Shown: in pieces, positions 1 to 47,661 of the stretch | Numbering within the stretch: position 1 is the stretch's first letter | Layout: every line of letters starts with the position of its first letter | Source of the DNA: a virus | DNA: 47,661 nucleotides | Strand: one strand, 5' to 3' | IMG/VR virus record: IMGVR_UViG_3300042691_018045 | Span: 1-47,661 of that record | The notes under the pieces: generated by a model | The model's database searches: none | What the model saw: the letters and a program-made list of their open reading frames with translations, nothing else | What the model was told of the DNA's origin: nothing | Translations under genes and position numbers: made by a program

Positions 1-1292
1 TGTCGCAACTGTCTGATGAGTTCAAAAAGTTGGGTGTCGCACTGCCGGATTCCCGTCAAGGATTCCGAGATTTAGTTGAGGGCATCGACATCAGCAGCGC
101 CGCAGGGCAGAGTCTTTACGCGTCCCTCATAAACCTCAGCGATGAGTTTGCATCATTAGTGCCAGCAGTAGATGCTGCGTCTGCGGCGGCTGAAGCTGCT
201 GCTAATGCCGCCGCAGAAACGAAAAAGGCATGGGATGAACTATTCACAAATGCAGGGATAGGCATTGGATCAATTTCCAGCGTCCTACGTGATGGACTGA
301 CAGGTCGGCTCACACAAGAAGACCTCGGGAAAAGACTCTCAGACATTGTCATTAACGGTTTTAACAACGCTTTGGCAAACGGTGTTGCAGACAACATCAC
401 TCAGTCATTCACAACAAAAATCATCGGCCCAATGTTGCAGGCTATTGCGGCTGGCGGCGTGGTCAGCTCTGCTGTTTCGCAGGCCACGATTGATGACTTT
501 ATTGCTCAAGCAGAGGCGCAAATAAAGCTCTATACCCAAGTTATTTCAAGCCCTGCCGTACAAGCTGCACTAACTCAGCTAAACACCGGATTGAATGGCG
601 TCACATCAGCCATGAGCGGGCTGACCGGAAGCCTTCAGGGTGTTGCCGCTGCTGCCGCAGAGGTCAATAAATACACCGCCAACGGTGCAGACGTGGCTCG
701 GGCAAATGCGCCATGGATACAGGCGGCAGAGGACGCGGAAAGAGCGGCAAGAGAAGGTAGCTCAGCGTTCTCAAGTCTGGCCGACGCGCTCTCAGAAGAG
801 ATGAAGCGCATTCGTGGTGAGATTTACGGGCTTGGCGAAGACGGACAAGCATTCTCACTTGCTCAGTTTGCAACGTTGACGGCTCAGGCCAGGGCCGGTA
901 GCGCAGACGCCGCCAAGCAGCTGCCTGGTGCCAGCCAAGCATATCTATCCATCGCAAAAGACAACGCAGCGACTTTGCAGGACTTCCGGCGTCAACAAGC
1001 GTATGTGTACGGGAGCCTGGCTGAAACGAATTCAGTGCTTGGCATGAGCGGGAGCATTGACTCACCAATAAGCGGGACGGGAAGCACATTCCTAGCGCAA
1101 AACGGGATCGGTCAGCAATCTTCAGTGCAACTGCTTCAAGAGATTCAAACAATGCGAACGATTCTTGAAAACACTCAGCAACAGTTGCTAAGACTCCAAG
1201 AGGACAGCAACACCAACACCAAAAAGACCGCAGATCTTTTGGTACGTGTCACGGAGAACGGTGATGCCATGCTTGTGAGGGACGCAACATGA
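1..1292 (+). CDS. tail tape-measure protein, C-terminal part (gene split by window ends)
   Basis: This is the C-terminal part of the tape-measure protein whose N-terminal part lies at 44761-47661. The open frame runs from position 3 with no real start; the first TTG at 30 is internal. The segment starting LSDEFKKLGVALPDSRQGF, followed by Ala-rich helices and a coiled-coil end near QLLRLQEDSN, fits the end of lambda-type tape-measure proteins, which span the tail lumen and set tail length. The stop at 1290-1292 overlaps the ATG of the tail-tip gene at 1289. The join to base 47661 needs 3n+1 extra bases to stay in frame, so the window misses sequence here. Confidence 0.85.
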   Translation, partial: SQLSDEFKKLGVALPDSRQGFRDLVEGIDISSAAGQSLYASLINLSDEFASLVPAVDAASAAAEAAANAAAETKKAWDELFTNAGIGIGSISSVLRDGLTGRLTQEDLGKRLSDIVINGFNNALANGVADNITQSFTTKIIGPMLQAIAAGGVVSSAVSQATIDDFIAQAEAQIKLYTQVISSPAVQAALTQLNTGLNGVTSAMSGLTGSLQGVAAAAAEVNKYTANGADVARANAPWIQAAEDAERAAREGSSAFSSLADALSEEMKRIRGEIYGLGEDGQAFSLAQFATLTAQARAGSADAAKQLPGASQAYLSIAKDNAATLQDFRRQQAYVYGSLAETNSVLGMSGSIDSPISGTGSTFLAQNGIGQQSSVQLLQEIQTMRTILENTQQQLLRLQEDSNTNTKKTADLLVRVTENGDAMLVRDAT

Positions 1293-2338
1293 TCGTCATA
1301 CCACCAGTTGCGATAACCGATTCTCTACTTGTCAGCAGCACAGCGTTTGAGGTTGCTCCAGCGGCCTACAACAGTGGCACAACTTATGCGCTCGGGGCAT
1401 TCGCAAGTGTTGCCGGTTCTGCTGGGCTGATCACTGTTTACAAATCACTGCAAAACGGCAACCTCAACAAGACACCAGCGTCAAACCCTTCTTGGTGGGC
1501 CTACCACTGCGATACATACCAGCAGTATTCAGGAGGCACGACATACGCCTTAGGAGACGTTGTTATTGATGCAACAGCGCACAAGGTATATGAAAGCCTT
1601 GCCGCCTCAAACACTGGTAACGCGCTGACTGACGCCACCAAGTGGCTTCACACCGGAACCACAAACAAGTGGGCGATGTTCGACTTTGATCGAAGCATCG
1701 GAACGTCACAGGCTTCACCTCTTGTTGTCTCATTCACACCTGGCGAGCGAATTGATTCCATCGCAATCCTTGGTGTTGTTGGGACAAGCGTCCAGGTTGA
1801 TATGGAGGTCTCAGCCTCTGTTGTGTACACCAGAACAGCGTCCATGACTGGTCGAGAAACACTCTCATGGAGTGATTACTTCTTCGGAAACTTTGACCAA
1901 AATCCAAGCCTTTTGTTGACTGATCTTCCGCCGTTTGCAAACGCGACGGTGACGGTAACCATAACCGGGTCGAGTGTCTCTTGTGGTGCATGTGTTGTAG
2001 GGCGTGCAATAAACATCGGAGAGGTGCAGTACGGGGCGACAAACGATGCCCTGAACTTCTCACGCATTGAACGAGACGATTTCGGTAACGGGACATTGAA
2101 TCGCAGAAAGATTGTCCCAAAGACAAATCAAACGCTTTTCTTTGAAAAGTCCATGACAAACAAAGTTATTGCCGTCAGGAAGTCATTAAACGCAGCCCCC
2201 GCAGTTTGGAGCGGTCTTGTTGACACAGGTGATGGGTACTTCGACGCACTTCTGATCCTTGGTATCTACAAGCAATTTGAAGTCAGCCTTAAAGAGCCAT
2301 CGCACGGGACTCTAAACCTTGAACTTGAGGAAATGTAA
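1289..2338 (+). CDS. tail-tip protein with two carbohydrate-binding-like repeats
   Basis: 349 residues, ATGA overlap with the tape-measure gene. Residues about 27-70 and 80-120 hold two related repeats, YNSGTTYALG and YSGGTTYALG, each ending in a Trp (PSWW, TKW). They resemble carbohydrate-binding modules of the chitinase type (CBM5/12-like), which phages use for receptor binding. The remaining ~230 residues are beta-rich and look like a distal-tail or baseplate protein. It is the only gene between the tape measure and the fibre, so it probably fills the tail-tip role. The virion assignment follows from position; the sugar-binding role is inferred from the repeats. Confidence 0.65.
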   Translation: MIVIPPVAITDSLLVSSTAFEVAPAAYNSGTTYALGAFASVAGSAGLITVYKSLQNGNLNKTPASNPSWWAYHCDTYQQYSGGTTYALGDVVIDATAHKVYESLAASNTGNALTDATKWLHTGTTNKWAMFDFDRSIGTSQASPLVVSFTPGERIDSIAILGVVGTSVQVDMEVSASVVYTRTASMTGRETLSWSDYFFGNFDQNPSLLLTDLPPFANATVTVTITGSSVSCGACVVGRAINIGEVQYGATNDALNFSRIERDDFGNGTLNRRKIVPKTNQTLFFEKSMTNKVIAVRKSLNAAPAVWSGLVDTGDGYFDALLILGIYKQFEVSLKEPSHGTLNLELEEM

Positions 2339-3648
2339 TGCCAGCAACGACGCCACCAACCATAGACGCGCTGCCAACGCCGCCACAGACAACAGACATT
2401 GCGAACTTCGACACCCGTGCAGACGCATTTTTGACGGCTTTAACACCATGGCAAACAGATGTTGAAGCTGTTGCAGATAACGTCTACGACAATGCAGCGT
2501 TTGCAGAAAGCCAAGCTACAGCGGCTGCATCCAGTGCGAGCACTGCAACAACTCAGGCAGGTATCGCGACGACACAAGCGAGTAATGCAGCAGCGTCTGC
2601 CGTCAGCGCAATCAATGCCCCAGGCACAAGCGGTACTAGCACCACAAGTACCACCATTGGCACTGGCAGCAAAACGCTAACCACACAAACCGGCAAAGCG
2701 TTTGTCGTCGGGCAGTCTGTGACCATTGCCCGCACCAGTGATCCTGCGAACCAACGCATGAGCGGCGTAATCACCGCATACAACAGCGGAACAGGCTCCA
2801 TCACTGTGTTGGTGGCTGTTGTTTTTGGATCTGGAACGTTCACTGATTGGACCATCAGCCTTGGCGCCACAGTTGTTCAAACAGCGTCGCCAGTAGGCTC
2901 AAACGTTTGCCACAACAGCGGATTCCGAGTTAACCAACGTTCCGTGTCGGGAACTGTCACTCTTGCCGCAAATCAATTTGGGCACGACCGCTGGAAAGCG
3001 GGTTCCTCTGGTTGCACATACACATTCTCAAAAACCAACGGCATTACGACACTGAACATATCAGTCGGGTCCTTGCTCCAGGTGATTGATGGCGAGGAAT
3101 TGAGGACGGGGACTTACACGCTTTCTTGGACCGGTACAGCCCAAGGCAAGATAGGCGCAGGCTCCTATTCGTCATCTGGTGTTAATGGTTCTGTTACTGG
3201 CGGCACAAACATCAACATCGAGTTCAACACCGGAACTCTTTCGCAGGTCCAGTTTGAGCCAGGTTCATCGCCAACGGCATACAACGTCATAGACCAAACA
3301 GAAGAGCTTTTGACTTGTCAGCGATACCTGCCAGTCACTGACACAGTACACCTGAACGGGCAGGCATACACAACAAGTGCGGCTTACTTCCATTGCGATT
3401 TTCGGGTCCCGTGCAGGATCGCGCCGACCGGTCTGCTGTTGACTGGAGGGTTGTCAAGCTACAGCGTCACAAACGCGTCGTTCTCTTATACGGCGATGAC
3501 GGGTGGTGCAATTTCATTCGGTAGCGCGTCTGTCGGCGGCGGTAGTCTGACTGCCGCTCCAAGTAGTTCGATCTTTGTCGCTGGAGATGCATCCAGCCTA
3601 CTGCTTTCAAGTGGAGCAAAAATTCTTTGGACCGGAGCGGAACTATGA
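2338..3648 (+). CDS. putative tail fibre protein
   Basis: 436 residues; the start overlaps the previous stop. The N-terminal 80 residues are Ala/Ser/Thr-rich with a heptad-like run (ASSASTATTQAG), typical of a trimeric fibre shaft. A beta-rich stretch follows, then the motif NSGFRVNQRSVSG...FGHDRWKAG at about residue 197-222, which recurs in the receptor-binding ends of many phage tail fibres. The C-terminus is Gly/Ser-rich beta structure. Position after the tail-tip protein and before lysis genes supports a side or central fibre. No chaperone gene follows. The host receptor cannot be inferred. Confidence 0.7.
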   Translation: MPATTPPTIDALPTPPQTTDIANFDTRADAFLTALTPWQTDVEAVADNVYDNAAFAESQATAAASSASTATTQAGIATTQASNAAASAVSAINAPGTSGTSTTSTTIGTGSKTLTTQTGKAFVVGQSVTIARTSDPANQRMSGVITAYNSGTGSITVLVAVVFGSGTFTDWTISLGATVVQTASPVGSNVCHNSGFRVNQRSVSGTVTLAANQFGHDRWKAGSSGCTYTFSKTNGITTLNISVGSLLQVIDGEELRTGTYTLSWTGTAQGKIGAGSYSSSGVNGSVTGGTNINIEFNTGTLSQVQFEPGSSPTAYNVIDQTEELLTCQRYLPVTDTVHLNGQAYTTSAAYFHCDFRVPCRIAPTGLLLTGGLSSYSVTNASFSYTAMTGGAISFGSASVGGGSLTAAPSSSIFVAGDASSLLLSSGAKILWTGAEL

Positions 3649-4037
3649 ACGACCAGATCGACCCGCTTGGGACCATACCGATGGGCCTGGACGAACTTGG
3701 CGAGGTTTTCAAGGCCCGGGACGCCGAAGTGATCCAGACCGTCAACGCTAATCAGAGACTCATGCTCACAAAGTTTGATGAAGGCGAGCACAGGTTCAAC
3801 CGCCTCGAACAAAACCTCGCAGAGAACACCCGCAAGACCAACAAGATCGACAAGACGCTGACATCTCTATCGGATGAATTGGGCGAAATGATCGAGGTAG
3901 CGAAAGCTGCCAAGGGTGCGATCAAGGTTTTGAATTGGATCGGCGCGCTTGCGAAACCGCTCGGTTACATCGCTGTATTTGTAGGTGCCTGCGTCAGTGC
4001 CTACACGGCCATCAAAGCTGGCATTGGCATCAAATGA
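3645..4037 (+). CDS. coiled-coil membrane protein of the lysis region
   Basis: 130 residues from the ATG at 3645, which overlaps the fibre stop (ATGA) and follows an SD-like GGAG; an upstream in-frame start at 3627 is less likely. The N-terminal two thirds are polar and predicted coiled coil, with repeated Asn/Lys/Glu heptads around residues 30-85. One hydrophobic segment (about 108-126, LGYIAVFVGACVSAYTAI) would anchor it in the inner membrane. Position directly before the endolysin suggests a holin, an antiholin or another lysis-timing protein. I do not recognise the family, so the function is inference from location and topology. Confidence 0.6.
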   Translation: MNDQIDPLGTIPMGLDELGEVFKARDAEVIQTVNANQRLMLTKFDEGEHRFNRLEQNLAENTRKTNKIDKTLTSLSDELGEMIEVAKAAKGAIKVLNWIGALAKPLGYIAVFVGACVSAYTAIKAGIGIK

Positions 4038-4504
4038 GCATCAAAGCGCGGGTTATCGCTGGCGGTGCTGTTCTTGTGTCCAGTTCTCTTGTGGCATTCG
4101 TAGCGCATTGGGAGGGGACAGAGTACGTTCCTTACCGCGATGTGGTCGGAGTCTGGACCGTTTGCGAAGGCATAACCGGCAAGCATGTGATCCCCGGCAA
4201 GACCTACACCCGCGCAGAGTGCAACGCGCTGCTGTCAGGCGAGCTTGAGAAGCACGGGCGCGGCCTGCTTGAGTGCGTCAAGGTGCCAATTCCCCAGCAC
4301 AGATACGAGGCGCTGGCTTCGTGGACTTTCAACGTCGGCGTTAGTGCTGCGTGCGGATCCACCCTTGTGCGCAGGCTCAACAGCGGAGAAAACCAGATTC
4401 CTGTGTGCGCCGAATTGCTGCGATGGAACCGTGCTGGTGGGAAAGAGGTGCGCGGCCTGACAAATCGCCGACAAGCGGAGTTCAACCTATGCAAGCAGCC
4501 ATGA
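4034..4504 (+). CDS. endolysin, GH24 (T4-type) lysozyme with SAR-like N-terminus
   Basis: 156 residues. Residues about 5-24 (ARVIAGGAVLVSSSLVAFVA) form a weakly hydrophobic Ala/Gly/Ser-rich segment typical of signal-anchor-release endolysins. The catalytic triad of GH24 lysozymes is intact: Glu in HWEG, Asp nine residues later in YRD, Thr six residues after that in VWT, matching the E-8x-D-5x-T spacing of T4 lysozyme. It hydrolyses the glycan strands of peptidoglycan in the periplasm. The start overlaps the preceding stop by ATGA, and the end overlaps the holin start. With a SAR signal the enzyme would be exported by Sec and activated when the membrane is depolarised. Confidence 0.9.
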   Translation: MSIKARVIAGGAVLVSSSLVAFVAHWEGTEYVPYRDVVGVWTVCEGITGKHVIPGKTYTRAECNALLSGELEKHGRGLLECVKVPIPQHRYEALASWTFNVGVSAACGSTLVRRLNSGENQIPVCAELLRWNRAGGKEVRGLTNRRQAEFNLCKQP

Positions 4505-4680
4505 ATCGTTTTCTCAGCCGCAAATTCATCGCCGCCATGTCGGCCTTATCAAGCGCTACTTGGCTTGTGTACAGCGGACACATTGCTGATGGCGTCTATA
4601 GCGCCGTTGTGATTGCAACAGTTGCGGCCTATATCACTGGCAACGTCACCCAAAAGGCGTTGACGAAAGACTCGCAATGA
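4501..4680 (+). CDS. small holin
   Basis: 59 residues starting MNRFLSRKF at the ATG overlapping the endolysin stop; an in-frame ATG at 4489 is a possible alternative. Two short hydrophobic stretches, about 11-25 and 30-50 (GVYSAVVIATVAAYITG), flanked by basic N- and C-terminal ends, fit a small inner-membrane holin. It sits between endolysin and Rz, the classical place for a holin or pinholin. Paired with a SAR endolysin, a pinholin that only depolarises the membrane would suffice, but the sequence does not show which type it is. Confidence 0.7.
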   Translation: MNRFLSRKFIAAMSALSSATWLVYSGHIADGVYSAVVIATVAAYITGNVTQKALTKDSQ

Positions 4681-5165
4681 TCCCGCTGCGCCTGTACCTT
4701 TATGCCGCCGCAGTGCTGGCTATAGCTGGCGCTCTATGGGGCTTCGGCAACTACCAAAAGCAGCAGGGCAGGGCAGAGGTGCAGGCCAAGTTTGATGCCT
4801 ACATTGCCAAGCAAACCACCGACACACTACAAGCCAGCCTTGTGAATCAGGAAACTTCACTGCTTAAGCAAAAGGCGGTGGACAGGAGTAGACAAAATGA
4901 TTTCGAGAATGCCAAGAAGCTGGTCGCTGCCAATGCTCGCCTTAACGGTACTGTTGCAGGGCTGCTCAGCGACATCGCCGCCAGCAATAATCGCTCCAAA
5001 ACCGGTGACATTACCGAAGCCAGCGCCCGAGCTGATGGTGAAGCCAAAGCCGCCCGAGAGCTTCTCGGAGAATGCGCAAGCCGATATTCAGAACTGGCGC
5101 AAGAGGCTGGCCGACTCGCTGGGCAAGTAGTTGGGCTTCAGGGGTTTGTGTCGGCGCTGGATTGA
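4677..5165 (+). CDS. Rz-like inner-membrane spanin (i-spanin)
   Basis: 162 residues, overlapping the holin stop by ATGA. One N-terminal membrane segment (residues about 6-24, YLYAAAVLAIAGALWGFG) is followed by a long Lys/Gln/Glu-rich periplasmic coiled coil, the standard i-spanin layout; length and features match the DUF2514-type Rz proteins. It acts with Rz1 to fuse inner and outer membranes in the last step of lysis. A second reading frame inside it encodes the Rz1 lipoprotein. Its 3' end overlaps the convergent small gene at 5138. Confidence 0.85.
   Translation: MIPLRLYLYAAAVLAIAGALWGFGNYQKQQGRAEVQAKFDAYIAKQTTDTLQASLVNQETSLLKQKAVDRSRQNDFENAKKLVAANARLNGTVAGLLSDIAASNNRSKTGDITEASARADGEAKAARELLGECASRYSELAQEAGRLAGQVVGLQGFVSALD
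4897..5130 (+). CDS. Rz1-like outer-membrane spanin lipoprotein (o-spanin)
   Basis: 77 residues, wholly embedded in the Rz gene in another frame, as in many phages. The N-terminus is a lipoprotein signal ending in the lipobox LLQGC near residue 22. The mature part is Pro-rich (PKPVTLPKPAPELMVKPKPP), which is characteristic of Rz1. It would be lipidated on the Cys, sorted to the outer membrane, and bind the Rz C-terminus across the periplasm. Confidence 0.88.
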   Translation: MISRMPRSWSLPMLALTVLLQGCSATSPPAIIAPKPVTLPKPAPELMVKPKPPESFSENAQADIQNWRKRLADSLGK

Positions 5166-5383
5166 TCGACTGCCTTGCGGCGCACCATGACGCCATTAAT
5201 TCTGCCAAGTTCCCACTGATACCCGCCCGCATCTACCCGCGCCGCACCCACATCAGGCTCAAAAAATCTAGACATATCGGTGACGGCTGCGGGTATGCGA
5301 ATCCACTCACCGCCTTGAATCGCATCAATGTATTCCTGCCGGGGGCTTACGTCAGGCAGGGCCATTAGCTCTTCGTCGGTCAT
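5138..5383 (-). CDS. small phage protein of unknown function
   Basis: 81 residues. Three possible starts follow each other (GTG 5389, ATG 5386, ATG 5383); an AAAGGAG Shine-Dalgarno sits best for the ATG at 5383. The protein is acidic, starts MTDEELMALPDVSPRQEYID, has no membrane segment or Cys pair, and I do not recognise it. It is the last gene of the leftward set and converges with the spanin gene, overlapping it by 28 bases. No clear intrinsic terminator is visible between the two. Confidence 0.55.
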   Translation of the reverse strand: MTDEELMALPDVSPRQEYIDAIQGGEWIRIPAAVTDMSRFFEPDVGAARVDAGGYQWELGRINGVMVRRKAVDQSSADTNP

Positions 5384-5429
5384 CATCACTCCTTTGGTTG
5401 TTGGCGTTACTTGGTGATTGACTGATTAA

Positions 5430-5621
5430 CTAAACGATTTCAATCGTTGTTTTGCCAACGCCCACGATGCGTTTTTTGGCGGCTCGCTTGGGCGGGACTC
5501 TTCGGAACATCCAGAACCAAATCAGAATCCACCAGCGCGTCTCCTTCACAGAGAGGCGAATCTGATCGCCAACGCGAAACCAGTGGCCGCTACCTACCGT
5601 AAGTGTTGATGAACCCTTCAT
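5430..5621 (-). CDS. small basic protein, possible membrane association
   Basis: 63 residues from the ATG at 5621, preceded by AAGGA at a workable distance; an upstream GTG at 5660 overlapping the previous stop is the alternative. The middle holds a short Trp/Phe/Ile-rich hydrophobic patch (WWILIWFWMF) followed by a strongly basic stretch (RRVPPKRAAKKR). This could bind a membrane surface. Family not recognised. Confidence 0.5.
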   Translation of the reverse strand: MKGSSTLTVGSGHWFRVGDQIRLSVKETRWWILIWFWMFRRVPPKRAAKKRIVGVGKTTIEIV

Positions 5622-5656
5622 TGCAGATCCTTTAGTTGTTGATAACTCTATCTGAG

Positions 5657-6685
5657 TCACTGGTAAACATCATTCCCGCCGCAGTTTTTGATGCTCTGCG
5701 GCACAGGAAGCGCGTACCTTGCGACAAGGTTGTTTGTAGCGCAACCACTTATGCCGTAAATCGCCAAACTGTTTGGGTGGATGTAGTCACGCAGAAGGAA
5801 CCGATTGTTTGTCACTGTGATCGTGCCAACGCCTGAGACGCCTTGCCACCATCCTGTAAACGTGTTGTCTTCAATGATCGCCGAACTTCCATCCGCGACC
5901 CAGATCGCGATGTTCTTGCCGCTCTCATCTGCGTTATCAAACCAATTTTGACGCATCGCAGCGCCGGTTGAGTTTGAGCTCAAGATGACCCCAACCCCTT
6001 CGCCGTTGGCAGGCTTGATGGCGTCTTTCTGGACCACGATATTTTTGATTGTGTTCCCAGACAGCGTGCAGTTCGTGCCGCAGCCATTGAATGCGACCGC
6101 ATATCCATTGCGGCCATCGTCTCCAACATAGCCAGATATTCCATTAATAACGTTCCTGGTCAGCAAAACGTTTATCGAATAGCCAGTGTTTGCGCCGATG
6201 TACGTGTTCCCGGAAAAATCAACCCTGTCAACAAACAGGTTTTCTGAATAAGCTGCTTGGAGGCCGAAGAAACAGCCCGTTATCTTGCCTGTGCTGACGG
6301 GAACAGATGGATCAGCCCCGAAAATTCTTACATTCCGAATTGACGACGCCATCACGCCAAATGTTGTGGCGTTGGTGGACGGAGGCGGATAAACCGGCCT
6401 GCATGCAACTGTTTTGTTGTTCAAGTTCAGCGTCACGTCGTTTGCGATGATGTTGATGCAGATTCCACTCCAGTAGCAAGTGCAGCTATCCAATAGCGTG
6501 TAGTAACCAGGTGACGAGATTGTTTGCCCGCAAACCACAGTGTTTGCTGATGCGTGGCCCGAGAACCCGAATAAAAGCGCTGCTAAAAATACCAGTTTGC
6601 GCGGGAAAGAAAGCCCACAAAGCCATAAAAATGCTCGTTCCTGAGTTGTACCGCGCTTAAACAGTAGTGTGCGAGGATCAGCCAT
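5657..6685 (-). CDS. exported parallel beta-helix protein, candidate lysogenic-conversion gene
   Basis: 342 residues. The ATG at 6685 has a strong GCGGAGG Shine-Dalgarno and overlaps the integrase stop. After a long polar N-region, residues about 31-46 (KLVFLAALLFGFSGHASA) form a signal peptide with a likely cut before NTVVCG. The mature part is made of repeated beta turns with Asn ladders (DVTLNLNNKTV, NVLLTRNVING, CTLSGNTIKNI, SAIIEDNTFTGW), as in right-handed parallel beta-helix proteins related to NosD and pectate lyases, and it has several Cys. Export and an enzymatic or carbohydrate-binding surface role are inferences. It lies just past attP, so after integration it sits at the prophage edge, apart from int. 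Confidence 0.7.
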   Translation of the reverse strand: MADPRTLLFKRGTTQERAFLWLCGLSFPRKLVFLAALLFGFSGHASANTVVCGQTISSPGYYTLLDSCTCYWSGICINIIANDVTLNLNNKTVACRPVYPPPSTNATTFGVMASSIRNVRIFGADPSVPVSTGKITGCFFGLQAAYSENLFVDRVDFSGNTYIGANTGYSINVLLTRNVINGISGYVGDDGRNGYAVAFNGCGTNCTLSGNTIKNIVVQKDAIKPANGEGVGVILSSNSTGAAMRQNWFDNADESGKNIAIWVADGSSAIIEDNTFTGWWQGVSGVGTITVTNNRFLLRDYIHPNSLAIYGISGCATNNLVARYALPVPQSIKNCGGNDVYQ

Positions 6686-7934
6686 GATTCCTCCGCTTCA
6701 ACTGTTGCAAGTCTTTGATTTGTAATACATCTCCACGACGGGAACGTTTTGTGATTCCTGTTGTCGTGGGTTCGAGCCCCATCAGCCACCCCATAGTTTT
6801 CTCCTCTATAAATTGCCCATCACGGGCTGTTGCATCAAATATTGCATTAGTAGGTTGTACCGTATTTGTACCATCAATGTTGTTGGCCCAGGCTGCAACG
6901 TGGCTGACTCCGAGGTGGGCGTAGCGCTCCACCATCGCTAACGTGGCCCATCCGCCAAGCTCCTTGAGCACAGGCAGTGGTGTGCCATGCTGAACGTGCC
7001 AGCTTGCCCAGGTATGGCGCAAGTCGTGAAACTTGAGTGTCGGCAACCCGGCTCGGATGCAAGCCTTGCGCCATGCGTGGTTGCTGATCTTTCCGGTGGG
7101 CGAGTCGGCAACCTGTCGCGCCTCGTCGTCTGGGTGAGCCTTCTCCTCCCACCTTGGCACCGGAAACACCCAGCGGCTGTGCTGCCCCTGTTGCTGCCTC
7201 AGCACCGACATGGCGGACTCATTGAGCGGCACGCTCAGGTCTTTCCCGCCCTTGGCTTGGTCTGCGTAGACCCAGGCAACGCACCGCGCCATGTCCACTT
7301 GCTGCCAGCAGAGCAGCCGAATGTTGGATTCACGCAACCCCGTTGCCAGTCCGAATGCGGCCATGGCTTTCAGGTGTGGCGGCAGCTCATCCAGCAACGC
7401 TGCCGCCTGTTCTCTGGTGATCCACGGCACGCGCTTGGCTGCTTCGTGCAATTTTGTGATGGGCGGCACAGCGGCAAGCCAGCCCCTGGTGTGGGCGTAG
7501 TGCAGAATCTTCGACAGCTCAGCCATGTGTCTATTCACAGTGGCATTGCTGGTCGCCTTTCCGCCAGTCGCATCGATCTTCTGCGCCTTGCGCTCAGCGG
7601 CAATGCCGCGAATCACCTTGTCGGTGATGGTGTCGAGTGCCTTCCCTTGAAGGCGTTCTGACAGCCAGCGCAGCCGGTACTTGATGTCCTCAATGCTGCG
7701 GCGGTGTTGGTGTTCCTCCAGCCACGCCAGCACCGCTGTATCCCACGTTACACGCGGCGCTTCGCCGAGGCGCTTGGAGCGCCAGAGACTGTTCGCAAGG
7801 CTCGCGGCGTATTCCTCCGCCGCCCGCTTGTCCGTGGTGCCAGTGCTTCGTTTAATTCTTTCTCCATCGACCGTGAAGTCAACCCAGAGAGTTCCGCGCT
7901 TGCCGCGTGGGTAGATTCGCATTCGAGGCCCCAT
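6678..7934 (-). CDS. int: tyrosine-family integrase
   Basis: About 418 residues from the ATG at 7934; a GTG at 7958 and an ATG at 7922 are alternatives. The N-terminus is an arm-binding/SAM-like region (RIYPRGKRGTLWVDFTVDG). The catalytic domain shows Arg in GLATGLRESNIRLL, the H-x-x-R box in HDLRHTWASWH, and the nucleophile Tyr in MVERYAHLG after LGGWAT. It catalyses site-specific integration and excision. The last ~45 residues are encoded by attP and the DNA beyond it, so the C-terminus changes when the phage integrates. The start overlaps the excisionase-like gene by up to about 187 bases in another frame. Confidence 0.93.
   Translation of the reverse strand: MGPRMRIYPRGKRGTLWVDFTVDGERIKRSTGTTDKRAAEEYAASLANSLWRSKRLGEAPRVTWDTAVLAWLEEHQHRRSIEDIKYRLRWLSERLQGKALDTITDKVIRGIAAERKAQKIDATGGKATSNATVNRHMAELSKILHYAHTRGWLAAVPPITKLHEAAKRVPWITREQAAALLDELPPHLKAMAAFGLATGLRESNIRLLCWQQVDMARCVAWVYADQAKGGKDLSVPLNESAMSVLRQQQGQHSRWVFPVPRWEEKAHPDDEARQVADSPTGKISNHAWRKACIRAGLPTLKFHDLRHTWASWHVQHGTPLPVLKELGGWATLAMVERYAHLGVSHVAAWANNIDGTNTVQPTNAIFDATARDGQFIEEKTMGWLMGLEPTTTGITKRSRRGDVLQIKDLQQLKRRNHG
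6749..6793 (+). other. attP: attP core, copy of the 3' part of a tRNA-His gene
   Basis: Bases 6749-6793 reproduce the 3' end of a tRNA-His gene on the plus strand: anticodon loop TTGTGAT with anticodon GTG (751-753 in the 6xxx block), the 3' anticodon-stem strand TCCTG, a variable region, the T-arm GTGGG TTCGAGC CCCAT, the 3' acceptor strand CAGCCAC, the unusual discriminator C typical of tRNA-His, and an encoded CCA. The 5' half of the tRNA is absent, so it is not a working gene. Tyrosine integrases commonly recombine in tRNA 3' ends and rebuild the tRNA. The core lies inside the integrase coding sequence and encodes its motif GWLMGLEPTTTGIT on the minus strand. Exact limits need the host attB. 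Confidence 0.85.
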
Positions 7935-8101
7935 TTCCCGTATTGGTTTCTGATCCACTCCACCACGTCCGATTCAACCAGCACGTAAGACCGGCCAATG
8001 CGGGCTGCTGGTAGGCCTCTCCTATGGATGCAGTCGGAGACAGTTTCCGTTGTGGTCTTCAGAACTGCGGCGGTTTCGTCTAGCGTGAGTGTTTTTGACA
8101 T
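7748..8101 (-). CDS. excisionase-like helix-turn-helix protein
   Basis: 117 residues. Residues 1-50 (TLDETAAVLKTTTETVSDCIHRRGLPAARIGRSYV...DVVEWI) form a MerR/AlpA-type winged HTH as in HTH_17 excisionases. The tail continues with CESTHAA and a basic end rich in Arg (SGRRRNTPR). The tail lies in a different frame over the integrase N-terminus. I recall that related phage proteins carry a similar CxST...RRRNT tail, so the long overlap looks real. Likely role: DNA bending at attP to favour excision. Position directly upstream of int supports this. Confidence 0.72.
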   Translation of the reverse strand: MSKTLTLDETAAVLKTTTETVSDCIHRRGLPAARIGRSYVLVESDVVEWIRNQYGKWGLECESTHAASAELSGLTSRSMEKELNEALAPRTSGRRRNTPRALRTVSGAPSASAKRRV

Positions 8102-8107
8102 CGTAAG

Positions 8108-8740
8108 CTAAGCCTGAAACTTGTTGCTCTTCCTGACGTTCTCTGATGAAGTCAGTATTTGCAGATTGTTCTCAACATGTAGCCCGCAAACATTTCGTCC
8201 TTGAAGCGGCACAATGTGATCAACATGGTGAGCAACACCAGCCATCTCTGACATAGATCGTGCCTCAGCGTAGATGCGCTTTATCTCTGAATGGTTTGCC
8301 CATGATGGCGTCCTCTTGAGTTTTTCTGTTCTTCTCTTGTTCGCGTGGAAAAGAACGAGCGACCGCCTTTGTTGCTTAGCGTCTTTGGCTCTTTGCTCTG
8401 CTCCAAGCGCCCATGCCTCGGCTGTTTTCTTAGCCTCTTCTTCACGAGCGGCAGCGGCCTCTCTTTGCGAGGCGTGATATTTGGCAAGGCCAGACCCTTT
8501 GTACTTGCTTGGTTGGTTCCAGACGGTGTTGTTTGTTGGCTTCTCTTCCGCCTGCTCGCCGTAATTGCCACGGCACACTGCCTCATAGTGCGCACGCTCC
8601 AGGATCAACCGGCCAGCAGCGTTGCGATAAGCACGATGGAACCCGCGCTTGTGCAGTTCGATAAGCTGCTCCGCTGGCCTGCGGTAACCGGTGAGGCTTC
8701 GCAACTCATCGCGGCTTAGTTCAATCTCTGCGCTGTGCAT
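8108..8740 (-). CDS. DUF4224-HNH endonuclease fusion
   Basis: 210 residues from the ATG at 8740, which has a GGAGGG Shine-Dalgarno; the longer frame to 8905 is not needed. Residues about 5-58 (LSRDELRSLTGYRRPAEQL... HYEAVCRG) match DUF4224, usually a stand-alone ~70-residue phage protein near int. A Lys/Glu/Ala-rich linker follows (about 75-125). The C-terminus, about 160-205, is an HNH nuclease module: HHVDHIVPLQG, then N...L.IL and N..K. The His/Asp/Asn metal-binding set is intact. The fusion suggests a homing-type HNH joined to the phage gene. The cleavage target is unknown. Confidence 0.75.
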   Translation of the reverse strand: MHSAEIELSRDELRSLTGYRRPAEQLIELHKRGFHRAYRNAAGRLILERAHYEAVCRGNYGEQAEEKPTNNTVWNQPSKYKGSGLAKYHASQREAAAAREEEAKKTAEAWALGAEQRAKDAKQQRRSLVLFHANKRRTEKLKRTPSWANHSEIKRIYAEARSMSEMAGVAHHVDHIVPLQGRNVCGLHVENNLQILTSSENVRKSNKFQA

Positions 8741-8939
8741 TACTGCCCTCCGTTCGCCATGCCAAGAAAGTATCCGCATCATCCGGCGCTGCGGTCTTGA
8801 ATGGGCCGGTTCCTTGTTGATGCCAACAAATGCATTTGCGATCCATCGCGTCTGCGGCTTTGCATGCGTCAACCTTGTAGTAATACAAGTGTTTCGGCTC
8901 CACAACAGAAGCCGCTATTTCAATGCCTTCGCTGCTCAT
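8721..8939 (-). CDS. small phage protein, unknown function
   Basis: 72 residues from the ATG at 8939 with a strong AGGAGG Shine-Dalgarno seven bases upstream, which decides this start over a longer frame to 9068. The sequence begins MSSEGIEIAASVVEPKHLYYYKVDACKAAD. It has no recognised domain. The end overlaps the DUF4224-HNH gene by 20 bases. Confidence 0.6.
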   Translation of the reverse strand: MSSEGIEIAASVVEPKHLYYYKVDACKAADAMDRKCICWHQQGTGPFKTAAPDDADTFLAWRTEGSNAQRRD

Positions 8940-8962
8940 CCTGAGCCTCCTAGTTTCTGGCG

Positions 8963-9193
8963 TTACCAGCCAAATGTTCGGCGTGCCAACGTTGGATTCA
9001 ACTTGCGTTCTTTCTCGAACCAAGCCTCCTTTGTAGGCAGTTCGCTGGCCTTGGTTGTTTTTGCGCACTCAGGGCACAGCGCGACGTTCAGAGCGCCAGT
9101 TCCCCACCACCACCGCGTTGGCTTGCGGCACATGCAGCAGTTCTCTTGCGCATCCCCGGTATTGCTGCCATCGTGAACAATCTTCAGTCCCAT
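8963..9193 (-). CDS. small zinc-ribbon-like protein
   Basis: 76 residues. Two Cys pairs, CCMC at about 19-22 and CPEC at about 40-43, separated by a Trp-rich segment (RWWWGTG), form a likely single zinc ribbon. The C-terminus is basic. It could bind nucleic acid or a host protein. Family not recognised beyond the zinc pattern. Confidence 0.6.
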   Translation of the reverse strand: MGLKIVHDGSNTGDAQENCCMCRKPTRWWWGTGALNVALCPECAKTTKASELPTKEAWFEKERKLNPTLARRTFGW

Positions 9194-9234
9194 GTCTTTT
9201 CTCCTTGATGCAGAGGCCTAACGATTCAAACTTT

Positions 9235-9381
9235 TCAATGCCGTCTTTCTGCGTCACGCTGCTCCCTTTCCTTGCGTTCCCGTTCCATTGCCGCAAACAC
9301 ATCGGCCAATTGATCCGGCATGTATGCTGGCTGTCGCTTGGCCTGTGTTGCTTGCTGGCGTTGTCGTTGGCGGCGGCTCAT
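9235..9381 (-). CDS. 48-residue Arg/Gln-rich protein
   Basis: Short gene read from the ATG at 9381, which overlaps the previous stop (ATGA). The protein is very rich in Arg, Gln and Glu, with MSRRQRQRQQ at the N-terminus and a charged helix at the end (MERERKEREQRDAERRH). It repeats the MSRRQ start of the preceding gene product. It is likely a helical, perhaps RNA- or DNA-binding peptide. Overlap with its neighbour supports translation; no function recognised. Confidence 0.5.
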   Translation of the reverse strand: MSRRQRQRQQATQAKRQPAYMPDQLADVFAAMERERKEREQRDAERRH

Positions 9382-9653
9382 GTGTAGACCCATCCCATTG
9401 CGTCACAGAGTTCTCTAGCCTCATCCTCTGTCTTCTTTGAGTCGAGCCAAAACAGAGATTTCCAATATGGGAACTCTTGCCCTTCATATTGAACGTGCCA
9501 CAACATTGGGCCGCTTTCGTTGGACTTGTAGATATCAACATGGACAACATCAAGTGACGCAATGGTGAGCGCAGCCTCGTAAGTGCCAGGCGGGGCACTG
9601 GCCTTGAATTCTTTGGCCCACTCTGTGGACTCAAGTTGTTGGCGGCGGCTCAT
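9378..9653 (-). CDS. small phage protein, unknown function
   Basis: 91 residues, starting MSRRQQLESTEWAKEF and coupled by overlapping stop/start to both neighbours (9650 and 9381). Alternating hydrophobic and polar residues (AALTIASLDVVHVDIYKS) suggest a small alpha/beta fold. No motif recognised. Confidence 0.6.
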   Translation of the reverse strand: MSRRQQLESTEWAKEFKASAPPGTYEAALTIASLDVVHVDIYKSNESGPMLWHVQYEGQEFPYWKSLFWLDSKKTEDEARELCDAMGWVYT

Positions 9654-9943
9654 GGTTTGTCACCCGGTGGGGCAGGCTGCTTTGCTTTTGTTATTGCAAT
9701 GTCTGCATGTATTTCTGAGAGCAACATCGCCGTCACTCCGTGGCGCTTCAAGACTGCGTAAGCGCTCTCCATCAATTTCTTAAAGTCGTCCACGTCTGAC
9801 TTTCTGGCAACCATTGGGTGGCTTATTGGTAGGCCGCAAGCGGGGCAACAACAGTCGATGATTGGCGGCGTTTGATGCCTGATCTCTGACAGGCTGATTT
9901 CGAGGAATTTCTCTATGGTGTTGTCTTCTATGTTCAGCATCAC
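9650..9943 (-). CDS. small Cys-containing phage protein
   Basis: 97 residues. A DCCCPACGLPISH segment at about 30-42 gives a CxxC pair plus extra Cys and His, a possible metal site. The rest is helical. It overlaps both neighbours by four bases, so it is translationally coupled within the leftward operon. Family unknown. Confidence 0.6.
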   Translation of the reverse strand: MMLNIEDNTIEKFLEISLSEIRHQTPPIIDCCCPACGLPISHPMVARKSDVDDFKKLMESAYAVLKRHGVTAMLLSEIHADIAITKAKQPAPPGDKP

Positions 9944-10242
9944 TCACCCCCAATCCCATTGGCTTTGAGAACTGCCGACTCGATGGCGCGGGCAACAACG
10001 CAAGCTTCTTCAAAGCTTACGAAGCCGTCCCACTCGTCGCGCCACAGCGCCTCAATTTGTTCAGCCGTCAACCTAACCGGCTCGACCATTCCGATGTGTT
10101 GCGCGGTATGGTTCTGCTCCATCTCGTCAAGGTAATCACGAAGCTCCTTGTTCGCCACCAAGTGAGCCTCTGGGCCTCTCCCGTGCTCGTAGCATTCTTC
10201 TATTTGATGCACCAGCGCCAAGATTTTTGTTTTGCTGCTCAT
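9940..10242 (-). CDS. small acidic phage protein, unknown function
   Basis: 100 residues with helical, acidic composition (LALVHQIEECYEHG, LTAEQIEALWRDEWDG). The final half resembles short motifs common in tailed-phage early proteins, but I cannot name a family. Overlapping stop/start with both neighbours. Confidence 0.58.
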   Translation of the reverse strand: MSSKTKILALVHQIEECYEHGRGPEAHLVANKELRDYLDEMEQNHTAQHIGMVEPVRLTAEQIEALWRDEWDGFVSFEEACVVARAIESAVLKANGIGGE

Positions 10243-10931
10243 GTCGTTCCTTTCTTATATGAATTCTTAAAATCCATGTAGTCACGTAAGGCTTTTGTTT
10301 TGTCAGAACCTTGCGCCTCAAACACCTCAAGCGCATGTGCCATGGCGTCAGCGTGAGACCTCCATAGCATTAGTTCCGCTGCCACCTTGGCCTGGGCATA
10401 GGCTTCGCGGTGGGATGCCAGCATGCGGAGGCATGCCTCGTCATCGGCAATGCAGCCCATCTTTTCCCAAAGATCGCGGTCACTTTCTGCTGCCTCAGGC
10501 AGCAGCACGTCAGCCGGTGCGGGCTTTGAAAACTCGGCCTGTTCCTGCTGGCAAACCTTGCATATCGCAGGGCCACCACACCGCGCCAAATACCCATCTT
10601 TTCTTGGGCGGACATGTCCATGCCCCTTGTTACTTTGCGGCACGTCCACAGTAGATGGCTCGCTGGGCTGCGGGGCGAGGTAGAGGTTACGCATCTCGGC
10701 TTTGAAGGCGTCGCGCTCGCTCATCGGTGTAGCTTTCCACTGCGCATATCCCTTGCGCCGCGCATCAAAACGCCAGTACGCTGCCTCGATTAGGTCTTCT
10801 GTTGGCTCCTGCTTGGCCTGCGCCCCTTTCTCGGCTGCGAGTGCCCAAAAAACTGCGTGCAACTCAGGCTCCATTAACAGGTATGCAAGCTCCCTCAGCC
10901 GAGCCGTGGAGGTGTCGGGTTTGTTGGTCAT
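10239..10931 (-). CDS. phage early protein, 230 residues, unknown function
   Basis: One of the longer genes of the leftward operon. The middle contains a His/Cys segment (GHGHVRPRKDGYLARCGGPAICKVCQQEQ) with CxxxxxxCxxC spacing, possibly zinc binding; the flanks are helical. It may be a fusion of short modules common in early phage operons. Overlaps both neighbours. No enzymatic motif seen. Confidence 0.6.
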   Translation of the reverse strand: MTNKPDTSTARLRELAYLLMEPELHAVFWALAAEKGAQAKQEPTEDLIEAAYWRFDARRKGYAQWKATPMSERDAFKAEMRNLYLAPQPSEPSTVDVPQSNKGHGHVRPRKDGYLARCGGPAICKVCQQEQAEFSKPAPADVLLPEAAESDRDLWEKMGCIADDEACLRMLASHREAYAQAKVAAELMLWRSHADAMAHALEVFEAQGSDKTKALRDYMDFKNSYKKGTT

Positions 10932-11221
10932 GGTTGCTTCCTCAGCCCAGTAATTTGCACCGCAGGCAACCCTGCACGGTTTTCAGGCATGTCAACGGAG
11001 CCAAGCACCTTTGCGATTGGTGCGAAGTGATGTTTGTTCAGGCGCTCGACCAAAATCTCTTTGTTGCAAGGCCGCACAAACGAGCTTCCGTCAAGAAGAC
11101 TTACCAGCGCGAATTGCTCTCCTGCAAATGTCGCGATGACGCTCAAATCCTTGAAGTCGCCAAACGTTGTTTGGCTCGCAACAAGCTGGCCGCCGTGAGT
11201 GTTTTTGTCGTTCCAGATCAC
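10928..11221 (-). CDS. small phage protein, unknown function
   Basis: 97 residues with mixed beta/alpha character (DLSVIATFAGEQFALVSLLDG). It overlaps neighbours on both sides by four bases. No motif recognised. Confidence 0.58.
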   Translation of the reverse strand: MIWNDKNTHGGQLVASQTTFGDFKDLSVIATFAGEQFALVSLLDGSSFVRPCNKEILVERLNKHHFAPIAKVLGSVDMPENRAGLPAVQITGLRKQP

Positions 11222-11556
11222 GGCCTCATCCCCCTACCGACCTCAGCCGCAGCCCTCGTGCTCGCCAGTCTGCGTGCGGCTTGGCGGTCGTTGTTGTGGT
11301 CGGCAAATATTTCAACCAGAAAATACCCACCACCCCAACACCTAACGCGGTCATTTCCCCAATTGACTGACACCTGCGCAGCATCCTCAAGCCGTGCGCA
11401 GTCGCCGTCGTTATCAACCGAATCCCACAACTCCCACTCTGCTGGTTCGCCGTTGTAGGTGCGAACATAGAACCAGCCACTCTCGTCAACTTTTGTTTCT
11501 GTGTACCCAGCAGCCCGCGCCGCCAGCTCAAGCAGTTCTTTTTTGTCTTGGGTCAT
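11218..11556 (-). CDS. phage protein with NDGDCARL motif, unknown function
   Basis: 112 residues. The segment WELWDSVDNDGDCARLEDAAQVSVNW resembles a short conserved pattern (NDGDALRL-like) in many phage early proteins of unknown role. The C-terminus is RQAARRLASTRAAAEVG. Overlapping start/stop with neighbours. No biochemical activity known to me. Confidence 0.6.
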   Translation of the reverse strand: MTQDKKELLELAARAAGYTETKVDESGWFYVRTYNGEPAEWELWDSVDNDGDCARLEDAAQVSVNWGNDRVRCWGGGYFLVEIFADHNNDRQAARRLASTRAAAEVGRGMRP

Positions 11557-11747
11557 GGTGTTGGTCCCTGAATAACATCAACAAAACTCTCGCTCTCCGA
11601 GATGACTTCATCTCCTAGCAGCAATTCCACGGTCACTTGTAACCGCTCCGGACTGCCGTAGTTGCGAGCCACGTTATTCAGTGAAATGCTCACCTTTAAG
11701 TCGCGGCGGATTGCCTCTATCGCCTCCGTTGCTTCTCGGCTCATCAT
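11553..11747 (-). CDS. small phage protein, unknown function
   Basis: 64 residues from the ATG at 11747, chosen because GAGGAG lies six bases upstream; an earlier GTG at 11774 is in frame. It starts MMSREATEAIEAIRRDLKVS, helical, then a beta-like LQVTVELLLGDEVI. Unrecognised. Confidence 0.52.
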   Translation of the reverse strand: MMSREATEAIEAIRRDLKVSISLNNVARNYGSPERLQVTVELLLGDEVISESESFVDVIQGPTP

Positions 11748-11758
11748 CTCAATCTCCT

Positions 11759-12202
11759 CTACTCGTTCCCGCACGCATCGGCGGGCGTCAATTCGGCTGG
11801 CGAACCAGCGGCAATTGCTGCTACGAAGTCAGACCACTTAAGGCCAGCTAGGTCTGCACCTATCGCGTACCATGCCTTTTGTATCAGTTCCGCGTTTGAT
11901 CTGGCGTTTGATTTATCGTTTGCTTTAAACCGCTCCGCATCCTTGGTCAGCCGCTCGATCTCAGCTGCCTGGTGCGCTACTTCTTCACCCAAGCCGCGAA
12001 GCTGTTCGATCTCTGCCTGCATTGCGTTGATGGTGCATCGCTGCTCGTCGATGATGCTTTGCTGTGCGTCGATTGCTGCGAACAGTTCCTTTTTTCGTTC
12101 GTCGGCAAGTAAGCGATCAAGCCTGTCGCGCGTGACTATGTGCGTCGCTTTGAGGTCGATAGCTTCTTTCGCCAACGCCTTCAGCTCTTGTGCTTCGCTC
12201 AC
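11759..12202 (-). CDS. coiled-coil protein, unknown function
   Basis: 147 residues from the GTG at 12202, which overlaps the preceding stop (GTGA) and has AAGGAG six bases upstream; the upstream frame to 12319 is a shadow of the neighbour. Residues about 10-100 are a long Glu/Gln/Ala coiled coil (INAMQAEIEQLRGLGEEVAHQ). The C-terminal part has AWYAIGADLAGLKWSDFV. Possibly a scaffold or host-factor-binding protein; no family named. Confidence 0.6.
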   Translation of the reverse strand: MSEAQELKALAKEAIDLKATHIVTRDRLDRLLADERKKELFAAIDAQQSIIDEQRCTINAMQAEIEQLRGLGEEVAHQAAEIERLTKDAERFKANDKSNARSNAELIQKAWYAIGADLAGLKWSDFVAAIAAGSPAELTPADACGNE

Positions 12203-12471
12203 TCTGTGCTCCTTGGTGTGTTGTTGCGCAACCGCCGATAAATCGCCCGCGCTGCCTTCTTGCTTTGCTCCCGCCAGCCCCGCGCAAATGGCCGCTCGCA
12301 CATCTGGCCGTCTTGCCACGATTCACCGCAGTGCAGACAGGTGTGGTCGATTCCGTACCAAGGCGTATGCCGCCAGACCATGAACGTTCTGCGCTTGCAT
12401 GTTGGGCAGTGCTTGCGGTCGATGCCGAATGCGTCAGGCTGTGGGGCATTGACGTGCAGTAGGTGGCTCAA
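12199..12471 (-). CDS. zinc-ribbon protein, unknown function
   Basis: 90 residues. CPTC at about 22-25 and CLHC at about 45-48, with a Trp/His-rich stretch between (MVWRHTPWYGIDH), make a zinc ribbon. The C-terminus is basic and helical (EQSKKAARAIYRRLRNN). Nucleic-acid or protein binding is plausible. Coupled to neighbours by overlaps at both ends. Confidence 0.62.
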   Translation of the reverse strand: MSHLLHVNAPQPDAFGIDRKHCPTCKRRTFMVWRHTPWYGIDHTCLHCGESWQDGQMCERPFARGWREQSKKAARAIYRRLRNNTPRSTE

Positions 12472-12794
12472 AGCAGCCCCCTATCCGCCGCTTCGATGAT
12501 TGCCAGGGCGATGCATGTGCGGGGGTCGTCGTGGTATGTCCAAATCCTCCCGCCGTGCGAACGAACGAGCCAAATTAAAGTCCACTCTGACCACTGCGGG
12601 AACATCTTGAAGTGCTCAGCTATGGGGTAAATGGTGATTTCTTCGCGATAGTTGAAGACAAACCAGTCAGTCCACTGTTCGCCAGCAAATGTGTAGCTCC
12701 TACGAACTTCAACGCTGAAACCGTTTGCCCGCACATCCTCCGGCCTGTATCCAATAGCCAGCGCGAGGCGGCGATCAATGTCTAGGTTTGTCAT
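12468..12794 (-). CDS. phage protein, unknown function
   Basis: 108 residues, starting MTNLDIDRRLALAIGYRPEDV. A beta-rich centre (RRSYTFAGEQWTDWFVFNYR) is followed by CIALAIIEAADRG at the end, a pattern seen in small phage proteins of unknown role. No catalytic motif. Confidence 0.6.
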   Translation of the reverse strand: MTNLDIDRRLALAIGYRPEDVRANGFSVEVRRSYTFAGEQWTDWFVFNYREEITIYPIAEHFKMFPQWSEWTLIWLVRSHGGRIWTYHDDPRTCIALAIIEAADRGLL

Positions 12795-12808
12795 TTGGTG
12801 GTTCCTTC

Positions 12809-13240
12809 TTAAGCTGAGCGAGCCGCAGCCAGCGCCACAAGAATTGCATCTATCTCTTCCCAGCGAAACGCTCCCGCCATGCGCAATGGCAACTCAGGCC
12901 CCTTGCCGTGAACCATGAGAGACGCGCCTTCGCAGTTCGCCCATGTGTGAACGGTCACGCTCAAGTCGCCTGCGTCTAAAAAGATTTCTTTGCTGTCGGC
13001 TTTGAATGTCTCTAGCTTCATATTCATCCTTGTGCGGCGTGGGTGTGGGGCAGGGTTAGGCGTCAACTCGCTTTGGCAATTCTTCGATGCCGCCCCATTG
13101 AAGATGTGATGCTCAATCGCCAGCACGTAGCCGCCGCCGGGAATAATCGACCAGATGTTTAGAGACCTGACTGCACTTGGAACGCTGAAGTAGCAGGCCA
13201 TATCGCAGTAGACAAACACCAGTACAGCAAGGAATCGCAT
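12809..13240 (-). CDS. phage protein with hydrophobic N-terminus; possible second internal start
   Basis: 143 residues from the ATG at 13240, supported by GGAG six bases upstream. The N-terminus (MRFLAVLVFVYCDMACYFSV) is a membrane or signal segment. A second in-frame ATG at 13027, or at 13021 with AAGG upstream, would yield a soluble ~70-residue protein (KLETFKADSKEIFLDAGDLS...). The two halves differ in character, so this may be two proteins from one frame, or a fusion. Function unknown. Confidence 0.5.
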   Translation of the reverse strand: MRFLAVLVFVYCDMACYFSVPSAVRSLNIWSIIPGGGYVLAIEHHIFNGAASKNCQSELTPNPAPHPRRTRMNMKLETFKADSKEIFLDAGDLSVTVHTWANCEGASLMVHGKGPELPLRMAGAFRWEEIDAILVALAAARSA

Positions 13241-13265
13241 CACTCACTCCAAATTAGTACATCGC

Positions 13266-13529
13266 TCAGACTGGGCGGGCGGGGTTAGGCGCATTGCTGC
13301 GGGCTACTGTCTTACCTTCTTCCGTTACCGTGAACATCGGATCGCCACCTGTCAGCGCATGACCCGCGTGCCGCTTCATCAGTCCAGCCGCTACCAGCGC
13401 CTCACAGTTTTCGTAGTCAGTGCTGCCAGGGCCGGTCACGAAGTGGTTGCGGCACTCGCGGTCACTGCGCCCAAGGCCAAGCGCGTGTCGCAGGATGTCG
13501 CGTTGTTCTGGGTTAACGTTCATCATCAT
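13266..13529 (-). CDS. conserved small phage protein (HALGLGRS/HFVTGPGSTD type)
   Basis: 87 residues; the codons after the GTG/ATG run give MNVNPEQRDILRHALGLGR. The segment RNHFVTGPGSTDYENCEALVAAGLM is one I recall from many tailed phages of beta- and gammaproteobacteria, and the end FTVTEEGK looks like a small winged-helix tail. It may bind DNA, but no function has been shown to my knowledge. Confidence 0.65.
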   Translation of the reverse strand: MMMNVNPEQRDILRHALGLGRSDRECRNHFVTGPGSTDYENCEALVAAGLMKRHAGHALTGGDPMFTVTEEGKTVARSNAPNPARPV

Positions 13530-13576
13530 TTCCTCTCGTTTGGTGGGCCGGGTTGCATCCTGTGGCCCGGGGGTTG

Positions 13577-13699
13577 TTATTGGTGGGGCGGGTAGGGCTT
13601 GATTCCTACTGCATCACGCGTAATGCCCACTACTGCTACGCCCGGCGTTATCGGCGACCTTCCCGGGTGCCACCGTGCCAGTTCGTGGTGTACGTCCAT
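13577..13699 (-). CDS. possible 40-residue protein
   Basis: A short frame in the only larger gap of the leftward operon (13530-13722). It starts MDVHHELARWHPGRSP and ends GIKPYPPHQ. No good Shine-Dalgarno is visible and no family is recognised. Kept because it fits the tight packing of the operon; it may be spurious. Confidence 0.28.
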   Translation of the reverse strand: MDVHHELARWHPGRSPITPGVAVVGITRDAVGIKPYPPHQ

Positions 13700-13722
13700 C
13701 CGTACTGCCGCCCCGTTGATCG

Positions 13723-14172
13723 TCAGAACGGGATGTCGTCGTCCATGTCATCGAAGCCGTGGCTATCTTTGTGTGCCTTCTGTGGTGCAGCCTTAGCCAC
13801 AGCAGCCGGTGCATGGCGGGCAGACTGTTGCGCATCGTCGCGGCCACCAAGCATTTGCATCTCGTGGGCGATGATCTCGGTGGTGTAAACGTCGTGGCCT
13901 TCCTTTGCCTGCCACTTGCGCGTCTTGAGTCGGCCCTCGATGTAGACCGGACGGCCTTTCTTCAAATATTCGCCCGCAATTTCGGCTAGCTTGTCGTACA
14001 TCACCACGCGATGCCACTCGGTTTCCTCTTGCTTCTCGCCTGATGTTTTGTCTTTCCACGAGCGAGTGGTGGCAACGCTGATATTGCAGATTGCTGACCC
14101 GCTGGGGGTGTAGCGCACCTCTGGGTCTTTTCCGACATTGCCTATAAGAATGGTTTTGTTCACAGATGCCAT
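13723..14172 (-). CDS. ssb: single-stranded DNA-binding protein
   Basis: 149 residues. The OB-fold core matches bacterial [24 protein letters not shown], then [40 protein letters not shown]. An Ala/Gln linker leads to the acidic C-terminal tip DDDIPF, which recruits replication and repair partners. It would coat phage single strands during replication and recombination. It is adjacent to the YqaJ exonuclease, with a one-base start/stop overlap, forming a recombination module. Confidence 0.96.
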
Positions 14173-14801
14173 TACGCTGTTTCCTTTTCAATGCTGTCCA
14201 TAGTTTCTTTAACCAGTGCCAAGAACTTTTCCCGGCGCTGCTGTAGCCGCTCAATCTCTGCCGCCACTTCCTCCCTACGCAACCTGCTGACGAACAACTG
14301 CTTATCAGCCGGAAAGTCCGAGCAGTAGCTAATAAAGTCCACCCACTGCCGTCCAGTGCAGTCCAGGTGCCCCACAAGCTGCCAGCGGTAGGCCGGGTCG
14401 AAACTGCCGCGCTTGATCGTTGCGTAATGAGTCGGCGCGATCACAGACTTAATTTCCACGACACCATCAAACCCCACCAGCCCGTCTGGTGAATCGCCGT
14501 ACTCGCCGCAGTCAAAGAACCCGCCGTTCGTCACATCGCTGAACGTCTCTTCTTCGTACATCATCCGAGCGACTGGCTCCTGTTCGTGGCCGCGCTCCAT
14601 GTGCTCGTTGCTGAAGCTGTGTTCTGCCTTGATGCCGGTCAGCCGTTCCAGCGCAAGCTGCAATGCGTAGCGTTTTGCTGGCTCACCGAATGCGCCATCA
14701 GCGTTTGCCATGAATGCGCCGAAGTTGGAAGCCGTGGCCTTGCCAAGCCTCAGCGCCTGCCACGCCTCGGAGTTTTGCGGTACGTCGTGGAATATGCGCA
14801 T
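14172..14801 (-). CDS. YqaJ-family phage exonuclease/recombinase
   Basis: 209 residues from the ATG at 14801 ([20 protein letters not shown]). The PD-(D/E)xK core is visible: [18 protein letters not shown], with Asp and the ExK pair, and an upstream Glu in GHEQEPVAR. The fold is that of lambda exonuclease, which resects double-stranded ends for recombination. The end is a basic coiled helix. It works with SSB downstream and the 171-residue protein upstream. Confidence 0.9.
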
Positions 14802-15316
14802 CACGCAGCCTCGCATTCGGCCTTGATCTGCGCCTGGTGCTCTTCGGACATGTCCACATGCTCCAGAACAGCATTCAGGTTCCCATCGCGCTTAAACGCG
14901 GCCTTGGCGCTTTCCCACTGCCTTGTCGCGGCAGGCGTCAGCGTCTTGCGGCGTGCTTCTGGCGCATGCGGGCTGATACGCAACCCTTCAACCGTCTCCT
15001 TGCCAAACCGAACGTTATGGTCAACATAAACCGTGATTCGCACATTCACCCAGTCCTCAAGAAATGGCGATCCGGTCAGCGCCTTCATGGTCTTGCTGTT
15101 CGATGCGTTCAGGATCATCGGCTTCAGCTTCTCGCCCTTGCGCAATTCCTGCTCAACAAAGTGCGCCGTGTTGAAGCTGTCCTTGGTTTTCTTGGTGCGG
15201 TCAGGCTCAAAGCGCACGAACTTGACCGTTAGAACCGTTGGCTCAACGATGTCGGCGCTGGACAGGTAAGGCGAGTCGAATGCCTTGCGGTAATGTGTTT
15301 TCTCTTCGTTGCTCAT
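14801..15316 (-). CDS. conserved partner of YqaJ exonuclease, function unknown
   Basis: 171 residues. Features: AFDSPYLSSADI at the start, TKKTKDSFNTAHFVEQEL, then KPMILNASNSKTMKALTGS and YVDHNVRFGKETVEGLRISP. I recall closely similar proteins beside YqaJ-like nucleases in many enteric and betaproteobacterial phages, always of unknown function. No RecT, Erf or Beta annealase is seen in the window, so this protein could be the missing annealing or loading partner. That role is inference. Its stop overlaps the exonuclease start (TGATG). Confidence 0.7.
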   Translation of the reverse strand: MSNEEKTHYRKAFDSPYLSSADIVEPTVLTVKFVRFEPDRTKKTKDSFNTAHFVEQELRKGEKLKPMILNASNSKTMKALTGSPFLEDWVNVRITVYVDHNVRFGKETVEGLRISPHAPEARRKTLTPAATRQWESAKAAFKRDGNLNAVLEHVDMSEEHQAQIKAECEAA

Positions 15317-15325
15317 CTGTTTCTC

Positions 15326-15511
15326 CTAGTTTTTCTCATCCCACCAAGTTGCGGCAATGCCGCCGCATAGCTCAAACAGTTTCAGCGCCGCTTTCTTTTC
15401 CGACTCGCTCAACTTCTCAAAGGCATGCAAGTCAGCGCCTAACGCCTCGTCGCATTCCTCAAGCGCTGCAAGCGTGTTCTCAAATCTGCAATGGGCCATG
15501 TTCATTGGCAT
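15326..15511 (-). CDS. small conserved phage protein (HCRFENT type)
   Basis: 61 residues, with AGGAGTGACAC before the ATG. The MAHCRFENTLAALEECDEAL motif recurs in short phage proteins near recombination genes. The remainder is an acidic helix ending in LFELCGGIAATW. Function unknown. Confidence 0.65.
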   Translation of the reverse strand: MPMNMAHCRFENTLAALEECDEALGADLHAFEKLSESEKKAALKLFELCGGIAATWWDEKN

Positions 15512-15520
15512 GTGTCACTC

Positions 15521-15751
15521 CTAGTTCTTCGCATCAGCCTTGGCCCAGTACGGGCAGTGCTCTGCATGCGCTCTTTTCCTGTTGATTTGTCCGCCGCATG
15601 GCTCTGGATGCTTTTTGCCTATAAAGTAAAAAGCAACTGGCAATGGGCGCGGCTCCCACTTGTATGTGCAGTGGCCTTCGCCACTTGGGTGCAGCTTCCC
15701 CGCCGCTGTGCGCTTCCACACCGCGTACTTGCATTCGTTGCAGTTTTTCAT
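15521..15751 (-). CDS. small Cys-rich phage protein
   Basis: 76 residues from the ATG at 15751, which overlaps the previous stop (ATGA). Cys residues: NCNECKYAVW at the start, GHCTYKW, EPCGG and HCPYW, enough for one or two zinc sites. The longer frame to 15868 is a shadow. Role unknown. Confidence 0.62.
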   Translation of the reverse strand: MKNCNECKYAVWKRTAAGKLHPSGEGHCTYKWEPRPLPVAFYFIGKKHPEPCGGQINRKRAHAEHCPYWAKADAKN

Positions 15752-15933
15752 TGCCGCACCATCACTTGCTTCCGAGGCATCAAGATGGCAATCTGAACTC
15801 GCATCTCCTGCATGCGTCTCTCGAATGCAACCAAGTCCAGGCTGTCTGATAAGCCGTCTCGCTTGCATGCGAGTAGGTACTGTTCATCGCTGGCTAGCAG
15901 GTACTGGAGCCATAGGCGTTTGAGTGTGTTCAT
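15748..15933 (-). CDS. 61-residue helical protein, unknown function
   Basis: Starts MNTLKRLWLQYLLASDEQYLL and continues as an amphipathic helix (LVAFERRMQEMRVQIAIL). It overlaps the membrane microprotein upstream and the Cys-rich protein downstream by four bases each, so the three are translationally coupled. Confidence 0.6.
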   Translation of the reverse strand: MNTLKRLWLQYLLASDEQYLLACKRDGLSDSLDLVAFERRMQEMRVQIAILMPRKQVMVRQ

Positions 15934-16010
15934 ATAACCCCCGCCACCAAAGCCACAACAACAGCCACCAGCAGCGCCGCATTTATGCGGTCAATAACGC
16001 GCCAGGTCAT
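15930..16010 (-). CDS. 26-residue membrane microprotein
   Basis: Very short gene, with ATGA overlaps on both sides (start over the stop at 16007-16009, stop over the start at 15933). The sequence is MTWRVIDRIN followed by a pure hydrophobic segment, AALLVAVVVALVAGVI. It would be a single-pass inner-membrane peptide. The tight coupling is the main support. Function unknown; small membrane peptides of this kind in early operons can affect host division or lysis timing, but nothing here shows that. Confidence 0.55.
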   Translation of the reverse strand: MTWRVIDRINAALLVAVVVALVAGVI

Positions 16011-16228
16011 TTCGATTGCTCCGTGAGGCCGCGCCATGGTTTGCTCTGAAAGCAAGACCGCGTGCCCCTGCATCGCCGCGCATCGTGTTTGCTTTGTTGT
16101 CCGCAGCCCCATATGCCACTCTTTGACTCGAACCAAGAAAACAGCGTGCTTCCAGGTAAGAAATAACGCTCATACACACCAGACCTAACCGGCTTCACAT
16201 CGCCAGGGAACCAAGGTGTTGTTTTCAT
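16007..16228 (-). CDS. small conserved phage protein (PGDVKPVRSGVYER type)
   Basis: 73 residues. PWFPGDVKPVRSGVYERYF at the N-terminus and PWRGLTEQ at the C-terminus are familiar from many short phage proteins of unknown role. It overlaps the membrane microprotein start and the preceding stop. No enzymatic motif. Confidence 0.65.
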   Translation of the reverse strand: MKTTPWFPGDVKPVRSGVYERYFLPGSTLFSWFESKSGIWGCGQQSKHDARRCRGTRSCFQSKPWRGLTEQSK

Positions 16229-16392
16229 TTCGCCACCTCAATCAAAGCCGTAATCCACCCCGCGATAACCCAGCACGCCACAGTCGCAGCAATAGCCACA
16301 ACAGGCCACACCAGTGCCGCCATGCCGCCAGCCTCATCGTCCTGCGCCTGGCGGCACTCGGCTTCGTACTCCTCTAATCCGTGTAGGCTCAT
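16225..16392 (-). CDS. 55-residue single-pass membrane protein
   Basis: Short gene from the ATG at 16392, overlapping both neighbours by four bases. It has an acidic N-terminus (EEYEAECRQAQDDEAGG) followed by one long hydrophobic segment (WPVVAIAATVACWVIAGWITALI). Topology like that of small early phage membrane proteins; role unknown. Confidence 0.58.
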   Translation of the reverse strand: MSLHGLEEYEAECRQAQDDEAGGMAALVWPVVAIAATVACWVIAGWITALIEVAK

Positions 16393-16601
16393 GACAACCT
16401 CCGCACCAGATCGTCGGCATCATCAACACCGGGACGCGGATTCGCCGTGCCGTCGGCGCGCACGTAAAACGTCCGCTTGGTGCCCCACGTCTCAGCTTTG
16501 ACTGGGAACATGTCGTCGGGATTCGTGGCGGCAATAGTCACCGTCTCCTGGCCACGAGTAACCCAAACCTGGTCCCGCTCGATCTCTTTGCGGTCGCTCA
16601 T
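16389..16601 (-). CDS. small phage protein, possible DNA- or RNA-binding fold
   Basis: 70 residues: RDQVWVTRGQETVTIAATNP then GTKRTFYVRADGTANP. Alternating beta strands with basic turns suggest a small barrel. No family recognised. Confidence 0.58.
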   Translation of the reverse strand: MSDRKEIERDQVWVTRGQETVTIAATNPDDMFPVKAETWGTKRTFYVRADGTANPRPGVDDADDLVRRLS

Positions 16602-16909
16602 TTCTCTTCTCCCTCAAACTCAGCAATCAACATGTCTAGCCAGGCGTGGCGGTGGGCTTGGAGGCGTTTTGGCGTCAAATGCCTCCAAGCGATTCCCTGG
16701 AACTCCAGCCAGCGGCACAGCGAATAGCACCCCCGTTGGGCGCAGTTGAGCCTTTCCTGAATCACGCGCATGGCAGCAAATCTCGCGCTGTGGTTGCTTT
16801 CATTAATGGCATGGCAGATGAATCTTTCACCGCCGTTTGAGGCCCCGTCCCACAACAACGGCTTAGCCGCACGAAACGCAGCAGCGATGGCTTTGCGGTC
16901 GGTGGTCAT
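16598..16909 (-). CDS. phage early protein, unknown function
   Basis: 103 residues. Pattern AKPLLWDG...ERFICHAINES...AMRVIQERL...LEFQGIAW, with helix-rich composition and several Cys and His. I recall similar segments in short phage early proteins of unknown function. Overlaps both neighbours. Confidence 0.6.
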   Translation of the reverse strand: MTTDRKAIAAAFRAAKPLLWDGASNGGERFICHAINESNHSARFAAMRVIQERLNCAQRGCYSLCRWLEFQGIAWRHLTPKRLQAHRHAWLDMLIAEFEGEEK

Positions 16910-17172
16910 GCTTGTTCACCTTTGGGGATTCGCGGCCCCAACTCAGCTTGGACTGCGGCCAGCATTCCCGCCTTGCCGCCAAATGCCACGAACTCACGAG
17001 GACCGCCGTCATTGCAGTGAAAGGTACATGACCATGGGCGGTGGCGAGCCCGCAGCTCTGGTGACAGTTGGGGGGTGCATTTGTCACGGTTTAGAACGTA
17101 TGGGACAACAGCCATTGCAACGTGACCATAAAGATGGTCGGCGCGCTCGCCTAAAAATGGATAGGCGCTCAT
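16906..17172 (-). CDS. small phage protein, unknown function
   Basis: 88 residues with mixed composition (HLYGHVAMAVVPYVLNRDKC; WSCTFHCNDGG). It overlaps the first gene of the operon by four bases. No motif recognised. Confidence 0.55.
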   Translation of the reverse strand: MSAYPFLGERADHLYGHVAMAVVPYVLNRDKCTPQLSPELRARHRPWSCTFHCNDGGPREFVAFGGKAGMLAAVQAELGPRIPKGEQA

Positions 17173-17522
17173 ACGCTGTCTCCACTGTGGTAGTCCGCAT
17201 GCTCATCACAAACACGCTTCACGATGCTCAGAGCAAGCTCATCACCAGCCACCAAGCGCTGCCCGATCAACTTCGTAACGTCGCGCAAGATGTCGTCACC
17301 TTGCTCGCTGGCAAACATGTCTTGCAGCACAGCCCAGCACGCAGCAAACCGTTTTTCCGCGCCCCATCCAGGCGTTGACACCAAGCGGTTAGGACCGGCT
17401 CGGAATGCTTCGGTGAGTTCGTTGCGCAGGTAGGCGGCATGGGCTTGGGTTGCTTGCGCTTGTGCGGCCATTGCTGCGCAGTACCGCGCTGCGTCTGTAA
17501 CTGGCTCTATGGTTTGCTGCAT
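17169..17522 (-). CDS. first gene of the leftward operon, unknown function
   Basis: 117 residues with an AGGAG Shine-Dalgarno (AGCAGGAGAGACAA before the ATG). Helical throughout (AAQAQATQAHAAYLRNELTE; WAVLQDMFASEQGDDILRDV). Its place is that of lambda N, directly after the left promoter and operators, but it lacks the short Arg-rich N-terminus of N. It could still be an antiterminator or a host-takeover protein; the sequence does not decide. Confidence 0.6.
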   Translation of the reverse strand: MQQTIEPVTDAARYCAAMAAQAQATQAHAAYLRNELTEAFRAGPNRLVSTPGWGAEKRFAACWAVLQDMFASEQGDDILRDVTKLIGQRLVAGDELALSIVKRVCDEHADYHSGDSV

Positions 17523-17556
17523 TTGTCTCTCCTGCTTGTGGTGAAGCGATGGAGAG

Positions 17557-17595
17557 ACTTTAAGCGAGCTAAATAAAAAAGTAAAGCGCGCTAAA
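17557..17595 (-). promoter_or_regulatory. left operator/promoter region (PL/OL-like)
   Basis: Two near-palindromes, TTAAGCGAGCTAAA at 17560-17573 and TAAAGCGCGCTAAA at 17582-17595, match the operator copies at 20253-20316. On the minus strand a -35 candidate TTTACT (580-585) and a -10 candidate TAAAGT (557-562), 17 bases apart, overlap the two operators, so a bound repressor would block the promoter of the leftward operon. The same -10 hexamer is used in front of cro. Promoter positions are inference from spacing. Confidence 0.68.
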
Positions 17596-17660
17596 CAAAA
17601 TAAGTTTCAACCACACCACACGCCCCCATAGCCCGCATCTATCGACGGCTAAAGAAGACG

Positions 17661-17685
17661 CAAAAAAGCCCGCATGTAGCGGGCT
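17661..17685 (-). terminator. intrinsic terminator, minus strand
   Basis: AGCCCGC (667-673) and GCGGGCT (679-685) form a 7-bp stem with a 5-nt loop; on the minus strand it is followed by TTTTTT. It would stop transcription from the repressor operon, running leftwards under the toxin genes, before it enters the PL operators. Confidence 0.75.
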
Positions 17686-17750
17686 GGTGGGGGAGGGTGG
17701 GCTGGTCAGCTCACCACAGTGTGTGAGGTTTTGTGTAAACCCTGTGGCGC

Positions 17751-17804
17751 TGTAGCCTGTGCTACATCACAATAAAGGCCTGCCGAAATTAGGCTTGGCA
17801 AGCC
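17751..17804 (+). promoter_or_regulatory. two inverted repeats before the toxin-antitoxin genes
   Basis: TGTAGC CTGT GCTACA (17751-17766) and GGCTTG G CAAGCC (17792-17804) lie between a weak -35-like TTGTGT (731-736) and the AGGAG Shine-Dalgarno (810-814) of the first gene. Such repeats are usual autoregulatory sites of toxin-antitoxin operons, so they are candidates for antitoxin or antitoxin-Doc binding. Confidence 0.45.
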
Positions 17805-17820
17805 AACACAGGAGAAGCCC

Positions 17821-18027
17821 ATGAACACCACTGACATTCACCGTGAAGAACAAGTCAGGAGGTTGTCCGCCCTACAGGTTCGTGCAGCGGCGGGGTCTCG
17901 CCCAATGATTGCGCCCCGTGTTGTTGTGAGCGCTTCCAACCCCGCTGACCGCAAAAGAGTTGTTGAGGTTGCGCGTGTGGTGATTGCAGAGCACCGTGAT
18001 GTGCTGCTTGCCCTCAAGGACCGATAG
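17821..18027 (+). CDS. putative antitoxin partner of Doc
   Basis: 68 residues, with AGGAG six bases before the ATG. It is not like P1 Phd. It starts MNTTDIHREEQVRRLSAL and ends in a basic helix (KRVVEVARVVIAEHRDVLLALKDR). Its stop TAG is directly followed by the toxin TTG start, and its last codons (AAGGA) supply the toxin Shine-Dalgarno, so the two are coupled. Role as antitoxin is inferred from this arrangement alone. Antitoxins of Doc-type toxins commonly place a C-terminal helix over the Fic active site, and the terminal helix here could do that. Confidence 0.6.
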   Translation: MNTTDIHREEQVRRLSALQVRAAAGSRPMIAPRVVVSASNPADRKRVVEVARVVIAEHRDVLLALKDR

Positions 18028-18414
18028 TTGCTCGATGTAGATTTCGTCATTGCGATCCATGACGAAATTATTGCGGAGTTTGGCGGCTTGGCGGGCTTCG
18101 CTGGCAGCGGAAGAGGGGGCGTTGAATCCGCCCTTATGCGAGTCAGCAACCATATTGAATATGATGGGCTCAATGACGCCCTTGGCATTGCGGCGCTTTA
18201 CGCAGAAGCCATTGCCAAGGGGCATGTTTTCACTGATGGGAACAAGCGTACAGGGCTGACTTGCGCTCTGTCTTACTTGGCACAGCAAAACCTGCATGTG
18301 AGAAAAGACCCGATTCTTGAGGAGGCCACCGTATGGCTTGCGGAAGGCTCTTGGAACTCAGAAGCGTTTGCTTGGTTGCTTGGCCACCTCGCGGGAATTA
18401 ACGCAGATTCTTAG
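18028..18414 (+). CDS. doc: Doc-family (Fic fold) toxin
   Basis: 128 residues from a TTG start directly after the antitoxin stop. The Fic/Doc active-site motif is intact: HVFTDGNKRTGL at about residue 69, with the catalytic His, the Asp, and the Asn-Lys-Arg anion-binding residues. The N-terminus, LDVDFVIAIHDEI, and GIAALYAEAIAKGH are typical of death-on-curing proteins. P1 Doc phosphorylates EF-Tu and halts translation; the same target is likely here but not shown. In a prophage the pair would stabilise the lysogen or act in abortive infection. It converges with the minus-strand gene ending at 18434. Confidence 0.9.
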   Translation: MLDVDFVIAIHDEIIAEFGGLAGFAGSGRGGVESALMRVSNHIEYDGLNDALGIAALYAEAIAKGHVFTDGNKRTGLTCALSYLAQQNLHVRKDPILEEATVWLAEGSWNSEAFAWLLGHLAGINADS

Positions 18415-18433
18415 GGTAACGCTAAAAGCGCCC

Positions 18434-18658
18434 TCACTCATCATCACTCCCCGGCTCTCTCTCAAAAGCCGCACACCCATGCTCCGGCATGCTGCGCACC
18501 CTACTGCACTTCGGATTGTTGCAATGCGCAACCTGAGTGCCAAAGCCGCAGTCAACTAGGCGATCCAGCCAGCGGCAGTGCTTGCAGGGCTTTGACGGCC
18601 ACTCCTGCATGACGAAGTTGCCAGATAAGTTCTCACCTTGAGCGGGATGCTTGTTCAT
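18434..18658 (-). CDS. small Cys-rich phage protein (AFEREPG type)
   Basis: 74 residues. CKHCRWL and HCNNPKC supply a probable zinc site; the end, CAAFEREPGSDDE, is a pattern I recall from short phage proteins. It overlaps the exported protein gene by 26 bases and is last in the repressor transcript. Function unknown. Confidence 0.62.
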   Translation of the reverse strand: MNKHPAQGENLSGNFVMQEWPSKPCKHCRWLDRLVDCGFGTQVAHCNNPKCSRVRSMPEHGCAAFEREPGSDDE

Positions 18659-19556
18659 AGACCTGTCCAGTGGTCTTGTTGATGACTGAAATTTGATCTA
18701 GCCGCCCAAAAATTGCTGATCCATTTGTTGTTGTATCAAATGGAATTTCTCTGGTTGGAGTCTCACGTTCCTTAAACTTAAATATATAAGGTTGCTCAAG
18801 TGAAATAACATACATACATGTTATTTGCTTATCGTTTTCTCTTGCTTCTGCCGGTGGCATTTTGGCTGAAAGCAATAGATAATTAAAAACATAGCGATAT
18901 GGCAATCGAATTGATGTTGCACTATTACCTGATACTAAAACTGATGCTGGCTCATTGTAAGTTCCGGCTGGAAATGCGATAACGTATTCGTCAGATATTG
19001 TTCTTGAGACTTCTGTATTTGCGCCGTACGCATTCTGTGCTGTGTATTTGTCTTGTTGCAAGTTTGCTCGCGCCAAAGTCACCCTACGCAAATTTAGTGC
19101 TTCTGGATTTGGCGATTTGAGCGAATAATCTTTTATTGATGACAGCAAAACTTTTACCTCAAAAGCTTGACGATCAGCATCGTATTTTTTTTGACAAGAG
19201 CCAATTATTGGGATTGGCTGTATTGCCTTCATCTTTTCTGTAAGCGCAGCTTCGTACTGCTGTCTCTCTTCCGTAGTTGAGAACTGATCAGGCTTTCCTG
19301 GTACGCTCGACACTTGAGCCTCAATCCAAGCATAGACCTTCTGTGGATCGTTTGATAGGTATGTTATTGTGGATTCGCTTTGGTCGAAATATCTTGGAGC
19401 AAATGGCGCTGGTGGCAATTCTGCTGGTGCTGAATTGGATTCTTCTAAAACTTTTGGCGCAGGTGATTTGTTTTGATTCTTTAATGGTGGTTTTTGGGCT
19501 TCTACACTAGTTACCATAAAGAAAGTCAGCGCAGTAACGATTGTGATTTTTATCAA
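18633..19556 (-). CDS. exported protein of unknown function in the repressor operon
   Basis: 307 residues from a TTG start at 19556 that overlaps the repressor stop (TTGA) and has GGGGAAG just upstream; the frame open to 19628 only shadows the repressor. Residues 1-20 (IKITIVTALTFFMVTSVEA) are a signal peptide. The mature protein starts with a Pro/Lys/Asn-rich linker (QKPPLKNQNKSPAPK), then a domain with FAPRYFDQSESTI, GSCQKKYDADR and CMYVISLEQPYIFKFKE; two Cys could form a disulfide. No family recognised. The DNA is visibly richer in A and T than its neighbours, suggesting acquisition. Co-transcription with the repressor would express it in the lysogen. Superinfection exclusion or another envelope change is the leading guess. 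Confidence 0.72.
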   Translation of the reverse strand: MIKITIVTALTFFMVTSVEAQKPPLKNQNKSPAPKVLEESNSAPAELPPAPFAPRYFDQSESTITYLSNDPQKVYAWIEAQVSSVPGKPDQFSTTEERQQYEAALTEKMKAIQPIPIIGSCQKKYDADRQAFEVKVLLSSIKDYSLKSPNPEALNLRRVTLARANLQQDKYTAQNAYGANTEVSRTISDEYVIAFPAGTYNEPASVLVSGNSATSIRLPYRYVFNYLLLSAKMPPAEARENDKQITCMYVISLEQPYIFKFKERETPTREIPFDTTTNGSAIFGRLDQISVINKTTGQVYEQASRSR

Positions 19557-20242
19557 AAGTCTTCCCCTTTCCAAATTTTCAACACACGCCCAAACAATTG
19601 GAAGTCCATGTCTTCGGTGATCGTCCAATCTCGATAGGACTTGTTTTCCGATAGCGCCATCAGCCCTTGCCCAGGTATGCGCTGCAATCGTTTAATGAAC
19701 CCCTCGTCGCCGACGCGGAAAAAATAAATGGCGTCGTACTCAACCACGGACACCCCGCGATCAACTAACAACGGGTCGCCTGGGTTGTAAAGCGGTCTCA
19801 TTGAGTCGCCAAATCCGGTAACGATGCAGAGATTGCTGGTCGAGCTAGCGCTGCGCACATTCTTTTGCACCCATTCCGGATTGACTTTCCAACTGTGAAT
19901 TACGCCCGGTTGGTCTCGGAGGATTAGGCCTCGTCCCATACTTCCATGCGTCTCGTACTGCGGGATGGTCAAGGCGTCGAGTTCAATATGTGGTTCGGTG
20001 TTCGCAATTGTTACGCCATCTGGCGACCACTGCGGCCCCTTGTTGCACGAAATCCACAAAGCATTCAAACCACTCACTGCGGCGAGTCTTGTGGCTGGCT
20101 CTATGTCTAGTGTCTTTGTGTCGCCCTTGAACCATTGAGTGACAGATGACGCACTGACGCCTGCCGTATCGGCAAGACGCGCCTTGTTCTTGATCCTGGC
20201 CGTCTCCATTACGAGATTGAGCCTGTCGCTTAGCTTTTCCAT
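19553..20242 (-). CDS. CI-like repressor with HTH and S24 peptidase domains
   Basis: 229 residues. An N-terminal XRE-type HTH (residues about 5-62; KARLADTAGVSASSVTQWFKG is the recognition region) is followed by a linker and a LexA/CI S24 domain with catalytic Ser in GFGDSMRPLY and Lys in GFIKRLQRI. The usual Ala-Gly or Cys-Gly cleavage site is not obvious, so self-cleavage is uncertain. GGAG lies five bases before the ATG. It would bind the 14-bp operators at both early promoters to keep lysogeny. It is divergent from cro across a 66-bp operator region. Confidence 0.93.
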   Translation of the reverse strand: MEKLSDRLNLVMETARIKNKARLADTAGVSASSVTQWFKGDTKTLDIEPATRLAAVSGLNALWISCNKGPQWSPDGVTIANTEPHIELDALTIPQYETHGSMGRGLILRDQPGVIHSWKVNPEWVQKNVRSASSTSNLCIVTGFGDSMRPLYNPGDPLLVDRGVSVVEYDAIYFFRVGDEGFIKRLQRIPGQGLMALSENKSYRDWTITEDMDFQLFGRVLKIWKGEDF

Positions 20243-20252
20243 GTGCTCCGAT

Positions 20253-20316
20253 TAAAGCAGGCTCAATAAACACTTGCGCCAAGAAAATAAAGCGTGCTAA
20301 AGTAAGGCATGCTTAA
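20253..20316. promoter_or_regulatory. right operator/promoter region (PR/PRM-like, three operators)
   Basis: Three related 14-bp sites: TAAAGCAGGCTCAA (253-266), TAAAGCGTGCTAAA (288-301) and TAAGGCATGCTTAA (303-316). The first lies just upstream of the repressor start. The third covers the cro ATG at 20309. A rightward promoter with TTGCGC (274-279) and TAAAGT (298-303), 18 bases apart, would start transcription at about 20309-20311, so the cro message may be leaderless. The repressor promoter on the other strand could not be fixed. Confidence 0.7.
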
Positions 20317-20500
20317 AAAAGACGCTCTAAAACTCCTTGGTGGCACTGTCACATCGGCTGCAAAGCTCATTGGCATCAGTGTTTCGGCTGTGTCTCAGTG
20401 GCCTGATGAATTGCCTGATGCGATCTCAGACCGCGTTCTTGCAGCACTTGCAAGACAGCACCTTCCTCCCGAGCTTCTTACACCTGAAGAGGCCAAGTGA
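20309..20500 (+). CDS. Cro-like repressor
   Basis: 63 residues. KLLGGTVTSAAKLIGISVSAVSQW is the HTH of Cro proteins, followed by LPDAISDRVLAALARQHL. The small size and the place directly right of the operator region, divergent from the S24 repressor, match lambda cro. The predicted transcription start nearly coincides with its ATG, and no correctly spaced Shine-Dalgarno is present. It would turn off the repressor promoter and moderate early transcription. Confidence 0.85.
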   Translation: MLKKDALKLLGGTVTSAAKLIGISVSAVSQWPDELPDAISDRVLAALARQHLPPELLTPEEAK

Positions 20501-20551
20501 TGAGCACGCCCGATCACTCCCGCAGCCACTTCGCCACGCATTGGATGCCAC

Positions 20552-20716
20552 ATGAAAAAACAAATTCGCCAAGCAAAGAAGCGTGCGGAGAAGTTCAAAG
20601 ATTTTGGCAAGCCAGCAGCACGGCAGCGCGCCTGCAATTCTGTTTTGGCGCAGATCGAAGTAACAACAGGACTGCTGCTTTTCATGCTCCGCGACAAATT
20701 GAGGTCGCCAGAGTAG
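20552..20716 (+). CDS. 54-residue basic protein after cro
   Basis: Short gene MKKQIRQAKKRAEKFKDFG...VTTGLLLFMLRDKL. The first half is strongly basic and helical, the second has a short hydrophobic patch. It fits better than the competing frame 20497-20892, which runs through the terminator. It lies between cro and the tR1-like terminator. Function unknown; an RNA-binding or antitermination role would fit the charge but is not shown. Confidence 0.5.
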   Translation: MKKQIRQAKKRAEKFKDFGKPAARQRACNSVLAQIEVTTGLLLFMLRDKLRSPE

Positions 20717-20765
20717 TTAACCAAACCTCCTGGGGATGCTACGGACTCGAAGCCAGCATCTCTTT

Positions 20766-20790
20766 CACCATCGCCACGGTGGTGTTTTTT
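20766..20790 (+). terminator. tR1-like intrinsic terminator
   Basis: CACCATC (766-772) and GGTGGTG (778-784) form a 7-bp stem with one G-T pair and a 5-nt loop, followed by TTTTTT. It lies 50 bases after the basic protein gene and before the CII-like gene, the place of lambda tR1. It would limit early transcription to cro until read-through occurs. Confidence 0.75.
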
Positions 20791-20792
20791 AT

Positions 20793-20915
20793 TCAAAGCC
20801 TGCGCTCCTTAGCCGCTGCCACGAACTGCGCAGCCAAGGCCATTAGCGCACGTTGCACAAGCGACCGCACTGCGGCACGCGCCCACTCCTGATCTGATTT
20901 TTTGGTGTTTTCCAT
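20793..20915 (-). CDS. possible 40-residue antisense protein
   Basis: A minus-strand frame starting MENTKKSDQEWARAAVRSL and ending QFVAAAKERRL. Its ATG is part of CCATGG at 20912-20917, whose other strand carries the start of the CII-like gene, so the two genes would diverge from overlapping starts. The composition looks protein-like, but no promoter or good ribosome-binding site is seen. Could be an artefact. Confidence 0.3.
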   Translation of the reverse strand: MENTKKSDQEWARAAVRSLVQRALMALAAQFVAAAKERRL

Positions 20916-21330
20916 GGCCTCAACTTTGTCCGCAACCGAATGGAAACTGCAAGCAAGTGGTGGAAACCACTCGCAAGTTGCCATGCCTTTTCTGTCTGCT
21001 GTCGCGCTTCCTGAGCCGATGCCAGCACATGTTGTATCCCGCGCTACTTTTAGCGGCTGCCTGAATGACGCAGTGCGGCACAGCGGCAAAGAAGACCAAG
21101 AAATTGCCGACGAAATCCACATCAGCAGCGGCTACATGAGCAGATTCATGCGTGGTGTTGCTGAGCAGTGGGCGAAACGTCTTGTTCGTTTCATGCGCTC
21201 CACAAACAGCCTTGCGCCGCTTCAGTGGCTCGCAGATCAGATGGGCTGCGACCTTGTTCAGCGCGACAGCAGGGCGGCTGAAGTGGCGGCTCTCAAACAG
21301 CGCCTTGTTGAACTGGAGCGTGCGGCATGA
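20914..21330 (+). CDS. CII-like regulatory protein of betaproteobacterial phages
   Basis: 138 residues from the ATG at 20914. The central part (SRATFSGCLNDAVRHSGKEDQEIADEIHISSGYMSRFMRG) is a helix-turn-helix of the kind found after cro in many Burkholderiales prophages; PLQWLADQMGCDLVQRDS and a C-terminal coiled helix follow. By position it replaces lambda cII and probably controls the lysis-lysogeny choice. Direct activation of a repressor promoter is inference. Confidence 0.65.
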   Translation: MASTLSATEWKLQASGGNHSQVAMPFLSAVALPEPMPAHVVSRATFSGCLNDAVRHSGKEDQEIADEIHISSGYMSRFMRGVAEQWAKRLVRFMRSTNSLAPLQWLADQMGCDLVQRDSRAAEVAALKQRLVELERAA

Positions 21331-21515
21331 CCGTCGAACCCGGCCAACGCTGGAAGCTACCGAGCGGCCACGAAATCCAGGTCATCAAGTACGACCAAGA
21401 AGACGCAGCCGTTGTCCATTGCGCGCCGGTAATAGGCGGTGTTTTGAGTTCAGAGAAGCACCGGCTGTTGTTGCTGGCGGTTCGGTTTGTTGAAAGTGGA
21501 AAGAGGACGCGATGA
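21327..21515 (+). CDS. small protein of unknown function
   Basis: 62 residues, with ATGA overlaps on both sides. Beta-rich (VEPGQRWKLPSGHEIQVIKYD; VVHCAPVIGGVL), perhaps a small barrel. Unrecognised. Confidence 0.6.
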   Translation: MTVEPGQRWKLPSGHEIQVIKYDQEDAAVVHCAPVIGGVLSSEKHRLLLLAVRFVESGKRTR

Positions 21516-22162
21516 GCGAAATAAAACTACAGCAGCACCCCATTAGCGCGGCATTCCCAGCGATGAGCGCCGAAATCGTAGGGGCCTGGAAGCCATCAGT
21601 GGAGCTTCCCATTACTGAAGAGCAAATGCTTGGCGCAAGTTGGGTTGCGCACGCAACTTCGCAAGGGAGTATTGTTTTTGCTGTCTTGACGCCAAGCCAT
21701 AAACACAAAGGCTTTATTGACTATCAAGTACTGCACGCCGCAAGCGAAGACTGGTTTACATCTAATAAGCCTGTACTTCCCTGCCTGGTTGGAGAGTTTC
21801 TAGGCCACTGCCTCAAAAAGCTTGGTGTTGACCCATCACTTTTGGAGTGGCAGCAATCGACTTGGTCCCCTCTCGATGCGCCAGCTGCAAAGGCGTGGTG
21901 GGATGAGCCATGCGTGTATTTGCTGAGGGCTGGACCTTTCATAAAGATCGGCAAGGCTACTGGTCGTCCGGCAATGCGTGTTGGTCAGCTTCAGGCAGGC
22001 TGCCCATATCCAATTGTTGTCATTGGGCATTTTTCTGGCGGGTTCAAAGAAGAGTCTGAGCTGCACCGCCGATTTGCAGCGTATCGAACGCAAGGCGAAT
22101 GGTTCAGAGAAGAAGGAGAGCTAGCCGAATACGTTTCCAAATTTGAGAGGGCCGCAGCATGA
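21512..22162 (+). CDS. GIY-YIG-like (T5orf172/MUG113-type) protein
   Basis: 216 residues. The C-terminal part, about 130-205, has CVYLLRAGPFIKIGKATG, RVGQLQAGCPYPIVVIG, ELHRRFAAYRTQGEWFRE, the pattern of the T5orf172 branch of GIY-YIG nucleases: the two Tyr/Ile motifs, Arg, Glu in ESELHRRF. The N-terminal 120 residues are of unknown type. A DNA-cleaving role in replication or host DNA breakdown is plausible. It overlaps both neighbours. Confidence 0.72.
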   Translation: MSEIKLQQHPISAAFPAMSAEIVGAWKPSVELPITEEQMLGASWVAHATSQGSIVFAVLTPSHKHKGFIDYQVLHAASEDWFTSNKPVLPCLVGEFLGHCLKKLGVDPSLLEWQQSTWSPLDAPAAKAWWDEPCVYLLRAGPFIKIGKATGRPAMRVGQLQAGCPYPIVVIGHFSGGFKEESELHRRFAAYRTQGEWFREEGELAEYVSKFERAAA

Positions 22163-22908
22163 GCCAACTGATTAAGTATGAAGCCGCGTGCCGCGCTCTA
22201 GCAGAGTGCAAAGCTATCGACGAAGTTAAGGCGTGGGCAGACAAAGCCGCAGCAATGCAGGCCTATGGACGCATGGCTAAAGACAAGACGCTGGAGATTG
22301 ATGCGTCCGAAATCCGCATTCGCGCTGAGCGGCGTTTGGGCGAGATGCTGGCTGCGACAAAGGCAGAAGGTGGGTTGAAACCGTCATCGACGTTAAAACG
22401 CGGTCCCGTGGTCGTTGCGAACGACCACGGGGAATCAGCGGCGCCAAAGCTGGCAGATGCTGGCATCAGCAAAGACTTGTCAAGTCGCGCCCAAAAGCTT
22501 GCCGCTGTGCCAGAGGCAGAGTTTGAGGCAGAGGTGGGCGCATGGCGTGAACGCGTATCAGCGGAAGGCGCAAGGGTGTCCGCCCGTCTTGAAGCCGCTG
22601 GAGAGCGTGCGCAGATGAATAGGTCTACTGCAAAACAAAAGCCGGAACAGCACGAAGACGACGGCCCAAGCGCTGAAGAGATTGCTGAGGCAATGCGTGC
22701 GCAGCGTGACGATGCTGAGGCTGTTCGTTTGATTCTCGAAGCTGATGATGCGTTGGCTGCAATGACCGCAAAGTGCAAACAGCAAGCCGCTCAGATCCGC
22801 ATCTTGGAGGAGCGCATTCGTGGGCTGACGAACGAAGCCGCTCAAGCGGTTAGGTTGGCTAAGTCATGGCGGGCTAAGTGCGAGAAGTTGGAAAGGGCTA
22901 CAGCATGA
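22159..22908 (+). CDS. replication-type phage protein with coiled coil; contains a large inverted repeat
   Basis: 249 residues. The N-terminal section (ECKAIDEVKAWADKAAAMQAYGRMAKD... EIRIRAERRLGEMLAAT) recurs in phage and plasmid proteins placed before helicases. The middle has ADAGISKDLSSRAQKLAAVP, a DNA-binding-like HTH. The last third is a Glu/Arg coiled coil. The DNA between holds a perfect 12-bp inverted repeat at 22405-22431. Position just before helicase and primase suggests an origin-binding or loading role, like lambda O. That is inference. Confidence 0.62.
   Translation: MSQLIKYEAACRALAECKAIDEVKAWADKAAAMQAYGRMAKDKTLEIDASEIRIRAERRLGEMLAATKAEGGLKPSSTLKRGPVVVANDHGESAAPKLADAGISKDLSSRAQKLAAVPEAEFEAEVGAWRERVSAEGARVSARLEAAGERAQMNRSTAKQKPEQHEDDGPSAEEIAEAMRAQRDDAEAVRLILEADDALAAMTAKCKQQAAQIRILEERIRGLTNEAAQAVRLAKSWRAKCEKLERATA
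22405..22431. repeat. perfect 12-bp inverted repeat inside the replication-type gene
   Basis: CCCGTGGTCGTT at 22405-22416 and AACGACCACGGG at 22420-22431 are exact reverse complements, separated by GCG. No T-run follows, so it is not a terminator. Origins inside replication genes (lambda ori in O) and strong mRNA hairpins are both possible. Confidence 0.85.
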
Positions 22909-24458
22909 GCCAAATGCTCTGGCACGAGGATGCGCCCAACTATGCATCCGCCTGCTTTCCCCCGCCGCGTCCGTTCCAAGAGTCGTCACACGAATCATTG
23001 CGGCAAGGTGTCCGCGCTGGTCATCGCTGCCAAGTTCTGATGGCTCCCACCGGCGCTGGTAAGTCTTACCTCGGGTTGCGCATTGCACACGAAGCGCTAG
23101 CGCGTGGCAAAAAGGCTGTGTTTGTATGCGACCGGACCACACTAATTAACCAAACGAGCGAGGCGGCAGACCGCTACGGCTTAAGCGCTCACGGCATTCT
23201 TCAAGCGCAGCACTGGAGAGCAAATCCAGACATGCCGTTCCAGATTGCAAGCGCTCAAACCATCGCACGCCGTCAGTGGCCGGATGCTGACGTAATCATC
23301 ATTGACGAGTGCCACACCCAGCTTAAAGCGTGGACAGAGCACATTCAAGATTGCCGGGCTGCTGTTGTTGGTTTGTCTGCCACACCGTTTTCTGTCGGCC
23401 TGGGCAAGTTGTTTACCCGCTTGGTCAACGCTACGACCATGCACGAGTTAACTGAATCTGGTGTGCTTGTTCCGATGAAGGTTATGAGCTGCACACGTCC
23501 AGACATGACAGGTGCAGAGACATCGGGCGGCGAGTGGACAGACCGGGCCGCAGAAGAGCGCGGCATGGGCATCGTTGGTGATGTTGTCAGTGAGTGGGCG
23601 CGGCACGGGCAAAACAGAAAAACCATTGTCTTTGGTGCCACCATTTCACACTGTGAAGAGCTTTGCCGCCAGTTCAACCAAGCCGGTGTTATGGCTGCTC
23701 TGTTTACTTCGCACACAACGCCACAAGAGCGCGAAAGCCTTCTGAACGAGTACAAAAAGACTGACTCAGTTTTGCGGGTTCTCATCAGCGTTGAAGCGCT
23801 TGCAAAGGGGTTTGATGTTCCTGACGTTGGGTGCGTTGTGGATTGCAGACCGCTTCGCAAGAGTTTGAGCACCGCGATTCAGATGTGGGGCAGGGGGCTT
23901 CGGTCTTCGCCAGAAACAGGCAAGAAAGATTGCATCTTGCTTGACCACAGCGGGAACATCCTCCGATTCAAAGAAGACTTCGAGCGCATCTACTTTGATG
24001 GACTTGATGAACTTGATGCAGGCGAGAAGCTAGACAAAACCATTCGCAAGGACGAAGACGAAGAGGTTTCCGCTAAAGCTTGCCCGTCTTGTGGGCACAT
24101 GCCTTTCGTCAAACGCTGCATGGCTTGCGGGCATTCTGTTCAAACACCTAGCTTGATCGTCACTGACGCTGGCGAGATGCGTGAAGTGGTGATGCTTGGC
24201 GGCAAACGCATGGGCGACAACAAGCGCCACGTTTGGGAGCAGGCCGCAACTTATGCCCGCGCTCACAGCAAGCCAGACAGGCAGCAGGGTAGGGCGGCAA
24301 ACATCTTTCGCGACATCACTGGCCAGTGGCCACCTCGTGGTTGGCATGTTGATTCAACGCCAGGTGTTGAGATTACCAAGCCAGTGCTGAACAAGATTCG
24401 ACAGAAAAACATTGCTTACTCACATGTGTCCAAGCGGGAGATAGCACATGCAGTTTGA
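22905..24458 (+). CDS. superfamily 2 DEAD-type helicase
   Basis: 517 residues from the ATG at 22905 (ATGA overlap). Motif I APTGAGKSYL at about 46, motif II IIIDECHT (a DECH box), motif III GLSATPFS, motif IV FGATISHCEEL, motif V SVEALAKGFDVPDVG, motif VI QMWGRGLRSS. The C-terminal part has two Cys pairs (CPSCG, CMACG) that form a zinc ribbon. It would unwind DNA at the phage origin and works with the following primase, as in other phages with paired DECH helicase and Toprim primase genes. Start overlaps the preceding stop. Confidence 0.9.
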   Translation: MSQMLWHEDAPNYASACFPPPRPFQESSHESLRQGVRAGHRCQVLMAPTGAGKSYLGLRIAHEALARGKKAVFVCDRTTLINQTSEAADRYGLSAHGILQAQHWRANPDMPFQIASAQTIARRQWPDADVIIIDECHTQLKAWTEHIQDCRAAVVGLSATPFSVGLGKLFTRLVNATTMHELTESGVLVPMKVMSCTRPDMTGAETSGGEWTDRAAEERGMGIVGDVVSEWARHGQNRKTIVFGATISHCEELCRQFNQAGVMAALFTSHTTPQERESLLNEYKKTDSVLRVLISVEALAKGFDVPDVGCVVDCRPLRKSLSTAIQMWGRGLRSSPETGKKDCILLDHSGNILRFKEDFERIYFDGLDELDAGEKLDKTIRKDEDEEVSAKACPSCGHMPFVKRCMACGHSVQTPSLIVTDAGEMREVVMLGGKRMGDNKRHVWEQAATYARAHSKPDRQQGRAANIFRDITGQWPPRGWHVDSTPGVEITKPVLNKIRQKNIAYSHVSKREIAHAV

Positions 24459-25302
24459 TGCCTTCTGCCGCGCTCACGGCTTGATTGTTGATTCCTTGAT
24501 TGCTGGCCGTTGGGTGCGCGTTCCGACTGTCGATCATCCACGTAAAAAGAACGGTGCCTACAAGTTCCTTGGTGACATTGGCTGGGTGCAAAACCACGCC
24601 ACCAATGTTGATGTGAGCACATGGCGACCAGATGCTGATGCGCCAAAGATTGACACACAAGCCATTGCAAACAAGGCCGCAGAGTTCGAGCGCCGCATGG
24701 TTGATGGCTGGGCTAGGGCAGCGAAGAAAGCGGAGGCGTTGATCCGTGAAGCAAAACAAATGCCTCACCCGTACCTACAGAACAAAGGTTTTAAAGACGC
24801 CAAAGGTCTGGTCTTAGCTGATGAGTCATTGGTTATCCCAATGCGTCACTGGAAGACGAATGCGGTTCAAGGTGCGCAGCTTATTCGTTGGAATTCTGAC
24901 GAGCGCCGGTTTGAGAAAAAGATGCTGCCAGGAATGCGAGCCAAAGGCGCTGTGTTTCGCATTGGATCGACAAATGCAGCACGCACTTGGTTGGTTGAGG
25001 GGTTTGCCACTGGCTTGAGTGTTGAGGCTGCTGTGAGGCTTTTAAACCTTCGTGATTCCGTTGTGGTGTGTTTCAGCGTTGGCAACCTCATTCATGTTGC
25101 TCCGCAGATTTCTGGAGAGTTGTTTGCGTTTGCGGACAACGACGAAAGCGGCGCTGGTGAGGCTGGGGCCAAGAAGGCAGGGCTCAGGTATTGCATGAGC
25201 GGGACAGTCGGACATGACGCCAACGACATGCACAAGAAGGAAGGAATTTTCAGAGTCGCATCACTGATGGTTGATGCAACACAGAGCGAACCAGTTTCAT
25301 AG
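24448..25302 (+). CDS. Toprim-domain primase
   Basis: 284 residues, start overlapping the helicase stop by 11 bases. The N-terminus, about 1-100, is of the type preceding phage primase cores. The Toprim domain includes WLVEGFATGLSVEAA (catalytic Glu), FAFADNDESGAGEAGA (DxD), and GHDANDMHKK. It makes RNA primers for lagging strands, with the helicase before it. A zinc-binding domain at the N-terminus is not seen, so template recognition may lie in the helicase partner. Confidence 0.88.
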   Translation: MQFDAFCRAHGLIVDSLIAGRWVRVPTVDHPRKKNGAYKFLGDIGWVQNHATNVDVSTWRPDADAPKIDTQAIANKAAEFERRMVDGWARAAKKAEALIREAKQMPHPYLQNKGFKDAKGLVLADESLVIPMRHWKTNAVQGAQLIRWNSDERRFEKKMLPGMRAKGAVFRIGSTNAARTWLVEGFATGLSVEAAVRLLNLRDSVVVCFSVGNLIHVAPQISGELFAFADNDESGAGEAGAKKAGLRYCMSGTVGHDANDMHKKEGIFRVASLMVDATQSEPVS

Positions 25303-25579
25303 ATTGATTGTGTTTTTCACTGCGCTGGTTGGACATGGTGTAACGGCAGCGGCGCAGGGTGAGTCCCCTACTGTTGGATTAGGTGCTGAAACAGGGGAAA
25401 GGGTGGCGAAGTGAGCGCCCTTGCATCGAACGGCTGACGGGTCATGTGACGCGACGGGTTTTGTCGATGAACGTGTGAAGGCTTAGCTCAGGATGGGCTA
25501 GGTCTGTCCGCTCGGGGTTTTGTCATGTGTTGGTGATGAGCAAGACATGAAGTTATTGATTAGAGAGAGTTGAACTTGT
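25303..25579 (+). ncRNA. structured non-coding segment, function unknown
   Basis: 277 bases without a plausible gene. Stem-loops can be drawn at 25366-25397 (CTGTT/AACAG extended by CCC/GGG over a TA bulge), 25399-25422 (AAGGGTG/CGCCCTT), 25452-25466 (CGAC/GTCG) and 25484-25500 (TAGC/GCTA). GGGTTTTGTC occurs twice, at 25456 and 25515. Purine-rich single strands between stems give the look of a folded RNA; group II intron domain I was considered but no domain V or reverse transcriptase is visible. Could be a regulatory RNA, an intron remnant or an origin. Confidence 0.4.
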
Positions 25580-26053
25580 ATGAAAAAACGCTCCAAGTAC
25601 CGGCCAAAGATGGTTATCACAGACCCGCTAAGCCTGCTTCGCCCAGCAAGCAAAGAAAAGCGTGACGCAGTGATGCTGAAGTTTTTGACGGCGCTGCATG
25701 AGATGTCGTGCGGCAGGCATCCAGGGGTTGAGGAGTGGCGCAGCTTGTCTGATTGCGTGAATACAACCGAGACGCTAGCAACACGCTTAGAGAAGCTGGA
25801 CCCATCCGAAGTGATGCCCACAGTGAATGCAGCCATTGAAGGCATGGTGGCCGCATCAAATCGATTCAAGGCGGGAAAAGGCATGCGCCTTGATGCTGCT
25901 GGTCTTGCAGCGCTGCGGGACGTTGTGTCCATTTATGGGCAGTGCCTTGAGTCGCTGACCGAGCGGGAAATGGCCGTGGCGCAGGCTGAAACGCAGCGGC
26001 GTGTGAATGAGATTTATCGGCGGAAGGAAAGCTTGGAGGTTGTATGTGTTTGA
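25580..26053 (+). CDS. conserved phage protein, unknown function
   Basis: 157 residues starting MKKRSKYRPKMVITDPL, a pattern I recall from a protein of unknown function found after the primase region in many betaproteobacterial phages. Later segments LSDCVNTTETLATRLE and LAALRDVVSIYGQCLESLT are helical. No enzymatic motif. Its end overlaps the small zinc-knuckle gene. Confidence 0.65.
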   Translation: MKKRSKYRPKMVITDPLSLLRPASKEKRDAVMLKFLTALHEMSCGRHPGVEEWRSLSDCVNTTETLATRLEKLDPSEVMPTVNAAIEGMVAASNRFKAGKGMRLDAAGLAALRDVVSIYGQCLESLTEREMAVAQAETQRRVNEIYRRKESLEVVCV

Positions 26054-26133
26054 CCGAAAAACAGTGCATCAACTGCCTGAGAAAAGGCCACAGCTCGCAT
26101 CAATGCCCGTGGCGCAACTACATGGAGAAATGA
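26044..26133 (+). CDS. 29-residue CCHC zinc-knuckle protein
   Basis: Very short gene, overlapping the previous stop by 10 bases. CINCLRKGHSSHQC is a perfect C-x2-C-x4-H-x4-C zinc knuckle, the retroviral nucleocapsid pattern, which binds single-stranded nucleic acid. The rest, PWRNYMEK, is a short tail. The exact spacing makes chance unlikely. Role in the phage unknown. Confidence 0.62.
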   Translation: MCLTEKQCINCLRKGHSSHQCPWRNYMEK

Positions 26134-26134
26134 A

Positions 26135-26338
26135 TTGACCGATGACAGACAGCCCCCGAATATGGGCCAGTTCACGCCAGCTCAACCAAGCCCGCGATTC
26201 ATGCTTACCTGCGCTAGGTGCAGCGGTAGGCACGATGGATTCGGCGCGAAGCTTTGGATCAAAAGCACGAGGTTAATGATGTGCGCGGCATGTGCTGAAG
26301 AGCGAGAGGCTCGAAGAATGGAAAGGATTGCGGCGTGA
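26135..26338 (+). CDS. small zinc-binding protein
   Basis: 67 residues from a TTG at 26135 with GGAG eight bases upstream; an in-frame ATG at 26162 is the alternative. CARC and CAAC pairs, 26 residues apart, suggest one zinc site. The C-terminus is a basic helix (EEREARRMERIAA). Confidence 0.55.
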   Translation: MTDDRQPPNMGQFTPAQPSPRFMLTCARCSGRHDGFGAKLWIKSTRLMMCAACAEEREARRMERIAA

Positions 26339-26563
26339 ATGACATGCCAATCATGCGAAGCCAGAAAGCAGAACAGGCACTCGGGCCGAGTGAACTTTAC
26401 GTGCTTGAGTTGTTGCGCCACTTTGGTGCTGAAGGCGGCGAGCCACAAGGAATTCAGGGAATTGCTGCTGGACACGATAGCGATGCGCAGGAGTTCGCCT
26501 CCGAGAGATCAGATATTGGACGGGGCTCGCAAGTTATACGCTGCCCAAAGAAAGGCGCGATGA
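26339..26563 (+). CDS. small zinc-binding protein (TCQSCEARK type)
   Basis: 74 residues. TCQSC at 2-6 and CLSCC at about 22-26 form a zinc ribbon; the rest (FRELLLDTIAMRRSSPPRDQ) is helical. I recall similar short proteins in phages of Pseudomonas and Burkholderiales. The frame beginning at 26335 is rejected because it lacks these features. Confidence 0.68.
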   Translation: MTCQSCEARKQNRHSGRVNFTCLSCCATLVLKAASHKEFRELLLDTIAMRRSSPPRDQILDGARKLYAAQRKAR

Positions 26564-26582
26564 TTTTGCTGGGGTATTGCAA

Positions 26583-26765
26583 ATGAAGTGCCCTGAGTGC
26601 CGAAGACCAACAAAGGTCAAAGAGGTTAGGCCAACACCAAACAACGGGCAAAGGCGTCGTTATGACTGCCTATGTGGCTACAAGTGGTCAACAAGGGAAA
26701 CGATAGAGGTGCTTGAGAGAGGCGGTGCTGCGGAGCGGTATTACAAGGAGATGGCGAATGTTTAG
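26583..26765 (+). CDS. NrdR-like zinc-ribbon protein
   Basis: 60 residues: MKCPECRRPTKVKEVRPTP...RRRYDCLCGYKWSTRETIEV. The CPxC...RPxxxxxxRRRxxCxCGxxxxTxE layout is that of the zinc ribbon of the NrdR repressor and related phage zinc-ribbon proteins, but the ATP-cone is absent. A transcription-related or DNA-binding role is possible. Fourth in a row of small zinc proteins. Confidence 0.65.
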   Translation: MKCPECRRPTKVKEVRPTPNNGQRRRYDCLCGYKWSTRETIEVLERGGAAERYYKEMANV

Positions 26766-27120
26766 ATTCACGCCAAAGGAGTTCTATGCGCTTGGCCGCA
26801 AACCGAAGGGTGAAGGCGAAGCCAGGATGAATAAAACCGAGGCCGAGTACGCCCAGATGCTTGACCTTGAGAAGCATTCGGGCGGGATCGTGTTCTGGCG
26901 GTTTGAGGCCATCAAGATTCGCTTGGCAGACAACACCCACTACACCCCTGACTTCCTGGTGTGTCGCTCCGATATGCGCCTGGAGTGTCACGAAGTAAAG
27001 GGCGGCTTCATCATGGATGACGCCAAGGTGAAATTGAAGGTGGCCGCTGAAACCTGCCCGTTTGGGTTTGTGCTGGCGCAGAAGTCAAAAGGTGCTTGGC
27101 ATGTGGAGGTGTTGGCATGA
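26758..27120 (+). CDS. phage PD-(D/E)xK nuclease (DUF1064-like)
   Basis: 120 residues from the ATG at 26758, with AAGGAG seven bases upstream. YTPDFLVCRSDMRLECHEVKGG contains the nuclease signature: Asp in PDF and ExK as EVK. An upstream Glu in MNKTEAEYA completes the site. DUF1064-type phage nucleases resemble Holliday-junction resolvases and may resolve replication intermediates before packaging. Overlaps both neighbours. Confidence 0.78.
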   Translation: MFRFTPKEFYALGRKPKGEGEARMNKTEAEYAQMLDLEKHSGGIVFWRFEAIKIRLADNTHYTPDFLVCRSDMRLECHEVKGGFIMDDAKVKLKVAAETCPFGFVLAQKSKGAWHVEVLA

Positions 27121-27611
27121 CTCCAACCTTTCATGGTGAGGTAATGCTTCTTGATTGGAGCGAAAGCCACCGAGGTGGTGCCAAGGTTGTTTTTCTACTG
27201 GCAGACCGTGACGACCTGGATGTTTTTAGGCTGATGACGGTTGCCAAAGGGAAAAAGGCGGGGCAGCGCCTTGCATGCGTGCTTGTGGAAATTGGCGACG
27301 ATGAACAACCAAAGCCGCCGCCAGAGCCCGCCAAGTACCGCGAAGGCCCGCAAACTCCCGCAGAAGACCGCAAAGGAGGTCCACTTGCGAAGCTGGCCGG
27401 TATGTGGTGCAACAGCCCCGACTTCCAGGAATGGTCAGGCTACAGAACACCAGAAGATGCCCGCATGTTCATTCTTCATAACTGCGGCATTGAAAGTCGG
27501 GCCGATTTGGATCACAACGAAGAGGCGGCAAGATTGTTTCACCACCTCATTCGCATTCAGTACTCAGGCTGGCTGAAGGAAACGGGGAGGGCGGCATGCC
27601 AAGTTACCTGA
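27117..27611 (+). CDS. phage protein, unknown function
   Basis: 164 residues from the ATG at 27117. N-terminal half is beta-rich (FHGEVMLLDWSESHRGGAKVVFLL); a Pro/Lys linker follows (DDEQPKPPPEPAKYREGP), then a helical C-terminal part, SGYRTPEDARMFILHNCGIESRADLD, that recalls proteins in the nin-type region of other phages. Its end overlaps the YbcO-like gene. Confidence 0.6.
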   Translation: MTPTFHGEVMLLDWSESHRGGAKVVFLLADRDDLDVFRLMTVAKGKKAGQRLACVLVEIGDDEQPKPPPEPAKYREGPQTPAEDRKGGPLAKLAGMWCNSPDFQEWSGYRTPEDARMFILHNCGIESRADLDHNEEAARLFHHLIRIQYSGWLKETGRAACQVT

Positions 27612-27895
27612 AGCAACCAATATTCCGCAGCGAAAAGCACCGCCGAGCAGTCGCAAGCCAGGAATGCGGCGGCTGTGATTCGTTTGCAGGCTCACAGGCA
27701 GCGCACGAGAACATGAACAAAGGCATGGGCCTGAAAGTCAGTGATGCACGCTGCGCTGCCCTATGCCCGATATGTCACCGCGAGCTAGACCAGGGCGCCA
27801 GCATGACCAGGGAAGAGCGGCGCGAGTTTTGGAAGGATGCCTTTATCAAAACGATTGTGCGCATGATCGAGCGCGGTGTGCTGGTTGTTAAATAA
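27596..27895 (+). CDS. YbcO-like (DUF1364) HNH nuclease
   Basis: 99 residues. Core: EKHRRAVASQECGGC, QAAHENMNKGMGLKVSDARCAALCPICHRELDQG, then MTREERREFWKDAF. The His of AAH, the Cys/His set CPICH and the spacing match YbcO, a nin-region nuclease involved in recombination. The GMGLK loop is typical of the family. Confidence 0.8.
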   Translation: MPSYLKQPIFRSEKHRRAVASQECGGCDSFAGSQAAHENMNKGMGLKVSDARCAALCPICHRELDQGASMTREERREFWKDAFIKTIVRMIERGVLVVK

Positions 27896-27906
27896 AGGGG
27901 AAAAAC

Positions 27907-28137
27907 ATGGATGACGATGGAATCGATGAATCTGCTGTTGAAGAAATGACCGCTTACTACAGCGAAGCAATGAAATTGCACGATAGCAAATTCCATTGCG
28001 AACTTGTCTATGCTGTTTTGCAATCACTCGTGTTGCTCGATCCTGATTCAGATGCACGGCTCAGATTTGTTGCGGAGTCTGCAAGAGATCTCTGTTTGGA
28101 CGCTCACAACACTATCGGAATGACAGAGATTCACTGA
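27907..28137 (+). CDS. small acidic protein, unknown function
   Basis: 76 residues with Asp/Glu-rich N-terminus (MDDDGIDESAVEEMTAYY) and helical remainder. GGGG-rich Shine-Dalgarno (AAAGGGGAAAAAC) before the ATG. Unrecognised. Confidence 0.6.
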   Translation: MDDDGIDESAVEEMTAYYSEAMKLHDSKFHCELVYAVLQSLVLLDPDSDARLRFVAESARDLCLDAHNTIGMTEIH

Positions 28138-28147
28138 ATCTAATCAC

Positions 28148-28366
28148 ATGATGAACATGTACGCCTGCCACAACCGCGCACCGTTCAAGCGCACCCTAAC
28201 GGTTCAGGACGGCTACAAACCAGACGGCACGCGCCACATGATTGAGGTGCCGTTCACCATGAGTCCGCATTGCGAATACACCACGACAGAGCTTGGTCGC
28301 TTTGACTCACGATGCGTTGGGTGTAAGCACAAGGCGCAATCGTTGCAGCTAGAAGGAATCGCATGA
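28148..28366 (+). CDS. small Cys-containing phage protein
   Basis: 72 residues. PHCEYTTTELGRFDSRCVGCKH supplies Cys and His in a probable metal site. The start may be the second ATG at 28151. Overlaps the next gene by four bases. Confidence 0.6.
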   Translation: MMNMYACHNRAPFKRTLTVQDGYKPDGTRHMIEVPFTMSPHCEYTTTELGRFDSRCVGCKHKAQSLQLEGIA

Positions 28367-28554
28367 GCACATCCGGCTACATGAAAATTGTTGAGCGCCA
28401 ATCAGAGAGAGATCAACTACTTGCTGTCCTGCGCCAGTTCCGCCAAGAGCTAAAAGCGGTCGGCAGGGTGCGTGATGCTCACTTGATTGAGTGGGCTATT
28501 GATCGTGTTAGGCGGAAACAGCTTGGAGATCATGCTAGAATCGCGCCCACATAA
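28363..28554 (+). CDS. 63-residue helical protein, unknown function
   Basis: Basic, helical protein (LLAVLRQFRQELKAVGRVRDAHLIEWAIDRVRR). ATGA overlap with the gene before. It lies just ahead of the antiterminator-like gene. Unrecognised. Confidence 0.58.
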   Translation: MSTSGYMKIVERQSERDQLLAVLRQFRQELKAVGRVRDAHLIEWAIDRVRRKQLGDHARIAPT

Positions 28555-28613
28555 GCGCGTCGGCAAAGAATCAACGTGCAGCAGGTAACGGCTTTGAGGA
28601 ATACGGAAATGCC

Positions 28614-29126
28614 TTGTCAATACTTGACCGCTACGCCTCAGCCGTCCGCAGCTCCAACCTGCGCAGCCAGCCAAACACCACTTTCTCTGACCCTGACGTA
28701 ATCGGGGCATTTGGGTTTGCTGGGAAGCATGAGCCGCTAGGGGTTGCGCTTCAGCGGCTGTTCACTGGAGATAACACCGCAGCAAAGTCTGTTATCGATG
28801 TGTTGGCTGACAAGCTATTAGGCCAATTCTCAGGAAAGCTGAATGCCGCTGGCTCAAGAAGGGTTGCAGCAGCGGTGCTGGAGTGGAATAGAAATAGTGT
28901 GTGCCCTGTGTGTCACGGATCGGCTTACGAGGTAGTCCCAGGCACACCAAGCCTCAGCGACAAGGAATGCAAAGCATGCCGAGGGACAGGCAAGAAGCTG
29001 TTTCAGAAACAGTTCCATAAGTCAGACCTGACGTATGCGGACTGGGCACAGGTGCAAATAGAGATTGCTCAAAGCAGGGCGGGCCAGGAAGCCATGAAAG
29101 CTATTGCACCAAGTCTTGATTTGTGA
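28614..29126 (+). CDS. Q-like late antiterminator
   Basis: 170 residues from a TTG start (ILDRYASAVRSSNLRS). Residues about 97-125 have the pattern CPVCHGSAYEV...CKACRGTG, a DnaJ-like double Cys pair found in the zinc finger of Phage_antitermQ proteins (phage 82 Q type). It is the last gene before the late leader and the terminase genes, which fits a Q-type regulator loading on RNA polymerase at the late promoter. A weak GGAA precedes the TTG. Confidence 0.75.
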   Translation: MSILDRYASAVRSSNLRSQPNTTFSDPDVIGAFGFAGKHEPLGVALQRLFTGDNTAAKSVIDVLADKLLGQFSGKLNAAGSRRVAAAVLEWNRNSVCPVCHGSAYEVVPGTPSLSDKECKACRGTGKKLFQKQFHKSDLTYADWAQVQIEIAQSRAGQEAMKAIAPSLDL

Positions 29127-29246
29127 TACAAACTCGCAGCCAATAATGGAAGCCCGGTCGGGCTCGCAAAAGAACACTGGGCAGCACAAGTAGAAGCTTT
29201 GCTGTCCCCGAAAGAAACACAAGCCGCCTTAACCTGGCGGCTTTTT
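29119..29246 (+). promoter_or_regulatory. late promoter and leader with terminator (PR'-tR'-like)
   Basis: Candidate promoter: -35 TTGTGA (121-126 in the 29xxx block) and -10 TAATGG or AATAAT (142-149). A short hairpin AGCCC GGTC GGGCT follows at 29151-29164. Then comes the terminator AGCCGCC (29222-29228)/GGCGGCT (29236-29242) with a T-run to 29246. A promoter, short leader and terminator directly after a Q-like gene is the lambda late-control layout. The exact promoter boxes are inference; the terminator is clear. Confidence 0.6.
29222..29246 (+). terminator. intrinsic terminator of the late leader (tR'-like)
   Basis: AGCCGCC/GGCGGCT, 7-bp GC-rich stem, 7-nt loop, five T residues. Lies between the Q-like gene and the terminase genes. 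Confidence 0.82.
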
Positions 29247-29481
29247 GCATTTCAGGCCCCAATCCACCCACATCAGCCAGCACTAGACCGCCAGGTCATG
29301 GCTACCAGGGTGGCGCGTGCAGCGTCAACGCACAGGGCAAGCGGTTACATGCCTGCGCAGGCATCCACTCTAAACATGGACCGCATCACGCGACGCGGTG
29401 ACGAGCTATCGGCGGGTACTCCATCCGACTGGTGGGCGGCGGGCGCGTGACATCGTTGTTTGAAGTAACCGGGAAGCAGCC
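29247..29481 (+). other. 235-base gap before the terminase genes
   Basis: No convincing gene is seen. A frame crossing the leader terminator (29199-29450) has an Ala/Arg composition without motifs and is not accepted. The segment may hold the pac region, as is common just before or within the small terminase gene, but no repeat array was found. Confidence 0.4.
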
Positions 29482-30036
29482 ATGGGGAGACGATCTAAGC
29501 TGACTGACCGCCAGTGGCAGCAAATTGGCGAGCGATTGCTCAAGGGCGATAAGGCCAGAGCGATCGCTCGAGAATTTGGCGTTGCGGAATCAACGATTAG
29601 AGAGCGTTTTTCCGACGAACATCGGAAAGTAAAAGACGTTGCAAATCAACTGGTTACGGCAGAAACCGCTTTAAAGGCGCTGCCAATTTCCGCGCAAATT
29701 TCCGCGCTTAACCTCGCAGAAGAACTAAAGGCGATTTCTACTCACTTGGCAGGGGCTGCAAAGTACGGTGCAGCGACAGCGCACAGACTGAGCGGCATTG
29801 CCCACGCAAAGGTGCAGTTGATCGACGACGCCGCGCCCCTCAATGAAGAAAGCCTGGAGTCTCTAAAGGGTGTGGCTGTTCTGACCAACATGGCGAATGC
29901 CGCCAGCACCATCCCGATGAACCTCCTAGCCGCAAACAAAGATGCTGTGAAGGCGCTGAACGATGCAGCCCGCCCATCGCCAGAGCGCGTCATCGTGACG
30001 GTAGAGGACGCCAGCATGCCAGCGCCGGATGCCTAA
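29482..30036 (+). CDS. terS: terminase small subunit
   Basis: 184 residues. The N-terminus is a HTH (LTDRQWQQIGERLLKGDKARAIAREFGVAESTIRERF) typical of small terminases that bind pac DNA. The middle is a long helical oligomerisation region (ISALNLAEELKAISTHLAG), the C-terminus is short and acidic. It is followed with an 8-base overlap by the large subunit. Recognition of the packaging site is the expected role. Confidence 0.85.
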   Translation: MGRRSKLTDRQWQQIGERLLKGDKARAIAREFGVAESTIRERFSDEHRKVKDVANQLVTAETALKALPISAQISALNLAEELKAISTHLAGAAKYGAATAHRLSGIAHAKVQLIDDAAPLNEESLESLKGVAVLTNMANAASTIPMNLLAANKDAVKALNDAARPSPERVIVTVEDASMPAPDA

Positions 30037-31303
30037 GCTCAACGGGCCGCAGGCGCAGTTCATCGCGCTGGATAGAAAGTTCAAAGCGTTGGTTTGTGGG
30101 TTTGGAACAGGGAAGACATGGGGCGGCTGCGCGGACCTATGCAAGCATGCTTGGGAGTGGCCGGGGGTAAACAGCGGCTACTTCGCTCCGACGTATCCGA
30201 TGATCCGGGACATCTTCTTTCCAACGATTGAGGAGGTGGCTGCAGATTGGGGTCTTGAGGCTGACATCAAGGAGGCCAACAAAGAAGTCCACTTCTATGC
30301 TGGGGGCCAATATCGCAGCACAGTGATTTGTAGATCTATGGAGAAGCCCGGCACTATTGTCGGCTTCAAGATCGGCAAGGCACTGATCGACGAGTTAGAC
30401 ATCCTTGAAAAGGTGAAGGCAGAGCATGCGTGGCGCAAGATCATCGCCCGATTGCGCCAGAACGTGGACGGCCTGCAAAACGGCGTCAGTGTCACAACAA
30501 CACCCGAGGGTTTCAAGTTTGTTTATGAGCAGTTTGTAAAGCAGCTCCGCGACAAACCTTCTCTTGGCAGCCTCTACGGAATGGTGCAGGCAAGCACCTA
30601 CCAGAACGCCAAGAACCTTCCGCACGATTACATCAGCTCGCTGTTGGCCAGTTATCCGCCTCAGCTAATCAATGCCTACATTCGTGGGCAGTTCGTCAAT
30701 CTGGCAAGCGGCAATGTTTACCCAAACTTTGACCGCCGACTCAACCATACAGACGAGCGCATCCAAGAGGGGGAGCCGCTGCACATCGGAATGGACTTCA
30801 ACGTCATGAATATGACCGCGACAGTCAGCGTAATCAGAAACGGACTGCCGCTTACTCTTGGCGAACTGACCAAGGTTCGAGACACGCCGACCATGGCCCA
30901 GATGATTAAGGCGAGATTTGTTGAAAAAGGGCATTCAGTCACTGTTTACCCAGACGCCAGCGGCGGCAATACGAGTTCTAAGAACGCCAGCGAATCCGAT
31001 CTAACCATTCTTCGCAGCGCTGGCCTGACGATCAAAGTCAACCCGTCAAATCCAGCCGTCAAGGACCGAATCAACGCGGTGGACGCTATGACATTGAACG
31101 CCGATGGCATGCGCCGCTGGAAGATCAATACCGACACCTGTCCAGCGCTCACTGAGGCCCAAGAGCAGCAGGCTTGGGACAAGAACGGCGAGCCTGATAA
31201 GAAAAGCGGCCACGACCATCCGAACGATGCGATTGGTTATTTCATGGTCCACAAATTCCCGATCAATGTCCGCTCGGCAAGCTTCAAACCCCTAAGAATA
31301 TGA
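30029..31303 (+). CDS. terL: terminase large subunit
   Basis: 424 residues. Walker A CGFGTGKTWGG at about 23; Walker B KALIDELDIL with the catalytic Glu near 120; coupling motif VTTTPEG; nuclease domain start HIGMDFNVMNMTATV with Asp near 249, and a later Asp in YPDASGGNTS and GHDHPNDAIGY. ATPase motor and nuclease for DNA packaging. Overlaps the portal gene by four bases. Type of packaging (headful) is suggested by the circularly permuted assembly but not proven. Confidence 0.95.
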   Translation: MPKLNGPQAQFIALDRKFKALVCGFGTGKTWGGCADLCKHAWEWPGVNSGYFAPTYPMIRDIFFPTIEEVAADWGLEADIKEANKEVHFYAGGQYRSTVICRSMEKPGTIVGFKIGKALIDELDILEKVKAEHAWRKIIARLRQNVDGLQNGVSVTTTPEGFKFVYEQFVKQLRDKPSLGSLYGMVQASTYQNAKNLPHDYISSLLASYPPQLINAYIRGQFVNLASGNVYPNFDRRLNHTDERIQEGEPLHIGMDFNVMNMTATVSVIRNGLPLTLGELTKVRDTPTMAQMIKARFVEKGHSVTVYPDASGGNTSSKNASESDLTILRSAGLTIKVNPSNPAVKDRINAVDAMTLNADGMRRWKINTDTCPALTEAQEQQAWDKNGEPDKKSGHDHPNDAIGYFMVHKFPINVRSASFKPLRI

Positions 31304-32703
31304 CCCAAGACCCATCCAAACAATCAGCCCAAGTAGCAGGAATGCAGGCTGATTGGGGATTGGTGCGCGTGTTGCTTGGTGGTACTGCGGCTATTCGTGA
31401 GGCAGGTGAGCGATACCTTCCGAAAAACCACAGTGAAGAGCGTGAAGCATACGAGGCGCGGCTCAAGAGTTCCACGCTGTTTCCTGGTTTCAGCCGCACC
31501 GTAAAGACACTGGCCGCAAAGCCCTTCAGTAAGGCGCTTGCGTTCGGTGATGACGTTCCTGAGCAGATTCAAGAATATTGCGAGGACGTTGATTTAGAGG
31601 GACAGAACCTGCACGCCTTTTCATCCAAGGTGATGCAGAACGTGCTTGCTTATGGCCTTCATGGAGTGTTGGTTGACTTCCCGCCTGTAGTTCCTGCGAG
31701 GAACCTTGAGGAAGAGCGCCAGACTGGTGCTCGACCTTACTTTGTCAGCATCAAGGCTGAGCAGTTGTTAGGCTGGCGTGCAAGCCGCGTCGGTGGGCGC
31801 TGGGTCATCGATCAACTGCGCTACATGGAGGCAGTGGACGAGCCTGATGGTGAATTCGCAGACGCCTGCATTAAACAGGTCCGGGTGTTGGAGCCTGGTA
31901 AGTGGCGTACCTTTAGGATGGACGCCAGAACCCAAAAGTGGGTGATGCACGAGGAAGGTGTCACCAGCCTGCCTTATGTGCCGTTCGTGCCGTTCTACGG
32001 TGAAAGAACAGGGTTCATGTCCGGCAAGCCGCCATTGATAGAGCTGGCCCACTTGAACGTTGAACACTGGCAGAGCGCATCGGATCAGCGCAACATCCTG
32101 CATGTGGCGCGTGTGCCGATCTTGGCTGTGATTGGTGACATCCCAGAAACTTTCAGTCTTGCAATTGGCTCATCTGGTGCAGCTAATTTGCCAGCAGGCT
32201 GCGACATGAAGTTTGTGGAGCACACAGGGCAAGCCATCGGCGCAGGCAAGGAAGACCTTGAGGCGCTTGAGGAAAGAATGCGCCAAGCCGGGGCTGAACT
32301 GCTGGTTCTGAAGCGTGGAAACGCCACAGCGACAGAGATTGCGACGGACAACGCAATCGGCATGTGCGCACTACAAGAAATCGTGCAGTCGTTCGAGGAT
32401 TCGCTAGACCAGTGCCTGCAAATCATGGCCGATTGGGTCAGGTTGCCTGAAGGCGGGCATGTGACGGTTTTCAACGACTTCGGCGCAGCATCCTTGGCCG
32501 ATGCCTCCGCTGAATTGCTGCTCAAAGCGCAGCAGGGCGGAATTGTCAGCAAGCCCACGTTCATCAATGAGATGAAGAGGCGCGGCATTTTGTCTGCTGA
32601 GGTTGATGCTGAAGACGAATCTGAAAGGATCGCGGAAGACGGGCCGAGTCTGGGCGATATGGTTGAGCCTGTGATTGCTGGAGACAATCAAGGGGCTAGC
32701 TGA
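31300..32703 (+). CDS. portal protein (DUF4055 type)
   Basis: 467 residues. Features of DUF4055 portals: a Trp/Gly-rich early part (RERYLPKNHSEEREAYEARL is the usual opening; LFPGFSRTVKTLAAKPF), VLVDFPP, YGERTG, LAHLNVEHWQSASDQRNILHVARVP, and the C-terminal GNATATEIATDNAIG. It forms the dodecameric ring through which DNA passes. It follows terminase and precedes the minor head protein, the usual order. Confidence 0.88.
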   Translation: MTQDPSKQSAQVAGMQADWGLVRVLLGGTAAIREAGERYLPKNHSEEREAYEARLKSSTLFPGFSRTVKTLAAKPFSKALAFGDDVPEQIQEYCEDVDLEGQNLHAFSSKVMQNVLAYGLHGVLVDFPPVVPARNLEEERQTGARPYFVSIKAEQLLGWRASRVGGRWVIDQLRYMEAVDEPDGEFADACIKQVRVLEPGKWRTFRMDARTQKWVMHEEGVTSLPYVPFVPFYGERTGFMSGKPPLIELAHLNVEHWQSASDQRNILHVARVPILAVIGDIPETFSLAIGSSGAANLPAGCDMKFVEHTGQAIGAGKEDLEALEERMRQAGAELLVLKRGNATATEIATDNAIGMCALQEIVQSFEDSLDQCLQIMADWVRLPEGGHVTVFNDFGAASLADASAELLLKAQQGGIVSKPTFINEMKRRGILSAEVDAEDESERIAEDGPSLGDMVEPVIAGDNQGAS

Positions 32704-33779
32704 TGAGCCCCAAGCAGATCGAGCTGGCCGACGCCATCATCAGCCATCAGGTGGCGTTGCAGCGCTACAGCAACGGCCAAGTGCGCAAGATCATCGCGCT
32801 ACTGAACCGTGCCGATGCGGACATGTTCGCTCAGTTGACTAACCTGCTGAGTTCGGTTGATCCATCGACGTTTCAGATTGAGCGGTTGGAAGGGCTGCTT
32901 ACATCTGTTCGGGCAATCAATGCAGGCGCATATCAGCAGGCCGGTGAGTTGCTGGTTAGCGATATGCGCGAGTTTGTGGTTTATGAGGCTGGGTTTCAGT
33001 TCCAGTTGTTCGAGTCGCTTGATGTTGGATTCACTGTGACGGCTGTGAGCCCAGAACAAGCATATGCGGCGGCGATGGCGAGGCCATTCCAGGGCGCATT
33101 GCTTCGGGACGTGTTCACCGAAGCGGCACCGGTCAAGTTCAAGCGGATTCGTGATTCGATCCGTATGGGGTTTGTAGAAGGTAAGACGATCAGCCAAATG
33201 GTCACGGAACTGCGCGGCACCAGAGCACGCGGCTACGAAGACGGGATCATTGAGATTGACCGCCGTCATGCTGAATCGATTGTGCGGACTGCTGTGAGCC
33301 ATACGGCAGGCGTTGCGCGGGACAGGTTTCACGAGGCAAACGCCGACATTCTTGGATCGCTGATGTGGCTGTCTACGCTGGACGGTAGAACATCAGAAGC
33401 CTGCATTGCAAGGTCAGGCAAGCGGTACACAGTCAAAGGCCACAAACCAATAGGGCATTCAATGCCTTGGGCCGGTGGGCCTGGGGCGCTTCATTGGCGT
33501 TGCCGCTCGGTTTCACTACCGCTGCTGGAAGGCCAAGACGGATTCGTCGGCGAGCAAGCATCAGAAACCGGCCCGGTCGATGCAAACATGAGCTACGGCG
33601 GCTGGCTGAGGCGGCAAAGCGCAGCCAAACAGGATGAGGTTTTGGGGGCAACACGCGGAGCATTGTTCCGGCGTGGTGGGCTTGAGATCGACAAATTTGT
33701 GAACGACAAAGGCAAGTGGTACAGCCTTGAGCAGTTAAAGGCGCTAGAAGGCAAGGCGTTCCAGAAGGCAGGCGTCTAA
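32703..33779 (+). CDS. minor head protein (SPP1 gp7/Mu F type)
   Basis: 358 residues. The C-terminal half has RTAVSHTAGVARDRFHEAN, WLSTLDGRTSEACIARSG and PGALHWRCRSVSLPL, the Mu F-like head morphogenesis signature. The start overlaps the portal stop. It binds portal and scaffold during procapsid assembly and may be ejected with DNA. A C-terminal extension, about 300-358, ending AFQKAGV, is of unknown role. Confidence 0.88.
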   Translation: MSPKQIELADAIISHQVALQRYSNGQVRKIIALLNRADADMFAQLTNLLSSVDPSTFQIERLEGLLTSVRAINAGAYQQAGELLVSDMREFVVYEAGFQFQLFESLDVGFTVTAVSPEQAYAAAMARPFQGALLRDVFTEAAPVKFKRIRDSIRMGFVEGKTISQMVTELRGTRARGYEDGIIEIDRRHAESIVRTAVSHTAGVARDRFHEANADILGSLMWLSTLDGRTSEACIARSGKRYTVKGHKPIGHSMPWAGGPGALHWRCRSVSLPLLEGQDGFVGEQASETGPVDANMSYGGWLRRQSAAKQDEVLGATRGALFRRGGLEIDKFVNDKGKWYSLEQLKALEGKAFQKAGV

Positions 33780-33788
33780 AATCGCCGC

Positions 33789-34019
33789 GTGTCAAAACTC
33801 CGCCTTATCCAGCCATCGCCACCCGGCCCGCGTGAAACAGCGCGGCTGAAGATCAAGGCCAACAAGCCCGCAGACCTGGTGCAGTGCAACCGCTGCGGCG
33901 GCAGAGAGTTCATCGAAACAAAGACCGGCGTGATGTACCGCGACGGCAAGTATCTAGGAGGCACCAAGACGCTGATATGCGTAGCGTGCCTCCTGACAGG
34001 ACACAGACAAACAACCTAA
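33789..34019 (+). CDS. small zinc-ribbon protein of the head region
   Basis: 76 residues from a GTG start. CNRCGG and CVAC, about 35 residues apart, form a zinc ribbon; KIKANKPADLVQCNRCGGREFIETKTG is a pattern I recall from small proteins near head genes in several phages. Function unknown. A terminator overlaps its stop codon. Confidence 0.62.
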   Translation: MSKLRLIQPSPPGPRETARLKIKANKPADLVQCNRCGGREFIETKTGVMYRDGKYLGGTKTLICVACLLTGHRQTT

Positions 34020-34042
34020 GCCCTCCACGCGAGGGCTTTTTC
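34019..34042 (+). terminator. intrinsic terminator before the scaffold gene (first of two)
   Basis: AGCCCTC (34019-34025) and GAGGGCT (34031-34037), 5-nt loop, followed by TTTTCTTT. First of two hairpins in tandem. Confidence 0.8.
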
Positions 34043-34049
34043 TTTACCA

Positions 34050-34082
34050 AACCGCCTCGGAGAAATCCCGGGCGGTTTTTTC
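34050..34082 (+). terminator. intrinsic terminator before the scaffold gene (second of two)
   Basis: AACCGCC (34050-34056) and GGCGGTT (34071-34077), 14-nt loop, then a T-run. Two strong terminators in tandem inside the late operon. Confidence 0.78.
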
Positions 34083-34166
34083 ATGCCCGCTTGTGGAAGC
34101 AAGTCGGGTGTTTCGAGGCCGGATGGTCTCTACCGCCCTGTGCCGGATGGCAAAGGAAAACCACCA

Positions 34167-34934
34167 ATGAAACTCAAACTCACCCCCGAAGGTCATGCAG
34201 TAGTCCAAGACGGCAAGCCCGTTTACGTCAGCGATGACGGCAAAGAGATTGCATTTGATGCCCCACAAACACGAGACACCATCGCCAGGTTAAACGCCGA
34301 AGCGAAGGGCCACCGTGAGCGTGCTGAGGCAGCAGAGGCAAAGCTAAAGCCGTTTGAAGGCATTAGCGACCCAGCCAAAGCCATCAAAGCATTGGAGCTG
34401 GTATCAAACCTTGACCAAAAGCGCCTTGTGGATGCAGGCGAGAAGGACAAGGCTATCGCAGAAGCTATCAAGGCCGTGGAAGAGAAGTATTCACCGATTG
34501 TTTCCAAAGCGGAACAGTTGGAGGCTGCCCTCTACGCAGAAAAGATCGGCGGCGCGTTCTCGCGTTCAAAGCTGATCGCCGACAAGTTTGCCATCCCGGC
34601 TGACTTGGTTCAGGCCCGCTTCGGCAGCGCTTTCAAGATCGAAGACGGTAAGACGGTTGCATACGACCAGCATGGCAACAAGATTTTCAGCCGCGCCCGT
34701 CCGGGTGAATTGGCTGACTTCGATGAGGCCATTGAAACGCTTGTTGACCACTACCCATACAAGGCGCAAATCCTTAAGGGCTCTGGTGCGACAGGCAGCG
34801 GTGCAGGTGGAAGTTCACAAGGTGTGGGCGGCAAGAAAACCACCACTCGTGCGCAGTTCGACGCACTCGATCCAGCGGCAAGGGCTTCCTTCGCCAAGGA
34901 GATCGCGCAAGGCACAGCAGCAATAGCTGACTGA
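34167..34934 (+). CDS. scaffold-like protein
   Basis: 255 residues from the ATG at 34167, after AAAGG; the frame open upstream to 34083 runs into a terminator and is rejected. Charged coiled coil in the first two thirds (TIARLNAEAKGHRERAEAAEAKLKPFEG), then an ordered patch (ADKFAIPADLVQARFGSAFKIED), then a Gly/Ser linker and a helical end. Directly before the coat gene and of typical size for a scaffold. The name is based on position and composition. Confidence 0.72.
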   Translation: MKLKLTPEGHAVVQDGKPVYVSDDGKEIAFDAPQTRDTIARLNAEAKGHRERAEAAEAKLKPFEGISDPAKAIKALELVSNLDQKRLVDAGEKDKAIAEAIKAVEEKYSPIVSKAEQLEAALYAEKIGGAFSRSKLIADKFAIPADLVQARFGSAFKIEDGKTVAYDQHGNKIFSRARPGELADFDEAIETLVDHYPYKAQILKGSGATGSGAGGSSQGVGGKKTTTRAQFDALDPAARASFAKEIAQGTAAIAD

Positions 34935-34956
34935 TTCATTTCATTCGCAAACCCAG

Positions 34957-34979
34957 AGCCCGCCATGTGCGGGCTTTTT
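34957..34979 (+). terminator. intrinsic terminator between scaffold and coat genes
   Basis: AGCCCGC (34957-34963)/GCGGGCT (34969-34975), 5-nt loop, TTTTT. Same stem as the terminator at 17667-17685. Confidence 0.8.
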
Positions 34980-35000
34980 CATTTCTGAAAGGCCTAAATC

Positions 35001-36164
35001 ATGGCAAATACTTTGACCAACCTGATCCCAACCATTTACAACGGTCTGGACATCGTTTCTCGTGAACTCGTCGGCTTTATCCCTGCCGTCAGTTCCGACA
35101 TGACCTATCAGCGTGCAGCAGTCGGTCAAACCGTCCGCTCGCACATTGCTCCTGCTGCGACCGCCAGCGACATTACGCCCGCTGTGACGCCCCCTAACGA
35201 TGGCGACCAAACCATCGGCAGCACAACCATGACCATCACTAAGGCGCGTCGTGTACCTGTTCGCTGGAACGGTGAAGAAAAGCGCGGCTTGGACAACAAC
35301 GGCGCAAGCTACAACATCATCTTGCGTGACCAGTTCACCCAAGCATTCCGCACGCTGACGAACGAGATTGAGGCCGACTTGGCTGCTTTGTACTTGAGCG
35401 CTTCTCGCGCAACTGGTACAGCAGGCACCGCACCATTCGGAACTGCTGGTGACTTGAGCGATACGGCTGGTGCGCTGCGCATCTTGGAAGAAAACGGCGC
35501 TCAAGGCTTGGACTTCCAGCTCGTGCTTGGTACTGCTGCCATGGCCAACCTGCGCGGCAAACAGTCCGTTCTCTTCAAGGTCAATGAGGCCGGTCGCGAG
35601 GACATGCTGCGCAACGGTATTACAGACCGTTTGCAAGGCTTGGCATTGCGTCAGAGTGCTGCTGTTCGTCGCCACACCAAGGGCACTGGCGCATCGGCTA
35701 CAACCAATAACGCAGGCTATGCGGTTGGTGCAACCACGATTACGCTGGCATCTGCTGGTACCGGCACCATTGTGGCAGGCGATGTCATCACCTTCGCTGG
35801 TGATACGAACCAGTACGTGGTTGTCACTGGTGATACCGATGTTTCAAACGGCGGCACCGTGGTCCTGGCCGCCCCTGGCTTGATGCAAGCGATTCCCGCA
35901 GCCGCAACCAACATCACGGTAGTCAACACCAGCAACCGAAACATGTTCTTTGCTCGTTCAGCTATCGCTCTGGCTACTCGCGCTCCGGCTTTGCCTGAGC
36001 AAGGTGATTCGGCCATCGACCGCATGTTGATCACTGACCCCTTGTCTGGTCTGACCTTTGAGGTGTCGATGTACGCCCAGTACCGCCAGATGCAATACGA
36101 GGTCGCTTTGGCTTGGGGTGTTGCTGCTGTCAAGCCTGAGCACATCGGCTTGTTGTTGGGTTAA
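35001..36164 (+). CDS. major capsid protein, P22 coat type
   Basis: 387 residues. N-terminal TLTNLIPTIYNGLDIVSRELVGFIPAV and TMTITKARRVPVRWNGEE are the P22-type coat opening; ITDRLQGLALRQSA and FFARSAIALATRAP are later family segments. About 234-315 is a beta-rich insertion (GATTITLASAGTGTIVAGDV) in the place of the P22 I-domain. Preceded by GAAAGG before the ATG. Terminators flank the gene on both sides, so its mRNA level can differ from that of its neighbours. Confidence 0.88.
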   Translation: MANTLTNLIPTIYNGLDIVSRELVGFIPAVSSDMTYQRAAVGQTVRSHIAPAATASDITPAVTPPNDGDQTIGSTTMTITKARRVPVRWNGEEKRGLDNNGASYNIILRDQFTQAFRTLTNEIEADLAALYLSASRATGTAGTAPFGTAGDLSDTAGALRILEENGAQGLDFQLVLGTAAMANLRGKQSVLFKVNEAGREDMLRNGITDRLQGLALRQSAAVRRHTKGTGASATTNNAGYAVGATTITLASAGTGTIVAGDVITFAGDTNQYVVVTGDTDVSNGGTVVLAAPGLMQAIPAAATNITVVNTSNRNMFFARSAIALATRAPALPEQGDSAIDRMLITDPLSGLTFEVSMYAQYRQMQYEVALAWGVAAVKPEHIGLLLG

Positions 36165-36171
36165 CTAACAC

Positions 36172-36200
36172 GCCGGGGCTTTGAGCGATCCGGCCCCGGC
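36172..36200 (+). other. strong hairpin after the coat gene, without T-run
   Basis: GCCGGGGC (36172-36179) and GCCCCGGC (36193-36200), perfect 8-bp stem, 13-nt loop. Not followed by T. May protect the 3' end of the coat message or slow the ribosome. Confidence 0.6.
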
Positions 36201-36217
36201 ACTCAAAAGGACAAACC

Positions 36218-36397
36218 ATGTCAGACGAAGTCAAAACCATTCGCATCAAACCATCGCACGAGTCTCAAGGCGATTACGTTGTCATCAACGAATCAGACTT
36301 TGATGAAGCCGTGCATGAGCTGTACCAGCCTGTGGCGGAACCAGGGGAAGAAAAGCCCCGCCGTGGACGCCCGCCTAAGCAAGATGCAACCGAATAA
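36218..36397 (+). CDS. 59-residue protein after the coat gene
   Basis: Read from the ATG at 36218 with AAAGGA upstream. MSDEVKTIRIKPSHESQGDYVVIN is a beta-rich start; the C-terminus PRRGRPPKQDATE holds an AT-hook-like GRPPK. Short proteins of this kind often follow coat genes. Role unknown; a capsid accessory is likely from position. Confidence 0.6.
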   Translation: MSDEVKTIRIKPSHESQGDYVVINESDFDEAVHELYQPVAEPGEEKPRRGRPPKQDATE

Positions 36398-36398
36398 C

Positions 36399-36418
36399 AA
36401 GCCCTCGCGGGCTTTTTT
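36399..36418 (+). terminator. intrinsic terminator after the coat module
   Basis: AAGCCC (399-404)/GGGCTT (409-414), TCGC loop, then T residues to 36418. Confidence 0.75.
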
Positions 36419-36434
36419 CATTTAAGGGGCCAAC

Positions 36435-36902
36435 ATGGCTACAGGTGATGTGAAGTGGTTTGCGCAGGGTCTATTGGACCTTGGCAACAAGATCCACGAT
36501 TTAGACGGCGACGATTGGCGGCTTGGCATTGTCACGACCGCCACGGTCCCGGCAATCAGCACCGCTGCGCCTCATTGGGGCGGTACTGGAACAACCAACT
36601 TTGCGACCAACCAAGTCGCTACAGCAACCGCCTACACAGGGCCAATTGCATTGGCAAACGAGTCGTGGACGATTGTTTCCAACAACCCCACATTTCGCGC
36701 TGACAACGTGACCATTGCTCAGGATGCATCGGGCTTCACAAACGGCGCATACGGGATCATCTACAACAACACCGACGCAAACAAACGTGCCATTGGTTTT
36801 GTTGAGCTGAGTTCGACCGGTGCTGCGTCCATCGTTTCCGGTCCGATCACGATTGACTGGAACGGTGCGTCAAATGACATCCTCCGGCTCACACCGGCTT
36901 AA
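36435..36902 (+). CDS. putative virion (head decoration) protein
   Basis: 155 residues with AAGGGG before the ATG. Beta-rich: VKWFAQGLLDLGNKIHDLDGDDWRLG, AIGFVELSSTGAASIVSGPITIDW. It sits right after the coat module and looks like small structural proteins found there in other phages. Family not named; decoration is inferred. Confidence 0.58.
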   Translation: MATGDVKWFAQGLLDLGNKIHDLDGDDWRLGIVTTATVPAISTAAPHWGGTGTTNFATNQVATATAYTGPIALANESWTIVSNNPTFRADNVTIAQDASGFTNGAYGIIYNNTDANKRAIGFVELSSTGAASIVSGPITIDWNGASNDILRLTPA

Positions 36903-36904
36903 GC

Positions 36905-37135
36905 ATGACGCAGGATCAAAAGCCTCCAGTTGAGCAAAACGACATTGTTTTGCTTGACGTTAAGGAGCGCGGCGCGTGGGTTCCAGCGGAAACGGTCGCT
37001 GAATTGCAGGCCGACCTGGACAAGTGCCGCTCTGAGAACAAAGGCTGGAAAGCGTTGTTCAGACGAGTTCAAGAAGCCCTTTTCGGTGGCAAGGCGCGCA
37101 AAGACGATGACTTTGACAGCGGGTTCCCAACATGA
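36905..37135 (+). CDS. small charged protein, unknown function
   Basis: 76 residues with a coiled-coil middle (AELQADLDKCRSENKGWK) and a basic-acidic end (GGKARKDDDFDSG). ATGA overlap with the membrane microprotein. Unrecognised. Confidence 0.6.
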   Translation: MTQDQKPPVEQNDIVLLDVKERGAWVPAETVAELQADLDKCRSENKGWKALFRRVQEALFGGKARKDDDFDSGFPT

Positions 37136-37236
37136 CTGAAGACATCGTTTCGTTCATTTTGGTGGCCCCGCTTCTTGTGGTTGTGCTGTTTGCGCTGCTT
37201 TATTTGGTTGGTATCGGTACGGGTAAAAAGAAGTGA
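37132..37236 (+). CDS. 34-residue membrane microprotein
   Basis: Short gene with ATGA and GTGA overlaps on its two sides. MTEDIVSFILVAPLLVVVLF continues as ALLYLVGIGTGKKK: one long membrane segment and a basic end. A membrane peptide among virion genes is unusual. The tight overlaps support translation. Confidence 0.55.
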   Translation: MTEDIVSFILVAPLLVVVLFALLYLVGIGTGKKK

Positions 37237-38576
37237 TCCGATTCCCGAATCGTGGGCGAGGCTCGCCTGTAGCGCCATCAGAGATACCAAGTTGGGTAGC
37301 TTCTGTTTCTTCTCGCACATTTACGTCGCTCGCATCTTCTGGCGCGGCAACTTGGAACACTGGCGCAGGCGCTGTTATTCCTTCGCGGGCTTACCGTGGC
37401 ACCAATCCAATCGGCTCAATCATGGATGCCTACGCCGATCCGGCGTATGACCCGATCACCAAAAAGCTCTACTTTTTCGGCGGCGGTCACGGGGATGGAA
37501 GCTGCAACGCGCTCGTGTGTTTTGACCTCGCGACGCTGACTTATTCGCTTGAGTGCGACGCCTCGCCGACCTCAGAGTACCCGCCAAACTACCTCGCCGG
37601 GGCGAACAACTACACGCTGCCATCAGGCCTGTTCCTCGGGAACTATTTCCGGCCGCTGTCGCAGCTACCGAATCCAATCGATCAGCCCTACGCGGCTGCG
37701 ATTTCAAAACCTGTGGCCGACCACCGTTACGGATCACAGGCAGTGCGCGCAAAAGTCGGCGTTCCACGCGAGATCCACTATTTTTATGCGGTCCCAAAGG
37801 TCTACAACCTCGATACGCACGCGTGGGACTTTGATCCATCCTGGACAGAGGATCGCCTGTGGACGGTGAGAGAGGTCGGGGCCAGGGCAAACATTCAGTC
37901 AGCCGGCCTTGGCAACAACATTGGATTCACCGACCAAGCTAACCACCAGCTAGGCCAGGGAACGATGTGCGTCTACGACGACGTGACGGATCAATTCCTC
38001 GTCACGCTGGTTGGTGGCGGCTACCGGTACGGGTTCTTTTTGTGGGACGCAGCGACACGGACATGCCCTCGTGTTGTCTCCAACACTGGAAGCGGCTTCC
38101 AGATTGTTGAGTCAACACCAATGGTCAAGGTTGGTCGTTGGGTCTACATATTCACCTCAGATATCAGCCTCCCCTACTACCAACGTGTAATAGACAGGGG
38201 GATCCGTTTTAACTTTGACTCTGGTGTGATTGAGTATTTCAACATCACCGGTCAATCGATAAGCCATGGCGTTGACAGCAACCAAGAGTGCGCGCCTTGC
38301 TGGTACTCAGCAGTCACAAACAGGATTGCTTTCTGGAGCCACAACCCGACAGACAAGCAAAACATCTACGAACTTGATGTCGGGGCTTTGACGGCAGGCG
38401 GTGGCACAGGCGCCATCAACTCTGCTTACTCTTGGACGATGACCAAATCCGCATTGTCTGGAACGGCTCCAAGTGTCATTTCCTATAAGTACAACGGCGT
38501 GGTTCAGATCCCCGAATACGGGCTCGCAGTCGTGTTGCCGCATTCAACGCTCGCTCCCATTGCCATTGAAATTTAG
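37233..38576 (+). CDS. kelch-like beta-propeller protein
   Basis: 447 residues from a GTG at 37233 (overlap GTGA). Kelch-type blades: DPITKKLYFFGGGHGDGSCN...CFDLATLTYSLE near 75-110; VYNLDTHAWDFD near 190; CVYDDVTDQFLVTLVGGGYR...LWDAATRTC near 250-285; FSGV-like blade ends with FNFDSGVIEYFN near 335 and YELDVGALTAGG near 385. Gly-rich turns and Trp at blade ends support a propeller. Probably a virion adhesin or decoration. No enzyme signature. Confidence 0.62.
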   Translation: MIRFPNRGRGSPVAPSEIPSWVASVSSRTFTSLASSGAATWNTGAGAVIPSRAYRGTNPIGSIMDAYADPAYDPITKKLYFFGGGHGDGSCNALVCFDLATLTYSLECDASPTSEYPPNYLAGANNYTLPSGLFLGNYFRPLSQLPNPIDQPYAAAISKPVADHRYGSQAVRAKVGVPREIHYFYAVPKVYNLDTHAWDFDPSWTEDRLWTVREVGARANIQSAGLGNNIGFTDQANHQLGQGTMCVYDDVTDQFLVTLVGGGYRYGFFLWDAATRTCPRVVSNTGSGFQIVESTPMVKVGRWVYIFTSDISLPYYQRVIDRGIRFNFDSGVIEYFNITGQSISHGVDSNQECAPCWYSAVTNRIAFWSHNPTDKQNIYELDVGALTAGGGTGAINSAYSWTMTKSALSGTAPSVISYKYNGVVQIPEYGLAVVLPHSTLAPIAIEI

Positions 38577-38585
38577 AGGCGAGAC

Positions 38586-39239
38586 ATGCCGAACTTAAAC
38601 GACCTTTTCAACAGATCTGGCGACTTGAACGGTAGCGCTGCCTCACCTTTGGGTGGCACTTGGTTTAATCAAATGAGTGCATTTGTCTCTCCGGGAGCTG
38701 GAGAGGTTGCGTTGGATGGATCAAAAGTGTCGATGCGGCAAGCAGACCCGACGCTTCACGTTAACAGCTCATCAACCGCATCGGCAGACCAAAAGGTAAC
38801 TCTTCAATTTACGCCTGTTCAGGACAATTGGCAGGTAATCATTCTTCTCAGGGCAAACAACGCTTCAGGCGCTGCTTATCAATTGCTGTTTGGCCCTGGC
38901 GCTGGCGGCATTGGTGTTTATAGGCGCTCTTCGACATCGGAGTCATGGGGCGGGGCTGGGCAAATCGGCTCTTCCGCCAACAACTCAATGACAGTGTCGG
39001 AACGGGGGAGTCACGTTCTGACATTCAGCGTGATCGGTAATGCTTTCAGCGCGACCATCGATGGCTCTCCGATATCACTTGGAACCATCACAGACAACAC
39101 CATTACGTCTGCTGGATGGGCAGGTTTCGGCGGTCGGTCGTTCACATCAGACTACATAACAGAAGACGACGAAGCCGGCGGCGGTGGCGGTGGCGGCTCC
39201 ACATTACTCGCAAAACTCAACCGTTATTTAAGGGGCTGA
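38586..39239 (+). CDS. LamG/concanavalin-like jelly-roll protein
   Basis: 217 residues. A beta sandwich of the laminin-G-like type is suggested by LNDLFNRSGDLNGSAAS, VTLQFTPVQDNWQVIILLRAN, YQLLFGPGAGGIGVYRR, HVLTFSVIGNAFSATIDGSPI, and SAGWAGFGGRSFTSDYI. It ends in a Gly-linker (GGGGGGG) and a short helix (STLLAKLNRYLRG) that may anchor it to another protein. Likely a carbohydrate-binding virion protein; ligand unknown. Confidence 0.65.
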   Translation: MPNLNDLFNRSGDLNGSAASPLGGTWFNQMSAFVSPGAGEVALDGSKVSMRQADPTLHVNSSSTASADQKVTLQFTPVQDNWQVIILLRANNASGAAYQLLFGPGAGGIGVYRRSSTSESWGGAGQIGSSANNSMTVSERGSHVLTFSVIGNAFSATIDGSPISLGTITDNTITSAGWAGFGGRSFTSDYITEDDEAGGGGGGGSTLLAKLNRYLRG

Positions 39240-39240
39240 C

Positions 39241-39963
39241 ATGCTCAAAGACATAGTTACCAAGGGTGCTACAGATCGCAGCGTTACCGTCACCATCGTT
39301 GACAGCACAGACGGAACACCAGAGACAGGCGTGGTATTCAACACCTCCGGCATAGACCTGTGGTATCGCCGTGAGGGGGCAGCTAAAACCAGCATCACAG
39401 AAGCCACACTTGCAAGCTTGACCACGGGCCACACAGACGGCGGCTTCTTGCACATCGGTGACGGTGTCTATCGCCTGGACTTGCCAGATGCGGCATTTGC
39501 AACCGGCGCAAATCATGTTGACTTCGGCGGCACGGTCACCGGCATGATTGTTATTGGTGGCCGCGTTCGCCTTGTTGATGTAAACCTTGAGGACTCTGTG
39601 CGCGGCGGAATGACTGCATTGCCTAACGCTGCGGCGGCTGCAAACGGTGGTTTGCCAACTGTGGACGCAACCAACAGCGTCAAGATTCAGACGCGATTCA
39701 AGAAAAACCAGGCGCTTGCAAATTACCCGTTTGTGATGACGGATAGCACCAACCACAACCCGGCAACCGGTTTGACGGTGGCGGTCACGCGATCCCTGGA
39801 TGGCTCCGGGACTTTCACCAGCGTTGGAACCGCAACCGAGATGGCAAACGGCTGGTATCAGATTGACTTGGCGGCTGGAGACATGAACGGCGACACGGTG
39901 GCCCTGAAGATGACCGCTTCAGGTGCTGACGATCTTGGCATTACGTTGCTCACTGAGCCCTAA
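39241..39963 (+). CDS. virion-associated protein with two Ig-like repeats
   Basis: 240 residues. Two homologous beta domains, 1-115 (SVTVTIVDSTDGTPETGVVFN; GDGVYRLDLPDAAFATGANHV) and 145-240 (FVMTDSTNHNPATGLTVAVT; NGWYQIDLAAGDMNGDTVAL). Each ends in a strand with G.Y.LDL pattern, as in BppU-N-like Ig folds of baseplate and fibre proteins. Start has an AAGGGG Shine-Dalgarno inside the previous gene's last codons. Confidence 0.65.
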   Translation: MLKDIVTKGATDRSVTVTIVDSTDGTPETGVVFNTSGIDLWYRREGAAKTSITEATLASLTTGHTDGGFLHIGDGVYRLDLPDAAFATGANHVDFGGTVTGMIVIGGRVRLVDVNLEDSVRGGMTALPNAAAAANGGLPTVDATNSVKIQTRFKKNQALANYPFVMTDSTNHNPATGLTVAVTRSLDGSGTFTSVGTATEMANGWYQIDLAAGDMNGDTVALKMTASGADDLGITLLTEP

Positions 39964-40658
39964 TGTTCTCGGTTGAGTCTCGCGGCGCTGCTGTCGTTTG
40001 GCGGCAGGCAGAAGCTGCGCCACCGGCAGCAACGGGAACGTATGCGCCAAGGGGTAAATGGTCTGCTGGTGGGCGCGGATTCAGGGCGCGTGGTTACTCG
40101 CACGTTTCAGAGGGATCATCAACCGGCACTACGATAGATTGCACCGTAAGCAACGCATCTGCTACCGGCCTGACAGCATCTGTAATCCGCGCTACGACCG
40201 TTAATGCAACGGTCGGCAATGCAGCAGCTACAGGACTAGCCGCAAACGTTATTCGTGCCACCACGATCAATGCGGCAATAGGGAATGCTTCTGCGACTGG
40301 TTTAACCGCTTCAGTGTCGTTCGGCGGCACCGTATTCGCCAGTGTCGGCAATGCTTCTGCAACCGGATTGCAGGCAAATGTCTCCCAGGCGACGGTCATA
40401 GGATGTTCTGTAGGTGGATGCGCTGCGACAGGTCTGGCGGCAACACTGGAAACAGGCATCGTTGTGCAGGCTGGAGTGGGTCAGGCCACAGCAGCCGGAT
40501 TAAGCGCTGCGCTTTCAATCACGAACACCATCCAATGTGGCGCTGGCAACGCTTCCGCAACAGGCTTGTCAGCATCAATCAACACGTCAGACGATGTGCT
40601 CTATCCGCTGTTTGGTCTGTCCGAATACTTCCCATTAGCCGGTAGGTCAGAGGTCTAA
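39963..40658 (+). CDS. protein with seven 22-residue repeats
   Basis: 231 residues. Residues 1-57 are a Gly/Arg-rich lead (RGAAVVWRQAEAAPPA). Residues 58-211 are seven tandem 22-residue units with core VGNASATGLxAxV, suggesting a repetitive beta structure such as a solenoid. The last 20 residues (PLFGLSEYFPLAG) form a separate cap. Start overlaps the previous stop. Position with other adhesin-like genes suggests a fibre-like virion component. Confidence 0.68.
   Translation: MFSVESRGAAVVWRQAEAAPPAATGTYAPRGKWSAGGRGFRARGYSHVSEGSSTGTTIDCTVSNASATGLTASVIRATTVNATVGNAAATGLAANVIRATTINAAIGNASATGLTASVSFGGTVFASVGNASATGLQANVSQATVIGCSVGGCAATGLAATLETGIVVQAGVGQATAAGLSAALSITNTIQCGAGNASATGLSASINTSDDVLYPLFGLSEYFPLAGRSEV
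40134..40595 (+). repeat. seven tandem 66-bp coding repeats
   Basis: Units of 66 bases encode 22 residues each; the strongest shared core reads GNASATGL. Units 1-4 and 7 are closest; units 5 and 6 have diverged (GGCAATGL, GQATAAGL). Ends at residue 211 of the protein. Confidence 0.85.
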
Positions 40659-40660
40659 AT

Positions 40661-41185
40661 ATGTCGCTTGTGACTGAAGATGGCACCGGCCTGGCTGGTG
40701 CTGAATCGTTTTGCTCGGTGAGTTTCGCCGATACCCACTTGGGGAACTTCGGCTACACCTTGTGGGCCACCATGAGCACCACAGAGAAAGAGCAGGCACT
40801 GCGGCGCGCCACTCACTACATGCAGCAGGTTTACCGCCTGCGCTGGGCTGGTCAGCGTAAGAACAACACACAGGCGCTCGACTGGCCGCGCACCTATGTT
40901 CCAAAGAAAGACGCGCCCGGCTTTTACAGCATTTGGGCATCAGAGTACCCGGACGATGAGGTCCCCGCTGAGGTGATGCAGGCATGCGCAAAGCTGGCCT
41001 ACAAAGCTGCTGCTGGTGATTTGTCACCTGATCTTGCGCAGGCGAAAACAAGAGTCAAAGTCGGCCCGATTGAAACCGAATATGCGCCTGGATCGATCCA
41101 GTACACCCGCTATAGGGAAATCGATAACTTGCTTAATCCGCTGCTCAAGACCGGCAGCGGAATGATCCCTTTGAGCCGCGCATGA
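40661..41185 (+). CDS. head-tail connector, DnaT-like (DnaT_2 family)
   Basis: 174 residues. VTEDGTGLAGAESFCSVSFADTHLG, EKEQALRRATHYMQ, LDWPRTYVPKKD and VPAEVMQACAKLAYKAA match the putative DnaT-like family, which in phages is the adaptor that binds the portal ring. First gene of the connector block. Confidence 0.78.
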   Translation: MSLVTEDGTGLAGAESFCSVSFADTHLGNFGYTLWATMSTTEKEQALRRATHYMQQVYRLRWAGQRKNNTQALDWPRTYVPKKDAPGFYSIWASEYPDDEVPAEVMQACAKLAYKAAAGDLSPDLAQAKTRVKVGPIETEYAPGSIQYTRYREIDNLLNPLLKTGSGMIPLSRA

Positions 41186-41346
41186 ATGAATTGCACATCG
41201 TGCCTGAAGGCGATTACAGAGAGCATGAGTGCTGCGCTGAATGCTGGTGCCGTCCAACGGAAGACGATGAGATTGATGGCGTTTTCATCCACCACGCTAT
41301 GGATGGCCGCGAAGCATTTGAGAGCGGCGAGAGGTTGATGTCATGA
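41182..41346 (+). CDS. 54-residue Cys/His-rich protein
   Basis: Short gene with ATGA overlaps on both sides. Starts MNELHIVPEGDYREHE and has CCAECWC followed by IHHAMDGRE, a likely metal-binding protein. Occurs in the connector block; function unknown. Confidence 0.6.
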   Translation: MNELHIVPEGDYREHECCAECWCRPTEDDEIDGVFIHHAMDGREAFESGERLMS

Positions 41347-41699
41347 GTTTTTATTCAGACTTGGCCGCTACCGCATCTCAGTTGATCCGCGAATACGGCG
41401 CGTCCGCGTCTCTGAAAACAATCACGCAAGGTGCATACGACAACGCCACGTCTAAGGCGCTGACGACTGTAACGACGGTAACCGTAAGCGCTGTTGTTTT
41501 CCCTGGCGCCGGTTATCGCTACCTGGACGGCTCACAGGTTCAAGAAGGCGACCAATACGGATTTGTTGCTGTTGGCGTCAACCCCCCAAAGGTAGGCGAC
41601 ACCATCACCTGGAATGGGGCCCCACTTGGAGTGATTAAGGTTTCAGTGCTGGCTCCTGCCGGGATCAACGTGCTGTACGAAGTTGGGTTAAGGGGCTGA
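41343..41699 (+). CDS. head closure protein (putative)
   Basis: 118 residues with YSDLAATASQLIREYGASASL at the start and GSQVQEGDQYGFVAVGVNPPKVGD, the pattern of head-closure or head-tail joining proteins of siphoviruses. Ends with LRG-stop and a Shine-Dalgarno for the next gene. Confidence 0.7.
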   Translation: MSFYSDLAATASQLIREYGASASLKTITQGAYDNATSKALTTVTTVTVSAVVFPGAGYRYLDGSQVQEGDQYGFVAVGVNPPKVGDTITWNGAPLGVIKVSVLAPAGINVLYEVGLRG

Positions 41700-41700
41700 C

Positions 41701-42093
41701 ATGGGCTGGTCAATCGATCTCGGTCGCCTTGCTGAAAAGTACAAAGGCGACATTGATAAGACCGTCCGCGCCGCAACCATCTTGGCGGCTCAGAAGGTCG
41801 TTATGCGAACCCCGGTTGATACCGGTCGGCTGCGTGCCAACTGGCAATTCCAGGCCGGGTCGATCAACTCCGCAACCACAGACGCCAAAGATCAAGGCTT
41901 GGCCGTTCTGGCGGACCTGACGGCGCAGATCAATGCAAGCCCTGTCGGTGGCCGCACGTACATCTCCAACAGCCTGCCATATGCCCAGCGCATCGAGTAC
42001 GAAGGTTACTCAAAAGTCAAAGCGCCTCAAGGCATGGTCCGCATCTCCCTGGCTGAGATGCCAGCCGCCATTGATCGACTGGTAAAGGGGTAA
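41701..42093 (+). CDS. HK97 gp10-like tail completion protein
   Basis: 130 residues. VVMRTPVDTGRLRANWQF is the hallmark of HK97 gp10-type proteins, followed by YISNSLPYAQRIEYEGYSKVKAPQGMV. It completes the neck before tail joining. Confidence 0.88.
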   Translation: MGWSIDLGRLAEKYKGDIDKTVRAATILAAQKVVMRTPVDTGRLRANWQFQAGSINSATTDAKDQGLAVLADLTAQINASPVGGRTYISNSLPYAQRIEYEGYSKVKAPQGMVRISLAEMPAAIDRLVKG

Positions 42094-42096
42094 CTC

Positions 42097-42504
42097 ATGA
42101 GTGACCAAGTAATCCGCGCTCTTCTGGAGACGCGGCTAGACACCCTTGCGCCTTCTATTCCTACGGTCAAAGAAAACACGTCTTACACGCCAGTCAAAGG
42201 AACGACATACCAGCGCGTTTTCGTGCTGATGGCGCAAACAGAAAACCCAACGCTTGGGGATGGCTTTAAGCGTGAGCGCGGAATTCTTCAGGTGAGTTTG
42301 TACTTCCCAGAGTTTGCTGGAACAGGGGACGCAATCGCACGCGCCGAGGCCATCAAAGCCCTGTTCAATCGGGGCACGACGCTAGAGCAAGGGTCAGTGA
42401 GGCTCCAGGTTTACGGGAGCCCATACGCATCGCCAGGAAGAAACGACGAGGGCTTTTACATGCTGCCCGTATCGGTCCCATTCAAAGCTGACGTTTACAG
42501 CTAA
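42097..42504 (+). CDS. tail terminator (DUF4128 type)
   Basis: 135 residues. ALLETRLDTLAPSIPTVKEN, YQRVFVLMAQTENPTLGDGFKRERGILQVSLYFP is the DUF4128 pattern. It stops tail-tube growth at the neck end. Confidence 0.82.
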   Translation: MSDQVIRALLETRLDTLAPSIPTVKENTSYTPVKGTTYQRVFVLMAQTENPTLGDGFKRERGILQVSLYFPEFAGTGDAIARAEAIKALFNRGTTLEQGSVRLQVYGSPYASPGRNDEGFYMLPVSVPFKADVYS

Positions 42505-42522
42505 CAGCCAGTCACTTAACGC

Positions 42523-42548
42523 AAGCCGCCTTCGGGTGGCTTTTTTTT
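42523..42548 (+). terminator. intrinsic terminator before the tail-tube gene
   Basis: AAGCCGCC (523-530), TTCG tetraloop, GGTGGCTT (535-542), then T residues to 42548. Confidence 0.85.
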
Positions 42549-42588
42549 CGCCTGCGAGTTTGTGGGCAACACCTGAAAGGAAAGAGAA

Positions 42589-43803
42589 ATGCCATTCGCA
42601 ACAGGCGTAGCAAAACAACTTCGCTACAAAAAAGAATCCACTTGGGGCACTGCTCCTGGTTCGTCCGGTGCGCAACTTCTGCGCCGCGTCACGTCAGACT
42701 TGTCTTTGAGCAAAGAGACATACCAGTCTGGTGAAATCCGCAGCGATTACCAAATCGCTGACTACCGACATGGTGTTCGATCGGTGGCCGGGACGATCAA
42801 TGGTGAACTGTCTCCAGGCACCTACAGCGACTTTGTGGGCTCTGCATTGCGCCGTAACTTCGCTGCTGTATCAGCCCTGACCGGCCTGTCCATCACCATC
42901 GCTGGCACTGGCCCCTACACGATCACCCGTGCATCCGGTGACTTCCTCACAGGCGGTATCAAGGTCGGGATGGTAATTCGGTTGACGGCTGGAACGTTCG
43001 TAACAGGCAACCTGAACAACAACATCTTAGTTACCGGCGTCACCTCAACTGTCATCACCGGCATCACGCTCAATGGTTCCGCCCTGACCGCTGAAGGCCC
43101 GATTGCATCGGCCACGGTGTCCGTACCTGGCAAGGCGACTTACACGCCCACAACCGGCCACACCGATGACAGCTACTCGTTCGAGCACTGGCACAGCGAC
43201 ATCACACAGTCGGAGCTGTTCACGGGCTGCAAAGTGAACACGATGGAAATCAGCCTGCCACCTTCCGGCATGGCGACCATCAATACCGGGGTGATGGGCA
43301 AAGACGTGACTACAAGCGGCAGCTCTGCTTACTTCACATCACCGACCGCTGAAACCAGCGCTGGTGTGTTGGCAGCCGTGAACGGTGTTGCGTTTGCGCT
43401 GGGATCACGTCAGTACGCAATGACTGGCCTGTCCATCAGCATCAATGGGAACATGACCGCTGAACCAGTGATTGGATCCAACACCTACGCCGACATCTTT
43501 GAAGGCCGCGTTTCTGTGACGGGGAATTTCACTGCGTTTTTTGAGGACGGTTCTTTCCGTGATGCGTTCTTGAACGAAACCGAGGTCTCTTTGTTCTTCG
43601 TGTTCACGGCTAGCAACGAAAAAAACGCAGACTTCATCGCATTCGCAATTCCCCGCGCCAAGTTGGGCAGCTCCAGCAAAGACGACGGCGAGAAGGGCAT
43701 CGTTCAGACGCACGATTTCCAAGCCCTGTTCAACAGCGCTGGCGGTTCAGGCGTAGCCACAGAGAAAACAACTCTCTGGGTCCAGGACTCCCTGGCTCCT
43801 TAA
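42589..43803 (+). CDS. major tail tube protein
   Basis: 404 residues; GAAAGGAAAGAG before the ATG. LRYKKESTWGTAPGSSGAQLLRRVTSDLSLSKETYQSGEIRSD is the start of phage tail-tube family proteins; ELFTGCKVNTMEISLPPSGMATI and GLSISINGNMTAEPVIGSN follow. A Gly/Thr-rich insertion near 100-190 may be a surface Ig-like domain. Flanked by terminators, as for the coat gene, which suits high expression. Confidence 0.88.
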   Translation: MPFATGVAKQLRYKKESTWGTAPGSSGAQLLRRVTSDLSLSKETYQSGEIRSDYQIADYRHGVRSVAGTINGELSPGTYSDFVGSALRRNFAAVSALTGLSITIAGTGPYTITRASGDFLTGGIKVGMVIRLTAGTFVTGNLNNNILVTGVTSTVITGITLNGSALTAEGPIASATVSVPGKATYTPTTGHTDDSYSFEHWHSDITQSELFTGCKVNTMEISLPPSGMATINTGVMGKDVTTSGSSAYFTSPTAETSAGVLAAVNGVAFALGSRQYAMTGLSISINGNMTAEPVIGSNTYADIFEGRVSVTGNFTAFFEDGSFRDAFLNETEVSLFFVFTASNEKNADFIAFAIPRAKLGSSSKDDGEKGIVQTHDFQALFNSAGGSGVATEKTTLWVQDSLAP

Positions 43804-43821
43804 TCAATCGCAGTAGCCATT

Positions 43822-43850
43822 GCCCGCCCGTCAAACGGCGGGCTTTTTTA
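43822..43850 (+). terminator. intrinsic terminator after the tail-tube gene
   Basis: GCCCGCC (822-828)/GGCGGGC (837-843), 8-nt loop, then TTTTTT. Confidence 0.82.
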
Positions 43851-43956
43851 TTCCCGGTCGAAAGACCACCCCAGCACAGGCCCTGCTCCATTCGCTTTCT
43901 TTGCGGGAAGCGGTGGGGCGGGGTACTGGCATTCACTCCCCGCAAAGGAAAAGTAA

Positions 43957-44388
43957 ATGAGTTTCGATATTGCACAGCTTGACATTGTTTCGACCTCTGA
44001 AGAGGGCTTCGACGTTCACATCATCAACCCCAAGACACAGGAGCGCACAGGTCTTGTCGTGAAGGTCCAGGGAGCGTTCTCTGCTCGCTTCCAAGAGTTG
44101 ATGGCGAAGCAAAAAAAGAAAGAGGCCATGCGAGCCAAAAGCATGGTGGCCCGCGCTGTTGCTGACGAAGAAGACGAAACACCTGCTGTGCTGTCTGAGG
44201 CCGCAATGAATTGGGGCACGGTGGATGAGAAAGACGATTCGATCATCCATTGGGGCGAAATCATCGAAGGCGGCAAGCCGGTGAAGTTCAGTAAGGGTGA
44301 GGCATTCCGCGTTTTCGAGAAGTACCCCCTGATTCGCGGCCAGGTACTTGCCGGGGCGCTTGACGTTGCAAATTTCATCAAGGGCTGA
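43957..44388 (+). CDS. tail assembly chaperone, short form (gpG-like)
   Basis: 143 residues with GGAAAAG before the ATG. Small soluble protein (VSTSEEGFDVHIINPKTQERTGLVVKV; FSARFQELMAKQKKKEAMRAK) between tail tube and tape measure, the classical place of lambda G. The slippery site AAATTTC at 44370-44376 allows a -1 shift into the extension that follows. The zero-frame stop is 44386-44388. Confidence 0.82.
   Translation: MSFDIAQLDIVSTSEEGFDVHIINPKTQERTGLVVKVQGAFSARFQELMAKQKKKEAMRAKSMVARAVADEEDETPAVLSEAAMNWGTVDEKDDSIIHWGEIIEGGKPVKFSKGEAFRVFEKYPLIRGQVLAGALDVANFIKG
44370..44376 (+). promoter_or_regulatory. -1 ribosomal frameshift site A AAT TTC
   Basis: Heptamer of the form X XXY YYZ, in register with the chaperone gene, 9 bases before its stop. 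The -1 frame is closed just upstream (stop at 44361) and open from there to 44771. An 8-bp hairpin, TCGGGCTG/CAGCCCGA, follows at 44422-44446. Confidence 0.78.
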
Positions 44389-44771
44389 TCTCTGAGGTAG
44401 TCGCGTTTGCAAAGCATGAATTCGGGCTGCTTAAAAAACAGCCCGACGGCAAGACCTTACGCGAGCACCTAGAGGCAGCCCAAAGGTTTACTCAGAAGAC
44501 ACCTGAGGGGCTACTCGGCCCTGAGCTACCGCCAGAAACCCGCCATTGGTGGACATGGTGGAACGAACTATCTAGCGGCAGGCAGTGCGGCATGGCCGCA
44601 AACCCAATTTCATGGGCCGACATGGCCGCATGGTCACAACTCACCGGTCGATCTCTTGACCCGTGGGACGTGACAGCCATTCGCTGCATTGACGGCGAGT
44701 TCATGGCATCGACGGTTGATTCCCCGAAAAAAGAAGACACCAGCAAACCAAGGAAACCTAATGGCCGCTGA
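44376..44771 (+). CDS. tail assembly chaperone extension (gpT-like part made by -1 frameshift)
   Basis: Frame -1 relative to the short form, with no start of its own near the beginning. After the slip it reads HQGLISEVVAFAKHEFGLLK, then EHLEAAQRFTQKTPEG, RHWWTWWNELSSGRQCGM, and ends with KPNGR just inside the tape-measure gene (overlap of 11 bases). The fusion G-T protein and the short G together load the tape measure during tail assembly, as in lambda. Confidence 0.75.
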   Translation, partial: HQGLISEVVAFAKHEFGLLKKQPDGKTLREHLEAAQRFTQKTPEGLLGPELPPETRHWWTWWNELSSGRQCGMAANPISWADMAAWSQLTGRSLDPWDVTAIRCIDGEFMASTVDSPKKEDTSKPRKPNGR

Positions 44772-47661
44772 TATTTCAACACTGGCGCTTGAAGTTGATT
44801 CGACTGCGGTCGTTCGCGCCCGAAAAGACCTCGATGATCTCGGTGCGGCTGGTGGAAGAAGTGAAGGCGCGGCGGCTAAAGCAACCAGCGCGTGGCGTGC
44901 TTTTTCTGGGGTGTTGGCATCACTCGGGCTGGGCCTGGTAGCGCGAGAGCTTGTCCAGGTTGCCGACACGATGAGTTTGCTTGACTCTCGATTGAAGATG
45001 GCGACTCGTTCATCTGCTGAATTCCTGGCTGCTCAAGCTGACATCTATCGCATTGCCCAGCAAAACAACGTCGGCATCAGAGAGACGACAGAACTCTATG
45101 TAAAGCTTTCTGACCCGATCCGCGCATTGGGAGGAAGCACGAAAGAGGTTGCAGCAATCTCGGAAGCATTTGCAGCAAGCCTTCGCGTCGGCGGCGCATC
45201 TGCTCAGGAGGCATCGGCTGCAACGCGCCAATTTGCACAAGCAATGGCTTCAGGCGTGCTGCGTGGTGATGAGTTCAATTCAATCGCAGAGGCGTCTCCG
45301 CGCTTCATGAAGGCTATGGCTGATGGCATGGGCGTGCCTACTGGCGCTCTCAGAAAAATGGCCGAGGAGGGCAAGTTAACGGCGGACGTTGTGGGCAACG
45401 CGCTTGCCGGAGGATTGGCAAAACTTCAAGCCGAATCGGCAAGCATGCCGGACACGGTTGGCGGCGCATTCCAGCGCTTAAACAACGACATTGTCACGAC
45501 CATCTCAAAATTCAACGAAGCGACAGGTGCGACCTTGGCGTTGGCGTCTGGAGTTGGTGTGGTTACTGACATTGTTGGCCGACTGTCAGTTGTCATGAGC
45601 ACATCTCTCGCTGATGGGGCAACTAAAGCAGGCGATAGCTTCGATTTCCTAAGCGCATCAATCAGAGTTGTCGGGACGATTTTTGAAACTCTGATGGTGC
45701 TTGGCCTAAATGTCTCGTTTGTACTCAAAGGCATGGGCCGAGAGATTGGCGGAATTGGAGCGCAGCTCGCAGCGCTTGCAACAGGTGATTTCAAAGCATT
45801 TGCAAGCATTGGACGCGAGTTAACAACAGATGCGGAAAATGCGCGAACAGCCCTCGATAGAGAGACGGCAAGCATTGTTGGATTGACGGAAAAGGCACTT
45901 CAAGCCAGAGACATAGTAAAGAACTTTTCTTTATCTCAGGCTGATGCAACCAACGAGATGGCAAGGCTCACAGCCAGGGCTAACGAGGCATCTGGCGCTT
46001 TTGTGACGCTGCAAGCTGTTCAGTCGTCAGAAAAAAACAAAGGCGTCAGCAAGTCAGTTGATGAGTACAAAAAGCTAATGCAGTCAATCCAAGAAAAGAT
46101 TGCGATGCAGGATGCTGAAATAGAAAAAGGAAGACAACTAACAAGCGCTGAGAGGCTGAGAATTCAAGCAACTCTTGATCTTGCAAAAGCCGGTAGGGTG
46201 CTTTCGGATAGCGAGCGAAAGAGACTTGATGCTGCCATTGAGCAGTTGAGTCTTGGCGACAAGATTAGAGACCAACAGAAAAGCGATCTTGAATGGCAGC
46301 GCAAAAGCAATGACCAAAATGCAGCGACCATTGAAACGATCCGCGCCAAAACAGATGCAATCAAGGGTCAGCTTGAAGCTAGCAAGTACGAAATACAGAC
46401 CATTGGAAAAACTGCTGTTGAGATTGCAAAACTTGAGGCAGCAAAGCTAGATGACGCCGCAACAACAGCAGACAGGAACGCACTACTTGCAGATGAAAAC
46501 GACCTGACTGGCGATCTGTCAAAGAGCTATCGCGAGCAAGCAAAAACACTGAGAGAACTTGCCCAATCCAAGATCGACGCAGCCACCGGCAGAGAAGTTT
46601 ACGAAGCCGAAAAAAAGCGCATTGACGATATCAACCAAGAGTGGAAGCGTGCGACTGAACAAATCAATAGCAGCCTGACAGACGCAATTCTTCGCGGCTT
46701 TGAAAACGGCAAGAGCTTCTCGGAAAACTTCCGCGACACGCTCAAAAACATGTTCAAGACGCTGGTCTTGAAGCCGATCATTCAGTTTGCGATGGCGCCT
46801 ATCGCTGGGGGAATCCAGTCGGTTTTAGGTGGTATAGGGTTCGGTGGTGGTGGAGCGGGTGGTGGTCTTGGATCTTTGTTTAGTGGATTTTCTGGGTTTA
46901 ATAATCCACTCAGCGGAGTGTTCAACGGGCTACAGAACGTCACCGGCAATTTCTTTCCCGGCATAGGTGCTGGCTTCAGCGCAGCACGCGGAGAGGGCGG
47001 ATTAGGTGGTGCATTCAGCGCCGCCGGTACGGCACTTGGCGCGGGAAATATCAGCGGAGGTCTTGGGACTGCTCTAGGTGCATTGGGCTCTGCTATGCCT
47101 TATGTTGGAGCTGCCATTGCCTTGATTGACGCACTTAAGTACAAGGCGACACCTCACGTTGGAAGTGTGGTGAATGTAGACGCTAACGGCGCTCGCAGCG
47201 ATAGGGGGGCCTACTTAGCCGGAAACTTCAGCCAGCAAACAGACGATGCTCTGAGGTATCTCGGGCTCGGCTCTATCGGTTCGCTCAACGCTTTAGACAA
47301 GACTTTTGGAGGGTCAGGGGCGAACTACAGCGCAAACATCCAATTTGCAGCAGACGGGAAAGACGCATCAGCCGCTCAGTTCTCGTTAAACCGAGAGGGC
47401 GCAACGTTTTCAGACCTAGCCGCAAATCGCGGACAACCAGGTGCGTTTGCGCTGTACACAAACAATGCGGAGCAAGCCTTTAAGCAATTCACGAATGACG
47501 TGCAGTCAATGACGCTTGATGCCATCAAAGGCATGTCATCTCTGCCGCAGTACGTGCGCGATGCATTTGCAGGCTTGGGCTCTGACGCAACTCTGCAACA
47601 AATCGGCGCGTTGGTTGATCAAGTTGGAGTCTTCAGGGCTCAGATTGCCGTGATGCAAAAA
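44761..47661 (+). CDS. tail tape-measure protein, N-terminal part (continues at position 1)
   Basis: 967 residues to the window end. The N-terminal domain holds ADTMSLLDSRLKMATRSSAEF, YVKLSDPIRALGG and SGVLRGDEFNSIAEASPRFM, typical of tape_meas_nterm. Then long coiled coils around 440-620, the segment FRDTLKNMFKTLVLKPIIQF with a Gly-rich hydrophobic stretch (lambda-type C-terminal region) near 660-700. Together with 1-1292 the protein would be about 1,400 residues or more. The ATG overlaps the chaperone extension. Confidence 0.93.
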   Translation, partial: MAADISTLALEVDSTAVVRARKDLDDLGAAGGRSEGAAAKATSAWRAFSGVLASLGLGLVARELVQVADTMSLLDSRLKMATRSSAEFLAAQADIYRIAQQNNVGIRETTELYVKLSDPIRALGGSTKEVAAISEAFAASLRVGGASAQEASAATRQFAQAMASGVLRGDEFNSIAEASPRFMKAMADGMGVPTGALRKMAEEGKLTADVVGNALAGGLAKLQAESASMPDTVGGAFQRLNNDIVTTISKFNEATGATLALASGVGVVTDIVGRLSVVMSTSLADGATKAGDSFDFLSASIRVVGTIFETLMVLGLNVSFVLKGMGREIGGIGAQLAALATGDFKAFASIGRELTTDAENARTALDRETASIVGLTEKALQARDIVKNFSLSQADATNEMARLTARANEASGAFVTLQAVQSSEKNKGVSKSVDEYKKLMQSIQEKIAMQDAEIEKGRQLTSAERLRIQATLDLAKAGRVLSDSERKRLDAAIEQLSLGDKIRDQQKSDLEWQRKSNDQNAATIETIRAKTDAIKGQLEASKYEIQTIGKTAVEIAKLEAAKLDDAATTADRNALLADENDLTGDLSKSYREQAKTLRELAQSKIDAATGREVYEAEKKRIDDINQEWKRATEQINSSLTDAILRGFENGKSFSENFRDTLKNMFKTLVLKPIIQFAMAPIAGGIQSVLGGIGFGGGGAGGGLGSLFSGFSGFNNPLSGVFNGLQNVTGNFFPGIGAGFSAARGEGGLGGAFSAAGTALGAGNISGGLGTALGALGSAMPYVGAAIALIDALKYKATPHVGSVVNVDANGARSDRGAYLAGNFSQQTDDALRYLGLGSIGSLNALDKTFGGSGANYSANIQFAADGKDASAAQFSLNREGATFSDLAANRGQPGAFALYTNNAEQAFKQFTNDVQSMTLDAIKGMSSLPQYVRDAFAGLGSDATLQQIGALVDQVGVFRAQIAVMQK

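Follow-up and report, generated by a model that had tools for sequence, protein, structure and literature searches.

The position directly behind the cI repressor gene is already known for phage-defence genes in enteric prophages. In lambda, rexAB lies directly beside cI and is transcribed with it from PRM (PMC11077077). The bstA gene of Salmonella prophage BTP1, like its relatives, is directly downstream of the repressor, is presumed to share its promoter and occurs sporadically in Gram-negative prophages (PMC8585504). Ltp of S. thermophilus phage TP-J34 is a superinfection-exclusion lipoprotein that is made in the lysogen and consists of an anchor, a spacer and an active domain; its gene belongs to the lysogeny module and lies past the cI-type gene, in the order int-ltp-orf3-cI-type gene (PMC3952083). 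That paper also cites a Gram-negative case, in which the exclusion protein of the prophage, Glo of Vibrio phage K139, is soluble and located in the periplasm.

We analyzed a 47,661-nt stretch of DNA (the window), a virus record with genes for a tyrosine integrase, terminase, P22-type coat and tail tube. Like bstA, its gene for a predicted exported protein lies directly behind a prophage repressor and is sporadic. BstA acts on phage DNA inside the cell, whereas the exported protein has a predicted signal peptide and, on the basis of Pfam and NCBIfam searches, no family match. The rexAB pair encodes a sensor, the soluble, DNA-binding RexA, together with the inner-membrane protein RexB; here there is a single predicted exported protein, with no sequence match to either. 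Ltp is likewise exported and encoded in the lysogeny module, export being a prediction in our case, but it is a lipoprotein of a Gram-positive host, whereas the protein described here has no lipobox (VEA precedes Q at the predicted cleavage site), no Cys before residue 121 and no sequence match to Ltp. The likeness to Glo, a soluble periplasmic protein according to the citing paper, is one of description alone, with a signal peptide predicted by rule on our side; that to the phage family PHROG 13753 is a partial sequence match only.

We propose, with a probability of roughly one half, that the gene is a moron occupying the cI-distal slot in an immunity region of lambda type, that it is expressed in the lysogen and that its periplasmic product acts on the host envelope. 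This kind of prophage cargo is already known; the wider interest lies in an exported bias of the slot, described below.

Immunity region

Table 1. Features of the immunity region and its surroundings (window coordinates)
Feature	Position	Strand	Evidence
Putative Doc antitoxin, 68 aa	17821..18027	(+)	Position directly before doc
Doc toxin gene, convergent, outside CI operon	18028..18414	(+)	Pfam Fic 7.7e-12; phrog_577 Doc-like 6e-26
Candidate third CI-operon gene, 74-aa Cys-rich ORF	18434..18658	(-)	ORF only; weak
Exported protein gene, 307 aa, TTG start	18633..19556	(-)	ORF and translation; full-length relatives; conserved Cys121/Cys247; lowest GC
Predicted type I signal peptide MIKITIVTALTFFMVTSVEA	19497..19556	(-)	-3/-1 Ala-type site, without lipobox; scored SP by script
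CI-type repressor, HTH and S24 peptidase domain	19553..20242	(-)	Pfam Peptidase_S24 6e-16; phrog_4 1e-39
Cro-type repressor, divergent from CI	20309..20500	(+)	Pfam P22_Cro 2.7e-07; relatives adjoin related CI genes
Putative OR: three TTAAGCNNGCTTAA-like palindromes at 20253, 20288 and 20303	20253..20316		Palindrome search
Putative OL: palindromes at 17560 and 17582, ahead of leftward early operon	17560..17595		Palindrome search

The palindrome TTAAGCNNGCTTAA was noticed between cI and cro, and the whole window was searched for it with at most two mismatches. The search gave five matches over the 47.7 kb, confined to two clusters, where 1.48 would be expected by chance; the caveat is that these same sites had supplied the pattern. 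Chance palindromes would have no reason to land at these two spots, and the clusters are likely to be OR and OL (Table 1). The exported gene would then lie directly behind cI, on the same strand and between the two operators, which is the position of lambda rexAB and bstA; placed so, it should be made in the lysogen. The first-pass annotation had proposed co-transcription with the repressor. The overlap of the two genes and the position between two operator-like clusters support this, and the argument for lysogen expression is stronger than that annotation could make it. A search for a promoter belonging to the exported gene gave matches at chance level only, and no RNA structure was seen at its junction with cI (z -0.44).

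The same annotation had pointed to the adjoining Doc module. The module does adjoin the gene; it is convergent on the other strand, however, and does not point to a function. The 68-aa ORF upstream of doc matches no Pfam, PHROG or NCBIfam profile and possibly represents an antitoxin family not yet recognised. At the other side of doc, the ATG of the 74-aa ORF overlaps the end of the exported gene and the ORF could be a third gene on the CI transcript; it has no Pfam match, no relatives that we could find and no hydrophobic segment by eye. Elsewhere in the window, a beta-helix gene (tailspike- or depolymerase-like; 5657-6685, minus strand) adjoins the integrase gene, distant from the tail genes.

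Exported-protein gene

The frame is taken to be real because its homologues, at 39-45% identity, are full-length. According to the ORF coordinates, the TTG (19556-19554) overlaps the CI stop codon TGA (19555-19553). The sequence upstream of it, GGAAAGGGGAAGACTTTTGATAAAA, has a purine-rich Shine-Dalgarno sequence 7-8 nt 5' of the TTG, which bears out the start and the separate ribosome-binding site that had been annotated on first pass. The ribosome-binding site and the signal peptide were assigned by rule and by eye. In the N-terminus, MIKITIVTALTFFMVTSVEA followed by Q, a short, positively charged n-region leads into a hydrophobic core and an AxA-like site. The predicted mature part, approximately residues 21-307, begins with a linker (residues 21-51) abundant in Pro, Lys, Gln and Asn, and the ~255 residues that follow hold the only two cysteines of the protein, Cys121 and Cys247. 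Signal peptide, Pro/Lys linker and two cysteines were thus found in the sequence as first described, the signal peptide by rule. An A+T content above that of the neighbours had also been suspected: with a GC content of 0.406 (GC3 0.31) in a window of 0.544, the gene is the most A+T-rich, lowest-GC 924-nt stretch of the whole window.

The signal peptide, together with the lack of an evident transmembrane segment in the mature part, places the protein outside the cytoplasm. This weighs on a reading suggested by the shared position of rexAB and bstA, in which the protein would take part in the lysis-lysogeny decision or in abortive infection, as proposed for RexA/RexB, by sensing the envelope damage done by an incoming phage and feeding back on the prophage. 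We consider such a role improbable: the predicted location is against it, there is no RexB-like partner, and neither BstA nor RexA is exported.

The family had been called unrecognised, and so it appears. Pfam and NCBIfam are silent, and no homologue of known function was found in Pfam, NCBIfam, PHROG, viral contigs, GTDB contigs, phage records or plasmids. The first-pass annotation had recommended profile searches and structure prediction followed by Foldseek. The profile searches returned one weak and partial match, to PHROG 13753 of unknown function (E=1.1e-6; residues 159-305 against model positions 128-257 of 263), which three relatives match as well (E 9.4e-6 to 0.05). This names nothing, since the profile carries no function. 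In structure prediction, two AlphaFold runs, on two sequences only, gave a pLDDT of 40 and of 51, too weak to use, and no Foldseek match was credible. The Foldseek matches to haemolysins, SSB and spike proteins were discarded as meaningless (TM by query length <0.2), and flagellar FliF-like matches (G058 and G174; E 0.002-0.006) were discarded as chance.

Relatives of the exported protein

No close relative emerged when viral contigs, GTDB contigs and phage records were searched with the single sequence, and the same search of plasmids gave only a weak Caballeronia match, later confirmed as distant by HMM. Relatives were then sought in 401 genomes related to a Hydrogenophaga genome (G002), where three full-length relatives with 39-45% identity were found (G155, G395 and G187). 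Cys121 and Cys247 are invariant in these three, and a QNAYGA motif is common to all. More distant relatives were found by profile in G473, G722, the Caballeronia plasmid, G1054 (near a transposase-like gene) and G102, where the domain is fused to TonB_C. Among INPHARED phages, no further family members were found.

The relative in G155 (also viral contig L150) has 42% identity. It starts 70 bp behind a CI-like repressor with HTH and S24 domains that is only 26% identical to the CI of the window over 117 columns, and the prophage around it is of a tailed phage and includes terminase and tape measure genes. The G473 ORF begins 59 bp past an HTH_3 regulator; the prophage there is Mu-like and carries Mu portal and lysozyme genes. 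The G155 case, an independent relative that follows an unrelated CI repressor in the corresponding slot, extends the original reading of the locus. The other two close relatives have no adjoining phage genes: that of G395 is ~600 bp from a tRNA-Ser and that of G187 is beside a PemK toxin gene. Because these and the Caballeronia plasmid copy are outside recognisable phages, the function need not depend on a repressor. A distant relative fused to TonB_C (L146:463-1578, minus strand) adjoins another small lipoprotein gene.

Within three genera, the gene is present in 1/29, 1/5 and 2/17 genomes; of the two copies in the third genus, one is a fragment of 35 residues. This remnant (L164; G1143 C67 165593-165697) is in a sister genome of G395 and indicates decay or recombination there. 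At all loci measured, the gene exceeds its surroundings in AT by at least 10 points, except for the Caballeronia copy (1.5 points). Sporadic and AT-richer than its surroundings, the family has the pattern of a mobile accessory gene. Foreign composition and the remnant in the sister genome would also suit a captured passenger with no current function in this prophage. That is a long shot in our view: the 307-codon frame is intact, the cysteines and motifs are conserved across relatives only ~40% identical, and the family recurs in the same slot.

Proposed role

In the lysogen, the exported gene would be transcribed with cI from the maintenance promoter and its product exported by Sec. Once in the periplasm, the protein would fold into a soluble form, probably with a single disulfide, Cys121-Cys247, and may modify or guard the host envelope while the prophage stays repressed. 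Its single most likely job would be to hinder the entry of other phages at a periplasmic or outer-membrane step. Relatives at the same spot in unrelated viruses make it probable that the protein alters the host envelope, perhaps shutting out competitors. Superinfection exclusion is the leading hypothesis for its function, by analogy with described systems, although we hold it at somewhat less than even odds.

The main rival to exclusion is host envelope homeostasis, and our data do not separate the two. Prophages also carry cargo of this other kind: lambda Bor is described as benefiting the host cell. Lysogenic conversion apart from phage entry would make the protein a periplasmic aid to the host in envelope stress, outer-membrane homeostasis or niche survival, with the cI promoter a mere constitutive lysogen promoter. 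Relatives on chromosomes and a plasmid, with no repressor beside them, are consistent with this, as is the relative fused to TonB_C, but the members with a readable phage context lie behind repressors or regulators. Overall we regard a purely host-directed benefit as rather unlikely.

Genes behind cI in related prophages

We also surveyed the slot itself. An alignment of related CI repressors gave 44 genome loci and 80 viral loci, with gene families elsewhere in the same loci as controls. A home-made rule for signal peptides and lipoboxes decided which products count as exported, with slot genes and control genes treated alike. One Achromobacter cluster of seven loci, with a large membrane protein that is probably a host gene at the prophage edge, was counted once.

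The gene directly behind cI varies between loci. With families treated as independent and shared locus ancestry controlled by clustering alone, 31 of 60 slot families were exported compared to 104 of 874 control families (odds ratio 7.9, p 1e-12), and lipoproteins made up 13/60 and 19/874, respectively. To exclude spurious ORFs, the count was repeated on those families alone that have a diverged relative at a second locus; the exported fractions were then 14/20 and 14/147 (odds ratio 22, p 1e-8). The start codon of exported slot genes was at most 40 nt from the cI stop in 32 of 37 cases. Non-exported cargo also occurs in the slot. GC content of the exported slot genes is ~4 points under that of the locus and not under that of their own cI; as evidence, composition is therefore weak for the slot in general and strong for the gene described here.

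Most exported slot proteins have no known domain. Matches with domains include RcsF (one) and YbjQ (two). Directly behind one CI repressor is a BamE-domain lipoprotein (L123:5717-6169), a component of outer-membrane assembly in a prophage-borne copy. The BamE domain and the RcsF match both belong to host outer-membrane functions and so add to the case for a benefit to the host, but such mimics are equally compatible with remodelling of phage receptors.

It is possible, if on balance doubtful, that Burkholderiales prophages keep an interchangeable cassette behind cI specialised for envelope-acting proteins, filled with secreted proteins, lipoproteins and copied versions of the host lipoproteins for outer-membrane assembly or stress; the exported gene would be one allele, and the cassette a large untapped set of entry-blocking or receptor-remodelling proteins. 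What the survey establishes is a strong enrichment of the cI-distal position of Burkholderiales prophages for exported proteins of many unrelated, mostly unannotated families. If these block entry or remodel receptors, a simple rule, a gene behind cI with a signal peptide, would find new superinfection-exclusion proteins. With its independent relative in a second phage, the exported gene offers a clean test case. Small lipoproteins recur behind CI, in L063, L070, L041 and L132 and in L072 and L135.
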